Shown: positions 1 through 64,000, numbered from the stretch's first letter. The stretch: 64,000 nt of DNA from Natroniella sulfidigena (GCF_023223645.1 NZ_JALKBY010000003.1:124001-188000); one strand, 5' to 3'. A program made the numbers and translations. The notes: generated by a model from the sequence alone, not told the origin.

Positions 1-175
1 TGAGATCACCTTCTCTAAAACTGACATTACCTGTAGCAATTACTTCACCCTCTAAGTCATCAATAATTAATTCATCAGCTTTCAATTCAACTTCTTGGTA
101 TTCCCCTGCTACTACTGCTGTCACCATTAAACAGAGTAAGACTGTAACGATAACTCCCATTAAATATTTATTCAT
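1..175 (-). CDS. lptA: LptA-like LPS transport protein, N-terminal part (cut by window edge)
   Basis: Only the first 58 codons lie in the window. They read a signal peptide (MNKYLMGVIV, then a hydrophobic stretch ending near AVVAG) followed by KADELIIDD and EVIATGNVSF, the repeat pattern of the OstA/LptA family. The ATG at 175 overlaps the end of the upstream lptC by 8 bases, so the two are translationally coupled. LptA proteins form the periplasmic beta-jellyroll bridge that carries LPS from the inner-membrane Lpt complex to LptD. This is one of two LptA-like genes in the window; the other is at 18.6-19.2 kb. lptB would be expected just beyond the left edge. Confidence 0.85.
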   Translation of the reverse strand, partial: MNKYLMGVIVTVLLCLMVTAVVAGEYQEVELKADELIIDDLEGEVIATGNVSFREGDL

Positions 176-749
176 TCTGCTCACCTACTTTTTGTTGAGT
201 AATTGCCTCTACTTCACCACTGAGCCTTAATCTTCTCAGATCTATCTGACTAACAAACTGTTCTCCAGTAATCTCCATCCCTGATTGCTTAAGTAATACA
301 TTACCTTGACCAATCAATTCATTCCGCACTTGATTCCAATTTAAGCTATCAGCTTGGAGTAATTTATCCTCACTCTCAATCGTAATTGGACCAGTAAAGG
401 AGAGATGGCCTGTTCTGGGATCAAAATCTCCTCTAGCCGCCCTTAGACTTGTCTGTTCTACCCCATCTTCTGAAATTGTAGCCTCAACTTCTTCTAAGAC
501 TACCTGCTCTGGCTCTGTAAATTGTTGAATTGATTTAGCTCCTAGCTCCCATTTAGTAGTTTCATCTTCACTATATAGAGTAATAGCAGCATCCTCTAAC
601 TCTACTTCTGCCATCCGCTCTTCCGTTGCTTCATCTCGGGCAGGTTCTGGTGTGATTCTGGTCTCTTCTTCAGTTGAGTTGTCATTTAATAAGACTACTG
701 CTCCAATTGCTACCACAATTACTACTAGCAGAATCTTTTTCTTATTCAT
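168..749 (-). CDS. lptC: LptC-like LPS export protein
   Basis: 193 residues with one N-terminal membrane anchor (about residues 5-21) and a periplasmic part with LptC-type beta-strand repeats. LptC is a bitopic protein that receives LPS from the LptBFG transporter and passes it to LptA. The ATG at 749 overlaps the stop of the upstream acyltransferase by one base (TAATG), and AGGAGG lies just upstream. It overlaps lptA downstream by 8 bases. Gene order (lpx/kds run, then lptC, lptA) is typical of LPS clusters. Sequence similarity in this family is low, so the call rests on size, topology, weak motifs and context. Confidence 0.8.
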   Translation of the reverse strand: MNKKKILLVVIVVAIGAVVLLNDNSTEEETRITPEPARDEATEERMAEVELEDAAITLYSEDETTKWELGAKSIQQFTEPEQVVLEEVEATISEDGVEQTSLRAARGDFDPRTGHLSFTGPITIESEDKLLQADSLNWNQVRNELIGQGNVLLKQSGMEITGEQFVSQIDLRRLRLSGEVEAITQQKVGEQNE

Positions 750-1630
750 TAATCAGCCTCCTCAGGCCTAGTCTTCCATCTTCGATGTAACCATAACCAC
801 TGCTTAGGATACTCTCTAATCTTTTCTTCTAAAGAAGAAGTTAACTGTTGTAATTTATTCTGTTGTTCCTGGGCAGTTGCATCTTTAGCAATCTTGAGTG
901 GTGGCTCAATCAACAATCGATACTGGTCTAACTCTTCTCGCACCAGATAAACAGGCAGAATTAAAGCCCCAGTCTTTTGGGCCAACACCACTGGCCCCTT
1001 AGGCGTCGATGCCAAGCGGCCAAAGAAGTCAACAAACTCTCCCTTGCTATGTGCATCCTGATCACCAAGGATCAACAGACACTCCTTCTTCAATAAAGAA
1101 CGAAAGGCCTTTTTGACCCCCCGACCCTTCTTATCATAGACGTTGGCCCCGCGTTCTTCTCTAATTTGTAGTATCTCTTTGTTGATCTTAGGATTTTGAT
1201 ACATCCGGGCAATCGCATTCATAGGATAACCCAATGCAGTCAAATAAATCCCTAATAACTCCCAATTACCAAAATGACCTGTAAATAAGATGACCCCTTG
1301 CTCCTGTTGATAGGCTTCTTCAAGATGCTCCATCCCTTCGACCTCAATCTTTCCTTCAAAATCAGCCTCACTCCACTTCTCTAAACCTAAAATCTCAACA
1401 AACTTGACGGTCAGATCTTGAAAGACCCCTTTAGTCAATTCGTTTGCTTCCTCTGTAGAACAATCAAAAGCCAATTTAATATTCTTAACTGCTAACTCCC
1501 TACGACGTTTAGCCAGATAAAAAGCTAGACTACCTAACAACTTAGCTAACCAACAGCTAACCCGCTTAGGTAGGAACTTAACAACTGCTTTAAATATTTT
1601 AAATGATAAATAACCGATCCAATCTCCCAC
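749..1630 (-). CDS. lpxL: LpxL/HtrB-type lipid A acyltransferase (copy 1)
   Basis: About 293 residues of the lysophospholipid/lipid A acyltransferase superfamily. The catalytic HX4E motif is GHFGNWE (His119, Glu124), and a DQDAHSKG block follows near residue 195. Family members transfer a secondary acyl chain onto Kdo-lipid A precursors at the inner face of the cytoplasmic membrane. A GTG at 1639 is also in frame, but GTG at 1630 stands 8 bases after TAGGGG and is the better start. The neighbouring copy at 2.1-3.0 kb is clearly related (same length, same motifs, same C-terminal block), so this is a tandem duplication. Which chain each adds cannot be read from sequence. Confidence 0.85.
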   Translation of the reverse strand: MGDWIGYLSFKIFKAVVKFLPKRVSCWLAKLLGSLAFYLAKRRRELAVKNIKLAFDCSTEEANELTKGVFQDLTVKFVEILGLEKWSEADFEGKIEVEGMEHLEEAYQQEQGVILFTGHFGNWELLGIYLTALGYPMNAIARMYQNPKINKEILQIREERGANVYDKKGRGVKKAFRSLLKKECLLILGDQDAHSKGEFVDFFGRLASTPKGPVVLAQKTGALILPVYLVREELDQYRLLIEPPLKIAKDATAQEQQNKLQQLTSSLEEKIREYPKQWLWLHRRWKTRPEEAD

Positions 1631-1639
1631 CAGATACAC

Positions 1640-2105
1640 CCCTATCTAAAATCAGTGTACAGTTTACGGTTAACAGTTTACAGTTAAAACCTCTAAAGCA
1701 ATTGATAATTGATAGTTTAAAATTGATAGTTATCTAAACAACTTCAGTAATTAACTTCTTAAAACCCTAAAGATCAAAAAATTTAAAGTTTTTGATCTAG
1801 TGTCAACTGGTTCCATATTACTCTTTTAAGGTATAAATTGACTTTTAGTTGCTCTTAATTATCAATTATTTTTAACTGTTCTTTTTCTTGATTTTCAACT
1901 GTACATTATACCATCCAGTCCAAAACTGGCTGTGAAAACCATAAAAACCATATTCACTGTGAATTGTAAATTGTTTTTTACTCCCTCCGGGTTCTTCGAA
2001 CCCTTCGTGATGAAAAAATCAGCTCTTAGATTTTTTCTATCTACTATCAATTGTCAATTATCAACTCTCAACTGTTTTTTACTGTCAACTGTCAACTGTA
2101 CACCG
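1640..2105. repeat. Intergenic mosaic element with heptad repeats at both ends
   Basis: This 466-base gap between two acyltransferase genes holds no credible gene. The left end (1651-1690) is a run of CAGTTTA-like 7-base units and the right end (2043-2114) is the inverted form (TCAACTG-like units). A small perfect hairpin, GGGTTCTTCGAACCC, followed by TTCGTG, sits near 1987-2007. The rest is low-complexity AT-rich sequence. The same layout recurs in most gaps of this run. A plus-strand open frame across it is a chance reading of the repeats. Confidence 0.7.
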
Positions 2106-2981
2106 TCAACTATTTTGTTTCGTCCGCCATCGTTTATAAAACCAACCCCATTGCTTAGGATATTCTCGAATCATCCCTTCTAATGAAGTGGTCACTTGCT
2201 GTAATTTATCCTTCAGTTCTTGCTCATTTGCATCTTGACTGACATATATAGGTTCTTCAATCACCATGCGGTATTGATTTAACCCTTCTCGTACTAAGTA
2301 GACAGGTAAGATTGCACTGCCAGCCTTTTTGGCCAACACAACTGGTCCTTTAGGTGTTGAAGCAGGTTGTCCAAAGAAATCAACAAATACCCCTGCTTCC
2401 CGTGCATCTTGATCTCCTAAGATCAAAAGTAGCTCTCCTTTTAGTAAAGATTTATAAGCCCTAGCAACACCCTTGGTACCAATATCAAAGACGTTGGCCC
2501 CTCTACTGGTTCTAATCTTCAATAATTCTCGATTAAAGATATTATTCTTTTGATTTTTGGCCAAGGCATTGAGCGGATAACCTAAAGCTGCAAAGTACAT
2601 CCCTAGAATCTCCCAGTTACCTAAATGGCCTGTAAATAAGATAACTCCATCTTCCTGCTGGTAGGCTTTTTCAAAGTGATGAAAGCCTTCAACAGTGATT
2701 CGATTTTCAAAATCTTCCTTCCGCCAGGCTTCTAAGCATAAGATCTCACTCAGTTTAAGACCAGCATCTTGAAAGACACCTGTAGCTATCTCCTCTGCTT
2801 CTTCTTCAGAAATTGCTAATGATCTAGTTAAATTGTTGACTGCTCTTTTCTTTTTCTTACCAACAAGATGATTAGCTAATGAACCTATCCCCTTAAAGAT
2901 ATCATAACATATTTTAGGAGGTAATAAATTAGCAATTTTTTTTATAACTATAAATATTAAATAAAGCAGTTTGTCCTTCAT
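2106..2981 (-). CDS. lpxL: LpxL/HtrB-type lipid A acyltransferase (copy 2)
   Basis: 291 residues, paralogous to the next gene downstream. The HX4E catalytic motif is GHLGNWE (His119, Glu124), with a DQDAREAG block and the ending EYPKQWGWFYKRW, which is nearly shared with copy 1. The likely role is addition of a secondary acyl chain to lipid A. ATG at 2981 follows GGAGGCAGAAAA, a good ribosome binding site. The final codons (Asn-Ser-stop) are read from the heptad repeat of the following intergenic element, so the true C-terminus may have been remodelled by it. Two adjacent copies suggest a two-step late acylation, like LpxL/LpxM; this is inference. Confidence 0.85.
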   Translation of the reverse strand: MKDKLLYLIFIVIKKIANLLPPKICYDIFKGIGSLANHLVGKKKKRAVNNLTRSLAISEEEAEEIATGVFQDAGLKLSEILCLEAWRKEDFENRITVEGFHHFEKAYQQEDGVILFTGHLGNWEILGMYFAALGYPLNALAKNQKNNIFNRELLKIRTSRGANVFDIGTKGVARAYKSLLKGELLLILGDQDAREAGVFVDFFGQPASTPKGPVVLAKKAGSAILPVYLVREGLNQYRMVIEEPIYVSQDANEQELKDKLQQVTTSLEGMIREYPKQWGWFYKRWRTKQNS

Positions 2982-2994
2982 TTTTTCTGCCTCC

Positions 2995-3180
2995 TAAACC
3001 TTCAATATCAGTGTACAGTTTACGGTTTACAGTTGACAGTTAAGAACATTAAATTCTCAAAATCAAAAAGCACATAAGCCAATAGACATAGATCTTTTCA
3101 GCTGTCTTTGTTTTTTAGCTTTTGATTTTAAGGATTTTGATCTATAACTGTAAACTGTTCACTGTCAACTGTAAACTATT
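2995..3180. repeat. Short mosaic element with inverted heptad-repeat ends
   Basis: About 175 bases filling the gap between lpxL copy 2 and kdsC. The left end (3007-3048) reads ATCAGTGTACAGTTTACGG then further CAGTTTA-like units. The right end (3145-3180) has inverted ACTGTAA-like units. The core is AT-rich with ATTTTGATCT-type stretches. It is the simplest complete copy of the family in the window. Its right end overlaps the last codons of kdsC. Confidence 0.75.
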
Positions 3181-3653
3181 ACTTCTACCGCTTCCCTAAC
3201 CGCTCCGTGTCCACCTGCTTTGCTTGTCACATAATCTGCTACTTCCTTAACCTCATCAACTCCATTAGCGACCGTCATCGCCAAACCAACCTCTTTTAAG
3301 ATTACCAGATCATTTAAATCATCACCGATATAAGCTACTTCTTCCTTAGTTAAATTATATCGTTCTAACAACTGCTCTAACACCTCTAATTTATCTCCAA
3401 CTCCTTGATGAACCTCTTCTAATCCTAACTCAGCAGCCCGTCGGGTAACAGCTTCTGACTTACGACCAGTAATAATCGCCACTTCAATTCCAGCCTCCTG
3501 GGCCAACTTAATCCCTTTACCATCATGGACATGGAAGCACTTAAACTCTTGGCCCTGACTACCTAAAATAATCCGCCCATCAGTCAAAACTCCATCAACA
3601 TCGGTAATAAATATCTTGATCTTCTCCACTTTCTCCTTTAAATCACTATTCAT
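3165..3653 (-). CDS. kdsC: KdsC, Kdo-8-phosphate phosphatase
   Basis: 162 residues of the HAD phosphatase superfamily, the C0-cap size typical of KdsC. The nucleophile motif is DVDGVLTDG (Asp18 and Asp20). TGRKS is motif II, and GDDLND (110-115) is the Mg2+-binding motif. It removes phosphate from Kdo-8-P to give Kdo for LPS. GTG at 3662 is in frame, but ATG at 3653 lies 8 bases after AGGGG and is preferred. The last residues (Val-Tyr-Ser-stop) are encoded by the downstream heptad repeat (AGTTTACAGTTGA), which suggests that element insertion reset the end of the gene. Confidence 0.93.
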   Translation of the reverse strand: MNSDLKEKVEKIKIFITDVDGVLTDGRIILGSQGQEFKCFHVHDGKGIKLAQEAGIEVAIITGRKSEAVTRRAAELGLEEVHQGVGDKLEVLEQLLERYNLTKEEVAYIGDDLNDLVILKEVGLAMTVANGVDEVKEVADYVTSKAGGHGAVREAVEVIVYS

Positions 3654-3662
3654 CTTTTTCAC

Positions 3663-3798
3663 CCCTACTTTACTTAATTTTTCTAATCATTAATTGCCCT
3701 TGTTGATTTCTAATTGTAAATTATTTAATCATTATTTGTCTTGATTTTAAGATTTTGATCTTAACTGTAAACTGTACACTGTCAACTGTAAACTATTT
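3663..3798. repeat. Intergenic gap with one-sided heptad repeat
   Basis: The 136 bases between kdsC and kdsD contain AT-rich sequence and, at 3762-3797, five ACTGTAA/ACTGTCA-type 7-base units. No matching inverted left end is visible, so this may be a decayed or solo copy of the heptad element. Confidence 0.6.
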
Positions 3799-4794
3799 TT
3801 ATAAAACGCCTGCTTTAAGTAAGTCTTGAAAGTTAATCAACCCTAATGGCTCGCCTTGCTCATTGACAACCGGTAAATCACTGATCTCCTGTTCTTGCAT
3901 AATCTTTAATGCTTCTGCAGCTAGCTTATCAACACTAATTACTGTTGGATTGGCAGTCATAACATCTTGAGCAGAGGACTTTAATAAGTCAGAGGACTTC
4001 TCTAACTGACGTCTGATATCACCATCGGTAATAATTCCAACCAATTTACCATCTTGATCAACAATATTAGCTGCTCCCATCCTAGAAGAGGTCATCGTAA
4101 ACAACGTCTGTTTTAAACTGGTTGCTTGATCGACTATTGGGTTCTCCTCTCGAATATTAAGTACATCTTCAACGGTCAACAGTAATTTCTTACCTAAGCT
4201 ACCTCCAGGATGATATAAGGCAAAATCCTCCGGTTTAAAATCCCTCGCATGTAATAAAGCAACAGCTAAAGCATCTCCTAGGGCCAACGTAGCCGTAGTG
4301 CTGGCTGTAGGGGCCAAGTTCAACGGGCAAGCCTCTTCTTCTACACTGGTATCTAGAACATAATCAGCATTCTCTGCTAAGGTAGAGTCAACTCCTCCAG
4401 TCAAAGCAATAATTTGAGCCCCAATTCGCTTAATTACTGGTAAAATATTGATTACCTCTTTCGTCTCGCCACTATTAGATAGAGCAATTACGATATCTTC
4501 TGACGTAACCATTCCCAAATCACCATGAATTCCTTCGGCTGGATGGAGAAAAAAAGAAGGTGTTCCTGTACTGGCAAGGGTAGCTGCTAGCTTCTTAGCT
4601 ATCAAACCTGACTTGCCCATTCCAGTCAAGATTACTCGACCTGGACAGGCCAAGATAACTTTGACTACCTCAACAAAATCCCCATTGATCGAATCGCTTA
4701 ATTCTTTAATTGCTTCTGCTTCAATCTCCAATGCTTGCTGTGCCTGACGTTTGATCTCAAGTGCTTCTAAATCTGCTAACTCTTTAGGAATCAT
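3799..4794 (-). CDS. kdsD: KdsD, arabinose-5-phosphate isomerase
   Basis: About 331 residues, the usual length. An N-terminal SIS sugar-isomerase domain (GMGKSG, then SNSGET and HPAEGIHGD) is followed by two CBS domains. It converts ribulose-5-P to arabinose-5-P, the first committed step toward Kdo. A TTG start at 4827 is possible. ATG at 4794 is preferred because AAAGGAGG, embedded in the end of kdsA, lies 11 bases upstream. The gene therefore starts right after the kdsA stop. The stop is followed at once by the heptad repeat. The order kdsA-kdsD-kdsC is normal for Kdo genes. Confidence 0.93.
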   Translation of the reverse strand: MIPKELADLEALEIKRQAQQALEIEAEAIKELSDSINGDFVEVVKVILACPGRVILTGMGKSGLIAKKLAATLASTGTPSFFLHPAEGIHGDLGMVTSEDIVIALSNSGETKEVINILPVIKRIGAQIIALTGGVDSTLAENADYVLDTSVEEEACPLNLAPTASTTATLALGDALAVALLHARDFKPEDFALYHPGGSLGKKLLLTVEDVLNIREENPIVDQATSLKQTLFTMTSSRMGAANIVDQDGKLVGIITDGDIRRQLEKSSDLLKSSAQDVMTANPTVISVDKLAAEALKIMQEQEISDLPVVNEQGEPLGLINFQDLLKAGVL

Positions 4795-4801
4795 CTCTTG
4801 G

Positions 4802-5632
4802 TTATCCTCCTTTAACCACTTGGTCAATTGCTTGAGCTTGGACTAAAATTTCCTCTAACTCATCGACTTGTACCATGTTGGCCCCATCACATAAAGCTTC
4901 TTCAGGCTGATCATGAACCTCCATAAATAAAGCATCAATTCCTGCTCCTACCGCAGCTCGGGTCAAATAAGGAACATACTCCCGTTCACCTGCTGATGAG
5001 TCACCTGCTCCACCTGGTAGTTGGACACTATGAGTAGCATCAAAGACAACTGGATAGCCGGTCTTTCTCATCCGTGGTAATGATCTCATATCAACTACTA
5101 AGTTATTATAACCAAAGCTGACTCCCCGCTCAGTCAATAATATCTTCTCATTTCCTGTACTTTCAATCTTCTTTACTACCTGATCAATATCCCACGGGGC
5201 CAAAAATTGCCCTTTCTTGACATTGACTAATTTACCTGTATCACCTACTGCTGTTACTAGATCGGTCTGGCGAGATAAAAAGGCTGGAATCTGTACAATA
5301 TCCAAGACTTCTCCCGCTACCTTAGCCTCATCAGCTGTATGAACATCAGAAATAACTGGCACTTCCAACTCCTGCTTAATCCGCTCCAAACTCTTCAAAC
5401 CCTCTTCTAAACCTGGCCCGCGATAAGAATCAATTGCAGAGCGGTTGGCCTTATCATAAGATGCTTTGAAGACATAAGGAATTCCTAACCGCTCAGTAAT
5501 CTCTTTAACCCGCTCTCCAATCTTTAAAGCCCGTTCTTCACTCTCTAAAGCACACGGCCCTGCTAATAAGACAAACGGCCGTCCATTACCAAATTTAACT
5601 TCTTCATTTAAAACAATCTCCTTGACCATCAT
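4802..5632 (-). CDS. kdsA: KdsA, Kdo-8-phosphate synthase
   Basis: 276 residues, standard length. It condenses phosphoenolpyruvate with arabinose-5-phosphate in the cytoplasm. Recognisable motifs are LLAGPCALES near residue 22, KASYDKANRS, and DATHSVQLPG near the C-terminus. Two ATG codons are adjacent (5632 and 5629) after GAGGGGG. Its last codons carry the ribosome binding site of kdsD. The other Kdo genes follow in the same direction. Confidence 0.96.
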   Translation of the reverse strand: MMVKEIVLNEEVKFGNGRPFVLLAGPCALESEERALKIGERVKEITERLGIPYVFKASYDKANRSAIDSYRGPGLEEGLKSLERIKQELEVPVISDVHTADEAKVAGEVLDIVQIPAFLSRQTDLVTAVGDTGKLVNVKKGQFLAPWDIDQVVKKIESTGNEKILLTERGVSFGYNNLVVDMRSLPRMRKTGYPVVFDATHSVQLPGGAGDSSAGEREYVPYLTRAAVGAGIDALFMEVHDQPEEALCDGANMVQVDELEEILVQAQAIDQVVKGG

Positions 5633-5654
5633 GATCCCCCTCGTTATTAGTGAT

Positions 5655-5869
5655 AGTGCTCTCAGCTAAATTAAATCCTGTTATTACAATGCTTCACAGA
5701 TAACTAAATTTCTCTGCACCCCGCCTAATTGACAATTGACAGTTTACAATTGACAATTAAATTCAAAACCATACAATCAAAACAATAAAACCATCAATAT
5801 CTGCAAGAGATTATACACTAAACATTCTCATTTACAATATTTTCTTTTAGTTGAGAGTACTCAGTGACT
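5655..5869. repeat. MITE-like element with CTCTCAGCTAAA terminal inverted repeats (copy 1)
   Basis: The left end reads GTGCTCTCAGCTAAATT and the right end TTTTAGTTGAGAGTACTC, an inverted pair of about 13 bases. The inside holds CAATTGACAGTTTACAATTGAC heptad-like units and TCACAGATAACTAA. A second copy at 31169-31380 has the same ends and the same order of internal blocks, roughly three quarters alike by eye. There is no coding capacity. Confidence 0.65.
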
Positions 5870-6197
5870 AATTGTTAATTATTAGTGATTAGTAATTCAA
5901 TTATTATTCTGATCAACCACCACAATACCCTGAGATAATTGTTTTTTACTTCTTATTTGAATTTTAATTGTAGATTATAAGTTGTAAATTTGTTTAACCT
6001 ATGGCTCTTCTTTATTCTTTAACCTTCTAACTATCAATTTTATTTTAACTGTAAATTTGTTTTCTCTTTGGCTTCTCTTGATTTTAAGCTCTTACTCTTA
6101 ATTATAAATTCTACATTGTCAATTGTAAATTTCTTTTTATTAGTGCAAATTCGTGCAGTTTCGTGGTTCCAAGCTTTTGACCTTTAACTATTCACTA
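5870..6197. other. Gene-free AT-rich region upstream of kdsA and downstream of kdsB
   Basis: No open frame or RNA gene is evident. The sequence contains scattered, decayed heptad-like units (TAGTGATTAGTAATT near 5889; CTACATTGTCAATTGTAAATT near 6110) and GTGCAAATTCGTGCAG near 6144. It looks like several overlapping remnants of the intergenic elements. Confidence 0.5.
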
Positions 6198-6920
6198 TTA
6201 TCTATTCATTGCTCTTCTGACTTTTTCCAAGTCCTCCGGCGTATCAACCCCAATTGCTTCGTGCTCAGTCTCAACAACCTTGATCCGATAACCATTCTCT
6301 AAAACCCGTAACTGCTCTAATGACTCCTGCTCTTCTAATGATGTCTGTTCCATCTCAGTATAATTAAGTAAAAAGGTACGCCGATAGACATAAAGCCCAA
6401 TATGCTTATAATAATTCATTCCAGTCTCTTGGCGAGGGTAAGGAATCGCTGCCCTAGAAAAATAAAGAGCAAAGCCATCTTGATCAGTTACCACTTTTAC
6501 AATATGTGGACTCTCAATCTCATCTTGTTCAGTAATCTTATGCTTTAAAGTTCCCATCTTAATTGTGCTATCAGCCAATAAAGGCTCAACCGCTTGATCG
6601 ATCATTTCAGGATTCAATAATGGTTCATCACCCTGAATATTGACAATTATCTCTGCCTCTAAATTTTGAGCCACCTCAGCTAAGCGATCGGTTCCTGTCT
6701 GGTGTTGCTTAGAAGTCATCTCTACTTGCCCACCAAACTCCTTGACAGCTTGGTAGATGCGCTCATCATCAGTCGCTACAATCACCTGATCTAAGCTATC
6801 AGCTGCTTCAGCTTGTTGATAGACATGTTGGATCATCGGTTGTCCTACAATCTCTTTTAGTGGTTTGCCTGGTAATCTAGTCGAAGCATAACGGGCTGGG
6901 ATAATTCCTATTACTTGCAT
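6198..6920 (-). CDS. kdsB: KdsB, CMP-Kdo synthetase
   Basis: 240 residues, a nucleotidyltransferase that activates Kdo with CTP for transfer to lipid A. The N-terminal IPARYASTRLPGKPL is the CTP-binding signature. VATDDERI and NIQGDEPLL (metal- and sugar-binding) follow, then IGVDTPEDLEKVR near the end. The start overlaps the end of lpxK by 10 bases, with GGAGGTGG upstream, so the two are coupled. Length and motifs are standard. Confidence 0.96.
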   Translation of the reverse strand: MQVIGIIPARYASTRLPGKPLKEIVGQPMIQHVYQQAEAADSLDQVIVATDDERIYQAVKEFGGQVEMTSKQHQTGTDRLAEVAQNLEAEIIVNIQGDEPLLNPEMIDQAVEPLLADSTIKMGTLKHKITEQDEIESPHIVKVVTDQDGFALYFSRAAIPYPRQETGMNYYKHIGLYVYRRTFLLNYTEMEQTSLEEQESLEQLRVLENGYRIKVVETEHEAIGVDTPEDLEKVRRAMNR

Positions 6921-8038
6921 CTTGCCACCTCCATTTTAGAGACTAACTCAGAAAATTTATTTTGTGAGTTAATAACTTGCAATTCGATCCCTAATACATC
7001 AAAATCTATCCTTTCTTGCCCAATTTCAGTCACTAATTCTGGTTTAATACTGACTGCATCCTTCTCAGTCGTAACAATCCGATCAACATTGACCTCACTA
7101 GCTAAGCTAAAGACTTCAAGAATTTCTTCCTTAGAATATTGATGATGATCCTTAAATCTAATCTGATCTACTACCTCTGCTCCTAAATCTGTCAATGTCT
7201 GCTCAAAGGATTCAGGGTTTCCAATTCCAGATACTGCTAATACCTTCTCTTCCTGCAAATCAACCTCTTGCCGTCTGTCATTGACTAATTTACGCAGATA
7301 AGTTGGCTGATGCTTAGTTGTAATAATTGTTGCTGCTGGATTAATCTCAATCAATCTACGTCTAATCTCAGTCAATTCAGACTGCTCGACTTGATCAGTC
7401 TTAGTCAATAAAAAAGCATGAGCTCTATTCAAACTACTGACTGGTTCCCTTAATAGACCCCGTGGTAATAACTCTTCATTATCAAAAGGATTAGTTGCAT
7501 CAATGACTACCAAATCATAATCTCTTGCTACTTGCCAATGCTGAAATCCATCATCTAAAATAATAAAATCAGGCTCAAATCTTTGGGCAGCATAAGCACC
7601 AGTCTGCCTACGAGCAGAACCAATAATAACTGGAACCTCAGGCAACTCCTTAGCCAACATAAAGGCTTCATCTCCTGCTTGCTTAGCATCCATTAAGATC
7701 TCCCTGCCATCAGATACTACCCCAATATCACCAGAAAAATCGGCTTTATAGCCTCGATTCAAGATCACAACTTGATAATCTGATTCTAACAAAGTCAAGG
7801 CTAATAACTTGACTAATGGAGTCTTCCCTGTTCCTCCAACCGTAATATTACCGATACTGATTACTTTAGTAGGTAAGACTTTTTCTTCTTTGAAGCCCCA
7901 CTGATAGAGCTTTCTTCTCATAAAGATGACTGTACCATAGATTTTTGACAGAACCTTTAATATAGCCAGCAAAAGATGAGCAACAATTCCAGTTTTATTC
8001 CCTTGGACTAATTCAAGTAAATACTCTTCAACTCCCAT
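6911..8038 (-). CDS. lpxK: LpxK, tetraacyldisaccharide 4'-kinase
   Basis: 375 residues. An N-terminal membrane-associated helix (about 18-40) precedes a P-loop GGTGKTP at 68-74. LNRGYKADFSG, AGDEAFMLA, ILDDGFQHW and DATNPF follow, all characteristic of LpxK. It phosphorylates the 4' position of the lipid A disaccharide at the inner membrane. The start lies 3 bases after the stop of the acyltransferase gene, and the end overlaps kdsB. No waaA gene stands between msbA and lpxK, where it is often found. Confidence 0.95.
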   Translation of the reverse strand: MGVEEYLLELVQGNKTGIVAHLLLAILKVLSKIYGTVIFMRRKLYQWGFKEEKVLPTKVISIGNITVGGTGKTPLVKLLALTLLESDYQVVILNRGYKADFSGDIGVVSDGREILMDAKQAGDEAFMLAKELPEVPVIIGSARRQTGAYAAQRFEPDFIILDDGFQHWQVARDYDLVVIDATNPFDNEELLPRGLLREPVSSLNRAHAFLLTKTDQVEQSELTEIRRRLIEINPAATIITTKHQPTYLRKLVNDRRQEVDLQEEKVLAVSGIGNPESFEQTLTDLGAEVVDQIRFKDHHQYSKEEILEVFSLASEVNVDRIVTTEKDAVSIKPELVTEIGQERIDFDVLGIELQVINSQNKFSELVSKMEVARCK

Positions 8039-8041
8039 TTA

Positions 8042-8695
8042 TTAATCACCTAATATCTTTTCTGCAGCTTGACCTGCTTGATTAATTTTCTGTCCTAGTA
8101 ATTTTTGATAGTTCTCAATTTCTACAGTCGATAGTTTATCTTCTTTGATCTCTAAACCAGCTCCAAAGACTAAAGCAGCTTTACTGAAAGGAGCAGGCAA
8201 CCAAAAACGATCCCAACTGCTAAATTCCTTCTTTTTAGTATAGGAAACACCGATCGGTATTATTATACTATCCGTCTTCTGGGCCAAATAAACAACCCCC
8301 GGTTTAACTTGATGAATTGGCCCTCTTGGCCCGTCAGGGGTAATGGCTATCTGCTTTCCTTGGCGTAATTTCTTGACCAACTTCAACAATGAGCGAGCTC
8401 CACCACGAGAGGTTGAACCCCGTACTACTTCCCAACCTAGCTTATTTAATAGTCGAGAGATATACTCACCATCACGGCTTTGACTGGCCAAGGCAACATA
8501 GCCTTGGTTACGAAGATAATAACTAGGTAACCATAACTGCCCATGCCACGGAGCAAAAATAACTGATTTGTCTCCAGCCAGCAATTGATTGACCCGCTTT
8601 GCTCCTTGAACCTCTAAGCTAAGGGTTGAATTGATCACTTTGGCCAGTAGCAACGCCGAATTAGGGATTAATTTTAACTTTAACTGCTCCTTCAT
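8042..8695 (-). CDS. DUF374 family acyltransferase
   Basis: About 217 residues of the DUF374 branch of the lysophospholipid acyltransferases. APWHGQLW carries the catalytic-type His (His51), SRDGEYIS follows, and TPDGPRGP is the family signature. The substrate is unknown; members often sit in lipid A or envelope gene clusters. An upstream ATG at 8713 lies in the edge of the intergenic repeat (ATATCAGTGTACAG). The ATG at 8695, after AAGGTAGGTGAC, is taken as the real start. It occupies the place where the Kdo transferase gene waaA might be expected. Confidence 0.85.
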   Translation of the reverse strand: MKEQLKLKLIPNSALLLAKVINSTLSLEVQGAKRVNQLLAGDKSVIFAPWHGQLWLPSYYLRNQGYVALASQSRDGEYISRLLNKLGWEVVRGSTSRGGARSLLKLVKKLRQGKQIAITPDGPRGPIHQVKPGVVYLAQKTDSIIIPIGVSYTKKKEFSSWDRFWLPAPFSKAALVFGAGLEIKEDKLSTVEIENYQKLLGQKINQAGQAAEKILGD

Positions 8696-8711
8696 TTTGT
8701 CACCTACCTTC

Positions 8712-8968
8712 ATATCAGTGTACAGTTTACGGTTTACAGTTGACAGTTAAAAACATAAAATCAAAATCCTATTTTATCATTAAATCCAAGCTACAGGTTT
8801 TAACCTGTAGTCCACCCTCCATCATGAAATACCACCACAGCACCCTGAAGGAGGCGGCTTATGCCGACTGAGGAAGTAAAACCTACTTCCCTCAGAGCAC
8901 GTGGTTTCTGTAATTTTAAGGTCTTGATCTTTAACTATCAATTGTCAATTATCAATTGTAAACTATTA
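8712..8968. repeat. Mosaic element with heptad ends, REP-like hairpin and shared core
   Basis: The left heptads at 8712-8751 start with the same ATCAGTGTACAGTTTACGG as other copies. An AAGCTACAGGTTTTAACCTGTAG palindrome lies at about 8788-8810. A core block (8828-8880) contains CACCCTGAAGGAGGCG and GACTGAGGAAGTA. Inverted heptads fill 8932-8963, ending next to the msbA stop. The palindrome and core recur at 47771-47865. Confidence 0.75.
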
Positions 8969-10699
8969 TTTATTAAACTGCACCTCATATAAATTACGAT
9001 AGACCCCATCATGCTCTAACAACTCTTGATGAGTACCTACTTCAACTATCCGACCTTCTTCCATCACTACAATCTGATCCGCATCTAAGATAGTCGATAA
9101 ACGATGGGCAATCACAAAGGTTGTCCGCTCTTCCATCAACCGATCTAAAGCCTCTTGAACTAATGCTTCTGACTCTGTATCCAAAGCAGAGGTTGCTTCA
9201 TCTAAGATTAGGATCTGTGGGTCCTTTAAAATAGCTCGTGCAATAGCAATTCTCTGCTTTTGGCCCCCAGATAAGCCACTACCACGCTCACCAATTTCAG
9301 TCTCATAACCTTCTGACAAATCTAAAATAAAGTCATGAGCATTAGCAGCTTGAGCAGCCTTAATTACCTCCTGTTCACTAGCTTCTAAATTTCCATACAG
9401 AATATTTTCCTTAATCGTTCCACCAAATAAGACCGTCTCTTGGGGTACGATCCCCATCTTATCTCGCAATGAGTCTAACTTAATCTTTGTGATATCAATA
9501 CCATCCAATTTAATCTGTCCTTGCTCAGGATCATAAAAACGAGGGACTAAATTAACTAATGTCGATTTCCCAGCTCCACTCGGGCCAACTAAGGCTACCA
9601 TCTGACCTGGCTCAACCTGTAAGTTGATATCCTCTAAAGCCAACTCATCATCATAACTGAAACTGACATCTTCAAATTCAATCGTACCCTCTATCTGCTC
9701 TAACTTTTGAGCATCTTCATGATCTTGAATACTAGGCTCAACATCTATAAATTCAAAAATCCGTTCTGCAGCAGCTAAAGCCCGTTGAATTGTTCCTGAT
9801 AACTTGGTTAATTTTCGTAATGGAGTCGTCAGATATAATAGTAAGGTAAAGAATCCTGTCAATTCACCAGGGGTCATCTGCCCAACCATTACCTGACGCC
9901 CCCCATACCATAAGACAACAATGAATGAGATTTCAGCTAAAAACTCAGTAACTGGAGATAGTACAGCCTTCAGTTGGGAGTGTTTCATATTGGCCCGGAA
10001 ATTACCATAATTCAATTCTTCAAAGCGTTGATATTCATAGTCCTCACGTTGGAATGATTTAACAACACGCACTCCACTGATCGTCTCCTGCAAAATATCA
10101 GATACATCAGCGATCTTAACCTGAGCTTTCTTGCTAATCTTTCTAATTCGACGATTAAAATAGTCAATAATATAAGCAATTAAAGGAAAGAGAATAAATG
10201 CAAAAGCACTTAGTCGCCAGTTATCATAAAATAACTTACCTACTCCCCCAATCACCTGAAATATATAACTGAAGATACCGATCGCTCCAGAGACAATAGC
10301 CCCCTCTAAGATCCCAACATCATTGGTCACCCGAGACATAATTCTCCCTGTCTTATGTTTAGCATAAAAGTCCAATGATAAATTCTGCAAGTTATAATAG
10401 AGATCATTTCTTAAATCTTTGACTACATTTTGTGAAACATAGGCAGTTAAATACTTCTGACCATAATGAAAGACAGCCCGGGAAAAGAAGATAAAAAAGA
10501 TTACTACAATCATTAAATTGAGATCTGCCATTCCTGCTTCCTGTTCATATAAACTACTAATAATCGAATCCATAAATCTACCAAACTGTTCAAAAAAGAA
10601 GATAGAGACTGCCGCATTCAATAACATGCAGATAACTCCTAGTAGCAAACGTCCTTTATATGGCTTTAAATACTTTAAAACCCTTTTAGCTAGCTCCAT
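8966..10699 (-). CDS. msbA: MsbA-type lipid A flippase (ABC transporter)
   Basis: 577 residues with a fused membrane domain (six predicted helices in about 1-310) and an ATPase domain. The Walker A is GPSGAGKST, the signature LSGGQKQR, the Walker B ILILDEATSALD, and the switch His lies in VIAHRLST. MsbA flips core-lipid A across the cytoplasmic membrane; E. coli MsbA is about the same length. The start overlaps the end of lpxB by 14 bases, which supports a lipid A role over a drug-export role. The stop is followed within 10 bases by the heptad repeat. Confidence 0.9.
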   Translation of the reverse strand: MELAKRVLKYLKPYKGRLLLGVICMLLNAAVSIFFFEQFGRFMDSIISSLYEQEAGMADLNLMIVVIFFIFFSRAVFHYGQKYLTAYVSQNVVKDLRNDLYYNLQNLSLDFYAKHKTGRIMSRVTNDVGILEGAIVSGAIGIFSYIFQVIGGVGKLFYDNWRLSAFAFILFPLIAYIIDYFNRRIRKISKKAQVKIADVSDILQETISGVRVVKSFQREDYEYQRFEELNYGNFRANMKHSQLKAVLSPVTEFLAEISFIVVLWYGGRQVMVGQMTPGELTGFFTLLLYLTTPLRKLTKLSGTIQRALAAAERIFEFIDVEPSIQDHEDAQKLEQIEGTIEFEDVSFSYDDELALEDINLQVEPGQMVALVGPSGAGKSTLVNLVPRFYDPEQGQIKLDGIDITKIKLDSLRDKMGIVPQETVLFGGTIKENILYGNLEASEQEVIKAAQAANAHDFILDLSEGYETEIGERGSGLSGGQKQRIAIARAILKDPQILILDEATSALDTESEALVQEALDRLMEERTTFVIAHRLSTILDADQIVVMEEGRIVEVGTHQELLEHDGVYRNLYEVQFNK

Positions 10700-11837
10700 T
10701 ACTAATACCCCCTGTAGCTAAAACTAACTTAGCTACTCTTTTAATTGCACCTTGCTCCCCTAGTCTATTAATTACTTGATCTAATTTCTCTGTAATATCT
10801 TCTTGTTTTGAATTGGAATTTAGAATATTTAATGCTTCATCTGCTATCTTATCCCCAGTCACGGCTCCTTGTAACAACTCAGGTACAACCTCCTCCTCAG
10901 CAATCACATTAGGCAATCCAACATAAGGTATCTTAACTAATAATTTTCCTAATAGATAAGTGCTCAATGAGGTCTTATAGACAATTACCATCGGTGTCTT
11001 AAAGCAAGCAGCTTCTAAAGTAGCCGTTCCTGATGCAGTCAGTAATAGGTCAGCCACCTTCATCACCTGATAAGATTGACCTGCAATTAGTTCGATCTCC
11101 AAATCATACTGCTTAATTTCTGCTTCTAACTCAGAATTAGCAATCGTATCTGCTACTGGCAATAAGAATTTAAGCTCTCTTTGATAACGTTCTTGCAATT
11201 GAGAAGCTGCTTCTAACATCGATGCCAATAATGCATCTACCTCTTGTTGTCTACTGCCTGGTAAGAGACCGACTATTGTCTTCTCAGAGGATAGATTATA
11301 CTCTCGACAAAATTCTGTAGTATCCAAGTTAGGATCAACAATATCTAAGATTGGATGTCCTACAAACTCTACCTCAGCTCCTGCCTCTCGATAGACTTGC
11401 TCTTCCATCGGAAAGACTGAAGCAATTGTAACATCACGCTTAGCCATCTTGTTGGCCCGCCATTGGCCCCAAACCCAAGCTGAAGGGGCAAAGTAATTAA
11501 CAGCAGGAATCCCACATCTTTGAGCTACTTTAGCCACCTTCATATTGAAACCTGAATAATCGACCAGCAAAATCACTGCTGGCTCCTCCTCTTTCATTGC
11601 TTCTTCTAATTTAGAAAGAATTCGATACATCAATCTCAAATGCTTAACTGCTTCTATAAAACCAATTGTACTCAATTTAGTAGGATCATACAGCAACTCT
11701 ACTCCAGCTTCGGCCATCCGTTGGCCCCCCATACCGATAAATTCTAGCTTGGGATTTATCTTTTTCAATTCCTCGACAACTCTAGCAGCATGCATATCAC
11801 CAGAAGCTTCTCCTGCTATTACCATTATCTTTTCCAT
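10686..11837 (-). CDS. lpxB: LpxB, lipid A disaccharide synthase
   Basis: 383 residues, standard length for this GT-B fold enzyme. It joins UDP-diacylglucosamine with lipid X at the membrane surface. The N-terminal IAGEASGDMHAA is diagnostic. SAWVWGQWRA, GHPILD, LLPGSRQQEV and ASGTATLEAA follow, all LpxB hallmarks. ATG at 11837 is used; Met5 is an alternative. It is coupled to msbA downstream and separated from lpxI by a repeat-filled gap. Confidence 0.96.
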   Translation of the reverse strand: MEKIMVIAGEASGDMHAARVVEELKKINPKLEFIGMGGQRMAEAGVELLYDPTKLSTIGFIEAVKHLRLMYRILSKLEEAMKEEEPAVILLVDYSGFNMKVAKVAQRCGIPAVNYFAPSAWVWGQWRANKMAKRDVTIASVFPMEEQVYREAGAEVEFVGHPILDIVDPNLDTTEFCREYNLSSEKTIVGLLPGSRQQEVDALLASMLEAASQLQERYQRELKFLLPVADTIANSELEAEIKQYDLEIELIAGQSYQVMKVADLLLTASGTATLEAACFKTPMVIVYKTSLSTYLLGKLLVKIPYVGLPNVIAEEEVVPELLQGAVTGDKIADEALNILNSNSKQEDITEKLDQVINRLGEQGAIKRVAKLVLATGGISNGAS

Positions 11838-11854
11838 TAAATCACCAACTTCTA

Positions 11855-12047
11855 AAATTCAGTTTACAGTTGACAGTTAAAATCAAAATCTTAAAGCCTA
11901 AAAAACTTAAATTCAGACAACCACTAAATGGTTGCTTACTTTATAATCTAGGCGAACACAAGGTTCGCCTCTACTTCCCTAATTACTAGTTATCAATTAC
12001 GGATTTTAATCGTCCATTGTACATTGTAAATTGTAAACTGTAAATTT
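11855..12047. repeat. Mosaic element with heptad ends and a GGCGAAC hairpin
   Basis: Left heptads lie at 11860-11884 (CAGTTTACAGTTGACAG). A palindrome GGCGAACACAAGGTTCGCC followed by TCTAC lies at 11952-11975. Inverted heptads at 12014-12047 read CATTGTA, CATTGTA, AATTGTA, AACTGTA. The hairpin, read in reverse as GTAGAGGCGAACCTTG, resembles REP-type palindromes common in bacterial gaps. Confidence 0.65.
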
Positions 12048-12079
12048 GTTTTAATGTGTCGATTAGGATTGATTCATGG

Positions 12080-12901
12080 TTAGCTGGTTTTAATATTTTT
12101 TATTGCTACGATGGGAATCTCATTTTCCTCGGCTCGTTTAATGAATTCCTCCTGATTAACAATAAATGTCTCACCAGCTTCAATTACTAATCCTGCTGCA
12201 TCGACCTTAATCAAATTCTCTAATGTCTCTAAACCAACTGTTGGAATATCAAAGCGTTGATCCTGCTTAGGTTTACTAACCTTAGCTACAACTACTTCAC
12301 CTTGACCCAGCTTGCCTCCACGCAAGATAGCTTGATCCGTTCCTTCTATTGCTTCCACAGCCATCACTGCTCCATCCTTGACAACTACTGTCTGTCCAAT
12401 ATCCAACCGACCAATCTCTTTCGCCTGCTTAAAACCTAACTTCATATCATCTAAAATCTGCGACTCAGGTTCAATGTCAGTTAAGACTCCAGGCTGCGGA
12501 AATAACTCTTCTATAAATTTAGTCTGATCACTAACTTTAATTCCCGCCTCGGCCAATCTATCTACAATCGCCAACATAATCGCATCATCATTCTTCTCTT
12601 CAAGTTGGGCCAACAGCATCTTGAACTCTTGATCCAGTTCGATCCCTTGAAAGAGTAACTCCTTAGTTACCTTGCCTAACATCACAACTTCTTCTACCTC
12701 TTCATCCTGTAGTGTAGTAATGATCTCTTTTAACTGCCCTACACTAATCTGATATGATTGATCTACAATCTTGTTCAGCTCATCACTTGCTGCTTCTGGG
12801 GTAACAGTAATTGTAACTAGATCTATACCCTGAGCAGTAGCTGCCTGAGCAAATAGAACAGGCAAATTACCATTACCTGCTATCAAACCTAATTTAGCCA
12901 T
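12080..12901 (-). CDS. lpxI: LpxI, UDP-2,3-diacylglucosamine hydrolase
   Basis: 273 residues of the DUF1009/LpxI family, the alternative to LpxH for making lipid X. Family features are LGLIAGNGNLPVLFA at the N-terminus, VMLGKVTKE, TDIEPE in the middle, and VDAAGLVIEAG then IPIVAI at the C-terminus. Position between lpxA and lpxB fits the pathway. No lpxH was seen in the window. Both flanking gaps are filled by repeat elements. Confidence 0.94.
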   Translation of the reverse strand: MAKLGLIAGNGNLPVLFAQAATAQGIDLVTITVTPEAASDELNKIVDQSYQISVGQLKEIITTLQDEEVEEVVMLGKVTKELLFQGIELDQEFKMLLAQLEEKNDDAIMLAIVDRLAEAGIKVSDQTKFIEELFPQPGVLTDIEPESQILDDMKLGFKQAKEIGRLDIGQTVVVKDGAVMAVEAIEGTDQAILRGGKLGQGEVVVAKVSKPKQDQRFDIPTVGLETLENLIKVDAAGLVIEAGETFIVNQEEFIKRAEENEIPIVAIKNIKTS

Positions 12902-12921
12902 AACTAACCCCCTAGGAAAAA

Positions 12922-13122
12922 TCAGTTAATAATTAATAACTAATAGTTAATAGTTGAAAACCTTCTAAACCAAGTTCTTAAAATATACAACTTAAAACTT
13001 CATCAAATTATACAAATTTCCACTATATCTCTGCTTTTTTATTTATAACTTTATAATTTTGATATTAAAGCTTTGCCTTTGACCTTTAACTGTAAACTGT
13101 CAACTGTACATTGTCAACTGCT
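12922..13122. repeat. Mosaic element with two types of heptad ends
   Basis: The left end (12922-12960) uses TTAATAA/TTAATAG-type units. The right end (13088-13122) uses ACTGTAA, ACTGTCA, ACTGTAC, ATTGTCA in perfect 7-base phase. The core is AT-rich without a clear hairpin. The mixed ends suggest recombination between element subtypes. Confidence 0.65.
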
Positions 13123-13127
13123 TTTTT

Positions 13128-13925
13128 CTACCGGCAGATGCCCCGTTGAGCATTGCGTAAAAATCTTAAGAAATGTTCGATCATAGGACTACTGTCCAAT
13201 TCTTGATCCATCTTTTCAATTGCTTGGGACATATTCAAATTAGAACGATAAAGAATTTTATAAGCCCGCTTAATCTTCCGCCTCAATTCAGGCTCAACTT
13301 CATTCCTTCTCAACCCCACAACATTGATCCCATTGACACTAGCTGGGTGGCCATCAACTAAAACATAAGGTGGTACATCCTTAACTACCTTTGAGCCAGC
13401 ACCTACCATAGCCATTTTTCCAATCCTGACAAATTGGTGAACTCCCGTTAAACCAGCAATTACTGCTGAATCTTCAACTATTACATGGCCTGCTAAATTA
13501 GCAGCATTGGACATAATAATATTATTTCCTAATTGACAATCATGAGCCACATGACAGTAGGCCATAATTAGATTACTATCACCAATCTTAGTTATTCCAC
13601 CACCTGCTTCAGTTCCACGATGAACAGTAGCAAATTCTCGAATCGTATTATCATCACCAATTTCTAAGTAACTCTCTTCACCTTTAAATTTTAGATCTTG
13701 TGGCTCTTGCCCAAGTGACGCCCCATTAAAGATTTTATTATTTTTGCCTATTTTAGTCCAGCCTTTGATTACAGCATGTGCTCCAATTTCAGTCCCTGAG
13801 TCTATCTTTACATTCTCACCAATTACAGCATACGGGCCAACTTCAACATCTTTAGCAATCTCTGCTCCAGCTTCGATTACGGCTGTCTCATGGATGTTAT
13901 TGAGACGTACAACATTATTATTCAT
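13128..13925 (-). CDS. lpxA: LpxA, UDP-GlcNAc O-acyltransferase
   Basis: 265 residues, standard length. It has a left-handed beta-helix of hexapeptide repeats (IHETAVIEAGAEIAKDV onward) and a C-terminal helical domain. The catalytic His lies in the block YCHVAHDCQLG. It adds the first 3-hydroxyacyl chain to UDP-GlcNAc, starting lipid A synthesis in the cytoplasm. The ATG at 13925 follows AGGGGGAG. The gene is 19 bases after fabZ; the lpxC-fabZ-lpxA order is classic. Confidence 0.96.
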   Translation of the reverse strand: MNNNVVRLNNIHETAVIEAGAEIAKDVEVGPYAVIGENVKIDSGTEIGAHAVIKGWTKIGKNNKIFNGASLGQEPQDLKFKGEESYLEIGDDNTIREFATVHRGTEAGGGITKIGDSNLIMAYCHVAHDCQLGNNIIMSNAANLAGHVIVEDSAVIAGLTGVHQFVRIGKMAMVGAGSKVVKDVPPYVLVDGHPASVNGINVVGLRRNEVEPELRRKIKRAYKILYRSNLNMSQAIEKMDQELDSSPMIEHFLRFLRNAQRGICR

Positions 13926-13944
13926 TATTTCTCCCCCTACCTAA

Positions 13945-14376
13945 TTATTTATCTTGAATTGCACAAGTTAGTGTCGCTTCAGTTACTACCTCATCATCTA
14001 CAAAGGCTTTAGCCTCTACTTTGCCTACTTTACCTCTTAATCTTACAATCTCAACTTCAATAATCAACTGATCGCCAGGTTGAACAGGTTTTCTAAATCT
14101 AACATTATCAATTCTACCAAAGTACGGAACCTTCTCTTCTGGTTTATCTACTGATTCTAATAGACCAACACCAGCAACTTGAGCCATTGCTTCTAAGATT
14201 AAAACCCCAGGCATGATTGGATGTCCTGGAAAATGACCATTAAAGAACTCTTCATTGGCTGTTACATTCTTAAGCCCAACTACTTTTTCTCCCTCAACAA
14301 CCTCCAAAATCCGATCAATCAATAAAAATGGATACCTATGTGGCAAAACTTCCTTGATTTCAGTAATATCTAACAT
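13945..14376 (-). CDS. fabZ: FabZ, 3-hydroxyacyl-ACP dehydratase
   Basis: 143 residues of the hotdog fold. HRYPFLLIDRI is at the N-terminus, and GHFPGHPIMPGVLILEAMAQ carries the catalytic His and, further on, the Glu of the active site. It dehydrates 3-hydroxyacyl-ACP, competing with LpxA and LpxD for the same hydroxyacyl pool. It overlaps the lpxC stop by 7 bases and has AGGAGG upstream. Confidence 0.95.
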   Translation of the reverse strand: MLDITEIKEVLPHRYPFLLIDRILEVVEGEKVVGLKNVTANEEFFNGHFPGHPIMPGVLILEAMAQVAGVGLLESVDKPEEKVPYFGRIDNVRFRKPVQPGDQLIIEVEIVRLRGKVGKVEAKAFVDDEVVTEATLTCAIQDK

Positions 14377-15215
14377 AATAACGCCTCCTCAGTAATTAAT
14401 CTTTTTATTCTTTTAGCTAACTTAAAATTTAACTTATGCCCAGAGCGAACAGCTATAATATGCCCTCTAAACTCTGGAGCCAACTTCATATCTCCTACAA
14501 TGTCCAAAATTTTATGCCTTGCAATCTCATTGCTAAAACGCAACTGATTGACAGGGCCATCATCAGCAATCAAGATAGCATTATCAAGACTGCCTCCTAG
14601 CGCCAACCCTGCTTGCTGCAATTTTTCGATTTCATCAGCAAAGCCAAAGGTTCGGGCTGAACTGATCTGCTTCTTAAATTCTTCTTCAGAAATAACAAGC
14701 TCAGCAAACTGATCGGTCAGTCCTTGATGCTTACTAACAAAGGTATAACTGACTTTAAATTGATCACAGGGTAATATAGTTAAATAATGCTTACCTTCAG
14801 TCACATATAAAGGCTGATCAAATTGATAAACAGTTACTTCTTCTTTTTGCTTCTCAATCCCAGCCTCTTGTAAGAGATTGTAGAATACTTTAGCACTCCC
14901 ATCAGTAATCGGAGGTTCATTAGCATCTATTTCAATTAATAGATTATCTATCCGAAGAGCATTCAACGCTGCTAAAAGATGCTCTACAGTATTGATCTGC
15001 CATTTAGCAGTCCCTAATGTAGTACATCGATTAGTCGAATATACATTTTCTACAGTCGCTTCTAACTCTGGCTGGTCTGGTAGATCAACTCTTTTAAATT
15101 TAATCCCCTGATTGACTGCTAAGGGCTTACAGGTAATTGTTACATCTTCACCAGTATGGAGCCCAACCCCTGTATAACTAAATTTCTTCTTAATTGTCCG
15201 CTGTTTCCTTACCAA
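14370..15215 (-). CDS. lpxC: LpxC, UDP-3-O-acyl-GlcNAc deacetylase
   Basis: 281 residues from a TTG start. LpxC makes the first committed lipid A step and binds Zn2+. Ligands are visible: His79 in TVEHLLAAL, His234 and Asp238 in ARHKILDIVGD, and the general His260 in SGHKLN. The open frame extends to 15353, but the upstream part has no family similarity and overlaps the ABC gene. TTG at 15215 follows AAAGGAGGAAGTAGG, and the resulting numbering fits the family. Downstream it overlaps fabZ. Confidence 0.94.
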   Translation of the reverse strand: MVRKQRTIKKKFSYTGVGLHTGEDVTITCKPLAVNQGIKFKRVDLPDQPELEATVENVYSTNRCTTLGTAKWQINTVEHLLAALNALRIDNLLIEIDANEPPITDGSAKVFYNLLQEAGIEKQKEEVTVYQFDQPLYVTEGKHYLTILPCDQFKVSYTFVSKHQGLTDQFAELVISEEEFKKQISSARTFGFADEIEKLQQAGLALGGSLDNAILIADDGPVNQLRFSNEIARHKILDIVGDMKLAPEFRGHIIAVRSGHKLNFKLAKRIKRLITEEALLC

Positions 15216-15285
15216 CCTACTTCCTCCTTTTAAACTCTTTACTAATTCAATAAAACTCGACATTTTCCTGCTTATTGACTTAACT

Positions 15286-16023
15286 TTAATAATATTCCAG
15301 TAAGTCTTTATACTTTTGGCCGACTTCAGATTGGGGGGCAACAAAGATCTCATCTGGGCTCCCTTGCTCTACAATCTGCCCTTGATCCATCAATAAGATC
15401 AAATCAGCAACCTGCAAAGCAAAGGAGACCTCATGAGTTACAATAATAATTGCTTTATCTTGTAAAGCAGTTAACTCTTCAATAACTTCTAATACTTCTC
15501 TTACCAAAATTGGATCTAAAGAAGCAGTTGGTTCATCTAGTAATAATAAACTAGGATCAATTATTAAGGCACGGGCAATACCTACTCGCTGCTTTTGTCC
15601 TCCACTCAACTGGTCAATAGCACTAGTAGCCTTATCTGCTAATTTTACTTTTTCTAAAATCTGTAATGCTTTCTGCTCTAATTCCTGCTGACAGGCTTTG
15701 GCTTCAGTCTTAACCACAGGTAAGATAATATTTTCTAGCACTGTCAATCGTTCGATTAAGTTAAACTTTTGAAAGACAAAACCGATCTCTTTTCTTAATG
15801 ATAATAACTTATCTTCAGAGAGATCTAAAACTGAAACTCCTTTAAAGATAATCTCTCCACCATCAGGCTCAGTCAAGCGATTAATACAACGAATAGTTGT
15901 CGATTTTCCACAGCCACTTGGCCCCATAATCGCAACAGTCTCTCCTTGCTTCACCTTAAAATCAACCCCAGTTAAGACTTGCGTTGAACCATAACTTTTG
16001 GTCAAATTACTGACTTGTAACAT
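15286..16023 (-). CDS. ABC transporter ATPase, polar amino acid type, in lipid A operon
   Basis: 245 residues. Walker A is GPSGCGKST (34-42), the signature LSGGQKQR (139-146), and the Walker B LLLLDEPTASLD. THEVSFALQVAD near the C-terminus is typical of GlnQ/HisP-type ATPases. The upstream ATG at 16035 is possible, but ATG at 16023 lies 5 bases after GGAGG. It begins 11 bases after the stop of the large membrane protein, its likely partner, and precedes lpxC. No substrate-binding protein gene is nearby. A role in envelope lipid or amino-acid-like substrate transport cannot be decided from sequence. Confidence 0.85.
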   Translation of the reverse strand: MLQVSNLTKSYGSTQVLTGVDFKVKQGETVAIMGPSGCGKSTTIRCINRLTEPDGGEIIFKGVSVLDLSEDKLLSLRKEIGFVFQKFNLIERLTVLENIILPVVKTEAKACQQELEQKALQILEKVKLADKATSAIDQLSGGQKQRVGIARALIIDPSLLLLDEPTASLDPILVREVLEVIEELTALQDKAIIIVTHEVSFALQVADLILLMDQGQIVEQGSPDEIFVAPQSEVGQKYKDLLEYY

Positions 16024-16034
16024 AGAATCCTCCA

Positions 16035-18428
16035 TTAAAAGTAGACCTTTCGTTTATTTAGTAATTTCAATAGACCAGGCTTGCTAGTAGGAATTATAAT
16101 TTCTTGCATGATTTGGGCATGATCAAAACCAAAGGCTTGACCTGCTCTAAATTCATTCTGTGAAATTTCATTCATCGCCTTAGCTTTCTTAGCTGCTATA
16201 ATTCCTAATATTCCTCCTACTAAAAAGCTGATATAGAATGGAATATATGGTATCTCGGCCCCAGTTAAATAAAAGGTAGTCCCTAATAAGCCAGCTCCGA
16301 TTAAACAGCCATAACAACTACCCAAATCGATCCACTGCTTTTTATTTTGATCTTTCTCAATCAATCTAATAGCATTAATCAATAAAGTTTGATCAAATAA
16401 TAAAGAAAACAAAGTAAAAATAATTGCAGTTAATGCCATCAATAATGTCTTAACCTCACTTAAGATCTGATAAATTTGTCCTCTCAGGTCAGGATTGATA
16501 ACCCCTATTTGTGAAGTATAAGATGATAACCCCGTTCCTAACTGCTGCTCAACTATAGCTTCAATTCCCTCTAGTTCAGCTTCTGCAGGTGTTAATAAGG
16601 AGATTTCTGCTCCAGGAATAACACTTCCTGCTAGATGCTGATCTATTAAATCAATACTATCAGTAATCTCTTCATCTCTTAGTTTTGGTAAAGCTTGCTG
16701 AATATATTCCAATTCTTCAACAATTGCTTCAAAATCCAATCTCTGCAAACTGATTATCTCTTCTTCTAATTCAGCTAAATCTAGTGCTAAAGACTGCTGA
16801 TGCATCTGATTTAATTCAGTAAAGAGATCGCCAGTTGTTAAATCACCTACCAACTCTTGAGCTCGCTTTTCATCTCCAGCTTCTAAGTTAGATAATACCT
16901 GATTAACCCGTGTAACATCTTCTTGCCAAGTAGTCACTTCAGTCAACAGTGGATTGTACTGGTCAATAACTTCTATAATTTCAGCTGTATTTTGATCAAT
17001 TCTGCTTTCTAGTTCAGCCAAATTAGCTATTAACTCTTCTAACTGCTGCCGATAAGGACTTGTCGGCTCTAAATTATTACTCTGTGCCCTCAATTCAGCT
17101 TGCGTTGTCGCCAAAAATTCTTGAAATTCAATAATTAAACTTTGAGCATAATTTAATCTATTAATTAAAGTAACTAAATTATCTAAATTATCTTCTAAGC
17201 TCTGTAAGGTACTCTGTAATTGTCCAAGCTCAAAATCACCTTGTCCAAATCTATCTAGCTGATTGGTCAAATAATTAATCTCTTCTAATGTTTCAGTCAA
17301 TCGCTCAAAAGCAGTAATAACCTCCATCAATTCAGTTAATAAATTATCAGTTCTAGCAAAAATCTGATCTAATTGGGGAACAAGTTTAGACATCTGTTCC
17401 ACAGCATAAGCTAAATCTTGGCGAGGATTACTAACTTGTAAGCTACCTGCTTTGGCCCCTAACTTGTCACCTTCTAGCTGATAAGCACTTCCCCCTAAAA
17501 TTTCAGCACTATCTCCTGAAGTTATAACTGCCCGGGCCAACTGACCATCCAGTTCAGTTACACGCAACATAACCTGCTCTTGATCTTGAGCGGGAACAGC
17601 AAGTTGTGCTCCTAGTTGTAGATCAACTTCGTCTGTCAGCTCAATTTCAACTGTAGTAGCATAACTATTTAAAAAGTTTTTCATCTCACTCATCGTCTTA
17701 ACTAAAGAGTCCAAGTCACTAAAATCTGTCTTAGTAATATTCTCAGCCTCAACTTGATACTCCTCATTAACTGCTCCTGCCAGTTGATCACCTAAAGCCA
17801 ATAGATCATCTGCTTGTTGATCAATTGGAAAACGAACTGTCAAGACCTGATACTCCGCCATTAAATCCTCAATATCTTCTTGTACATCCGGTAATAACTC
17901 AGCATCTGTAACAATAACTTCTAATTTATCGCCATCAATAAAGGTAAAATCAACCCCTGATAAAGCCTCAACTTGATCTTGTAAAAATTGACCACTATCT
18001 GCTTGTAAACCTTGCACTGTAATCCGCGGTTCGGTCATCAATGATAAATTATTATACCCAGGTACATTTTGAAAATACTCATTGACCTGAGTATAGGTTT
18101 CTTGATTTTGATACTCTTCATCCAACTTAATGAAAAAATTAGTTTGCCCAGCTAATTCAATTCCTGTAACCAATTTTGAACCAGCTAGTTTAGTATCAAT
18201 TATCTCCTGCGATTGTCTTTTAGCTTCTTCCTGTAAGTCTTTATCAACAATCAATGCCAAATCATATTCACCATAATCTCCAAGTAACTCATTGACCGTA
18301 TCTCCAAAATAAAAATCGGCTAAATTACCTACAACTAATGAAAGTAATGTGCTTGCAATAATTGTTACCACAAGTAAAATAATAATATCTCTTCCAAAAC
18401 CTGATTTCAGAAGAAGCATTTTTTTCAC
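16035..18428 (-). CDS. Large ABC-permease-like protein with periplasmic coiled coil, unknown function
   Basis: 797 residues, no family recognised. One membrane segment at about 11-33 is followed by some 600 residues of extracytoplasmic sequence. That part is rich in Leu/Glu/Gln heptads (coiled coil about 370-600). Three more membrane segments lie at about 660-682, 698-717 and 727-746. The C-terminal tail has RAGQAFG (761-767), then 12 residues, then a Pro, which is the spacing of the EAA coupling loop of ABC permeases. The adjacent ATPase gene supports a transporter. It is the first gene after the promoter of the lipid A run. YhgE/Pip-like proteins share the layout of TM, long coil and TMs, but not the EAA tail. 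Confidence 0.8.
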   Translation of the reverse strand: MKKMLLLKSGFGRDIIILLVVTIIASTLLSLVVGNLADFYFGDTVNELLGDYGEYDLALIVDKDLQEEAKRQSQEIIDTKLAGSKLVTGIELAGQTNFFIKLDEEYQNQETYTQVNEYFQNVPGYNNLSLMTEPRITVQGLQADSGQFLQDQVEALSGVDFTFIDGDKLEVIVTDAELLPDVQEDIEDLMAEYQVLTVRFPIDQQADDLLALGDQLAGAVNEEYQVEAENITKTDFSDLDSLVKTMSEMKNFLNSYATTVEIELTDEVDLQLGAQLAVPAQDQEQVMLRVTELDGQLARAVITSGDSAEILGGSAYQLEGDKLGAKAGSLQVSNPRQDLAYAVEQMSKLVPQLDQIFARTDNLLTELMEVITAFERLTETLEEINYLTNQLDRFGQGDFELGQLQSTLQSLEDNLDNLVTLINRLNYAQSLIIEFQEFLATTQAELRAQSNNLEPTSPYRQQLEELIANLAELESRIDQNTAEIIEVIDQYNPLLTEVTTWQEDVTRVNQVLSNLEAGDEKRAQELVGDLTTGDLFTELNQMHQQSLALDLAELEEEIISLQRLDFEAIVEELEYIQQALPKLRDEEITDSIDLIDQHLAGSVIPGAEISLLTPAEAELEGIEAIVEQQLGTGLSSYTSQIGVINPDLRGQIYQILSEVKTLLMALTAIIFTLFSLLFDQTLLINAIRLIEKDQNKKQWIDLGSCYGCLIGAGLLGTTFYLTGAEIPYIPFYISFLVGGILGIIAAKKAKAMNEISQNEFRAGQAFGFDHAQIMQEIIIPTSKPGLLKLLNKRKVYF

Positions 18429-18442
18429 TCCTATCCTCCCCT

Positions 18443-18472
18443 ATTATAACATCCAAAGAAAGGAGGAGTAAA
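18443..18472 (-). promoter_or_regulatory. Candidate sigma-A promoter of the lipid A run
   Basis: On the minus strand, TTTACT (-35, 18467-18472) is followed after 18 bases by TATAAT (-10, 18443-18448), with TG one base upstream of the -10. It lies just ahead of the ribosome binding site of the 797-residue gene and after a terminator. It is the only clear promoter seen before the long series of lpx/kds/lpt genes. Confidence 0.6.
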
Positions 18473-18561
18473 CAGAATCCTTCCTGTAATTAATGGATTA
18501 AGATGAATTAATTGTTTGTGATTCTAATGATTAAATAGTTAACCTTCCAAAATATTATAAC

Positions 18562-18597
18562 AAAAAAAGTTGGAGAGTACAATTTAAACTCCCCAAC
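18562..18597 (-). terminator. Rho-independent terminator after lptA-like gene
   Basis: Minus-strand hairpin GTTGGGGAGT ... ACTCTCCAAC with an AT-rich loop, followed by seven Ts (18568-18562). It closes the lptF-lptG-lptD-lptC-lptA series and separates it from the lipid A run. Confidence 0.8.
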
Positions 18598-18605
18598 CCT
18601 TAACT

Positions 18606-19229
18606 TTAAAGCTCAAATTCTAATTTAACATCTCCTGTAGCATCAAAATCACCTGTTTCTAAATCTATTACAACCTTCTTAGCCTGTAACCATTGGTCAT
18701 CCTCTTTAATTTCAACATTTTCTGTAATAACAATCTCATCTTTATCAGCTTGAGACTCTAATCTTTCACCGGTAACCTCCTGTCCATCATAGATTACAAA
18801 CAAATCACCTGTAGCCAATAGATCATCAGTATCCGTCCAGATTTTGAGATAATCGGCTGTTAAATCTAATGGCTCTCCTCCTTTTTCGGTCTTAAGGCGT
18901 ACCTCTTCCTCAGCAATCAATAAATCCTCTTGTAATTGCAAGGTCAATTGTTGGCCCCAGATCTGGTCTCCAGCTGTTTGCTCAAGGTAAACATCTTCTG
19001 TAAAGAAAAGTTTTTCTGTCTTACGATTCATCTCCAATTGCTCAGCAGTTATCTCATCATCTTGATAAAGGAAGTAGACATCTCCTGTAGCTAGATAAAT
19101 CTCTTCTTCCTTTAGGTAACGGAGCTGTTTAGATGTTAATCTTCCTTGGTCTGCTAACTCTTCTTCTGCCTCGACAATAGGTGTAACTAGTAGTAATAAT
19201 AAGAAGATAATCAGTAACTTACTTCTCAT
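18606..19229 (-). CDS. lptA: Second LptA/OstA-like periplasmic protein
   Basis: About 207 residues with a signal peptide (MRSKLLIIFL to about VEA) and repeated OstA-type strands (YLATGDVYF, LLATGDLFV, DATGDVKLEF). LptA-like proteins bridge LPS between membranes. ATG at 19229 follows GAAGGGG and lies inside the end of the upstream LptC-like gene; the frame continues to 19253 without a better start. It is the last gene before a terminator. A second LptA/LptC pair lies at the left edge of the window, so the two sets may serve different sites or be partly redundant. Confidence 0.82.
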   Translation of the reverse strand: MRSKLLIIFLLLLLVTPIVEAEEELADQGRLTSKQLRYLKEEEIYLATGDVYFLYQDDEITAEQLEMNRKTEKLFFTEDVYLEQTAGDQIWGQQLTLQLQEDLLIAEEEVRLKTEKGGEPLDLTADYLKIWTDTDDLLATGDLFVIYDGQEVTGERLESQADKDEIVITENVEIKEDDQWLQAKKVVIDLETGDFDATGDVKLEFEL

Positions 19230-19785
19230 CACTGTCAGCCCCTTCAAAATCAAAAGTCATCTCTACTCCAATTGTAAAATCAATTACCTCTGCTGTCAAA
19301 TCAACTATCATTCCTCCAGCAGATAATTCTCCATCATCAAATAGATAGCTTACTGGACTATCAGTCCTAAACTTCTGCTCCTCTGCTAACCAATCTAGCT
19401 TCTCGGTCCTAATTTGTTGGCCCGTACTCTCTTTTAATTGCACATCCCCTCTTAACTGCAAATCTTTACTCTCTTGCTTATAAATCAAACGTTCCACATC
19501 TAAATTATATCTAACTTGCTCCCCTTCAAAAAACTTTCCATCTTTAACTCCCTGAGCAATTATTCTTTCTAATTGATCATCATCAGTAACTAGCGGTTCT
19601 ATAACTTCTTCTAACTGCAAATCCCATCTCCGTTCTTGCCCTAAATAACTGATAATCCTACTCTCTTTAATTTGATATTGATAATCGACCTGCTCTTCTT
19701 TCTCCTCTTCATCCTCTAAGAATACTACTACACTAAAACCTAAGATAACTATAATTACTAGTAGGTACAAACTAGTCCGTTTCAT
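19219..19785 (-). CDS. lptC: Second LptC-like protein
   Basis: 188 residues: one membrane anchor at about 5-22, then a charged linker and beta-rich sequence with QLRGDVQL and an LptC-like spacing. No strong motif exists for the family, so the call rests on size, topology and position between lptD and an lptA-like gene. ATG at 19785 follows AGGAGG by 8 bases. It overlaps lptD by 14 bases and the LptA-like gene by 11. Tight coupling with lptD suggests this set works directly with the outer-membrane translocon. Confidence 0.75.
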   Translation of the reverse strand: MKRTSLYLLVIIVILGFSVVVFLEDEEEKEEQVDYQYQIKESRIISYLGQERRWDLQLEEVIEPLVTDDDQLERIIAQGVKDGKFFEGEQVRYNLDVERLIYKQESKDLQLRGDVQLKESTGQQIRTEKLDWLAEEQKFRTDSPVSYLFDDGELSAGGMIVDLTAEVIDFTIGVEMTFDFEGADSDEK

Positions 19786-22054
19786 CAAGTAAACCTCCTA
19801 AATCTGTATCAAACAACATCCCTTCTTCTTCACTACTACCAAATTTGAGCTCTTGTTCAGAAAAAGCTGTGATCTGATATTGAAGCCAGATTTCTTGATC
19901 AATATGGTCATAAGATAAGGTTAACTTTCGGCAGTGAAGATCCCGCTCTATTGCTAAGTTAGCTGTAGTAAATCGATCACTAGGTCGGTCATAACTACTG
20001 TTTAACTTAATATTCCATTGGCCTGTCGTCCAATCTAAGCTATTATCCCATTTAATCATTTCTAAATCATTCAGATCCAAACGAACCCCTGTTTGATAAT
20101 TGAGATTCTCCTTTTCTACTTTAAAAGTAGTAGCAAATTGCTTAAATTCTCTGTGGTTTAAATCATAAGAGAGTACATTCTCTAATTGATACTCTTCGTT
20201 AAATTGATAGTTTAACCTCTGTTCTAGATCATCATACTCTCCGGTCAAAAAATCATATCCTGTCGTCAATTGAAATCTACTTCTACCTCTTCGCCACAGT
20301 AATCTTTCTTCTAACTTATGGCGATCATTGACTGTAGAGAAATCATCTGGAGCCATTCCTTGGACTGTCTGATAACGATGGCTAAGTCGATTAGACCAAT
20401 TATTACCCAAATCACTGAACAAAATCAAGTTACTATCATAAGACCAGTGAGCATAACCTTGATCATAGATATCCTGTCGAATGCCCTGCTGATAATTAAG
20501 ACGATTGGCAGGAGTTAATCTTAAATCATCTTGATAATTACCTTCCAAATAACCATGTTGCTTAGTATCTTCCCAATCAACTTGGTAGCGATTACTCCCT
20601 CCTAAGCCTAGTTCAAAGTTGGTTAAAGAATCAACTTCTAATAATCGGGCAGGGGCCAACGTCAAATCAAACTTGGGTAGATAGTAACTTTCAACCTCTT
20701 CAGTATCACCTTGTAGATCAGCTTTAAGAGTCCAATCATAAGCTCGTTGATCCTCAGTTAAGCGGATAGCAGTATCATAATCACCATACTCATGCTGCTT
20801 AGCAGTCTCATAATCAAGATCTAATTCATAATCAAGGAAGAGTTCATTTGTAAAATAAGTCCGATAATCAAGCCCTAAACCATAAGAGTTAAGGTGCTCC
20901 TCCCGTTCAGTATAACCATAATCAAGACCAATTGCTAAACGATCATCATAAAAGTCATCTCTCAACTTATCAAAATCTAAACCTAAATCAAGACGATGTT
21001 GATACCTTTGATCCTGTCTATAATCTGCTCTAACTTCGTTGGCCCAATTATCAAACTCAAGGGATTGATCAAAGTTAAGATCAAGCCAGGTGCCATGTTG
21101 CGGGTCAGTTAAATAATTAGAATAATGGTTTTGATAAGCTAAATTAAAGTTTCGCTCACCATCGTCTAACTTCATCTTCCGGTCAAGCTCTGTACTGACC
21201 CAGGGTCCATCATCTTGTTCACGTTTGTCATCTTCTAGATATAGATAAAGATAAGCCTGATCATCTTCTTGGGAGCGATAATAATGCTTGAACCCTCCAG
21301 CAAAACCCATTTCACTAAAATAATCGAGATATAACTGGCCAAAATCACCTTCTAATGCCGAAGCGGGCCAACTCTCATAATCAGAACCTAAGTAATAATT
21401 ATACGTAGTCTTAACAAACCACCCCCGCTGCCTACTATAACCAGCCTGCGGATAAAACCCAGGTTCTTGATCCCGCAAGGAGTAAACCATTACTGGCAAA
21501 TAAAACAACGGTAAATTACCACTCATCTCCCAAAAGACAACATGCTTAGCTACAATTCTATCACCAGGATAAACCACTAATTCGTTGGCCTTAAAATAAT
21601 AATGAGACTCCTCACGGTCACAGGTTGTAAAATGAGTATCATCCATTTCAATCTCTTCTGGATTATAATTAACTTCAGGACTTTCTAAGTGGATTGGCTC
21701 TTCAATATCAGAAGCAATAATTATTCCTTCCCCTTCAACCAAAACTCCCTGTCTAGTCTCTAAATCATGCTCTAAATACTCAGCACTAAATTGACCATCA
21801 CCTTCTATAACATTGACATTACCTGTAGCTATTAATTTATTTTCTGCTAAATCTATCTCCATTTCAGTAGCTTCAATCTCCATCTCATCAGTTACCAAAT
21901 AAGCAGAACCAATAGCTTTAATCATCTGTTCTTCTCGAAAATAAAGCACCTGATCAGCTTCAAGGTTGACCTTTTCTTCTGCTGCTAAGGCAGTTGGGGA
22001 GGCAAGTAAGATTATGATTAATACTAGATAAAGTTTATAACTAACTGCTTTGAT
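19772..22054 (-). CDS. lptD: LptD-like outer membrane LPS translocon, with unusual ATC start
   Basis: About 760 residues if started at ATC 22054. An OstA-like N-terminal domain (LIATGNVNV) precedes a long beta-barrel rich in Tyr, Asp and Leu strands. The family motif FTTCD ... HYYFKA ... PLFYLPVM is clear. LptD inserts LPS into the outer leaflet. The first canonical start in frame, GTG at 21949, would remove the signal peptide. From the ATC the frame reads a good signal peptide (KAVSYKLYLVLIII to about ALA), and AAAGGGG lies 8 bases upstream. No ATG, GTG or TTG lies between that site and the preceding in-frame TAG. No LptE gene was seen nearby. Confidence 0.88.
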   Translation of the reverse strand: MKAVSYKLYLVLIIILLASPTALAAEEKVNLEADQVLYFREEQMIKAIGSAYLVTDEMEIEATEMEIDLAENKLIATGNVNVIEGDGQFSAEYLEHDLETRQGVLVEGEGIIIASDIEEPIHLESPEVNYNPEEIEMDDTHFTTCDREESHYYFKANELVVYPGDRIVAKHVVFWEMSGNLPLFYLPVMVYSLRDQEPGFYPQAGYSRQRGWFVKTTYNYYLGSDYESWPASALEGDFGQLYLDYFSEMGFAGGFKHYYRSQEDDQAYLYLYLEDDKREQDDGPWVSTELDRKMKLDDGERNFNLAYQNHYSNYLTDPQHGTWLDLNFDQSLEFDNWANEVRADYRQDQRYQHRLDLGLDFDKLRDDFYDDRLAIGLDYGYTEREEHLNSYGLGLDYRTYFTNELFLDYELDLDYETAKQHEYGDYDTAIRLTEDQRAYDWTLKADLQGDTEEVESYYLPKFDLTLAPARLLEVDSLTNFELGLGGSNRYQVDWEDTKQHGYLEGNYQDDLRLTPANRLNYQQGIRQDIYDQGYAHWSYDSNLILFSDLGNNWSNRLSHRYQTVQGMAPDDFSTVNDRHKLEERLLWRRGRSRFQLTTGYDFLTGEYDDLEQRLNYQFNEEYQLENVLSYDLNHREFKQFATTFKVEKENLNYQTGVRLDLNDLEMIKWDNSLDWTTGQWNIKLNSSYDRPSDRFTTANLAIERDLHCRKLTLSYDHIDQEIWLQYQITAFSEQELKFGSSEEEGMLFDTDLGGLLDETD

Positions 22055-22078
22055 TGTTGCTACCCCTTTCTAGGTTTT

Positions 22079-22392
22079 TAGTGATTAGTAACTGGTAACT
22101 AGTAATTAGTAAATTCAACCCCCTAGAAACATGCAATCAAAACCTTGTTAGACGCAGACTAAATTCGGATTGAAATCCGACTAACACAAGACAATTTCAA
22201 GATCATAAAATAAATTTTAATTGGTTTTAATCAGAATTTAGTTAGATCTTAGTCACCCCAAGAGTACTTCCTCAGAAAACAAAAAACGTTTTCTTAAGGG
22301 CGCTGTGTCAAAAGATTTTGACTTTGATTTTACCAATCACGAATCACTAATTACCAATTACTAAAGCGAAGCTTTATTGTAATTCAGCTAGA
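22079..22392. repeat. About 305-base mosaic element, copy 1 of a near-identical pair
   Basis: The left end carries TTAGTAA, CTGGTAA, CTAGTAA, TTAGTAA units, and the right end inverted units (ATCACTA, ATTACCA, ATTACTA) before AAGCTTTATTGTAAT. The core has ATTCGGATTGAAATCCGA and the block CCCCAAGAGTACTTCCTCAG. A hairpin AGAAAACAAAAAACGTTTTCT and GGGCGCTGTG follow. A copy with about 20 differences lies at 52390-52692. It fills the gap between lptG and lptD. Confidence 0.85.
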
Positions 22393-23466
22393 ATAATTCT
22401 CTTTAAATAACAGATACACCCCTACCCCACCTACCAATAAATTAGGAATCCAAACGGCTAAAAATGGTTCAATAACCCCATTCCCACCTAATGATCGAAA
22501 GATAGAGACCACAGCAAAGTAAATAAAGATAATAATAATACTAGCTATAATCCCAAACAGCCTGCCTTTTTCAGAACCAGCACTTAATGGAGCACCAATC
22601 AAGACAAAGACCAACGGTAAAATTGCCTCTGCTAATTTAAAATGATACTCTACTAATAATTGATTGGTATCAATCCCTGCATCTGTAAATAAATCGATCT
22701 GTTCTCGTAATTGTTTGCGATTCATCTCACCTGGTTCCCTATTATTATATTGATAAAACTGCCTAAAATCTCGACCAACTTCTACTTCTAACTTTCTAAA
22801 ACTTTCTTCCTTAACTAAATAACCATCAACATCCAGTTCACTAATTAATCCTTCCTCCAACAACCAACTATCTTCTGTAAAACTACCTTCTGTAGCAGTA
22901 ATTATTTGCTTCCCTGTTCCTTGTTGATAAATCATAACCCTTTCTAATTGCTGCTTTTGATCATCAACTTCTCCAGCATAAAAGTAGCGATCTTCTCCTC
23001 CTCTAAAAAGAAGATCGGTATAAACTCCTGGATCCTTATCTTGATAGACCTCTTCTTCTACTAACCGCTGATAATTAGCATTAGCTTGAGGCACAACCTC
23101 TTCATTCAGGCCATAAATTATAAAACTTGCTACTAGAGCTAGAGCTAATAATGGATAAACTAAACGAATAAAGCTGATTCCTCCTATCTGCAAAGCACTC
23201 AATTCATTATCCTTACCTAACCGACCTAAAGATAAGATAGTAGCTAACAAAACTGCTATCGCAATACTCTGCACCACAATAGGAGGTAGCCGATACAATA
23301 ACAACCTAATTACAATCGCAATTGGAACCTCTCGAATAATGATAAAATCAGTCAATTGAAATAAATAACCACTCAACATCACTATTACTAGTCCAACCAA
23401 GGAATAAAAAGAAGGTTTTAAAAATTCTAGTACTAGATACCGATCAACTATTTTTAGTCCTTTCAT
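22384..23466 (-). CDS. lptG: LptF/LptG-type LPS export permease
   Basis: 360 residues of the YjgP/YjgQ family. Membrane segments lie at about 14-34, 52-72 and 98-118, a periplasmic domain at about 125-270, and three more segments at 275-350. LptF and LptG form the transmembrane dimer that extracts LPS from the inner membrane, driven by LptB. It overlaps the upstream paralogue by four bases (ATGA) and has GGGGAGG upstream. Which copy is F and which G is not certain. Confidence 0.88.
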   Translation of the reverse strand: MKGLKIVDRYLVLEFLKPSFYSLVGLVIVMLSGYLFQLTDFIIIREVPIAIVIRLLLYRLPPIVVQSIAIAVLLATILSLGRLGKDNELSALQIGGISFIRLVYPLLALALVASFIIYGLNEEVVPQANANYQRLVEEEVYQDKDPGVYTDLLFRGGEDRYFYAGEVDDQKQQLERVMIYQQGTGKQIITATEGSFTEDSWLLEEGLISELDVDGYLVKEESFRKLEVEVGRDFRQFYQYNNREPGEMNRKQLREQIDLFTDAGIDTNQLLVEYHFKLAEAILPLVFVLIGAPLSAGSEKGRLFGIIASIIIIFIYFAVVSIFRSLGGNGVIEPFLAVWIPNLLVGGVGVYLLFKENYSS

Positions 23467-24569
23467 AAATCCTCCCCAATCGGAAAATATTCCTCTTTGA
23501 AAATTAAATAAATTGCTACTCCTGTAAAGATCAAATTAGGCAACCACGCTGCTAATAATGGCGTTATCATCTGATTTCTGCCTAACGAACGAAAAAAGGA
23601 TACTAATAAATAATATAAAAACATAATTATAATACTACTTATCACTCCAAAAGCCTTACCCTGCTTTGATTTCAAACTCAACGGTACCCCAAGTAGAACA
23701 AAGATTAAGGAAATAAAGACTTCAGCTAACTTCAGATGATAATCAACCAATAATGAACTGACGTCTAAACCACTTGATTGAAAGAGCTCGATCTCTTTTC
23801 TTAACTCCGCTCGACTCATTTCAGCAGTCGTTCGTTGTTGCCCATAAAATTCTCTGATTTCTTGATTTAGATTTATCTCCATCTCATCAAAATCAGATTG
23901 ATAAGTTAACTCTCCCTTATCATCTAATTTATGGATCATCCCTTCTTCTAAATGCCAGATTTCCCCCGCAAAATAACCTCGCTCTGCTCTTATTAGACGA
24001 GGAAATCCATCTTCTTCAATCTCATAAGCTATAATTTGTTCTAACCTTCCTTGCCGATTATCAATTTGTTGAATATAAAAGTATTTATCATCTCCTCCCT
24101 CAAAGAAGGTACCTTGTTGTAAGTTAGGAGGCCCTTCTTCTAGGATGGTCTGTCTGATAATATTTTGAGCCCGATGATTAGTCCACGGTACAACCTGTTG
24201 GCTGATTAAATAATTGCTCAAACTGATTATTATAGCGAGTAAGAATAAAGGAGCCAACAAACGCTGTAAACTAGCTCCCCCCATTCTCAAAGCAGTCAAT
24301 TCATTATTCTTAACCAATTGACTCATTGCAAGTAAAGTAGCAAATAAGACAGAAATGGCTAGACTCTCTATTAGAATATCGGGGATTTTATACAATAACA
24401 ATTCCAAAATTGTCAAAACCGGAATGCTTTTAACAATAATTAAATCGGTCAACTCAAATAAATAACTACTAATTAAAATCACTGTCAAAATAGAGAGCGA
24501 CAGTAAAAATGGTTTTAAAAATTCCGCTAACAAATATCTATCAACTATATGAGGTTTTAATTTCAACAC
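23463..24569 (-). CDS. lptF: LptF/LptG-type LPS export permease (paralogue)
   Basis: 368 residues, same layout as its neighbour: three N-terminal membrane segments, a periplasmic beta-rich domain, three C-terminal segments. The conserved start IVDRYLLAEFLKPF is shared with the other copy. The start is GTG at 24569 after AGAGGTG; TTG directly after it is an alternative. It ends in a four-base overlap with the next gene, as expected for subunits made in equal amounts. lptB, the ATPase, is not in the window. Confidence 0.88.
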   Translation of the reverse strand: MLKLKPHIVDRYLLAEFLKPFLLSLSILTVILISSYLFELTDLIIVKSIPVLTILELLLYKIPDILIESLAISVLFATLLAMSQLVKNNELTALRMGGASLQRLLAPLFLLAIIISLSNYLISQQVVPWTNHRAQNIIRQTILEEGPPNLQQGTFFEGGDDKYFYIQQIDNRQGRLEQIIAYEIEEDGFPRLIRAERGYFAGEIWHLEEGMIHKLDDKGELTYQSDFDEMEINLNQEIREFYGQQRTTAEMSRAELRKEIELFQSSGLDVSSLLVDYHLKLAEVFISLIFVLLGVPLSLKSKQGKAFGVISSIIIMFLYYLLVSFFRSLGRNQMITPLLAAWLPNLIFTGVAIYLIFKEEYFPIGEDL

Positions 24570-24586
24570 ACCAACACCTCTTTATC

Positions 24587-26536
24587 TTAATCTCTTTCCC
24601 TTCTGATAGTAACTACTCCCAAATCCAACTCCTCTGGAGCTGTCAATACAAACTGCAAATCAGAATTCTGACCATATAATCTGAAGTATTGAACCCCATT
24701 TTGCTTAATCGATAATTCTTCTGTGTAATCATCATCAAGCTCCAACATTTTAGGCTTTCTAACCAAATCAAAGGATTGATAATTATAAACTGAGCTATCA
24801 ACTCTAGCAATCTGATCTGTAACATTAGTCGCTAGCCAGTTTAAGAATATCTGTTCTAACTTTAAACCGCTCTCTTCAACAATCACCTGCTGTGGACTCT
24901 CCTGAGCAGTCATTATTGTAGTCAGTAATTCAACTCCATACTGCTCATACAAATAAGTAGTAAATAATCCTACTCCACCCAGATAAGGGATGCTCAATTG
25001 TTCACCAATTACAGCAACCTCATCAGTCAACATAAAGTAGCCAGGGTGAGCAGTTGATTGGCTATAGACCCAATCATTTCCTCCATCCCATGACCAACCT
25101 TCTTGCCCATAATCAATATAACCTGTCAATTTTTCAGCCAATTTAGCCAATCCTTCATTGATCCAAATATCATCTACTTGCCGATTAGCAGCCAACTTTT
25201 GATTATAAAAGATCAGATGTTGAAATTGATGGGCCAACGTTGGATATAAATTCTTACCAGTTCCCTTCTCTAAGTTAAGATAGACTAAATCATTAAAGTT
25301 AGTCCCTTCTACATCTCGGCGTAAATCATCAGGATAGAAGAAGCCTGATGTATTAGGATTGTTGAATTTAGTTAATAAAACCATAATCTTTTCATTATTA
25401 TCTACATCAGATGGTTGTCCAAGTTTTTCAGTCAAGGTCGGATAGATATTAGTATCAAACTCTTCAACTAAGCGATCAACTATATCTAGATCAAGATCAG
25501 CTCGCTTATCGACAAAGACAGAAATATGTTGTCCTGCTCCTACCATCTTAGCAGTCACAATCGACTCCTCTTCATCTGTCGGATTGACTAAATTAGGTAC
25601 ATAAAAATCTTCCGTTTCATAAAAACTATATTCTTTGGGGGTAGTTCTTTGTTCTAATTGCTGATAGTCATCATTCTCAATCAATTCCATCTCCTTGGCC
25701 CGGATTTGATCTTCAACCCCTTCTTCAGATTGAGAAACAAACTCTGGTCTAGAATCATTAACCTCAACTTGCTCCCGTTCACCAAAATAATTATAATAAA
25801 CTAGATCAAGATCAAAATTATATTTTTGGTCACTGGTTGAATCAACATCTAAGGGACTGACAGCTACTATCACTTCTTCATTACTCTTCAGCCCTTTAAT
25901 ATCGATTACTTGTTCATCAGTTGACCTTACAATCTCTTGCTCTATCTTTCCTCCCTTTAAATTAACAGTCTTAGCAACCTCTCCACCTGTCAGCTCTAGC
26001 TCTTGCTCTACAGGCTGATATGTATCTTGACTGACATTAAGTATATACTCTCCTGGTGGTATCTCTGAAAATCTAATCTGAGCACCCTGCTCAGAACGAA
26101 TCACTCGCCCATCTTCTAATAAAGCTACCTTAGCATCTATGTAATTATTATTGATATCCTTAATATCCAACTTAAGATCGGTCGGCTTAGGCTCAACTTC
26201 TTCACTTTCTACTTCTTTTTCTTCTAAGGTTATATCCGTAAAAACTAGCGGTTCATCAGCAATTATAATGTCAGTTTCAAATTTTTGATATCCTTCTTTA
26301 CTAACTTCTAGCCTATACTCACCTTCTTCTAAATCAGTAAAATGTAACAACTCTCCTCGCTCGGACTCAACTACTTCTCCATCTTGAAATATTTCAGCAG
26401 TAGCATCGTCAGGATTGGTCACCTCTAAGTAAACCTCTCCAGCTTCCAGCTCATCTTCTCCCCTACAACCTACTAATCCTAAAATTAATACTAAAAAAAC
26501 AATCATCAGTACTCTATGATTAAATCGCACCTTCAT
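24587..26536 (-). CDS. PEGA-domain lipoprotein with M30-like metallopeptidase domain, HQxxH variant
   Basis: About 649 residues. The lipobox is LVGC (Cys24). Two PEGA-like beta repeats lie at about 32-105 and 120-195, and a peptidase M30/hyicolysin-like domain at about 320-560. The zinc-binding helix reads LAHQFQHLI (His436, His440), with a downstream WINEGLA supplying the third ligand (Glu461). In active members the second position is Glu (HEFQH). Here the codon is CAA, Gln, so hydrolysis is doubtful. It ends 17 bases before lptF and may be co-transcribed with it. ATG at 26536, 8 bases after AAAGGG, is preferred over GTG at 26545. Confidence 0.8.
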   Translation of the reverse strand: MKVRFNHRVLMIVFLVLILGLVGCRGEDELEAGEVYLEVTNPDDATAEIFQDGEVVESERGELLHFTDLEEGEYRLEVSKEGYQKFETDIIIADEPLVFTDITLEEKEVESEEVEPKPTDLKLDIKDINNNYIDAKVALLEDGRVIRSEQGAQIRFSEIPPGEYILNVSQDTYQPVEQELELTGGEVAKTVNLKGGKIEQEIVRSTDEQVIDIKGLKSNEEVIVAVSPLDVDSTSDQKYNFDLDLVYYNYFGEREQVEVNDSRPEFVSQSEEGVEDQIRAKEMELIENDDYQQLEQRTTPKEYSFYETEDFYVPNLVNPTDEEESIVTAKMVGAGQHISVFVDKRADLDLDIVDRLVEEFDTNIYPTLTEKLGQPSDVDNNEKIMVLLTKFNNPNTSGFFYPDDLRRDVEGTNFNDLVYLNLEKGTGKNLYPTLAHQFQHLIFYNQKLAANRQVDDIWINEGLAKLAEKLTGYIDYGQEGWSWDGGNDWVYSQSTAHPGYFMLTDEVAVIGEQLSIPYLGGVGLFTTYLYEQYGVELLTTIMTAQESPQQVIVEESGLKLEQIFLNWLATNVTDQIARVDSSVYNYQSFDLVRKPKMLELDDDYTEELSIKQNGVQYFRLYGQNSDLQFVLTAPEELDLGVVTIRRERD

Positions 26537-26631
26537 CACTTTCACCCTTTCTCCCTAAAATTTTAATCTTAATTATTATATTAGACATCGATCATCAAAT
26601 TACCTCTATTGAACGATTTCAAAATAATGGG

Positions 26632-26912
26632 ACGGTGTTGATATAAAGTGGCAAAATGCCACTTTATATCAGTTTACAGTTTACAGTTTACGGTTGACAG
26701 TGTACAGTTAAAACCCTAAACTCAAAACCACCCTAAACCTATAGATATAAGGTTTTTTATAGATTTTTATCTTTGCTTTATGGTTTTGATCTTAACTGTA
26801 AACTGTACCTACGGGTCTTTATCAAGACCCTTCGTGAAAATCACAAAAACCGTATCCACTGTACACTGTCAACTCAATAATGTGGCACAAAAGTGCCATA
26901 TTATTGTAATTA
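26632..26912. repeat. Composite element: perfect palindromes outside, heptads inside
   Basis: It starts with GATATAAAGTGGC-AAAAT-GCCACTTTATATC, a near-perfect palindrome (26640-26670). Heptads CAGTTTA, CAGTTTA, CGGTTGA, CAGTGTA, CAGTTAA follow. The core contains GGGTCTTTATCAAGACCC then TTCGTG, and inverted heptads follow. It ends with AATAATGTGGCAC-AAAA-GTGCCATATTATT. It occupies most of the 440-base gap before the PEGA lipoprotein gene. Confidence 0.75.
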
Positions 26913-26937
26913 TTCCTTAATAATAATTTTAACATTT

Positions 26938-26974
26938 AAAAAAACGCAGAACCAACATTTTATGTTGGCCCTGC
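26938..26974 (-). terminator. Rho-independent terminator of the 56-residue gene
   Basis: Minus-strand hairpin GCAGGGCCAACAT-AAA-ATGTTGGTTCTGC followed by G and seven Ts. It lies 13 bases after the stop of the small gene. Confidence 0.85.
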
Positions 26975-26986
26975 TTGGTTAATACT

Positions 26987-27157
26987 TTAATTTTGATAAA
27001 ATCTCTCCCGGATCCTATCAGATTCTTCTTCTTGTTGCTCTTCTTTCATCACCTGCTGTAACTGCTCTTGTCGCTCTTCTACTGAATTTAATCTGTTATC
27101 CATCTGTTTTAAACCTTCTACTAAATCATCCATCTTGTTTAATAACTCATCATCCAT
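26987..27157 (-). CDS. Small coiled-coil protein (56 residues), unknown function
   Basis: It is short but well supported. ATG at 27157 follows AAGGAGGGATAG at good spacing, and a strong terminator follows the stop. The product starts MDDELLNKMDDLVEG, is almost entirely charged, and shows heptad spacing of Leu/Met/Val consistent with one coiled-coil helix. There is no signal peptide or membrane segment. It could be a small multimerising or adaptor protein. No family is recognised. It stands alone between two repeat-filled gaps, next to two secreted-lipoprotein genes. Confidence 0.75.
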   Translation of the reverse strand: MDDELLNKMDDLVEGLKQMDNRLNSVEERQEQLQQVMKEEQQEEESDRIRERFYQN

Positions 27158-27283
27158 AAGCTATCCCTCCTTATTGAATTAGCTTTTCCTAATCGGAGAT
27201 AGCTTAAATAAGAAATTAATTCCATTTGAGGTATTAGTTTGATTAAGTTAGTATGTGGTTAATTAATAGTTACGCTTAATTGA

Positions 27284-27812
27284 TATAAAGCTTAACTTTT
27301 AAAATTAAGAAATTATAATTTAAACCTTAAAATCAAAACCATTTTACGGAAAAGTTAAAAACCAAACTTTCTTCCGTGCTACCTTTTTTCACCCCAAGGG
27401 CATTTCCTCAGGGCTTATCAGCCCTTCAGGGCACTTGATAAAAAAGTAGCCAAAAAATCAATAAGAATTTGAATTTTTGCAATCACCAAAATCAAATCAT
27501 TCTCATTTGAGGTATTAAAATTACGTATAAACTCATCCACTTTCACCGCAATCGCATAAATTCTTCGGGTAAAATCAAAACATTACAATCTAAAAATTTA
27601 TCATGAGGGGTGTTTCGCAGTGACATATAGATTTTTTCGTCTAGCTTCTTGATGAGTCGAGAAATGAATAAGAGTATGAATTAGCTAATTTCCCCATTTT
27701 AAATTAGCTTGCTCTTATTTATTCGCAGACGAATCTTAGAAGCTTAGAAAAAATCTTTCCAAACGAGAAATGCCCCTCATGTTTCACATCAATTGTTACA
27801 CATTATTGTAAT
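27284..27812. repeat. Long composite element with a 180-base imperfect hairpin
   Basis: The left boundary is TTGATATAAAG and the right boundary ACACATTATTGTAAT, as in other copies. Near 27390 are CACCCCAAGGGCATTTCCTCAG and nested hairpins GGGCTTATCAGCCC. From 27604 to 27781 lies a long imperfect inverted repeat. It begins GAGGGGTGTTTC and ends GAAATGCCCCTC, with inner arms GAATAAGAG/CTCTTATTTATTC and AATTAGCTAATTT/AAATTAGCT. No gene is visible in the 672-base gap. Confidence 0.65.
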
Positions 27813-27829
27813 TATTCGTTATTAACTAT

Positions 27830-29425
27830 TCAATGCTTTTTAATTTCCCATTCAACTTCATCGGTCAACAACTCCAACTCAAAATCAACATTCAACCCTG
27901 CTCCTACTGGATGAGCTGTCTTACCAAAGTAATCACCTTGCTCTATCTTACCACTACCTGTCAGATCAATCCAAGCATAAAGATGCCACTCACCTGCTTT
28001 AACATTTTCCAATTGATAAAAACCATCATCGCTGACATCCGCTAATTCACTCTTCAACTTAATCTGATTACCATCTTTTTCACCTGCGAAGATAACTGCC
28101 CTACCGATTTGAGCATTACTGACTGCTGCATGAGCATTAACTAAACCATAGCCATATTTAAAATCCCAACCCCGTCCTACATCTTCAGCTCCCAAATCCT
28201 GAGCAGTCCTTTGTAACCGTTCTTTAATCTCTTCTGGTGTTAAATCAGGCTCTTCAGCTAAGATTAATGCTGCCACCCCTGCTACATGAGGAGCTGCCAT
28301 TGAAGTACCACTAAGCCTAACATATTCGTCTTCTACTACTTCTTCAAGATATGAATCCAAGTATCTCCCGTAAGGAACAGTAGAGTAAATGTGTTGACCT
28401 GGTGCTACAAAATCAAGCTCCCTTCCATAATTAGAAAAGGAGGTCAACTCTAAATTTTGATCAACTGCACCCACAGAAATTACAGTCTCAAACTGAGCTG
28501 GATACTTAAGATCAGGATCACCTACTCTATCATTACCCCCATTCCCTGCTGCTGCAATAACAGTCACATCCTTCTGATAGGCATAATCTATCGCTTCCTT
28601 AACAGTAGCCGAAGGAAAAGGAGATCCTAAACTAAGGTTAATAATATCTGCTCCATTATCTACTGCCCATTTAACCCCTTGAGCTGTACTAAGGTTACTT
28701 CCACTCCCATTATCAGCTAAAACCTTAGCTGATAGCAGTGAAACTTCCCAATTGACACCAACTACTCCTTGGTCATTAGCTAATGCTCCAATGCTACCTG
28801 CCACATGGGTACCGTGACCATTCCGATCGTAAAAGTCATCCTCAGCATCACTCGTAAAATTCTTACCATCAATTACTAAACCATTCAAATCAGGATGGTT
28901 AACATCAATCCCAGTATCAAGCACAGCAACTGTTACATCCTTGCTTCCTGTAGTCTTATACCACGTTTCTGGTAAGCTGACCGCTGAATAATGCCACTGC
29001 TTGTCATAATAGTAATCAGTCGGATGAACTGTTAGCTCCATTGTTCTCATCCGCTGATTTAACTCTGCAAACTCTACCTCTTCTCGTTGATTTAACTCTT
29101 CAGCTAACTTCTCTAATCGCTCAACTTCTGCTCCATTCACTAAACTTACCCCTAAGCCATCCAACTCTTTCTTTATGCTTAACCCATATTCCAGCAATAT
29201 TCTTTCCTTAATATCTTCATCTTTAAATTTAACTAATAACTCCTGGGCTGAATAATCTTCATCCTCTTCCGCTAGACTGGTCTTACTAACAACTGGATTG
29301 ATTTCTTGTTCAATTTCAGTATTTGCAATAGTTAAATAACCCGAATTACCCTCATGATAAGAATCATCATTACTACAGCCTATCATAACCAACATCATAA
29401 TGGTTAGTAAAATTATTTTTTTCAT
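27830..29425 (-). CDS. Subtilisin-like serine protease, lipoprotein
   Basis: 531 residues. The lipobox is VMIGC (Cys17), so it is probably anchored in the cell envelope. An I9-like inhibitor propeptide lies at about 60-130. The S8 peptidase domain has catalytic Asp170 (AVLDTGID), His204 (NGHGTHVAG) and Ser375 (LSGTSMAAPHVAG), and the oxyanion Asn lies in AAAGNGG. The last 80 residues form a beta-rich extension. It is likely a surface or periplasmic protease for nutrition or protein turnover. It is a single gene with AAGGAG upstream, divergent from the transpeptidase gene. All catalytic residues are present. Confidence 0.92.
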   Translation of the reverse strand: MKKIILLTIMMLVMIGCSNDDSYHEGNSGYLTIANTEIEQEINPVVSKTSLAEEDEDYSAQELLVKFKDEDIKERILLEYGLSIKKELDGLGVSLVNGAEVERLEKLAEELNQREEVEFAELNQRMRTMELTVHPTDYYYDKQWHYSAVSLPETWYKTTGSKDVTVAVLDTGIDVNHPDLNGLVIDGKNFTSDAEDDFYDRNGHGTHVAGSIGALANDQGVVGVNWEVSLLSAKVLADNGSGSNLSTAQGVKWAVDNGADIINLSLGSPFPSATVKEAIDYAYQKDVTVIAAAGNGGNDRVGDPDLKYPAQFETVISVGAVDQNLELTSFSNYGRELDFVAPGQHIYSTVPYGRYLDSYLEEVVEDEYVRLSGTSMAAPHVAGVAALILAEEPDLTPEEIKERLQRTAQDLGAEDVGRGWDFKYGYGLVNAHAAVSNAQIGRAVIFAGEKDGNQIKLKSELADVSDDGFYQLENVKAGEWHLYAWIDLTGSGKIEQGDYFGKTAHPVGAGLNVDFELELLTDEVEWEIKKH

Positions 29426-29605
29426 CTAATTACTCCTTATTGATTATCTGTCCCCCTACAATTAAAACTAAAATTAGAAGGTATTAATAATATATTAAAC
29501 ATAACTTCTCTAATCCCTGTTAAAAATGAATGTTAAAAGTTTACAGACTATAACAAGCTTAACTCAACAATACTACTAATAAAACTTCAAGTCTGAGGGG
29601 GAATT

Positions 29606-30469
29606 ATGAACTCATCACTTTTTTCAACTACTAATTTAAAAAGAATCTTATTTATTTTCAGTCTGATCTTTCTACTTTTAATCTTACTTTTTATTTCAAC
29701 CAACTATCAATCGACCACTCATAATGACAGAGTAAGTCATAATCTAGACCGAAAGCAGTTTGAACAAATAGAAGACTTTCTACAACAACTAAGAACTCAA
29801 CAATCTAAACCTACAAAAAAAACAGACTTACTAACTTCCCAACAACAGCTAACTAAGATTAGAACAGCTTTACTGCTTTATTTACAAGATAATTACCAAT
29901 TACCTACCGAACTTAATCAATTGGTAGGAGATTACTTACTAAATTTACCTACTGAACCAGTTTCAAATAGTAAACGAGTCAATAATAGATTAGATCAACA
30001 AGGAGGTTGGTATTATAACCCTCAAAAAATTAACGATTCAACTAATTTACTAACCTTAATTGAGAAAAGTCTCAAGCCTAATCTTAAATCAACTAAAGAT
30101 TATAATTCCCCTTTTAAACCCTATCAATTGCTGATAGTTACAGATGAGCAACAACTTCACCTCAAGCAAGGAGCAGAAAAAGTAGCTAACTATCCCATCG
30201 GCATTGGAGCTCAAGAAAGCCCTACTCCTATTGGTAAATTTAAGGTTAAAGATAAGTTTCCGGTCACAGGCGAGCAAAAGGAAGATTATGGTGATTATTG
30301 GCTTGGGATCGATCTCTGGACTAAAGGAGGAAGCTATGGAATCCATGGCACTGGTAGTACAACCCCGATTACAGAACAAGAATCAGCTGGTTGTATTAGA
30401 CTTAAAGCAGAAGCTATCGAGGAATTATATCATTTGATTCCACTTCAAACCAGAGTAACTATAAAGTAA
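29606..30469 (+). CDS. Membrane-anchored L,D-transpeptidase (YkuD) with pilin-like middle
   Basis: 287 residues, the only complete plus-strand gene here. A membrane segment lies at about 14-31. The middle (about 80-140) has RTALLLYLQDNYQLP and later GGWYYNP, a pattern like the C-terminal part of type II secretion pseudopilins. The YkuD domain at about 172-287 has catalytic His247 (IHGTG) and Cys263 in SAGCIRL. It would make 3-3 crosslinks in peptidoglycan or attach proteins to it in the periplasm. GAGGGGG precedes the ATG, and a bidirectional terminator follows. Confidence 0.9.
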   Translation: MNSSLFSTTNLKRILFIFSLIFLLLILLFISTNYQSTTHNDRVSHNLDRKQFEQIEDFLQQLRTQQSKPTKKTDLLTSQQQLTKIRTALLLYLQDNYQLPTELNQLVGDYLLNLPTEPVSNSKRVNNRLDQQGGWYYNPQKINDSTNLLTLIEKSLKPNLKSTKDYNSPFKPYQLLIVTDEQQLHLKQGAEKVANYPIGIGAQESPTPIGKFKVKDKFPVTGEQKEDYGDYWLGIDLWTKGGSYGIHGTGSTTPITEQESAGCIRLKAEAIEELYHLIPLQTRVTIK

Positions 30470-30497
30470 AACCTTGCCCTAAGGGCAAGGTTTTTAA
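30468..30497. terminator. Bidirectional rho-independent terminator
   Basis: AAAACCTTGCCCT-AAGGGCAAGGTTTTT forms a perfect stem with an A-run on one side and a T-run on the other. It serves the plus-strand transpeptidase gene and the converging minus-strand beta-barrel gene. Confidence 0.9.
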
Positions 30498-30498
30498 A

Positions 30499-31146
30499 TT
30501 AAAATTCATTTTTAAAGCTGACTCCAAAAGTAAAATCATTATTGTCAGTTAGATCTTTAACTCCTAAATTAGCACTAATTTCAGGAATAAATTCAAATTT
30601 AAGTCCTAAATTTACTCCTCCATTATACTCAGCTAACATTGTCGTTAATGGTAATTCAAAACTATTATCTCCACTTGAGACAGAGACAGGATTTAAAACC
30701 CTACTAACTCCTACAAAGAAATTATCCTCAAACCGCTCTTCATCGCCTACCCCTAAATGAGCTCTCAATCCATAATAGGGAGTAGATTTACTAGCAACTA
30801 AGTAACGATCTCGATCAATAATTCCCGCTGCTATAGCTGGAATATTTTCAGTCTCTTCCATTAATTTAACTCTTAACTTAGGGAAGATATCACCATCCTC
30901 TGTAACACCTTCGGGCCAAACAGCCCCCATTCCTAGGTGAACACCTTGCTTAATTCCATAATTAACACCTACTAAATCACCACTGTTATCAAGTCTTTGA
31001 TAGGCTAAATTCAACTCTGTCGGGGCTAAAATATCGGCCGTAGGAATCGTTAACAGACCAGTATCTCCAAATTGCCCAGCATAACTTGGTGCAGAAAAGA
31101 CAATCAACAAAGCTATTACTAACCATAATTTCAAACCCTTCTTCAT
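30499..31146 (-). CDS. Small outer-membrane beta-barrel protein, YjbH-like
   Basis: About 215 residues: a signal peptide (MKKGLKLWLVIALL to about YAG), then DTGLLTIPTADIL, as in YjbH-type outer-membrane proteins. Alternating hydrophobic strands follow, and the protein ends in Phe, the usual BamA recognition signal. The frame runs to 31200, but the extra 18 residues are read from the neighbouring repeat element. AGGAGGGG precedes ATG 31149/31146. It probably belongs to the series from tamB and bamA and could be their client. Substrate unknown. Confidence 0.78.
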   Translation of the reverse strand: MKKGLKLWLVIALLIVFSAPSYAGQFGDTGLLTIPTADILAPTELNLAYQRLDNSGDLVGVNYGIKQGVHLGMGAVWPEGVTEDGDIFPKLRVKLMEETENIPAIAAGIIDRDRYLVASKSTPYYGLRAHLGVGDEERFEDNFFVGVSRVLNPVSVSSGDNSFELPLTTMLAEYNGGVNLGLKFEFIPEISANLGVKDLTDNNDFTFGVSFKNEF

Positions 31147-31168
31147 CATTACCCCTCCTAATTTAATT

Positions 31169-31380
31169 TGTGCTCTCTCAGCTAAATTTAAATCTATCAC
31201 TATAGTGCTTCGCAGATAACTAAGTTTCCCTGCACCCCCGTCTTAGTGTACAATTGACAATGTACAATTGACAGTTGAAATTCAAAATCACACATTCAAA
31301 ACACTAAACTCATCAATATTTACAAAATATCTTACGACTAAATATTTTATCTTTCAATATTCTCTTTTAGCTGAGAGTAT
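31169..31380. repeat. MITE-like element with CTCTCAGCTAAA terminal inverted repeats (copy 2)
   Basis: The left end reads TCTCTCAGCTAAATTT, the right end CTTTTAGCTGAGAGTATT. Internal blocks match copy 1 at 5655: GTGCTTCGCAGATAACTAA, CCTGCACCCC, CAATTGACA heptad-like units and ATCAATATTT. The right terminal repeat encodes the last residues and the stop codon of lpxD. Confidence 0.7.
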
Positions 31381-32407
31381 TCAATTTTTCTTCTAATTGA
31401 GCAACCTTCTTTTCCAACTTTCTCATCTTCTTCATCATTTGTGGTAACTTCTTACGAGCTGCTTTAATCCTTCTTTCCTGCCGATGATCATGAGCAGGAT
31501 ATCCAGACACAAAAGAATCATCTGCAACATCATTGGTCACCGCACTATAAGCTCCTACTGTTACATCATCTCCTATCTCTAGATGACCTACCACTCCACT
31601 CTTACCAGCTAATGTAACTCGCTCTCCTAATTTGGTACTACCAGCAATTCCAACCTGAGCAATCAGTAATGAATCAGCTCCTACTTCAACATTATGAGCA
31701 ATATGTACCAGATTATCAACTTTGGTTCCTTGAGCAATCACTGTTGATCCAGTAGCAGCTCGATCAATTGTAACGTTGGCCCCTAACTCTACCCTATCTT
31801 CAATGACTACATTACCAAATTGGGGTACCTTCTCATGGCCATTTGCACCTGTTTCAAATCCATACCCTTGACATCCAATTACTGCCCCAGCATTAACTTC
31901 AACCTTATTACCTAACTTACACTCATATTCTATTACTACATTCGGGTGAATAATACTATCTTGACCTATTTCAACATCATGCCCAATATATACTCCTGGG
32001 GCTAAAATTACCCGATCACCAATTTTGGCCCCTGCTTCAATTACCACTCCTGGATGAATCGATACCTCTTCACCTATTTCAGCTTTAGGACTGACTACAG
32101 CTTGCTTACTAATTTCAGGCCGCTCATAAGGTTGAGGCATAAATACTTTAGCAATTTTAGCAAAAGCTAAACGAGGATTCTCAACCACAATTAGTGGTTG
32201 TCTAACATCATCTCTAACAAGATCCTCAGTTACAATAATTGCCCCTGCTCCCTGCACTGCCTGTTGGAAGAACTCTTGATTAAGAGCAAAAGTAACTTGA
32301 TTACTGTCAGCATTATCTGCTCCACCAACCCCTTCAACTTCAAAATCTTGATCACCTACAACCTCTCCTGTTACTAATTGAGCTAACTCCTTTAATTTCC
32401 TTCCCAT
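31367..32407 (-). CDS. lpxD: LpxD, UDP-3-O-acylglucosamine N-acyltransferase
   Basis: 346 residues: an N-terminal uridine-binding domain (about 1-100), a hexapeptide-repeat beta-helix, and a C-terminal helix with KKLPQMMKKMRKLEKK. The catalytic His lies in the block VHIAHNVEVG. It adds the N-linked hydroxyacyl chain in lipid A synthesis. ATG at 32407 follows AAGGAGG by 7 bases. It is separated from the other lpx genes and sits after the bamA/ompH genes, as in many Gram-negative genomes. The last residues (Asn-Thr-Leu-Ser-stop) come from the repeat element. Confidence 0.95.
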   Translation of the reverse strand: MGRKLKELAQLVTGEVVGDQDFEVEGVGGADNADSNQVTFALNQEFFQQAVQGAGAIIVTEDLVRDDVRQPLIVVENPRLAFAKIAKVFMPQPYERPEISKQAVVSPKAEIGEEVSIHPGVVIEAGAKIGDRVILAPGVYIGHDVEIGQDSIIHPNVVIEYECKLGNKVEVNAGAVIGCQGYGFETGANGHEKVPQFGNVVIEDRVELGANVTIDRAATGSTVIAQGTKVDNLVHIAHNVEVGADSLLIAQVGIAGSTKLGERVTLAGKSGVVGHLEIGDDVTVGAYSAVTNDVADDSFVSGYPAHDHRQERRIKAARKKLPQMMKKMRKLEKKVAQLEEKLNTLS

Positions 32408-32475
32408 CACTAAACCTCCTTATGTACAATAATATCAGCCTATAATAGGCTGATATTATCAGTCAATCAAAGAAT

Positions 32476-32925
32476 TTATTGTAGCTTTTCAATTACTTGC
32501 TCAGTAATATCAACACCACCATATCTAACATCCTGTTGATCTAAAATCATATCTAATTCCTCTTCTACAGCAATCTCTTTAACTACCTGTTCAATTTCAG
32601 CTATAAACTGATCTCTTAAGTCATCTTGTAATTGATTTATTTCTTCATAAGTTTGTTGGTGCTTCTCTAGCTGTTCTTGTTCTTCTAATCCTTCTACCTG
32701 TTGCTTATATTCTTCCTGAATATCCTCTATTTTATTATTTAATTTTTCTTGATAATTAGCTGCTTGCTCACTTTCAGTCCAGACCCGATCTTGATCCATA
32801 ACTCCTACTTCAATTTTAACCTCTTTTTCTTCAGTTACAACTTCAGTCTCAGGTTCCGCTGTACATCCAACTAGAAAAATTGCTGTTATTAAGGTTGTAG
32901 TCACTATTAAAATAAATTTTTTCAT
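32476..32925 (-). CDS. OmpH/Skp-like lipoprotein
   Basis: 149 residues. The lipobox is LVGC (Cys21). A coiled coil (about 60-110) is flanked by the Skp-type strands: VGVMDQDRVW at the start and DMILDQQDVRYGG near the end. Skp-like proteins hold unfolded outer-membrane proteins in the periplasm. Most are soluble; this one should be membrane-anchored. It overlaps the upstream gene by four bases (ATGA). It is one of three Skp-like genes in a row between bamA and lpxD. Confidence 0.8.
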   Translation of the reverse strand: MKKFILIVTTTLITAIFLVGCTAEPETEVVTEEKEVKIEVGVMDQDRVWTESEQAANYQEKLNNKIEDIQEEYKQQVEGLEEQEQLEKHQQTYEEINQLQDDLRDQFIAEIEQVVKEIAVEEELDMILDQQDVRYGGVDITEQVIEKLQ

Positions 32926-34064
32926 TCCTTTATCCCCCCTAACCTAATCTCAGCTAAGACCTCTTCAGTTAGATCAATCGCTGCTAAATTTTTATTATAA
33001 TCAGTTAAAATCAAAGCCATTTCTTTATCCTCAGCTACATCTTCTATAATCAGATCCAGTTCTTCTTTCCTTTCTAGCTTTAACTTCTCCCTTTTTTGTT
33101 GTAATTGAATAATTTCATCAGTTAGATCCTTAATCTTAGTTTCCACTCTAGCTATCAACTTTTGTTGAGCTGATAATAATTCATTTTCAATATTAGCTGT
33201 TAACTCTTCTTCTCGACTGGATAAATCAGTCATCATTTCGTCCTCTAAGAGAGTTAAATAATTATAAAACTCTATCTCTAATTCTTCCTTCTTAGCTAGA
33301 TAATCTTCCTCAACTTGAGATAATAACTGTTGTTGATAATCCTCTAGCCTCTGTTTTAACTCAGCTTCCTGTTCTTCAATTACAGACTGTAACTTTTGGT
33401 TGTAATATTGTTCTTGTTCTTCAACCTTAGCCTCTCTTTCAGTTGTCAGTTCTTCTAATTGACTCTCTAATTCCTTTTGTTTACCCTCATCTAGATTACC
33501 AACCCTTAACTGCAACCTTAAATTAATAATCTCTGAATTATAATCTTGGTCTATATTATCTCTGTATTCTTCCAAGTCTGTATCATATTCCTTCTCCAGT
33601 GCCGTAATTTCCTCTTTTAACTTTTGATGCAAATTATTCTCTTTTTCCACTAAATCAACTTCAACTTCAGTCATCAGTTCCTGATAATAATCTTCGAGTT
33701 TAGAATTTAACTTAGACTCTTCCTCTTCCATTTTTTTAGTATAATCATCTTCAATCACTTCTAATCTCTTTTTCAACTGTTGATTAAAATCAGCTAAATA
33801 ACTGCCTGTATCTTCCTCAATCTTGCTCAAACTCTTCTCTTCTTCTCGTAAAGAGAGCTTAAGATTGACAATACGTTCTTCAATTTGACCAATTTGCTGT
33901 GTTAAAGGATGTTCTTGCCTAATTTCAGCTAAATCAATAATCCCAATTTGAGGTTCGCTCTCAGTTTTAGTTTGCTCTGTCGGCACTTCTTGCTCATAAC
34001 AGCCAACTAAACTCAGAACCATAACCAATAGTAGCACAATTAAGCTACTTTTGATTATTTGCAC
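32922..34064 (-). CDS. OmpH/Skp-like lipoprotein with very long coiled coil
   Basis: About 380 residues, more than twice the usual Skp length. The lipobox LVGC is followed by a Skp-like strand (IGIIDLAEIRQEHP). About 290 residues of nearly unbroken Glu/Lys/Leu/Gln coiled coil follow, then a closing Skp-like strand (MALILTDYNKNLAAIDLT). The insertion lengthens the Skp arms. The start is uncertain: GTG at 34064 is 8 bases after AGG; GTG at 34073 is also possible. It could be a chaperone or a spacer between membranes. Flanked by two normal-sized relatives, so duplication is likely. Confidence 0.78.
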   Translation of the reverse strand: MQIIKSSLIVLLLVMVLSLVGCYEQEVPTEQTKTESEPQIGIIDLAEIRQEHPLTQQIGQIEERIVNLKLSLREEEKSLSKIEEDTGSYLADFNQQLKKRLEVIEDDYTKKMEEEESKLNSKLEDYYQELMTEVEVDLVEKENNLHQKLKEEITALEKEYDTDLEEYRDNIDQDYNSEIINLRLQLRVGNLDEGKQKELESQLEELTTEREAKVEEQEQYYNQKLQSVIEEQEAELKQRLEDYQQQLLSQVEEDYLAKKEELEIEFYNYLTLLEDEMMTDLSSREEELTANIENELLSAQQKLIARVETKIKDLTDEIIQLQQKREKLKLERKEELDLIIEDVAEDKEMALILTDYNKNLAAIDLTEEVLAEIRLGGIKE

Positions 34065-34096
34065 AGAAAACACCTGCTTTCTAAGTTAAAAATGAT

Positions 34097-34660
34097 TTAA
34101 TCCAACTCTTCATCACTTTCAAACAGTTCCTCTTCTAGTAACTTTTCATCATCTAAATCAATAATTGGTTCTTCTTCTGATTCATCACTTTCTGACTCTA
34201 TCACTTCTTCAGTATCCAGTTCAGCCAAAACTTCTGCTGTTAAATCATAACCACCATAAATAACTACCGGTTGGTCAATAATAATAGTTATATCTTCTCT
34301 TTGTGCCACTTCCCTGATCTTATAATTGATATCATCTATCAAACTTTGAATTAAATCTTTCTCCAGCTGATTAAGCTTTTGTTGATATTCCTTTAGTAAC
34401 TCCTGTCGTTCTTCTTTAGTCAAGCCAACTGCTTCAGCCTCAAGCTGTTGCTGTAATTGTTCTGCCTTTTGATCTAACTCTTCTTCTGACGCTTCCTTAT
34501 GAGGATGTTTCAAAAATAGACTCTCCATATCAACATAGGCAATCTGAGGATTATCAACCTCTTCCTGTTCAGCTTGCTCAGCCTGAACAGGATTAACAGC
34601 TACTAATGCTCCCACTATAACCAGAGTAATTAAGAGTCCACTTGCTAATAGTTTCTTCAT
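34097..34660 (-). CDS. skp: OmpH/Skp-like periplasmic chaperone
   Basis: 187 residues: a cleavable signal peptide (to about VQAEQ), a strand IAYVDMESLF, a coiled coil (about 55-105) with the family's KEERQELLKEYQQ, and a closing ITIIIDQPVVIYGG. An acidic tail of about 40 residues (many Glu/Asp) follows and is not part of the usual family. It lies 13 bases after bamA, the common bamA-skp order, and likely escorts outer-membrane proteins to BamA. Confidence 0.85.
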   Translation of the reverse strand: MKKLLASGLLITLVIVGALVAVNPVQAEQAEQEEVDNPQIAYVDMESLFLKHPHKEASEEELDQKAEQLQQQLEAEAVGLTKEERQELLKEYQQKLNQLEKDLIQSLIDDINYKIREVAQREDITIIIDQPVVIYGGYDLTAEVLAELDTEEVIESESDESEEEPIIDLDDEKLLEEELFESDEELD

Positions 34661-34673
34661 TATTCCACTCCCT

Positions 34674-36377
34674 TTAGAATGTATTACCGATTCTAATGCT
34701 TAAGTTAGTCTTATCATCTAATTCACCTTCTGGAGCATAACCATAATCCAATCCTAACTGTCCCATTGGAGTATTAAATCTTGCTCCTAAACCAACTGAA
34801 TAATTCAAATCATTCAAGCTAATATCACTATTATTTGCAAAAGTTTTACCTGCATCAGCAAAAGCAACCCCTGTTACATTATCTACAATGCCAAATCTAT
34901 ATTCTAAATTACTAACTAACATAGAGTTCCCATCAACAAAACCATTTTCAACGGCATTATTATCTCTATCATAATAATCACTACTATAGCCTCTTATTTC
35001 ATTAAGTCCAGTTAATGAGTAACGCTCTCCTTGAGGAAGTTCTCCATCACTAAGTCCTGTCTTCAGTCTAAAGGCCCAAGTATCTTTTTCTCTTGCTGGT
35101 AAATAATTTCTCAAATCAGCTTCATATTTAGTAAAGTCAGTATCACCACCAAGTAGCCCTGCATTCTCAACTGATAGTTCTTGCCTACTTCCTGAGCGAG
35201 GACTGAAGATATTATCTCTAGTATCTCGAATCGTCTTTAATGTAACACTTCTAGTATTGTCATCATACTCTTCTCCATCTTCATCTTCATATTTAGTATT
35301 GTGGTAATCTAACTGCAGATAACCTGTAATATCATCAGCTAACGGATGACCAACTGTAATATCCCCACCTTGTCTTCTGGAAACATCGTCTACTGGGTCA
35401 TCATGTTCAGTCCGATAAAGATTGAAATTTAAACTCGTCTCACTACCAAAAGCCCATGGTTCATAAAACCCTAATTCATAAGTGGTCGTATCACCAAACT
35501 CCCAACTTAAATTCACTTTTTGGCCACGACCAAATAGATTGTCCTTCTCTACATCAACCATACCTGTCCAACCAGCAGCAGAAGAATAGCCGCCTCCAAC
35601 ACTGAAAGTACCTGTCTTCTGTTCTTCTACTTCAACTACCAAATCAACCGCTTGCGGATCAGTTGGTACAGGCTGCATATCAGGTCTAATATCTTTAAAG
35701 TATCCTAAATTATACAAGTTTCTAAAATCATTCCACATCTGATCAATATTAAATACTTCTCCTTCTTCTAAAGTTAACTCTCTTTCAATTACAAAGTCCT
35801 CAGTCTCTTCATTTCCTGTAATACTAACACTATTTAAACGACCTTCATCGATAGTTATCTCTAATTGATCTTGCTCCTTAATTGTAACATCAACAACCTG
35901 GGCCAACACATAGCCTTGTTCTTGATAATACTGATTAATCCTTTCTACACCTTGATCTAAAGAATTAACATTAAGGATTTCACCTTCTTGTAACTTTAAC
36001 AACTCTTTTAACTTTTCAGTTGATATTTCTTGATTTCCCTCAATTTTAATCGCTGATAATTCAGGGTTTTCAATTACTTCTATAACTAATTTGACTCCAT
36101 CTTCATAATTTCTAAATAAAATTTGTAAATCAAAGAAATAACCTAAATCAAAAACTTGTTGCATATCCTGCTGTAACTTTTCATTAGAAACCTCGTCACC
36201 AATTTCAGTTGTAACTTCTTCTAAAACTTCTTCCTCAGATACTAGTTTATTACCTGTTACTTCAATCCCAGTCACAGTATTATCTGTTGGAACTGGCTCT
36301 TCAGCAGCTGCAATTAGACTATTACTTGCTAATAAAACTACTAAAATCAATAATGTTAAACCTGTCTTTTTAAACAT
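34674..36377 (-). CDS. bamA: BamA, outer membrane protein assembly factor
   Basis: 567 residues: signal peptide (1-25), three POTRA domains (about 33-107, 108-182, 183-255) and a C-terminal beta-barrel ending in Phe. The barrel has the Omp85 loop motif EIRGYSSD and DAGKTF. BamA folds and inserts beta-barrel proteins such as LptD and the YjbH-like protein nearby. Proteobacterial BamA has five POTRA domains and about 800 residues; three are common in diderm Firmicutes. GGAGGAAT precedes the ATG. Confidence 0.94.
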   Translation of the reverse strand: MFKKTGLTLLILVVLLASNSLIAAAEEPVPTDNTVTGIEVTGNKLVSEEEVLEEVTTEIGDEVSNEKLQQDMQQVFDLGYFFDLQILFRNYEDGVKLVIEVIENPELSAIKIEGNQEISTEKLKELLKLQEGEILNVNSLDQGVERINQYYQEQGYVLAQVVDVTIKEQDQLEITIDEGRLNSVSITGNEETEDFVIERELTLEEGEVFNIDQMWNDFRNLYNLGYFKDIRPDMQPVPTDPQAVDLVVEVEEQKTGTFSVGGGYSSAAGWTGMVDVEKDNLFGRGQKVNLSWEFGDTTTYELGFYEPWAFGSETSLNFNLYRTEHDDPVDDVSRRQGGDITVGHPLADDITGYLQLDYHNTKYEDEDGEEYDDNTRSVTLKTIRDTRDNIFSPRSGSRQELSVENAGLLGGDTDFTKYEADLRNYLPAREKDTWAFRLKTGLSDGELPQGERYSLTGLNEIRGYSSDYYDRDNNAVENGFVDGNSMLVSNLEYRFGIVDNVTGVAFADAGKTFANNSDISLNDLNYSVGLGARFNTPMGQLGLDYGYAPEGELDDKTNLSIRIGNTF

Positions 36378-36426
36378 AATTTTTATTCCTCCATTTCTGA
36401 TAAATACTTCTGTTTTAATCTTTACT

Positions 36427-36465
36427 AATTACCAATTACTAATTACTAGTTACTAATTACTAAAA
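36427..36465. repeat. TTACTAA-type heptad run
   Basis: TTACCAA, TTACTAA, TTACTAG, TTACTAA, TTACTAA in strict 7-base phase between tamB and bamA. The run covers the tamB stop region, so the repeat starts at the end of the coding sequence. No opposite inverted end is visible in this 82-base gap. Confidence 0.7.
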
Positions 36466-39400
36466 CGGGAGACTCATTTCCAAGCCCATCTGGTAGTCAC
36501 CATAATTATTATAATTTCCATCAAGGCGTAAATTCTCTAACCCACGTGAAAATTGATATTCAAAACCTACTGCTTGTTCTTCTTCAATTCCAAAAGTATG
36601 ATTATACTTCAACATGAAATTATCAAAGATAAACTTACCCAACTTAATCTCTACCTCATCACTCAATAAAGATCTGATTCTAACTTGATCTAAATCCAAT
36701 GTCTTTTCAAAAGATCTTTCCACACGATAGATCAATTCAGTCTTAATTCCTTCATCGATAATTCTAAACATCTCACTTCTGATTGCTTCTTCAAAATCTC
36801 TCTCTAGTAAGCTTCCCATCCCTCCTTGGCGTGCTAATAAGTTGATAACCTCCTCTTCTGTTAGATCATCTTGAGCAAGTAAATTAAATTCAAGCTGATC
36901 TGCTGGACCATACAGATTTAATTCAATCTCTTCCCCTCTTATTCTAGCATTTGATTCCAGTTGTAAATCAGGGACAAACGTATATCTACCAAAATTAGCA
37001 CTAGCCTCTTCAACTTCAAATTCAGTGTTATAATAAGTAAATCTTCCAGTAGTAGACTCTAACTGTCCTGTCAGCTCTATTCCCTGAGAAGCACTCTCTA
37101 AGAATAATTCTCCTGACTGAACCAAGATATCAATATTATTATTTCCTACTCTTACATCTTGACCTGGCTTAATTACTAAATCAAACTGTGGTTCTATATT
37201 AAATTGGCCTTCTCCTTCCATTACTGGCCAATCAACTGGTAGACTGAAGAAAGTATTGTAAGCTATTATCTCTCCTGTGATCAGTGGCTGCTCAAAATCA
37301 CCAGCTAATTGTAAATCTAGTTGATTTAATCCTTCCCAAGAACCATGCTTGAAGAAGATATCTTCTCCTGTCAATTCTAAATCATACTCTTTAGGCATAA
37401 AACCATTGATTAAAATCTTACCATCCAAATCAAAATCTCCTGAGCCATAATAACCTGTTAATTGCTCAACAATAACCTCTTTATCAGCAAAATCAATTCT
37501 ACCATTTAAATTATTAAATTCTCGATCCAACTCTAAATGATCAAAACTACCCGAAACAATCTCAGCATTCCCGTTCAGCTTAGGATCTTGCCAGCTTCCT
37601 GCAATACTAAGATCACCTCTACCACGACCTTTAGCGGATTCAATATCCTCTAGCCAGAAAGATAAAATACTTAAATTTCCTTCCTCCACTCTTAAATCAA
37701 GATCAAACTCTTCATCTTCAACTAGAGGTACCTTCCCTCTTGCTTGTAAAATATTATCTTCTTTAAGCTGTAACTGCTGTTCTAAGATCAATTTTTGACT
37801 ATCTATCAATCTAAGTCTGCCAGCCAATCTTTGGTATTCTAAATTACTAACTTGCCCATCAGTAACCCTGACTTGAGAGTCTAAATTTAAATTATCTAAA
37901 CTGCCAGTTAGATTTCCTGTTAAATTAACTCTTCCTGCCAACTGGTGATCGATTAGTTCCAGCTCATCTAATGCTCTTAAATCAAATTCCTTAGCAATCA
38001 GTTCTAAATCTAGATCGCGTTGTAGCCAATAATCCCCTTTAGCCTGTAGATAACCAACTCCTCCTTCTTCTTCAAAGAGCAGATCAAGCTCTAATTCTGG
38101 CTCAAGCAAAGAACCATTAGCAACAACTCGTCCCTCAACAGGATGTGATAAAGCAAACTCTTCAGCAAAAAATTGAGTAAAATGATCTAAGTTACCCTCT
38201 TGAATTTCAAAGATCAAATCATCAAATTCTTGACGATTAAGGTCTATAACTCCATGTGTCTGATAACGATAATCACCATCATTAATTGCTATATCTTTTA
38301 GGTATAAATTAGGTTCTCTATAATCAACTCTACCCTCTAAATCTCCTAGTTGTTGACCATAGATTTCAATATCACTCCCTTCAATAATTCCCGCTACTTG
38401 AGGAGCAACAATTGAACCATGGACTCTACCTTCTAAAGCGCTTTGTCCACTAACATCAAAATCTTCTGGTAAATAATCAATACTGGACAAACTTAAATTA
38501 TCAGCTTTAAACTGCAAATCCAACTCTTCTCCTTCAATAGAACCTAAGATTTGTAAATCACTATCTTGATAATTAACTTTAGAGTCATTAATTATAACCT
38601 CTTGATCATTATAAGTAAAATCAATCTCTGCTTGATCAAAACCTTGCTCATAAGCAATACCATCTTCAATTATAACCTCACCTGCTAACTTAAAAGGAGC
38701 AAATAAGGAGTTAATCTTTATCTTTCCAGTAGTTATACCTGAGAATGGTAGTTGAATATCTGTCGCTGTTAATACTTCATTAAGTTCAACCCCTTCAGTT
38801 CTTAATACGATATCAGACTTACCAGTTTGAAAGTCTATACCTCCACTTAGTGAACTAGAAAACTCAGGTAAGACCACTTCTTTGAACTGAAGCCCTTCAT
38901 CTAATAAAATTAATCCACCGTTCATCTCTCCTAATTCTAAAAAGTCATATTCTAAATCTGATCCTCTAAAATCACCTCTAAACTGAGGTTCAGATAGGTT
39001 ACCACTTACTTGACCAGTCAAATCAACCTCACCTGTTAACTCTTCTTGGTTATGGAACCCAGCTAATTCAGCTAATTTTACATTATCAGCTATTAAATTT
39101 AAATCCAGATCTCCATCCAATGTCACTAAACCAGTCAGATCATACTTACTATAATCTGTTATCAACTCTGCTTGATTCAAGAAAAAATTCCCCTGATTAA
39201 GCCAAAAGCTTGTCTCAAACTGATTAAAATCATAATCTTGGATTGAACCTTCATCTACTGCTACTGAACCCAGCATATTCAAATCTTCAGCCTCTATTCC
39301 AGACCCAGAAAGAATAGTCTCACCATTAATTAAGCCTTCAGAAGAAAATTCAACCTCCAGCTCTTCTTCTAAACTAGTCAAACTTATATTAGCTAGTTTA

Positions 39401-40650
39401 GTGGTAAAGATATAATCAAGTTCTTTACTAAAATCAACCCTACCTTCACCAGTTACTCTACCTCTTGCTAAGTCAAATTCTAATTCTTCAAAATTCAATA
39501 CTTGATCTTTATAATAAATTTCACTTTTAAACCCATCTAAAGTAACCCCTTCAATCTGTCCTTCCTCCAAATTAAATTCACTAACAATAGTTGGGTTATC
39601 TAAACTTCCATTGATCCCTCCACTAGCCTGGGCCAACCCTTCTAGCTCAACTTGATCTAACCCAACTAAATTACTAACTTCTCCTAAGTCTATCTTATTA
39701 GAAATAAATTCTAAATTCAATTGTGGCTGCTCCCAACTGAATATCTCTCCTGTCAACTCCAGTGGCATATCTTGATAGTTTCCAGTTAATTTTTCAAAGC
39801 GCAAGCCATACTTATTAAAGCTAAGTACTCCATCTATTCCATCTATTGTTAGCTGATCGTTACTAGCAATAGCATCAACAACCTCTAAGTTACCATAATA
39901 ACTAGATAAACCTTCCATATTACCTCTTAGTCTAAGCATTCCCGCTGCTTGACCACTAGCTTCAACCTCATCCAACATATCTAAATCATAATCCTCTGTT
40001 AAATTGGTTAACTTCAAATCGGCAAAATTCAGCTCTAAATGATAATTCCCTGCCTCAAAAGTTCCTGCTAAACTTAACTCTTTAACCAACTTAGACCCTG
40101 AATTGCTATGTAGGTCAAAGCTTAGCTGTTGCCCACTTGTAATCTCACCATTTATATTCTCTATCTCTTTTTCAAATTGAGAATCAAAATAAGCTACCTT
40201 TCCTTGTTCAATCTCAATTGGAAAAGAATGTTCTACTTCTTCCGGCACCTCAAACTGATCAATTAAAAATTGATAATTCCAGTCCTCCTCTTCTATCAAC
40301 TGGACTTCAGGCGTTACTAACCCAATATCATTAATCCCCTCTAAAGGATCCAGCCTATTTAAGATTAAATCAAATAAACTGTAGTTAATAGTAACCTCTT
40401 CAACTGTCAATAAATCCCTAGCATCTTCATCCTTAACAGTCAACCCAGCAATACTGATCTTATTAATTCCTCTAACTTTTATATCATCCACTACAATCTC
40501 TGTTGCTAATTCTTGTTCTAAAAGATTAATTGCTTCTTCCCTTGCCTGTAATAACAAGTGATTAATATTTGAATATACAGTCATCATCACTAACAACAAG
40601 AGCAAACCAAGTATTATAGTTAATCTAGAATTACGTAGCTCTAGTTTCAT
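36460..40650 (-). CDS. tamB: TamB/DUF490 family protein
   Basis: About 1396 residues: one N-terminal membrane anchor (about 8-28), then a very long beta-rich periplasmic part with repeated Leu/Gly/Asp strands. The C-terminal DUF490 domain contains YNTEFEVEEASANF, LARQGG and a final Phe. TamB spans the periplasm and works with Omp85 proteins; AsmA-type proteins of this kind are thought to conduct phospholipids to the outer membrane. ATG at 40650 follows GGGGGC; the TTG at 40677 lacks a binding site. It is followed by bamA, and no separate TamA was seen. Confidence 0.92.
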   Translation of the reverse strand: MKLELRNSRLTIILGLLLLLVMMTVYSNINHLLLQAREEAINLLEQELATEIVVDDIKVRGINKISIAGLTVKDEDARDLLTVEEVTINYSLFDLILNRLDPLEGINDIGLVTPEVQLIEEEDWNYQFLIDQFEVPEEVEHSFPIEIEQGKVAYFDSQFEKEIENINGEITSGQQLSFDLHSNSGSKLVKELSLAGTFEAGNYHLELNFADLKLTNLTEDYDLDMLDEVEASGQAAGMLRLRGNMEGLSSYYGNLEVVDAIASNDQLTIDGIDGVLSFNKYGLRFEKLTGNYQDMPLELTGEIFSWEQPQLNLEFISNKIDLGEVSNLVGLDQVELEGLAQASGGINGSLDNPTIVSEFNLEEGQIEGVTLDGFKSEIYYKDQVLNFEELEFDLARGRVTGEGRVDFSKELDYIFTTKLANISLTSLEEELEVEFSSEGLINGETILSGSGIEAEDLNMLGSVAVDEGSIQDYDFNQFETSFWLNQGNFFLNQAELITDYSKYDLTGLVTLDGDLDLNLIADNVKLAELAGFHNQEELTGEVDLTGQVSGNLSEPQFRGDFRGSDLEYDFLELGEMNGGLILLDEGLQFKEVVLPEFSSSLSGGIDFQTGKSDIVLRTEGVELNEVLTATDIQLPFSGITTGKIKINSLFAPFKLAGEVIIEDGIAYEQGFDQAEIDFTYNDQEVIINDSKVNYQDSDLQILGSIEGEELDLQFKADNLSLSSIDYLPEDFDVSGQSALEGRVHGSIVAPQVAGIIEGSDIEIYGQQLGDLEGRVDYREPNLYLKDIAINDGDYRYQTHGVIDLNRQEFDDLIFEIQEGNLDHFTQFFAEEFALSHPVEGRVVANGSLLEPELELDLLFEEEGGVGYLQAKGDYWLQRDLDLELIAKEFDLRALDELELIDHQLAGRVNLTGNLTGSLDNLNLDSQVRVTDGQVSNLEYQRLAGRLRLIDSQKLILEQQLQLKEDNILQARGKVPLVEDEEFDLDLRVEEGNLSILSFWLEDIESAKGRGRGDLSIAGSWQDPKLNGNAEIVSGSFDHLELDREFNNLNGRIDFADKEVIVEQLTGYYGSGDFDLDGKILINGFMPKEYDLELTGEDIFFKHGSWEGLNQLDLQLAGDFEQPLITGEIIAYNTFFSLPVDWPVMEGEGQFNIEPQFDLVIKPGQDVRVGNNNIDILVQSGELFLESASQGIELTGQLESTTGRFTYYNTEFEVEEASANFGRYTFVPDLQLESNARIRGEEIELNLYGPADQLEFNLLAQDDLTEEEVINLLARQGGMGSLLERDFEEAIRSEMFRIIDEGIKTELIYRVERSFEKTLDLDQVRIRSLLSDEVEIKLGKFIFDNFMLKYNHTFGIEEEQAVGFEYQFSRGLENLRLDGNYNNYGDYQMGLEMSLPF

Positions 40651-40782
40651 TACTTTGCCCCCAAATCTAATCTTCAAACTACTTTAATGATATTATATTT
40701 CATCGGTAGTTGCAATAGTAATTGCTAGTTATTTATTAAGAAAACTATAATATATTGGCATTACTCGCAATTAAATGGCAGC

Positions 40783-40804
40783 AAAAAAGTTGCCGGAGGC
40801 AACT
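40783..40804 (-). terminator. Rho-independent terminator (second of two)
   Basis: Minus-strand AGTTGCC-TCC-GGCAACT followed by six Ts. It lies 100 bases after another terminator, with no gene between. Confidence 0.75.
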
Positions 40805-40899
40805 CAGATTAAGTCTAAGATTAAGTTTAAGTAAAACTAACAAGTACAAACTAATAAAAGTTATCTATAATCTCTAAAAATCATAATTTACCAAACAGC

Positions 40900-40924
40900 A
40901 AAAAAGCCCCTCGTACGAGGAGCT
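40900..40924 (-). terminator. Rho-independent terminator after the S55 gene
   Basis: Minus-strand AGCTCCTCGTACGAGGGGCT followed by a T-run, five bases after the stop of the S55-like gene. Confidence 0.85.
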
Positions 40925-40929
40925 TACTA

Positions 40930-42774
40930 CTAATCTTCTTCTGTAATAATTTCAATTTCCTTAATTAAACTACCAGTCAATACATAATCTGTCTCTATTA
41001 CTTCTTCAACTAAGTCATGATCGACCTCAACCTGTTGAACAGATTCTTGCTCACCACTTTCAACCTCTTCAAGATCAACCTCCTCTTTTTCAATAGAATC
41101 AAACTCATCATCTTGAGCGGAAGAATAATCTGGTAATGGTTGTAATTCAATCACTAGGCTATTATTTTTATTTTGCAACTGATAAATCTCTATTAACTCT
41201 TCTAAACTTTTAATGTTATTAGCTTTGGATTGTTTCGCTTCCTCAGGTTGTTCTGTATAGAAAAGATTAAAATTAGCTTCTTGGCCACTTAGAAGATTGA
41301 TTGCTAAATTTCCCTCTGGGGTATCTTCGGGAATTTTCAACTCAATCTCTTTTTCAATTACTTCCTGACGATAAGGCCTTAATTTCACCTTTAAGTCTAC
41401 TTTTTCTCCTGGCCTTGCCTGCTCTTGCTCTAAACTGACCTCTTCTAATAAGGCAACCTTAGATTCTTCTTTGATTTCGATATCAACTTCAATATTAGCT
41501 AGATTAATCTGCTGAAAAGGATTATTCATAACTAATGATAACCCTTGAATAAAATCAGATAAAGCTGCCACTGCTATATCATTACCACTGTAATAAAGAT
41601 TAGTACTCTCAAATGTTCCATCTGGCAGTTGGCTGCCTACTGCTTCCCAACTTACTTTAGCAGTTCCTGCTCCTTGACGATCAATAGTACTATCTATTGC
41701 TTGTAAGAGTGCTGTTGCTGCTAATTCTTCAATTAAATCTTCATCTTGAACAATCTGCAAATTATATGTATCACTTTTAGCTAAATCTTGATCATTTAAA
41801 TTGACCTTAACCGGCACAATGTTAGGATAAGAGCCTACTTTACCGGCTACTCCTGCTGTTCGATCTTGAGTAATAACACCTTTCAGTTCAGCTGGTGAAC
41901 CAATTTTGAAAGGCATCTCAATACTTGTTATCATTTGATGAATATAAGCAGAAGAAAGTAAATAATTAGCACTTCCTTGTGATAAGAAAGAGTGGCCTAA
42001 ACCCAAAATCTGATCTTGATCTCGATAAGTCAATGTCCCAATTGCTGAAACATTAATATCTCCTCTCATTAATTGAACAGCCATTGCACTCCCTGGCTCA
42101 AAAGGTATATCATTCTCTTTCTGTTCCATTAGACCGCCACCAGATACAGGCATTAGATCATAATCATCTAGCCCCTCTGCTAATCTATCTTTGGCCCTAC
42201 CACTCAAACCACTGACTAATAATGGAGTATTGACTGGAGTAGCTACTAATATATTATCTTTAGCTGCTTTTTGCTCATCTGAAGTAAATGCTATCTTTTC
42301 ATACTGTTGATCATCTATCTCTAGAGGTGTAGATAAAGCAATCTCTTTATCTTCTGTTATATCCAAATCACCTGTTTCTAATTCTAATAAATCTAACATG
42401 CTTTCAATTGGTGTTACCAAACCAATCTTATGATCAGCCATCTGCCATCCATAACCGATAGCTCCAATTAATTTATCATCAACATAAATTGGACTACCAC
42501 TCATTCCAGCAGCTATACCACCTGATCTTTCTATTACATCTCCACTTGTTTTGACCAAGATTAAATCTTGGCTCAAATCAGAAGAATCTAACATACTGAT
42601 AATCTCTACATCAAACTCCTCTATTTCAGTCCCCCGTAAGACTGTCCTTCCTACACCTTGCATTCCAGATTCAATATCTGTTAAAGGCATAATTTCTTGT
42701 TCGGTAGCTAACGCTACATTTGCTACCAGCAAACAAAGAAGTACTAGTATGGTTGTTTTTGAAATTAACCGCAA
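40930..42774 (-). CDS. SpoIVB-type S55 peptidase-like protein
   Basis: 614 residues: a signal peptide or anchor (1-23) and an S55-like region with GMSGSPIYVDDKLIGAIGYGW (90-110, the Ser of SpoIVB peptidases) and GLGHSF (His261). In SpoIVB the His precedes the Ser; here the Ser block comes first, as in S55-domain proteins of various diderm bacteria. The C-terminal 130 residues are acidic. Function is unknown: it may be a periplasmic protease or a structural relative. TTG start at 42774 after GGAAGGG. It is downstream of the flagellar ring genes and before tamB. Confidence 0.78.
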   Translation of the reverse strand: MRLISKTTILVLLCLLVANVALATEQEIMPLTDIESGMQGVGRTVLRGTEIEEFDVEIISMLDSSDLSQDLILVKTSGDVIERSGGIAAGMSGSPIYVDDKLIGAIGYGWQMADHKIGLVTPIESMLDLLELETGDLDITEDKEIALSTPLEIDDQQYEKIAFTSDEQKAAKDNILVATPVNTPLLVSGLSGRAKDRLAEGLDDYDLMPVSGGGLMEQKENDIPFEPGSAMAVQLMRGDINVSAIGTLTYRDQDQILGLGHSFLSQGSANYLLSSAYIHQMITSIEMPFKIGSPAELKGVITQDRTAGVAGKVGSYPNIVPVKVNLNDQDLAKSDTYNLQIVQDEDLIEELAATALLQAIDSTIDRQGAGTAKVSWEAVGSQLPDGTFESTNLYYSGNDIAVAALSDFIQGLSLVMNNPFQQINLANIEVDIEIKEESKVALLEEVSLEQEQARPGEKVDLKVKLRPYRQEVIEKEIELKIPEDTPEGNLAINLLSGQEANFNLFYTEQPEEAKQSKANNIKSLEELIEIYQLQNKNNSLVIELQPLPDYSSAQDDEFDSIEKEEVDLEEVESGEQESVQQVEVDHDLVEEVIETDYVLTGSLIKEIEIITEED

Positions 42775-42852
42775 TTAAATCCCTTCCCTTCTTATAATAT
42801 AACAATAACTACTATTTAGTTTATAACTTTAGCTGAGCAAATATAACTAGCA

Positions 42853-43200
42853 TTAAGAATTATTACTTAATTGCCGATAGACAGCTTCTGCAATTCCTAA
42901 TTGCTCCTTGCCAGTAGCTTCTTTAGCAATCTCATCATAATACATATCTTCAAACATTTCTTGATTTAAACCACCATCTAACAAATCAGATTGTAAAGTA
43001 GCATCTCTCATTTGTTTAAACATCATACTCAAAAAGATTGATTCAAATTCTTTACTAACTGCTTTTAGCTGCTCATCTTTTTGCTCATTTTTAGTATTGA
43101 CTTCCTGTTCTAATAAATTTTTAAATTCATTTTCTGATTTACTCAAATTGGTATTCTTAAGCTGCAATTGATTTAAATTCAAATCTGAACTTATCTTCAT
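42853..43200 (-). CDS. flgJ: FlgJ-like rod-binding protein (no muramidase domain)
   Basis: 115 residues matching the N-terminal domain of FlgJ: SKEFESIFLSMMFKQMRDAT and YDEIAKEATGKEQLGIAEAVYRQL. It assists assembly of the flagellar rod in the periplasm. The peptidoglycan-hydrolase half found in Proteobacteria is missing, as in many other phyla. It is last in the series flgF-flgG-flgA-flgH-flgI-flgJ and begins 17 bases after flgI, with AGGTAGGTGAG upstream. Confidence 0.9.
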   Translation of the reverse strand: MKISSDLNLNQLQLKNTNLSKSENEFKNLLEQEVNTKNEQKDEQLKAVSKEFESIFLSMMFKQMRDATLQSDLLDGGLNQEMFEDMYYDEIAKEATGKEQLGIAEAVYRQLSNNS

Positions 43201-43217
43201 TATCTCACCTACCTAAT

Positions 43218-44375
43218 TTACATAATTTCCAAATCAGCATGCAATGCTCCCGCTTCTTTAATTGCTTGAATAATTGAGATCACATCTCTAGGAGTAGCTC
43301 CTACAGCATTTAAGCCAGTTACTACATCTGAAATATCTGCTCCTTTAGGTAAGACTACTAAGCTAGCTTCCTCTTCTTCTACATCTACCTCTTCTTCTTC
43401 TATAATTTCAACTTCATCTTCCCCAACATCAACAGCCTCTTCTGTAGTAGCAATCGTAACTGTCAAATCTCCATGCGAAACTGAGACTCTCGATAGCCGA
43501 ACATTATGCCCCATTACAACCGTTCCTGTCCGCTCGTTAATCACAACTTTAGCCTCAGTATCAGGTCTAACTTCCAGCTCTTCAACTCTAGAGATAAAGT
43601 TTACAACCCTATCCCTAAAGTAACTAGGTATTTGAACTTCAACCTGTCCTGCATCCTTGGCATGAGCATAATAACCACCATCCTGAGTATAACCAAACTC
43701 CTGATTAATTACATCAGCTATTCTTTGGGCAGTAGCAAAATTAGGATTTGATAGTACTAAGGTAAGTTCATTGTCAGTATTGAAATCCATTGGTACTTCC
43801 TCTTCAACTATTGCTCCATTTGGTACTCTCCCAACAGTAGTATGATTTTGGGATACTTGAGCTCCACCCTGTCCAGCTGTAAATCCACCAACCGATACAG
43901 CCCCTTGTGCTACCGCATAAACTCCATCTCCACTAGGTCCTGTTAAAGGTGTCATCAATAAAGTTCCACCTTCTAGACTATCTGCATCCCCAATTGAAGA
44001 TAATGTAACATCAATTTCACTTCCAGGATGAACAAATGGAGGTAATTCTGCAGTAACCATAACCGCTGCAGCATTGTTGGCCCCTAATTCATCTTGAGCA
44101 ATATCTACTCCAAAATTCTGTAACATATTTGCTATAGATTGAACTGTCAATTGACTACTTTGACCATCACCACTTCCATCTAAACCAACTACAATTCCAT
44201 AACCTATCAATTGATTATTTCTAACTCCTCCAATTCTGGTTATATCTTTAATCCTTACTAATGGGTCATCTACTCCTTCTTGATTTGGAGCTAAAGCTAA
44301 AGTAAAATCACTATTAAAGCTAATAAGTATTAGTAAAAATATAATTACAGATAACAGTTTATAACTCTTTCTCAT
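43218..44375 (-). CDS. flgI: FlgI, flagellar P-ring protein
   Basis: About 385 residues: a signal peptide (1-28), VRIKDITRIGGVRNNQLIGYGIVVGLDGSGD near the N-terminus, and LNAVGATPRDVISIIQ with GALHADLEI at the end, all FlgI hallmarks. It forms the P ring around the rod in the peptidoglycan layer. An acidic stretch of about 20 residues (EIIEEEEVDVEEEEA) is inserted before the C-terminal domain, which is unusual. ATG at 44375 follows GAGGGGAT; an ATG at 44402 lies inside flgH. Monoderm Firmicutes lack this gene. Confidence 0.95.
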   Translation of the reverse strand: MRKSYKLLSVIIFLLILISFNSDFTLALAPNQEGVDDPLVRIKDITRIGGVRNNQLIGYGIVVGLDGSGDGQSSQLTVQSIANMLQNFGVDIAQDELGANNAAAVMVTAELPPFVHPGSEIDVTLSSIGDADSLEGGTLLMTPLTGPSGDGVYAVAQGAVSVGGFTAGQGGAQVSQNHTTVGRVPNGAIVEEEVPMDFNTDNELTLVLSNPNFATAQRIADVINQEFGYTQDGGYYAHAKDAGQVEVQIPSYFRDRVVNFISRVEELEVRPDTEAKVVINERTGTVVMGHNVRLSRVSVSHGDLTVTIATTEEAVDVGEDEVEIIEEEEVDVEEEEASLVVLPKGADISDVVTGLNAVGATPRDVISIIQAIKEAGALHADLEIM

Positions 44376-44389
44376 ATTATCCCCTCTTC

Positions 44390-44968
44390 CTAGAAAAGCC
44401 AAGCAATCATTCTACTAATAATTCCTTGTCGTTGTCTATCTCCAATAACTCCTCTACCTTCATAATCTATTTCGGCATTAGCAATATAATTTGATTGAAC
44501 TGTATTTTGGGGTGAGATATCTTCAGGTCTAACTATTCCTGTCAATTTAATATCTTGCTTTTCATCATTTACCGTTACAGCTCTAGTACCACTGATCTTA
44601 AGATTACCATTCTCTAGCTCTTCTTCAATTTGGACTGTTATTTCAGCAGAAAGACTACCACTTCTGGTTGTTGAACCACTTGCATTACTACTATCACTCT
44701 GACTAAAACTGAAACCTCTAATAAAATCTAAAATCCCCGTTCCGCCTCCTACATCTGCTTGATTATCCTGACTAGCATCAGTAGAAGCCTCCTGACTAGC
44801 AGTAGCATCTTCATTAATAATTACAGTTAAAATATCTCCCACTTGATTAGCTTTATTATCCCGAAATAATGCATCATTACCATCCCATAAAGAAGTGGCC
44901 TCAGCAGTTGGTACAACAAAAGTCAGAATTAAACAAAGGAATAATATTATCAAAAGCCCTCTTTTCAC
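44390..44968 (-). CDS. flgH: FlgH, flagellar L-ring protein
   Basis: 192 residues: a signal peptide (1-24), SLWDG then ALFRDNKANQVGDILTVII, a Ser-rich stretch, and GTRAVTVNDEKQDIKLTGIVRP, all family features. It forms the L ring in the outer membrane, so the flagellum passes through an outer membrane. Proteobacterial FlgH is a lipoprotein; here no lipobox Cys follows the signal peptide (PTAEATSLW). GTG start after GGGAGTG. Confidence 0.94.
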   Translation of the reverse strand: MKRGLLIILFLCLILTFVVPTAEATSLWDGNDALFRDNKANQVGDILTVIINEDATASQEASTDASQDNQADVGGGTGILDFIRGFSFSQSDSSNASGSTTRSGSLSAEITVQIEEELENGNLKISGTRAVTVNDEKQDIKLTGIVRPEDISPQNTVQSNYIANAEIDYEGRGVIGDRQRQGIISRMIAWLF

Positions 44969-44982
44969 TTAAGATCACTCCC

Positions 44983-45951
44983 TTAATCAGTAATCACTTG
45001 TACTTTTCTTTCGCCAATTATCTTACCTTCTATGATCTTTCTAGTATTTTTATTTTCAACCTTGATTATATCTCCATAATGCCCTGCTTCTCGTGATCTA
45101 CCATCAGCAGTTATAATTACCCCTCCAATTTGAGCAATCAACTTGACATCCTCCCATCTACCGACTAAAGGAGGACGATCGATCATTCTTACTTCCAGAG
45201 GTTGACCAGACCGTAATGAACTCCGTAGTTGAGTTCCATCTAAGGGATAATCTTTAGCTACAAAGTCATTGTTTTGAGTAGTCAATAATTTATCTTCCAA
45301 CTGAAAAAGATCATGGCTAAGTTCAGTTCTACTCTCTATATCCTCTTCAGCAACCAAAACTTCTTGCCATAAACTAACTTCATATTGAATATTAACTCTA
45401 CGATATAAACTCCCATCAACCTTAACTTCAATCGGTAACATAGTCCGCCCTAATAGATTTCTCCGATGAAGATTACCAACTTCTAATTGAAGCTCACCAG
45501 TAGGGTATTTTAGATCTTGAGGGGAGTTTCTAACTTCTATTTCAACTTGCTCAGGTTCTTGTCCCAATTCTTGATAGATATAATCTTTCCCTAACTGGAC
45601 TAACTTATCTGCAGATAATTTCTTATAGTCGGTCGTTACAGAAAAGTGATAGGGAATATTAGTCCTGATTTGCTCCGGGTCAATCTCTTCCCTTCTTAAG
45701 GCATTAATTACATTAGTACGATAAATAACACGTTGATAACCGGGAAGTGGAGCTTGACCTAAAGTAATACTCTTTAAATTACTTTTGAACTCCGAATCCC
45801 CTTTTATTTGAGCTATTTCAACTAGTCGAATTTCTGTTCCCGTAACTTCAACTTGATTGGTTACTTCAATTATATTCTCGGTTGCTAAAACACTAGTGCT
45901 AACTAACAAAATCAACAGTCCAACCAGCAGGGATATCAATTCTTTTTTCAT
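44983..45951 (-). CDS. flgA: FlgA, P-ring assembly chaperone
   Basis: 322 residues: a signal peptide (1-23), a long N-terminal region, a SAF-like domain (about 190-255, LVAEEDIESRTELS) and a C-terminal domain with GDIIKVENKNTRKIIEGKIIG, typical of FlgA. It escorts FlgI in the periplasm. At 322 residues it is longer than E. coli FlgA (219), due mainly to the N-terminal part. ATG follows AGGGG. Position between flgG and flgH fits the role. Confidence 0.92.
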   Translation of the reverse strand: MKKELISLLVGLLILLVSTSVLATENIIEVTNQVEVTGTEIRLVEIAQIKGDSEFKSNLKSITLGQAPLPGYQRVIYRTNVINALRREEIDPEQIRTNIPYHFSVTTDYKKLSADKLVQLGKDYIYQELGQEPEQVEIEVRNSPQDLKYPTGELQLEVGNLHRRNLLGRTMLPIEVKVDGSLYRRVNIQYEVSLWQEVLVAEEDIESRTELSHDLFQLEDKLLTTQNNDFVAKDYPLDGTQLRSSLRSGQPLEVRMIDRPPLVGRWEDVKLIAQIGGVIITADGRSREAGHYGDIIKVENKNTRKIIEGKIIGERKVQVITD

Positions 45952-45973
45952 TATCCTTAACCCCTATCTTTTA

Positions 45974-46762
45974 TTATCTTCTTAAATTATTAGCCTGTTG
46001 TAACATCTCATCAGAAGCTTGAATTGCTTTAGAATTAGTTTCATAAGCTCTCTGTGCTGAGATCATATCAACCATCTCATCTACTACTTGTACATTTGAT
46101 TCCTCTAAAAAACCTTGTGCTATTCTACCAAAACCATCTTGTCCTGCTAAACCAAACATCGCTTGTCCAGAAGCAGCTGTTTCCTGATAAAGATTCTGCC
46201 CTACACTTTCTAGACCAGCTGGATTAGAAAAATTAACTAATTCAATCTGTCCTGCTTCTTGTGGTTCTTCATCACCAGGTTCTAAATAAGTAACTACCCC
46301 TTCATCATTAATTGAAATATCTGTCGCTTCAGCAGGAATATTGATCGGTGGTTGTAATAAATAACCATCTGAAGTAACTACCTGTCCATTACTATCCAAA
46401 TTAAAGGAACCATCTCTGGTATAACCACTTGTACCATCCGGCATCATCACCTCAAAAAAACCAGGCCCTTCTATTGCCAAATCTAATGGATTTTCTGTTC
46501 CTTTTAAACTTCCCTCACTAAACAATTTCTGTGTTGCTCCTGGCCGAACACCATGCCCTACTTGAATTCCAGTTGGTATTTCAGAACCTTGGTTATTAGG
46601 TGTTCCAGCAGTTCTCATAGTCTGATACATTAAATCCTGAAAACCTACTCTAGACTTTTTAAAGCCACTCGTGTTAACATTAGATAAGTTATTAGATATT
46701 GTATCCATATTCAATTGTTGTGCTTTCATTCCAGATGCTGAACTTGATAATGATCTAATCAT
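45974..46762 (-). CDS. flgG: FlgG, distal rod protein
   Basis: 262 residues: RSLSSSASGMKAQQLNMDTISNNLSN at the start and QRAYETNSKAIQASDEML at the end, the paired rod/hook motifs. The middle has EGPGFFEVMMPDG. It forms the distal flagellar rod. AAGGAGTG lies upstream of the ATG. It is homologous to Bacillus FlhP/FlgG; in B. subtilis the flhO-flhP pair stands after spoIIID and mbl, as here without mbl. Confidence 0.95.
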   Translation of the reverse strand: MIRSLSSSASGMKAQQLNMDTISNNLSNVNTSGFKKSRVGFQDLMYQTMRTAGTPNNQGSEIPTGIQVGHGVRPGATQKLFSEGSLKGTENPLDLAIEGPGFFEVMMPDGTSGYTRDGSFNLDSNGQVVTSDGYLLQPPINIPAEATDISINDEGVVTYLEPGDEEPQEAGQIELVNFSNPAGLESVGQNLYQETAASGQAMFGLAGQDGFGRIAQGFLEESNVQVVDEMVDMISAQRAYETNSKAIQASDEMLQQANNLRR

Positions 46763-46789
46763 CCTTCACTTCACTCCTTGATTACTTTT

Positions 46790-47533
46790 TTAAGTTCTTC
46801 CAACTTCATTAACAGCCTTACCCATAGTATCATCATGTGCTTGTATTCCTTTTTGGTTAGCTTCATAATTTCGTGTATTATTAATCATTCTTGTCATTTC
46901 CTCTATTGCATTAACATTAGACTCTTCTAAATAACCTTGTACTACACCACCAGTAGCCAAAAATACATTATCAACTTCTGGCCCAGCAGCAAAGAGGTTA
47001 CTTCCTTCCCTCGTCAGACCATTCTTATCCTCAAAACCAGTTACTCGTATACTGTCAATTACCATTTCATCAACGAGTAAATTATTATTGTTATCTATAC
47101 TAATCTCTCCTTCAAAAGGAACCTGCAAAATTCCATTCTCTCCTAAAACAGGATGTCCATCTTGGGTTACTACTTCTCCTTGATCATTTAAAGTGAATTC
47201 TCCACTACGAGTATATCGCTCTCCTTGTGGCGTTTGAATAGTAAAAAAACCCTCACCTTGAACAGCCCAATCAAAATCATTACCTGTCTTTTTAAAACTA
47301 CCATTACCATGATCTGTCTTTATTTCATCTACCATCACTCCACTACCTATCTTCCCTGTTGGAGTTACTTGCTGATCAGTTCTATGTAATAAGTAACTTG
47401 GAAACTCATGCTTAGTTGCTAATTGCTTTTTATAACCACTTGTATTTAGATTAGATAAGTTATTAGAAATAGTATCATTCTGCTCTAAATTAGCAGCCAT
47501 ACCTGAAGCAGACGTATATAAACCTCTGATCAT
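46790..47533 (-). CDS. flgF: FlgF, proximal rod protein
   Basis: 247 residues with the same paired motifs (RGLYTSASGMAANLEQNDTISNNLSN and NTRNYEANQKGIQAHDDTM) and a shorter middle domain, typical of FlgF/FlhO. It precedes flgG by 27 bases. AAAGGAGG precedes the ATG. A weak promoter-like sequence lies at 47642-47671. Confidence 0.92.
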   Translation of the reverse strand: MIRGLYTSASGMAANLEQNDTISNNLSNLNTSGYKKQLATKHEFPSYLLHRTDQQVTPTGKIGSGVMVDEIKTDHGNGSFKKTGNDFDWAVQGEGFFTIQTPQGERYTRSGEFTLNDQGEVVTQDGHPVLGENGILQVPFEGEISIDNNNNLLVDEMVIDSIRVTGFEDKNGLTREGSNLFAAGPEVDNVFLATGGVVQGYLEESNVNAIEEMTRMINNTRNYEANQKGIQAHDDTMGKAVNEVGRT

Positions 47534-47641
47534 TTTATAATCCTCCTTTCTAAATTCAACCTTATTTATTAATTAAACACTGGATTATAAAAATCCTGCT
47601 ACTAATTCAAAAATAAAATTAATTTTCTAATCCTTACTGAT

Positions 47642-47671
47642 ATTATACCTTTAAATGCTTAATTTTTAAAG
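47642..47671 (-). promoter_or_regulatory. Weak candidate promoter for flgF
   Basis: Minus strand: CTTTAA (47666-47671), 18 bases, TATAAT (47642-47647). The -10 is perfect, the -35 poor. It lies 109 bases before flgF. No sigma-28 (SigD) type element was seen. Confidence 0.35.
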
Positions 47672-47683
47672 CCGAATTGATAT

Positions 47684-48033
47684 AAAGTGGCACTTTTCGT
47701 TCGTGATAATAGAGGCACGTTTTAACGTGTCTCTAAATTTTGATTATAAAAAATGGTTTTTATTATTAACCCAAGCTACAGGTTTTAACCTGTAGCACAA
47801 TCAGGCTTCCGAAATTCCACCACAGCGCCCTGAAGGAGGCGTTTTTTGCCGACTGAGGAAGTACTCTTGGGGTGGTTGAAACCTGTGGCTCGAGCCTTAA
47901 TAAATCTTATTTTACCAATCGATCGCCATACGTTAAAACATATGGCTAATTTCTGTTTCACGGGCAGGCACGGAGACCTGCCCCTACAAAATTATTTTCA
48001 CCCACACTCACACACATAACCGACACATTATTG
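47684..48033. repeat. Mosaic element with several REP-like hairpins
   Basis: The left boundary is GATATAAAGTGGCACTTTT and the right boundary GACACATTATTGTAAT. Inside are AGAGGCACGTTTTAACGTGTCTCT (about 47711), AAGCTACAGGTTTTAACCTGTAG (about 47771), and the core CGCCCTGAAGGAGGCG with GACTGAGGAAGTACTCTTGGGG (about 47826-47872). GGGCAGGCACGGAGACCTGCCC follows near 47962. It has no coding sequence and fills most of the 535-base gap between spoIIID and flgF. Confidence 0.7.
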
Positions 48034-48042
48034 TAATATAAC

Positions 48043-48078
48043 AAAAAAAGAGAGAGCCAGTAATATTACTAACCCTCT
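48043..48078 (-). terminator. Rho-independent terminator after spoIIID
   Basis: Minus-strand stem GAGGGTTAGTAAT-ATTACTGGCTCTC with one mismatched patch, followed by seven Ts. It begins at the spoIIID stop codon. Confidence 0.7.
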
Positions 48079-48344
48079 TTTATATCAGATGAATTTTTCT
48101 CTTCCATATATTTTCTTTTAGTAGCTTCACCACCCCTGAAATGGCGTTCAGCCTTATTATACTCTAATACTTCCTTTACTTTTTCAGCTAATTGTCCGTT
48201 TATTTTCTCTAAACGTTCTGTTACATCCTTATGTACTGTACTTTTACTTACTCCAAAAACTTTAGCTGCTTGTCTAACTGTTGCTTTAGTTTCGTATATG
48301 TAATTGCTTACTTCTAATACCCTTTGATAAATGTAATCCTTCAT
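48069..48344 (-). CDS. spoIIID: SpoIIID, sporulation transcription regulator
   Basis: About 91 residues: MKDYIYQRVLEVSNYIYETKATVRQAAKVFG with the helix-turn-helix VFGVSKSTVHKDVTERL, and a basic tail, standard for SpoIIID. It controls mother-cell genes between the sigma-E and sigma-K stages. ATG at 48344 follows AAGGGGGAC; the frame extends 9 codons further without support. A sigma-E-like promoter lies at 48375-48402. The mreB-like gene mbl that follows it in Bacillus is absent. Confidence 0.95.
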   Translation of the reverse strand: MKDYIYQRVLEVSNYIYETKATVRQAAKVFGVSKSTVHKDVTERLEKINGQLAEKVKEVLEYNKAERHFRGGEATKRKYMEEKNSSDIKEG

Positions 48345-48374
48345 CAACTTGTCCCCCTTAATTAATCCCAATAT

Positions 48375-48402
48375 ATATATATGTAGATTAAGGATAAATA
48401 TT
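48375..48402 (-). promoter_or_regulatory. Candidate sigma-E promoter of spoIIID
   Basis: Minus strand: AATATT (48397-48402), 13 bases, CATATATAT (48375-48383). This is close to the sigma-E pattern (ATATT, about 14 bases, CATACAnT). spoIIID is sigma-E dependent in B. subtilis. AT-rich context makes chance matches possible. Confidence 0.45.
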
Positions 48403-48439
48403 ACAATAAATTCAAATTAATTAAGGGCCAACCTTTAAA

Positions 48440-49258
48440 TTACTTAATATATTCTAATGGCGATATATTTTCCCCGTTTTCAATCACCTTAAATCTAAGC
48501 CTACTTTCTGGATAAAAGGAATCCTCAACAACTTTACCAATAACTTGCCCTTGAGCAACTTCCTCTCCTAAAGTTACTGTTTCATCCAAATTAGAATAAG
48601 TTGTTTTAAGTGATTGATTATGCTTAATTACAACCTCTGTACCATATAGTTCATCTTCAACTATCTCTTTAACTTGGCCCGCCTTAGCAGCTTTAACTTC
48701 TGCACCTAGAGCAGTATAAATATCTACTCCTGCATTAAACTTCCAAGCTTCTAAAACTTCATCTTGATACCAATCCCAAGCATTCCTTACCTCTCCATTA
48801 GTAGGCTTAATCAAATCTATCATCTGTTGAGCAGATACTGTTTCTTCTGCTTTCTCTTCCTCAAGTTTCTCTTCTTCTAGTTTTTCTTCTTCTTTCTCGT
48901 AGCTATCTTCCTCTTTTTCTACTCCATCTTCTGTTGGTTCTTCTTCAGTTTCTGTCGGTGGGTCTTCCTCTCCCATTAATGGAACTGATACTTCTTCATT
49001 CATCTCAAACTGATACTCATCCTCTTCTTCTAACTCAACAATTTCTACTTCTGCACTTTCTTGACTTAAGTCCTGATCAGTTATAAATTGATAAATCGCA
49101 AAAGAAATCCCTAATACAAAAGAAATTATTATTACTAGCATGTACTTACTCCACTGTAACCCCTTTAGCCTTTCTAATTGCTTCTTGATAAAATTTTTCT
49201 TCTTAGCCCAGCTAATAGAAAATGGTAATTTGTCATTTTGATTATCTTTTTTACTCAA
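48440..49258 (-). CDS. spoIIQ: SpoIIQ-like forespore protein with degenerate M23 domain
   Basis: 272 residues: a basic N-terminus, one membrane segment (about 39-58), a long Glu-rich linker (70-140), and a LytM/M23-like domain (about 150-272). The zinc ligands of M23 enzymes are mostly lost: HxGxD reads NAGVD (Asn175, Asp179), and the HxH block reads RLRF. It is therefore likely non-enzymatic, as for B. subtilis SpoIIQ, which binds SpoIIIAH across the septum. TTG start after GGAGGTGG. A good sigma-F-type promoter precedes it. Confidence 0.88.
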   Translation of the reverse strand: MSKKDNQNDKLPFSISWAKKKNFIKKQLERLKGLQWSKYMLVIIISFVLGISFAIYQFITDQDLSQESAEVEIVELEEEDEYQFEMNEEVSVPLMGEEDPPTETEEEPTEDGVEKEEDSYEKEEEKLEEEKLEEEKAEETVSAQQMIDLIKPTNGEVRNAWDWYQDEVLEAWKFNAGVDIYTALGAEVKAAKAGQVKEIVEDELYGTEVVIKHNQSLKTTYSNLDETVTLGEEVAQGQVIGKVVEDSFYPESRLRFKVIENGENISPLEYIK

Positions 49259-49278
49259 CTTAATCCACCTCCAGAAAT

Positions 49279-49306
49279 ATTATTTCCAGAAATGATTATT
49301 TTATAC
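49279..49306 (-). promoter_or_regulatory. Candidate sigma-F promoter of spoIIQ
   Basis: Minus strand: GTATA (49302-49306), 14 bases, GGAAATAAT (49279-49287). The -10 matches the sigma-F consensus GGnRAnAHT exactly; the spacer is about one short. spoIIQ is sigma-F dependent in B. subtilis. Confidence 0.6.
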
Positions 49307-49350
49307 ATCTTGTTTCCATCAATTTACTTTTAGCTGGGTGGTTACTACTT

Positions 49351-50211
49351 CTAATAATATCTCAATTCAGTATCAGGATAATAGTGTTCTAAAATTTCTC
49401 TAAAGTCATAACCATTAGCAGCCATACCATCTGCTCCATACTGACTCATCCCTACTCCATGCCCATAACCAGAAGTGATGATTCTAACTTGTTCATCATC
49501 TTGTTCAATAAAAAAGTTCGTTGATCTAATACCTAGTTGTTCCCTAAACTCTCGTCCTGAAAATAAATGATCACCAATTTTTAACTTTAAAACTCGACCA
49601 CTTGCACTTCGTTCAAGTATCTCAATCTGTTGGGCAAAGTTACTATTTATCCCTAACTTACGATTGAATTCTTCAATTGAAAAAAATTGTTGATATTGAT
49701 AGTAAGGCGATTCTTCTTCATATTCACTAGCTACCGACTGTAAATAGGGTAGATTACTACCCCACACATTAACTGCTGCTTCTGTATAATCCCCACTAGT
49801 AGAGTGATAAGCAGCAGTAATTAGCTCCCCTTGATATTTTATTATCAACCCTTCAGTTTCTTCTACTGCTGCTGAAATTTTTGCCCAATACAGCAAATAA
49901 TTTAGACTTCCCCATCTATCTATTAACTCTGCTTTGGAAACCCAAGCTTGATCTATAGTACTATCAGTCGTTAATTGTTGACCTTCTTCTAGATTTTTAA
50001 GGGCATAAGTTCTAGCAGCAACTGCTTGAGCTTTCAAGGCTTCAAATTCAAAATTAGCTGGCATTTCTGCTGCTACAACCCCTTTTAAGTACTCTTCCAG
50101 TTCTAAAAGTAGTATTTGATCATTAACATTATCATAAACTTCAACTTCAATCGATTGAACACTAAAGCGATTAGATAAATTTATTATTAAAGCAGGGATT
50201 ATAATTATCAA
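49351..50211 (-). CDS. spoIID: SpoIID, sporulation peptidoglycan lytic transglycosylase (start unclear)
   Basis: 286 residues from TTG at 50211. Family motifs are LEEYLKGVVAAEMP, ALKAQAVAARTYAL, STSGDYTE and GYGHGVGMSQYGA at the C-terminus. It cleaves glycan strands to drive engulfment. The TTG has no ribosome binding site and would cut the membrane anchor in half. The same frame extends upstream (NKALLSLIIFLLVL) to a GGGGGGAG site, but no in-frame ATG, GTG or TTG follows it; an ATG there is out of frame. A sigma-E-like promoter is upstream. Confidence 0.9.
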   Translation of the reverse strand: MIIIIPALIINLSNRFSVQSIEVEVYDNVNDQILLLELEEYLKGVVAAEMPANFEFEALKAQAVAARTYALKNLEEGQQLTTDSTIDQAWVSKAELIDRWGSLNYLLYWAKISAAVEETEGLIIKYQGELITAAYHSTSGDYTEAAVNVWGSNLPYLQSVASEYEEESPYYQYQQFFSIEEFNRKLGINSNFAQQIEILERSASGRVLKLKIGDHLFSGREFREQLGIRSTNFFIEQDDEQVRIITSGYGHGVGMSQYGADGMAANGYDFREILEHYYPDTELRYY

Positions 50212-50283
50212 TACTAGTAAAAATATAATTAAACTAAGTAATGCCTTATTAACATTTCTCCCCCCTAATAAATCAATTTATTA

Positions 50284-50311
50284 ATTTTTATGTTTCTTAA
50301 ATTTAGATATG
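50284..50311 (-). promoter_or_regulatory. Candidate sigma-E promoter of spoIID
   Basis: Minus strand: CATATC (50306-50311), 13 bases, CATAAAAAT (50284-50292), the same spacing as the spoIIID candidate. spoIID is sigma-E dependent in B. subtilis. It lies just before the GGGGGGAG site. Confidence 0.45.
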
Positions 50312-50320
50312 TCAGATAAT

Positions 50321-50350
50321 AAAAAAAGCACCCCTTATTCAGAGGTACTT
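50321..50350 (-). terminator. Rho-independent terminator after murA
   Basis: Minus-strand AGTACCTC-TGAATAA-GGGGTGCT then seven Ts. The stem overlaps the murA stop codon (TAA in the loop). It separates murA from the sporulation gene spoIID. Confidence 0.75.
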
Positions 50351-51597
50351 ACCCGTTTGATATTGACACCAATCTTTTTCAATTTTTCTGTTACATCTTC
50401 ATAGCCACGTTCAATATGATATATATCTGTTATTTTTGTCTTACCTTCTGCTGCTAAAGCAGCTAAAATCAAAGCTGCACCAGCTCTTAAGTCTGTAGCT
50501 TTTACTTCAGCTCCACTTAAGTTAGATTTTCTAATCATAGCAGCCCTACCATCTATCCTAATATCTGCTCCCATTCTTCTTAATTCATCAACATGGCCAA
50601 AGCGATTTTCAAATACCGTTTCCACTAACACACTATTTCCTTCAGCTTGGGTCAATAAAGCCATGAATTGAGATTGCATATCAGTAGGGAATCCAGGATA
50701 TGGTAATGTCTTAACATCTGCAGATTTCAACTTGCCAGTACTAATTACCCTAACTCCACTGACATCTTCTTCTATCTTAACCCCCATCTCTTTTAATTTA
50801 GCAATTAAAGGTTTAATATGCTCTACCAAAACATTATCTATATATAATTCGCTTCCTGTAATTGCAGCCGCCATCATATAGGTGCCTGATTCAATTCGAT
50901 CTGGAATAATAGTATATTCGCTACCAATTAATTGTTCCACCCCTGTAATCCGAATTATATCAGTTCCAGCTCCTTTGATCTTGGCCCCCATTACATTCAA
51001 GTAATTTGCTAAATCAATAATCTCCGGTTCTCGTGCTGCATTTTCAATAATTGTTTTTCCTTCAGCTGTAGTTGCTGCCATAATTATATTCATTGTAGCA
51101 CCTACACTCGGGTAATCTAAATAGATCTTGTTGCCTACTAGTTTATCAGCTTTTACTTCTACTACACCATGCTCAATCTTTACTTCAGCTCCTAAAGCTC
51201 GAAATCCTTTCAAATGCAGATCAATTGGTCGACTACCAATTTCACAACCTCCTGGTAAAGTAGTTGCTACTTCACCATAACGGGCCAACAAAGCTCCTAA
51301 AGCATAATAAGATGCTCTCATCTTACGGGCTAGAGAATAAGGAACTTCTAATCGATTAACGGTATCAGTATTAATCTGTAATTTATTTTGCTCATAATCA
51401 ACATCAACTTCTGCTCCTAAAGACACTAATATCTTAATTAAGTTATTGATATCTCTCAAATTAGGTATTCCATATAATGTACTTTTTCCAACTCCCATTA
51501 AGCTTGCAGTTACAATTGGCAAAGCAGCATTTTTAGCTCCACTAATGCTTACTTCCCCACTTAATTTATTACCACCAGTTATTACTAGGTGTTCCAT
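50335..51597 (-). CDS. murA: MurA, UDP-GlcNAc enolpyruvyl transferase
   Basis: 420 residues. GNKLSGEVSISGAKNAALPI carries the first conserved Lys/Asn pair. LPGGCEIGSRPIDLH contains the active-site Cys. PYPGFPTDMQSQ and AGAALILAALAAEG follow. It makes the first committed step of peptidoglycan synthesis. ATG at 51597 follows GGAGG; the frame starts at 51636 without support. The order atp-yueI-murA-spoIID-spoIIQ-spoIIID resembles Bacillus (atp-ywmB-murAA-spoIID-spoIIQ-spoIIID). Confidence 0.96.
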   Translation of the reverse strand: MEHLVITGGNKLSGEVSISGAKNAALPIVTASLMGVGKSTLYGIPNLRDINNLIKILVSLGAEVDVDYEQNKLQINTDTVNRLEVPYSLARKMRASYYALGALLARYGEVATTLPGGCEIGSRPIDLHLKGFRALGAEVKIEHGVVEVKADKLVGNKIYLDYPSVGATMNIIMAATTAEGKTIIENAAREPEIIDLANYLNVMGAKIKGAGTDIIRITGVEQLIGSEYTIIPDRIESGTYMMAAAITGSELYIDNVLVEHIKPLIAKLKEMGVKIEEDVSGVRVISTGKLKSADVKTLPYPGFPTDMQSQFMALLTQAEGNSVLVETVFENRFGHVDELRRMGADIRIDGRAAMIRKSNLSGAEVKATDLRAGAALILAALAAEGKTKITDIYHIERGYEDVTEKLKKIGVNIKRVSTSE

Positions 51598-51688
51598 ATT
51601 ATTATTTCCTCCTATCCTTATAATCAAATAGCCCACTGAAACTATTCTTGATCAAATCATAAATTCCTGCTTTCTAGCTTAAATTAAA

Positions 51689-52279
51689 TCAATGAGCACC
51701 GGGACAATTTTTTCCAATTAATTTATCAACCCATGTTATCTTTTGATAATTTTGTAATTCTTCTGGAGCACGCTCTTCTAATAATTCATAACACTCACTG
51801 CAGATTGCCTGCCCTTGAGCATTAATTAATTCTTCTGGAATCCCTTTTTCCTTCAATTTTTTCTTGCGATTCTCGACATGAATATCTTCTTTATTAACAG
51901 CTTGATCACTGACTACCACTAGCCCAACCTCTCCTTTGAATTCAGGGGAATTAACTTTTTTAAAGGATAGATCATTCTCTCTAGCAATTTCAACATATTC
52001 TTTAGCTGCTGAAGAAGAAACTCGACTATCGATAATCAACTTTTTAGCTTCTGGATCCTTGATACTGCTTATAATTTCAGGATAGATCCCTTCTTCCTCT
52101 ACCTGAGCGAAAGTTAAAGCTTTTAAGACTCGCTCTTTGAATTGACCTAAATATTGATTTCGCTCCTCCTTCTTTAGTTCAAGACCACCATGAGCTTCTG
52201 CTCCTACTTTTCTTTCTAATTCGCTTTTTCCTTGTTGACCTTTAATTGCTTCTTGCTGTAAATCTTTCTCTTTACTCAT
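51689..52279 (-). CDS. YueI-like DUF1694 protein with Cys-rich tail
   Basis: 196 residues. The middle (ERNQYLGQFKERVLKALT ... VVVSDQAVN) matches the YueI/DUF1694 family of unknown function. After about residue 150 a tail carries CSEC and a further Cys near the end (NCPG), which could bind a metal; this tail is not usual in the family. No signal peptide, so probably cytoplasmic. AGGTGAT precedes the ATG. It lies between the atp operon terminator and murA. Confidence 0.8.
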   Translation of the reverse strand: MSKEKDLQQEAIKGQQGKSELERKVGAEAHGGLELKKEERNQYLGQFKERVLKALTFAQVEEEGIYPEIISSIKDPEAKKLIIDSRVSSSAAKEYVEIARENDLSFKKVNSPEFKGEVGLVVVSDQAVNKEDIHVENRKKKLKEKGIPEELINAQGQAICSECYELLEERAPEELQNYQKITWVDKLIGKNCPGAH

Positions 52280-52362
52280 ATTTTATCACCTCTAGGTTAG
52301 TATTGACCACAATAAAATATTATATTATTTCGAAGCTATATTTTTTTATAATCAAAGCTGCT

Positions 52363-52692
52363 TTGATATTAAGTGTCACTTCGTGACACAGTCATTAGTA
52401 ACTGGTAACTAGTAATTAGTAAATTCAAACCTCTAAAAACATACAATCAAACCCTTGTTAGAAGCAGACTAAATTCGGATTAAAATTCGACTAACACAAG
52501 ACAATTTCAAGGTCATAAAATAAATTTTAATTGGTTTTAATCAGAACTTAGCTAAACCTTAGTCCCCCCAAGAGTACTTCCTCAGAAAACAAAAAAACGT
52601 TTTCTTCAGGGCGCTGTGTCAAAAGATTTTGACTTTAATTTTACCAATCACGAATCACTAATTACCAATTACTAAAGCTAAGCTTTATTGTA
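52363..52692. repeat. About 305-base mosaic element, copy 2 of a near-identical pair
   Basis: The left boundary is TTTGATATTAAG, with a small palindrome GTGTCACTTCGTGACAC. From 52390 it matches the element at 22079-22392 with about 20 differences, including both heptad ends, the CCCCAAGAGTACTTCCTCAG block and the hairpin AGAAAACAAAAAAACG. The right end is AAGCTTTATTGTAAT. It lies in the gap between atpC and the yueI-like gene. Confidence 0.85.
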
Positions 52693-52765
52693 ATACAAAT
52701 TTACTTTTCACTAATATCTATATTATAAAGACAATAACATCTTGACCCAATTCCTTTTTATCCAT

Positions 52766-52799
52766 AAAAAAAAAGAGCAAGAGATATTATCTCTTACTC
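52766..52799 (-). terminator. Rho-independent terminator of the atp operon
   Basis: Minus-strand GAGTAAGAGAT-AAT-ATCTCTTGCTC followed by nine Ts. The stem includes the atpC stop codon. Confidence 0.9.
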
Positions 52800-53204
52800 A
52801 AAATTTCTACCTTTACTAGCTTTTAATCTATTTAGTGCTCTTTGCAAAGCCAGTTCAGCTCTTTTTTCGTTAATATTATCCTTTGGAGAATTAAGCCTCT
52901 CTTCAGCTCTTTTTTTAGCAGCTTTGGCCCGTTCTACATCAATCTCCTTAGCAAATTCAGCTGAATCAACTAAAATAGTAGTCTCTTCTGGTTGGACTTC
53001 CATATATCCTTTAGTTGCAGCTAATACATGCTCCTCATTATTTGCTTTAATTCTAATCGTTCCAATATCTAATCCAGTAATTAAAGGAGCATGCCGTGGC
53101 ATAATTCCTCTATCTCCGTCAATAGTTCTTACAATAACCATCTCTATATCATCATCATAAACAACTTCTTCCGGAGTGACAATGTTTAATTTCATTTTAG
53201 ACAT
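52794..53204 (-). CDS. atpC: ATP synthase epsilon subunit
   Basis: 136 residues: an N-terminal beta-sandwich (MKLNIVTPEEVVYDDD, GDRGIMPRHAPLITGL) and a C-terminal two-helix part (RAKAAKKRAEERL). It sits on the central stalk and modulates ATPase activity. It starts 2 bases after atpD and is the last gene of the operon. Confidence 0.96.
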   Translation of the reverse strand: MSKMKLNIVTPEEVVYDDDIEMVIVRTIDGDRGIMPRHAPLITGLDIGTIRIKANNEEHVLAATKGYMEVQPEETTILVDSAEFAKEIDVERAKAAKKRAEERLNSPKDNINEKRAELALQRALNRLKASKGRNFE

Positions 53205-53206
53205 GA

Positions 53207-55509
<2,303 letters not shown>

Positions 55510-55549
55510 CTAACTCACCCCACTTTCTTCCCCAGACATTTAACTTTAA

Positions 55550-57079
55550 TTAAGCTGTTTCTTTCTGTTCACTAGTTACAAAGTCTCCTTTAAACTCCTC
55601 AATAGCAGCTTTTAATTTTTCTTCTGTCTCTTCTTCTAACTCTCCAGTTTCAGCAATCGCCTCTCCAATTTCTGGATGGCTATTTTGAACAAAACTGATA
55701 AACTGATCCTCAAATTCCTCAATATCTTCTACAGGAATATCATCTAAGTGACCATTCGTTACAGCATAAATAATAACTACTTGGTCTTCTACTTCATATG
55801 GACTAGTTTCATCCTGTTTTAATACCTCAACAATTCTTTCTCCACGAGCAAGCTTTTGTTGAGTAGATTCATCTAAATCAGAACCAAATTGAGCAAATGC
55901 TTCTAACTCACGATACTGAGACATATCAAGTTTTAATGTTCCTGCAACATCCTTCATTGCACTAACTTGGGCATTTCCACCAACTCGTGATACAGATAAA
56001 CCAACATTGATCGCTGGTCTAACTCCTGAGTAGAATAATTCACTTTCTAAAAAGATCTGCCCATCAGTGATTGAAATTACATTTGTCGGAATATAAGCCG
56101 AGATATCACCAGCTTGTGTCTCAATAATTGGTAAAGCTGTCAAAGAACCAGCTCCCAATTCATCACTTAATTTAGCAGCTCGTTCTAATAAACGAGAGTG
56201 TAAATAGAATACATCACCAGGATAAGCTTCTCGTCCAGGTGGTCTTCTCAATAATAAAGACATTTCACGATAAGCAACAGCGTGCTTAGATAGATCATCA
56301 TAAACTACTAATACATCTTCACCATCATGCATGAATGCCTCTCCGATAGCACAACCTGCATAAGGTGCTAGGTATTGTAAAGGAGCTGGATCACTAGCAG
56401 AGGCAGAAACAACAGTTGTATACTCCATTGCTCCAGTTTGCTCTAACTTATCTACTATTTGAGCAACAGTAGATGACTTCTGACCAACAGCTACATAAAT
56501 ACACTTTACATCTTTACCTTTTTGGTTAACTATTGTATCAATACCTACAGCAGTTTTACCTGTCTGTCTATCACCAATAATCAACTCACGCTGTCCTTTT
56601 CCAATTGGCACCATAGAGTCAATAGATTTAATCCCTGTTTGCAATGGTTGTTCTACTGGCTGTCGTTCAACAATTCCAGGTGCATCAGATTCAACAGGTC
56701 GAGTCTTATCAGTATTGATTGGGCCTTTTCCATCAATAGGCTGACCTAAAGCACTTACAACTCTCCCCTTTAGCTCATCCCCTACAGGAACCTCAACAAT
56801 TCTTTGGGTTCTATGTACAGCATCTCCCTCTTCAATTTTAGACTCATCACCTAAAACCACACAACCAATACTATCTTCTTCTAAGTTCAATACCATTCCA
56901 TAAACGCCACTATCAAATTCTAGTAATTCACCTGCCATTGCATCTTCTAATCCATGAATTCTAGAAATTCCATCACCAACACTAAGGACAGTTCCTACTC
57001 CTTTAGTCTCTAACTCAACATTATAATTTTTTATCTGCTCTTTAATAATAGAACTGATCTCTTCTGCTCTAAGATTCAT
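55550..57079 (-). CDS. atpA: ATP synthase alpha subunit
   Basis: 509 residues. The P-loop is [13 protein letters not shown]. The motif [14 protein letters not shown] and [15 protein letters not shown] follow. It forms the non-catalytic nucleotide-binding subunit of F1. It begins 1 base after atpH, with AGGGGTGAG upstream. Confidence 0.98.
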
Positions 57080-57080
57080 T

Positions 57081-57644
57081 CTATCTCACCCCTAACTTAC
57101 TTACTTCTAAATTATTTAAATTCTTTTTCATCTTATTTAATTGATTTGATAAACTTCCATCAATTACTTTGTCACCAATCTTCACTATTAAACCACCTAA
57201 TAGATCAGGCTGAATCTCTATATCCAAATCAACTTCTTTTCCAGTAAACTTCTCTAACTTACCCTTAAGAGAGTTCTTATTCTTTTCAGACAATTCAATT
57301 GGTGCCTTTACAGCTACTTCTATTTTATTCCTTTGAGCACTTATTAAACCTTCAAACTGCTGATAAACATCTTCTAAATAAATCTCTCTTCGCTTATCAA
57401 AAAGCAATTTGATAAAGTTAAGTAACATCTCAGATATCTCATCTGAAAAAACATTATCAAACAACTCTCTTTTTTGTTTAACAGCCAATTTAGGATGCTC
57501 TAATACCTGCTTTAACTCTTCGACTTCATTGACCATTCTTATTACTTCTGAAAACTCTTGCTGAGTTTTATCTAGAGTTTCCTCTTCAACTGCTAATTCA
57601 AATAAAGCCTGAGCATATTTTTCAGCAACCTTATTCTTTAACAT
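57081..57644 (-). CDS. atpH: ATP synthase delta subunit
   Basis: 187 residues: [16 protein letters not shown] at the N-terminus and [25 protein letters not shown] at the C-terminus, both family signatures. It joins F1 to the peripheral stalk. It overlaps atpF by 7 bases. Confidence 0.95.
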
Positions 57645-58141
57645 TTCAGGTCACCCAATTTCTCTTCATCTAACTGTTCAATATAATTACTGATTGTTTC
57701 TTCTTGCATTTGGTCATCAATAGATTGTTCAATCAGTTCTTTAGCTATTTGAATTGAAATAGTAGCTACCTCATCCTTTAGATCCTCAACAGCTTGTTGT
57801 TTACTTCTTTTGATCTCTTCTTCAGCTTTTTTAATCTTACGATTAGCTTCTTCCTTAGCTTCAATGATTATATCTTCTTTAACTCTTTCAGCTCGACGAG
57901 AACTATCTTCAATTATATTTTGAGCTTCTATCTTAGCTTCTTTAAGTTTTTGTTGATATTCTTCCTTTATTTCTTGAGCAGCCTGTTGCTTCTGCTCAGC
58001 ACTATCAATTTTATTGGATATGCTTTGTGCTCGCTCTTCCATAAAATTACTCATCGGCTCAAACAAAAAGTGACGTAAAAGTAAAAATAAAACTACAAAA
58101 TTGAATAGTTGAAACAAAAACGTTATATCAATACTAATCAC
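57638..58141 (-). CDS. atpF: ATP synthase b subunit
   Basis: 167 residues: one membrane segment (about 5-26) then a long charged helix for the peripheral stalk (EERAQSISNKIDSAEQKQQAA). Start is GTG at 58141 after AGGAGGG. A single b gene is present, as in most non-photosynthetic bacteria. Confidence 0.95.
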   Translation of the reverse strand: MISIDITFLFQLFNFVVLFLLLRHFLFEPMSNFMEERAQSISNKIDSAEQKQQAAQEIKEEYQQKLKEAKIEAQNIIEDSSRRAERVKEDIIIEAKEEANRKIKKAEEEIKRSKQQAVEDLKDEVATISIQIAKELIEQSIDDQMQEETISNYIEQLDEEKLGDLKC

Positions 58142-58247
58142 CTATGATTCCCTCCTTTCAAAACTACACCACCAAATAAAAGAATTAGAATAGAAGATGA
58201 ATAATGTCACCCATTACCCATCTTCAATTAGTAAGTAAAATAATTTC

Positions 58248-58511
<264 letters not shown>

Positions 58512-58716
58512 TCATTTCCCCCTTAAAATTATTAATTTATTCTATATATATTTGTAAATTAGAATACCTAAATTGAAAAACCTTGAATCTCTAGTAACTC
58601 TACTAATCACCATTATACTAAAATCTAAAAGCTAATCTTGACTAATTTAATACTTTACAAATAAAATAACATAATCACTTCAATAGTCATTCTTAATTTA
58701 GCTAAACTTAGATAGA

Positions 58717-59421
58717 TTACTCTACTTCCATGGAAATATAAGTCATAGTTAACATTGAGAAGATGAACGCCTGTAAGACTCCTGCAAAGACATCAAAATA
58801 AATAGTAGCTATTCCTGGAACTACCAATGGGACCACTCCAAACAACAAAGCCATAATTACTACACTTCCCATCATATTACCAAATAAACGAAAAGCTAAT
58901 GATATAGGATCAGCAAATGCACCAATAACATTTATTGGGAAGAGCAGTGGCATTGGTTCAAAATAGCCTTTTAAGTAAGCACCAATTCCTTTGGTTTTAA
59001 CTCCAAGAAAATGTACATTAATAGCAGTAATAAATGCTAAAGCTAATGTAGTATTTAAATCAGCTGTAGGAGTATAAAGGTTAAAGAGATCCCTTCCCGG
59101 AATAATTCCAACTAAATTGGCAACTACTAAATAAATAGTCAATGTTCCAATATAGGAAACAAAAGCCTTATTCTTGGATTCCATTGTAGTCTCTACTAAA
59201 TTAGCAATCGCTTCTACATACGCCCCCATTATATTTTGTAGACTACCTGGCTCAGGTTCCTTTTTCAGATCCTTAGTAGCTAGCCAAGAAATCAAAACTA
59301 ATGCTGCCATGATAAGCCAAGTAGTAGTTACAGTAGACTTCACTGGAGCACCAGCAATATTAAATAACCTAGTTACCGCATTATTGGGTAAATAAAACAA
59401 TTCTACTGGGGCAAATTCCAT
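58717..59421 (-). CDS. atpB: ATP synthase a subunit
   Basis: 234 residues with five or six membrane segments. The essential Arg lies in ISLAFRLFGNMMGS, and the C-terminus reads LQAFIFSMLTMTYIS. It forms the ion half-channels next to the c ring. AGGAGGGAAA precedes the start. A 208-base gap without a gene lies before atpE. Confidence 0.96.
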   Translation of the reverse strand: MEFAPVELFYLPNNAVTRLFNIAGAPVKSTVTTTWLIMAALVLISWLATKDLKKEPEPGSLQNIMGAYVEAIANLVETTMESKNKAFVSYIGTLTIYLVVANLVGIIPGRDLFNLYTPTADLNTTLALAFITAINVHFLGVKTKGIGAYLKGYFEPMPLLFPINVIGAFADPISLAFRLFGNMMGSVVIMALLFGVVPLVVPGIATIYFDVFAGVLQAFIFSMLTMTYISMEVE

Positions 59422-59439
59422 TCATTTTCCCTCCTTTCC

Positions 59440-59829
59440 TTAAAATTCAGAATATTTTTGATTGGTTGTCCAGTAATTTAGAGCATTACTTGTTAGAACA
59501 ACTAGTTTTACTGTTAGCGTCCCAATTACCGTAGTTAATAAGTTGACATCATTACGTTGTAAAGCTATGTAAAAAACAGCAAACCACAACATGTACCTTA
59601 TTATATATTGAACAAAAACATAAATCCCAGCTTTAATCGGACTGAATTCAACTGCTTTTTGTAAAGACATTGATAATAATTGAAAATTAATCAGACTCAT
59701 TACTGAGCCAACAAAAAAGCCAAAAACAATCTCATGACTAGATAACACAAATAACAACAATAATATACAAAAATCCAACAAGGCTGTCCACTTTAAAATA
59801 AATAGTTTTGTCTCTTGTATTGCTTTCAT
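59440..59829 (-). CDS. atpI: AtpI-like ATP synthase assembly protein
   Basis: 129 residues with four predicted membrane segments. It is in the AtpI position between the AtpZ-like gene and atpB. AtpI proteins help c-ring assembly. Sequence motifs are weak, so the call depends on topology and place. Confidence 0.8.
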   Translation of the reverse strand: MKAIQETKLFILKWTALLDFCILLLLFVLSSHEIVFGFFVGSVMSLINFQLLSMSLQKAVEFSPIKAGIYVFVQYIIRYMLWFAVFYIALQRNDVNLLTTVIGTLTVKLVVLTSNALNYWTTNQKYSEF

Positions 59830-59840
59830 ATAATCACTTC

Positions 59841-60053
59841 CTAATCTTGCTGAGACATAAGTAATTTATAAGCATTTCTAAAACCAACTATAACTCCCAG
59901 CACAACAAAAACAGCCAAAAACAAAGCTCCTGTTCCTAACCAGTCATCTAATTTATTACCTAACAACATACCAATTATTATCGGAATTAAAATAGCAATT
60001 CCTACTTGTGATAATAATGATAGTGCTTTTAAAACCCCTAATTCATTTTTCAT
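59841..60053 (-). CDS. atpZ: AtpZ-like small membrane protein
   Basis: 70 residues with two membrane helices and GNKLDDWLGTGALFLAVFVVLG, typical of the AtpZ/AtpQ group at the front of atp operons. AtpZ and AtpI are reported to support c-ring formation or Mg2+/Ca2+ uptake. AGGAGAG precedes the ATG; it is the first gene after the operon promoter. Confidence 0.82.
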   Translation of the reverse strand: MKNELGVLKALSLLSQVGIAILIPIIIGMLLGNKLDDWLGTGALFLAVFVVLGVIVGFRNAYKLLMSQQD

Positions 60054-60447
60054 TATAACTCTCCTAAGGTCTAGCTTTTAATTTAAAAATTGCTTGTATT
60101 TTATGTGCAACTAAAACTAATTCATAAAATCATTAATTTCTAGTTTATACAATTCAATTTTAGTTATGCATATAACAAAAAGAACTGCTCAATTACACTT
60201 GAGTAATCTCTCCTAATTCCTCTATCATTATACTATAAATTAGTAATTTTGTAAAGTTAATTTCCAGTAAGAAAGCAACATCTTTTCCCCTTAAAATCTA
60301 AGTCGATAGATGTTCTTCTATTCAAAAGATTCGCACAATTACAATCTGTTTTTAGATCTTCTCATTTGTAATTATTAGATACCAGATTTTAAGCATTCTA
60401 TTTTGTAATATCTGGCATCTAATATCCAATAAAAATCAATTATAAGA
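60054..60447. other. Intergenic region upstream of the atp operon
   Basis: The 394 bases hold the atp promoter (60227-60255) and a leader of about 170 bases. The rest, toward wecA, is AT-rich and without a recognised feature. No heptad repeat was seen here. Confidence 0.6.
60227..60255 (-). promoter_or_regulatory. Sigma-A promoter of the atp operon
   Basis: Minus strand: TTTACA (60250-60255), 17 bases, TATAAT (60227-60232). A near-consensus promoter, 174 bases before atpZ. The long leader could carry regulation, but no clear structure was found. Confidence 0.75.
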
Positions 60448-61464
60448 TTAATTTCCTAAATTTAATTCAGAATTTAATTTTTTAAAATCAAGACTACCTA
60501 TAATTAAAAATAATATAGCACTCCCTAATAAAAATAGAGCTTCTTCAATAGTAGCTAAACTTACTCCAATGGCAATCATACTTAAGAAAATACTAATTAA
60601 ATAAATAATTAAAACAACTTCAAATTGTTTCAAACCTAAAGCCAATAATTTATGATGAAAATGATTATTATCAGCTTGGAAGATAGGTTGACCAGCTAGC
60701 TTCCTTCTTATAATGGATAATAGGGTATCAAAGATTGGAATCCCTAAAGCTAAAATTGATACTATTAAGGTTAAAGCTGTTACGCTTTTTAAAGCTCCAG
60801 TAATTGAAATTACCCCCAACATAAATCCTAAAAACATACTACCTGTATCCCCCATAAAAATTTGAGCAGGATTGAAATTATAACGTAAAAAACCCAAAGT
60901 TGAGCCAATAACAGTCAAAGTCAAAATCACAGTCAAAACTTGCCCTTGTTGATAAGCAAAAATAGCCAAAGTTATAGCTGCAATTACAGTAATTCCACCT
61001 GCTAAGCCATCTAAACCATCTATTAAGTTGATAGTATTAGTTATCCCCACTAGCCAAATTAAAGTTAAAGGTATTGATAACCATCCTAAATAATACACTC
61101 CACCCCATGGATTAGTAATAAATTGAATCTGTAAGCCCAAAAATATTGCTACTAATGCTATAACAATTTGACCTATTAACTTATTCCAAGCAGATAACTC
61201 GTATAAGTCATCTAGAATGCCTAAGCCAAATATTAAACTCCCACTGACCAAAATAGCTAAAAAATCTCGACTATAACCTAACAGTAATAAAGTAAAGACT
61301 ACTCCAGCATAAATAGCAAGCCCTCCTAGATTAGGTATAGGCTGCTTATTAACCCGTCTCTGATTAGGATAATCTAGTGCTCCTACTTTAAATGCTAACT
61401 TTTTAACCTGAGGAGTTAAGATCAAACTAATTATCCCTGCTACTAATAGTGGGTAAAAGAACAT
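60448..61464 (-). CDS. wecA: WecA/TagO-type undecaprenyl-phosphate sugar-1-phosphate transferase
   Basis: 338 residues with about ten membrane segments. GILDDLYELS (the Asp pair that binds Mg2+), NLIDGLDGLAGG, MGDTGSMFLG and NNHFHHKLL are the hallmarks of the WecA/TagO group, distinct from MraY. It starts a lipid-linked polysaccharide (O-antigen, ECA or wall polymer) by moving a HexNAc-1-phosphate to undecaprenyl phosphate. ATG at 61464, 8 bases after AAAGGG, is chosen over GTG at 61473. In an LPS organism an O-antigen role is plausible but not shown. Confidence 0.9.
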   Translation of the reverse strand: MFFYPLLVAGIISLILTPQVKKLAFKVGALDYPNQRRVNKQPIPNLGGLAIYAGVVFTLLLLGYSRDFLAILVSGSLIFGLGILDDLYELSAWNKLIGQIVIALVAIFLGLQIQFITNPWGGVYYLGWLSIPLTLIWLVGITNTINLIDGLDGLAGGITVIAAITLAIFAYQQGQVLTVILTLTVIGSTLGFLRYNFNPAQIFMGDTGSMFLGFMLGVISITGALKSVTALTLIVSILALGIPIFDTLLSIIRRKLAGQPIFQADNNHFHHKLLALGLKQFEVVLIIYLISIFLSMIAIGVSLATIEEALFLLGSAILFLIIGSLDFKKLNSELNLGN

Positions 61465-61575
61465 TCTTCTCACCCTTTCTAATTAAACAATTAATGTCCA
61501 CTCCTAATTCTATGTAATCTCTTCTCTAATGTCAATTGTTTAATCTTGTTAATAATTACTATTAGTACAGAGTTG

Positions 61576-61616
61576 AAATAAAGGATCCAAACTTTTAGTA
61601 AATTATTTGGACCCTT
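61576..61616 (-). terminator. Probable terminator after the catalase gene
   Basis: Minus-strand AAGGGTCCAAAT ... GTTTGGATCCTT stem with a loop of about 12 bases, then TTATTT. The stem is good but the T-run is broken. Confidence 0.6.
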
Positions 61617-61625
61617 CAAAAAATT

Positions 61626-63770
61626 TTAAGCAGGTACCATTTCTTTTTTGTTTTTTCGCTTCCAATGGCGATGTTGAGCAATAGCACTGACAAATTGTTG
61701 ACTGAAGTAACCTTCCTGTTCAATAGTTCCCATATCTCCTGCATTTCTGATAGTTACTATCCCCATCTTTGAAACAAGCTCTGCTTGACTATCTAGAGCT
61801 GCTAGCTCGATTCCTTCAACTTGGGATATAACAAGCAGATCGACTCCTTCATTTGTAGCTCCAATTGTCTTCCCATGCTTAAATGCTTCATTGACAAAAT
61901 GTAGAGCATCACCTTGTTGTAATAGATTATCCACACTCTGTCGCCCACCAGGAATATAAACTGCATCGTACATAATTGATCCGGTATTAACATAGTTCTT
62001 ATTCACTTCTAACTGTTGTCCATCTACACCTGTAAGCATCCCTAAATTCTTACTGATAATCTCACTATGAACACCAGCACTCTTTAGAGCTTCCATAACT
62101 TGTGTTACTTGGTGGTGATTAAATCCATCCTCCAGTAAAATAGCAACCTTTCTAGTTGCTGCTACTTGATTAGTATTTTCCTGACTTACTGCTGGAGATG
62201 AAGCAGTAACACCTGTTCCACCTGGGTTTTGAGGGGGAGCTACACCTATTCCTTTAGCAATCTCAGTGGCTAGTTCTCCATCAACATGATTAAACATCTC
62301 TACTACGCGTTCTTTAATCTGTTTGTCCATCACTGCTCCCACTTCAAAATGAAATGCTTCAATAATATGCTCTTTTTCAGCATTTGACATACTATTCCAA
62401 AAGAGGCTTGCTTGGCTGTAATGATCATTAAAACTCTCACTACGTTCACGTACTTTCTTGCCGTCAACCTTTTCGGTATAATGAGCATATCCATGTTCAG
62501 TATCTGGGGTAGGATGTGGTGCATTACCTCGCAGTGAATTAGGTGAATAACTAGTAACACCTTGATCAATCGTCATTCGGTGATAACCCTCACGTTGATT
62601 ATTATGAATCGGAGCTAGTGGTCTATTGATCGGAATTTCATGGAAATTAGGGCCACCTAAGCGAATAAGTTGAGTATCAAGATAAGAAAAGAGTCTGCCT
62701 TGTAAAAGAGGATCATTAGTAAAGTCAATGCCTGGTACTACATTAGCAGGATGGAAAGCAACCTGCTCTGTCTCAGCAAAGAAGTTATCGACATTACGAT
62801 CTAAGGTCATCTTACCAATTGGTTTAACAGGAACAATCTCTTCGGGCCAAATTTTAGTAGGATCAAGAACATCAAAATCAAAATTGAACTCATCTTCCTC
62901 TTCTATAATCTGTATGCCCAATTCGTATTCTGGATAATCTCCCTTAGAGATGGCATCCCATAAATCACGGCGATGGTAGTCAGGATCCTTACCCGCTAGT
63001 TTTTGTGCTTCATCCCAGACTAAAGAATGGACACCTAATAAAGGCTTCCAGTGAAACTTAACAAAACGCCCTTTACCCTCTCCATTGACAAATCTAAAGG
63101 TATTGACACCAAAGCCCTCCATCATCCGATAGCTACGAGGGATAGCCCGATCAGATAACAGCCACATAATCATATGGGTTATCTCTGGTGTATTAACAAC
63201 AAAGTCCCAAAATGTATCATGAGCTGCTGAAGCTTGGGGCATATCATTATGTGGTTCGGGTTTGATTGAATGAACAATATCTGGAAACTTGATTGCATCT
63301 TGGATGAAAAAAACGGGAATATTATTTGCTACAAGATCATAGTTTCCATCCTCTGTATAAAATTTAGTTGCAAATCCCCGTACATCACGTACCGTATCAG
63401 CTGAACCTTTCGAACCTACCACAGTAGAAAATCTAACAAAGACTGGGGTCTTAATTGACGGATCCTGTAAGAACTTTGCTTTAGTAAGCTCAGCCATCGA
63501 CTCATAAGGTTGAAAATGTCCATGAGCACCAAATCCTCGAGCATGGACAACCCGCTCTGGTATTCGCTCATGATCAAAATGGGTCATCTTCTCTCTAAAA
63601 TGAAAGTCCTCCATCAGAGTTGGCCCGCGATTACCTGCTTTAAGTGAGTCATCAGTATGAGAGACACCTACTCCCTGATTAGTAGTCAATTTTTGATCAT
63701 CATGATTGACTCGAGATTCATTTAGTTGTTCTTCCTTACTATATTTATTTACATTGTTTTCATTATCCAT
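61626..63770 (-). CDS. katE: Large-subunit (KatE/HPII-type) catalase
   Basis: 714 residues, clade 2 catalase. His76 (RVVHARGFGAHG), the Asn in VANNIPVFF (149/150) and the haem-ligand Tyr363 (RLFSYLDTQ) are all present. A C-terminal DJ-1/GATase-like domain (about 545-700, KVAILLEDGFNHHQV) completes it. It breaks down hydrogen peroxide in the cytoplasm. AGAGGTGA precedes the ATG. Such catalases are uncommon in strict anaerobes, so oxygen defence or lateral transfer is likely. No oxidative-stress operator was identified. Confidence 0.95.
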   Translation of the reverse strand: MDNENNVNKYSKEEQLNESRVNHDDQKLTTNQGVGVSHTDDSLKAGNRGPTLMEDFHFREKMTHFDHERIPERVVHARGFGAHGHFQPYESMAELTKAKFLQDPSIKTPVFVRFSTVVGSKGSADTVRDVRGFATKFYTEDGNYDLVANNIPVFFIQDAIKFPDIVHSIKPEPHNDMPQASAAHDTFWDFVVNTPEITHMIMWLLSDRAIPRSYRMMEGFGVNTFRFVNGEGKGRFVKFHWKPLLGVHSLVWDEAQKLAGKDPDYHRRDLWDAISKGDYPEYELGIQIIEEEDEFNFDFDVLDPTKIWPEEIVPVKPIGKMTLDRNVDNFFAETEQVAFHPANVVPGIDFTNDPLLQGRLFSYLDTQLIRLGGPNFHEIPINRPLAPIHNNQREGYHRMTIDQGVTSYSPNSLRGNAPHPTPDTEHGYAHYTEKVDGKKVRERSESFNDHYSQASLFWNSMSNAEKEHIIEAFHFEVGAVMDKQIKERVVEMFNHVDGELATEIAKGIGVAPPQNPGGTGVTASSPAVSQENTNQVAATRKVAILLEDGFNHHQVTQVMEALKSAGVHSEIISKNLGMLTGVDGQQLEVNKNYVNTGSIMYDAVYIPGGRQSVDNLLQQGDALHFVNEAFKHGKTIGATNEGVDLLVISQVEGIELAALDSQAELVSKMGIVTIRNAGDMGTIEQEGYFSQQFVSAIAQHRHWKRKNKKEMVPA

Positions 63771-63906
63771 TTTTTCACCTCTTGTTTTAAATCTTCTAGA
63801 TTAACTGGAAATACATGATTAGTATAGCTATCAAGACTATAGATTATTCAATTGATTAAAAAGATCTACTTTAGCAATTTTAGATTTTAAAAGAGGAAAA
63901 TAATTT

Positions 63907-63934
63907 TTGTGAAGAGAATAATAAATAATATAAA
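63907..63934 (+). promoter_or_regulatory. Possible promoter of the plus-strand gene at the right edge
   Basis: TTGTGA (63907-63912), 16 bases, TATAAA (63929-63934), 24 bases before the start codon. Fair match in an AT-rich setting. Confidence 0.4.
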
Positions 63935-63958
63935 TGTAGAGTTGTGGAGGGTAAAGTT

Positions 63959-64000
63959 ATGGATTATTCAACTAAAGAACTGGTTATAATTTCAATTACA
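63959..64000 (+). CDS. Start of an unidentified gene (cut by window edge)
   Basis: ATG at 63959 follows GGAGGGTAAAGTT, a good ribosome binding site. Fourteen codons are visible (MDYSTKELVIISIT). The pattern of a short polar start then hydrophobic residues is seen in small membrane proteins, such as substrate-binding components of ECF transporters, but this is too short to identify. It is divergent from the catalase gene. Confidence 0.6.
   Translation, partial: MDYSTKELVIISIT

Follow-up and report, generated by a model that had tools for sequence, protein, structure and literature searches.

An ABC ATPase and a permease-like protein ending in an importer-type coupling loop: a candidate outer-membrane machine of diderm Firmicutes

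Two overlapping genes in the window (the whole 64,000-nucleotide stretch of Natroniella sulfidigena DNA analysed here) encode a permease-like protein of 797 residues and an ABC ATPase. With slightly better than even confidence, we read the two as a single ABC machine of diderm Firmicutes that serves the outer membrane or periplasm and not nutrient uptake. How the outer membrane is built in diderm Firmicutes, and what Lpt carries after lipid A loss, are open questions (PMC10665443, PMC11784454), and few gene units of the outer-membrane locus are as fixed as this pair. Its function, once known, could reveal an ATP-driven outer-membrane step that is missing from the E. coli model.

The gene pair and its locus

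The permease-like gene (16035..18428, GTG start) overlaps the ATPase gene (15286..16035) by one base, both on the minus strand, as are all features within them. The 797-residue protein reaches the cut-off of no Pfam or NCBIfam family. The partner, of 249 residues, belongs to the ABC ATPase superfamily, with Walker A (GPSGCGKST, 15898..15924, invariant in 20 sequences), Q-loop, the LSGGQ signature (15595..15609), Walker B and H-loop all present and intact. Its best models are the polar-amino-acid types TcyN and GlnQ, with scores below those models' cut-offs, in keeping with the polar-amino-acid-type ATPase named for the adjoining gene in the initial annotation.

Directly 3′ of the ATPase gene lies lpxC (14370..15353, minus strand), followed by fabZ, lpxA, lpxI, lpxB and an msbA-like gene. 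On the other side, an lptA-like gene with LptD_N/LptC domains (18606..19253, minus strand) lies directly 5′ of the permease gene, and beyond it lptC (19219-19788) and an lptD-like gene (19772-21949), both on the minus strand, and, farther 5′, two lptF/G-like genes (22384-24569). The lpx, fabZ, msbA and lptF/G names were assigned from sequence and conserved order. The pair thus has LPS transport genes on one side and lipid A synthesis genes on the other; of its original placement at the head of a lipid A run, the part that stands is that lpxC follows the ATPase. A promoter/terminator scan found no terminator-like site within the lptC-to-lpxA run, and promoter-like sites there were near background. 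By gene names, with domain scans covering part of the genes, no binding-protein gene is present in the Natroniella run and no shared binding-protein candidate in the homologous loci examined, in agreement with the initial annotation. Another contig of this genome (G000:C9:4993-8085) carries a LolC/E-like pair of its own next to an ATPase, and the 797-residue permease and its ATPase are therefore not its Lol system. At one homologous locus, up to four tandem LptA-like stretches lie 5′ of the permease (L014:4003-5373).

Conservation of the pair

A homologue search of 61 related genomes recovered the permease in 22 of 32 genera, mostly at full length, and full-length homologues occur in Halanaerobiia, Negativicutes and other diderm Firmicutes. 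In a species-genome profile scan, the best 80 of 95 candidate loci were examined; they are titled as Bacillota (Halanaerobiales, Sporomusaceae and other Negativicutes, and further lineages), apart from one from Lucifera butyrica (L067) that carries no phylum label. Among these best 80 of 95, all 79 usable loci have the ATPase immediately 3′ of the permease, at one of them (L117) detected by tblastn only; L051, whose contig ends just past the permease, was left out of the count. Homologues without an adjacent ATPase, which had been set beforehand as the finding that would speak against a pair, did not occur, and the profile search proposed at the outset, in Halanaerobiales and Negativicutes, returned homologues with the ATPase adjoining at the usable loci.

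The lpxC gene is present in 67 of the best 80 loci, and the order lpxC-fabZ-lpxA follows the ATPase in most of them. The 13 loci without lpxC comprise four contigs that end too early (L051, L104, L109 and L112), two with fabZ-lpxB in its place (L097 and L111) and seven free-standing pairs (L060, L063, L072, L082, L086, L094 and L115), one of which, L094, has an LpxB-like gene next to it on a short contig. The existence of free-standing copies indicates that the pair is the unit. These copies, from Sporomusaceae and one Selenomonadales MAG, form one clade in the permease tree; those of Pelosinus (L086:5155-9888 and its relatives L082 and L115) are followed by the same gene set, which includes radical SAM, flavin reductase and amidase genes.

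The permease tree, made by a quick method and containing long branches, separates a Halanaerobiales clade from a Negativicutes clade, both fully supported by SH-aLRT, which would fit old vertical inheritance. Permease distances correlate with those of the ATPase at rho 0.69, compared with 0.52 for LpxC. The permease gene of Natroniella acetigena (L010, L039) has one in-frame TGA near codon 299 beside an intact ATPase gene, representing either a broken gene or a sequencing error.

Membrane topology and the coupling loop

Four hydrophobic segments, centred at residues 24, 668, 713 and 740, were found in the permease, as expected from the earlier description of a 797-residue protein with one N-terminal and three C-terminal membrane segments. 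TM1 (residues 11-34; 18327..18398), called from hydropathy and charge across 105 homologues and modelled as a helix over residues 11-49, is predicted to start in the cytoplasm, while TM2-TM4 (residues 652-753; 16170..16475) appear from profile comparison and charge to correspond to the three helices that open the core of a type I importer permease. Across the 105 homologues the four segments obey the positive-inside rule, with K+R at 0.26 preceding TM1 and 0.03 following it, and at 0.20 in the TM2-TM3 interval and 0.06 in the TM3-TM4 interval. This charge pattern predicts a cytoplasmic C-terminus, and both termini are predicted to lie in the cytoplasm; a C-terminus outside it, named earlier as a finding that could overturn the idea, was not obtained.

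The extreme C-terminus carries a predicted EAA coupling loop (residues 759-791; 16056..16154), identified by profile match as E..AG.ALG.(12).P..KPGLL..LN. The ending reported at first, RAGQAFG-(12 residues)-Pro, is exact (R761-G767 and P780). The EAA residues are kept in nearly all of the 105 homologues, and the chain stops 6 residues past N791 of this segment, with a similar stop in nearly all homologues. The two importer core helices downstream of the loop are absent, and the protein has fewer than the at least five TM helices of a complete PF00528 core. The C-terminal 200 residues score 17.1 bits against PF00528, compared with a gathering cut-off of 26.4, and a weak PF00528 match appears in 11 of 24 family members (E up to 0.1).

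The permease family profile matched nine importer permeases from other genomes of the phylum at equivalent positions, all nine of them PF00528 proteins. As these nine had been picked by ORF size among the profile's own weak matches, the test was repeated with an unselected set, the 15 permeases of the Natroniella sulfidigena genome taken by PF00528 alone. In hhalign, the C-terminal 158 columns aligned with these 15 BPD permeases at Prob 94.7 and P 5.8e-8 over a region spanning TM2-TM4 and the EAA loop, compared with at most 1.1% for column-shuffled controls and 5.9% for an FtsX-family alignment. The FtsX domain (PF02687) is not among the listed Pfam matches of the 24 family members. These comparisons trace the EAA end to importer permeases (PF00528) and not to FtsX/MacB. 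Membership of the FtsX/MacB/Lol family by homology was rejected on the 5.9% FtsX value, although the topology agrees.

It is extremely improbable that the EAA resemblance arose by chance and that permease and ATPase are not coupled. The Pfam score is below the family cut-off in every single sequence shown, which would suit a chance likeness, but the profile-profile match to an unselected set with such low-scoring shuffles, the retention of the motif in nearly all 105 homologues, and an ATPase that always adjoins the permease where a locus has enough sequence (among the best 80 of 95 candidates) argue against a chance likeness.

Predicted structure of the periplasmic arm

An AlphaFold2 model of the permease as a single chain, built from 24 sequences, reached a mean pLDDT of 78.7 and a pTM of 0.45, and because of this low global confidence the shape of the arm is uncertain. 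In order, the model shows TM1; two alternating alpha/beta units at residues 57-199 (17832..18260), which look like tandem ferredoxin-like, or porter-like, periplasmic domains (pLDDT about 79-97); a small beta-domain at residues 259-333 (17430..17654); long helices at residues 335-513, then shorter ones as far as residue 599; ahead of TM2, a beta-alpha-beta element at residues 608-645 (16494..16607); TM2-TM4; and, over the EAA loop, a pair of short helices. Modelling residues 1-350 by themselves gave a consistent picture (pLDDT 83.3). The earlier proposal of some 600 residues of periplasmic coiled coil holds for the length and location; the models place alpha/beta structure at residues 57-333 and confine the helical portion to about residues 335-580.

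Foldseek returned only ferredoxin-like, ACT, KH and HMA folds for the N-terminal model, at low TM-scores, and recognised no lipid-binding fold in it. For the whole model the best match was MmpL5 (TM-score 0.09), the matches being dominated by coiled coil, and PDB sequence matches were essentially coiled coils and helical bundles. Weak profile matches at positions 330-600 (E 1e-3 to 1e-11) fall in the coiled-coil region only and were not counted. A fold identity for the periplasmic part was accordingly rejected, the matches being generic or driven by coiled coil, and no function was read from them.

The helical arm (residues 335-579; 16692..17426, from the model and length comparison) ranges from about 104 to 260 residues across homologues, and in most members its length is set by clade at about 138-144, 195-202 or 242-260 residues. 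The clade-specific differences fall at residues 397-409 and 436-531, and shorter forms mostly lack residues 436-494 or 436-531, as would be expected for a hairpin whose tip probably lies near residues 451-457. If this hairpin reading holds, each arm would have about 115 residues and, with 0.15 nm for each, measure about 17 nm, and a trans-envelope reach of the periplasmic part is plausible.

Distribution against outer-membrane, lipid A and Mla markers

In a tally of 398 genomes of the phylum, in which the permease was called at E <= about 1e-18 and weaker matches were excluded, 78 genomes have the permease, 102 Omp85, 85 LpxC and 26 MlaE. Omp85 is found in 77 of the 78 permease genomes compared with 25 of the 320 others; the sole permease genome without it has LpxC, and none of the 398 has the permease while lacking both. 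In this sample the family is confined to outer-membrane genomes. An ordinary polar-amino-acid-type small-molecule importer with an unusual permease would account for an ATPase nearest the TcyN/GlnQ models and for a loop of importer origin, but it would not be expected only in outer-membrane genomes and fixed among lpt/lpx genes, with two post-EAA core helices missing and no sign of a conserved binding-protein gene at the loci. This reading is very improbable, and the missing helices, the distribution and the unseen binding protein led us to reject it as the main one.

The link to LPS synthesis proposed at the outset fared less well. LpxC is missing from 14 of the 78 permease genomes, and LpxA and WaaA are missing from all 14; of three control genomes, all have LpxA and only that of Natroniella sulfidigena has WaaA, which makes WaaA the weaker marker. 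In the lipid-A-less loci L156-L159, which occupy two separate parts of the permease tree, lptF/G genes and lptD- or lptA-like sequences adjoin the pair, so that the pair has lpt neighbours in no fewer than two separate lineages without lpxC, lpxA and waaA. Lpt is known to be retained without LPS in Terrabacteria (2024 review, PMC11784454). Conversely, the permease is missing from 21 LpxC-bearing genomes, and LPS-bearing lineages without it include two genera (g10 and g15) and three families (f7, f40 and f70); the family is thus not needed for every LPS outer membrane. Together with the free-standing copies apart from lpx genes, the 14 genomes weaken an LPS-specific role, and since the pair outlives lipid A, its substrate is probably not lipid A itself.

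The same observations bear on the pair as a sensor that couples lipid A synthesis to transport by signalling the state of the periplasm or outer membrane to LpxC. That most loci (among the best 80 of 95 candidates) place the pair between lpt genes and lpxC would suit such a sensor, but retention in 14 genomes without LpxC, LpxA and WaaA, free-standing copies, and absence from 21 LpxC genomes make it improbable.

The 14 outer-membrane Firmicutes without LpxC, LpxA and WaaA belong to families f65, f72 and f81 (G119, G157, G190, G219, G291, G170, G135, G203 and others), and the loci read in these lineages keep lptF/G and lptD- or lptA-like genes, some with an LpxB-like gene. Three of them (L157:3302-6631, L158:4058-7159 and L159:9558-12842, from G203, G170 and G229, all without LpxC, LpxA and WaaA) contain a single ORF of 1034-1110 residues that combines an LptF/G permease with an LptD-like protein, the two parts being joined by a signal-peptide-like stretch.

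MlaE was not found in the Halanaerobiia sampled, including the Natroniella sulfidigena genome, and Mla has been reported absent from Halanaerobiales (Grasekamp et al. 2023, PMC10665443). Among LpxC-bearing genomes without the permease, all sampled f40 and f70 members have MlaE, and those from Halanaerobiia do not. Overall, of the outer-membrane genomes, 13 of the 25 that lack the permease have MlaE, as do 13 of the 78 that carry it (Fisher p 0.001, ignoring kinship). This split is suggestive of Mla replacement by the pair, though not an exclusive one.

Proposed function and mechanism

For the ABC machine that we favour, two permeases would sit on an ATPase dimer (2:2), each with its C-terminal EAA helices in a groove of the ATPase. 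Of the importer helices, the permease retains the three ahead of the EAA loop but not the two that follow, which would do away with the former import channel. ATP-driven helix movement could instead be passed to the periplasmic arm with its ferredoxin-like domains, beta-domain and helical hairpin, and the arm may extract or hand over a lipid, or drive an Lpt- or Omp-dependent assembly step, this last being the least certain step. As cargo we favour, with moderate confidence, something other than lipid A, either a lipid or some further component of the outer membrane; gene neighbourhood and distribution are what suggest lipid handling.

A lipid transporter proper, moving glycerophospholipid or another glycolipid between the membranes and taking the role of Mla where Mla is missing, is possible, and we hold it tentatively. 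It is consistent with the lack of MlaE in the Halanaerobiia sampled, the 13/25 versus 13/78 split and the retention of the pair beside lpt genes after lipid A loss, and the top whole-model Foldseek match, MmpL5, has a coiled-coil tube proposed as substrate conduit (PMC12501195). Against it, 13 genomes have both MlaE and the permease and some outer-membrane genomes have neither, the MlaE counts ignore phylogeny, and no lipid-binding fold was recognised.

Alternatively, ATP hydrolysis could move the arm as in FtsEX, to activate a periplasmic partner, be it a cell-wall enzyme or a step of Lpt/Omp assembly, with nothing transported. The arrangement of one plus three TM segments, TM1 being followed by a sizeable periplasmic domain as in FtsX, LolC and MacB, the loss of the importer helices past the EAA loop, the lack of a visible binding protein and the clade-set arm length would all fit; the absent sequence relation to FtsX (hhalign 5.9%), the lack of a visible conserved hydrolase gene in the main locus and the standing Lpt/Lpx neighbours make it rather unlikely.

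At somewhat less than even odds, the pair may represent a new structural class of ABC system, in which an importer-derived EAA loop ends a trans-periplasmic-arm protein, ancestral to diderm Firmicutes, that moves a non-LPS lipid or supplies power for an Lpt-linked step in outer-membrane assembly where Mla or lipid A is lacking. The pair also places the coupling loop of an importer at the terminus of another kind of membrane protein, a reuse that is relevant to the evolution of ABC systems, and it is testable, as pair-bearing Negativicutes such as Pelosinus and Sporomusa are in culture.

Comparison with known systems

Antunes et al. 2016 (PMC5007114) described the conserved locus and named three new outer-membrane candidates, the pair not among them. 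In the literature searched, the pair is not described as a system, in line with the initial annotation as far as the search reached, and gene clusters in Taib et al. 2020 and in another 2024 review of Terrabacteria may show the genes.

The last three helices and the EAA loop can be aligned in register with type I importer permeases (PF00528; HisM, PstC), and in/out parity and the kind of ATPase are shared as well; the Natroniella permease differs from them in having no post-EAA helices, an added TM1 with about 600 periplasmic residues and, by gene names, no binding-protein gene beside it. With the type VII systems FtsEX, MacB and LolCDE it shares the order TM1, periplasmic domain and TM2-4 with both termini inside, but it would couple by a C-terminal EAA loop and has no sequence match to FtsX. 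MlaFED of diderm Firmicutes is an ABC system with a proposed long periplasmic arm, likewise in outer-membrane Firmicutes (PMC10665443). Compared with MlaFED, the permease has no MCE or MlaE domain in a Pfam scan, and the distribution is largely different. RND pumps, with their 12 TM helices, are powered by proton flow. The model resembles MmpL5/RND in having porter-like alpha/beta domains together with a coiled-coil hairpin of comparable length, but four TM segments plus an ATPase replace two six-TM halves, and a TM-score of 0.09 makes this a loose likeness only. LptB2FG is likewise an ABC machine from the same gene run and drives lipid export to the outer membrane, but its permease is unrelated, LptF/G being separately encoded in the same loci. 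The ATPase and the coupling loop are thus each known, and it is their combination that is new among the families compared.
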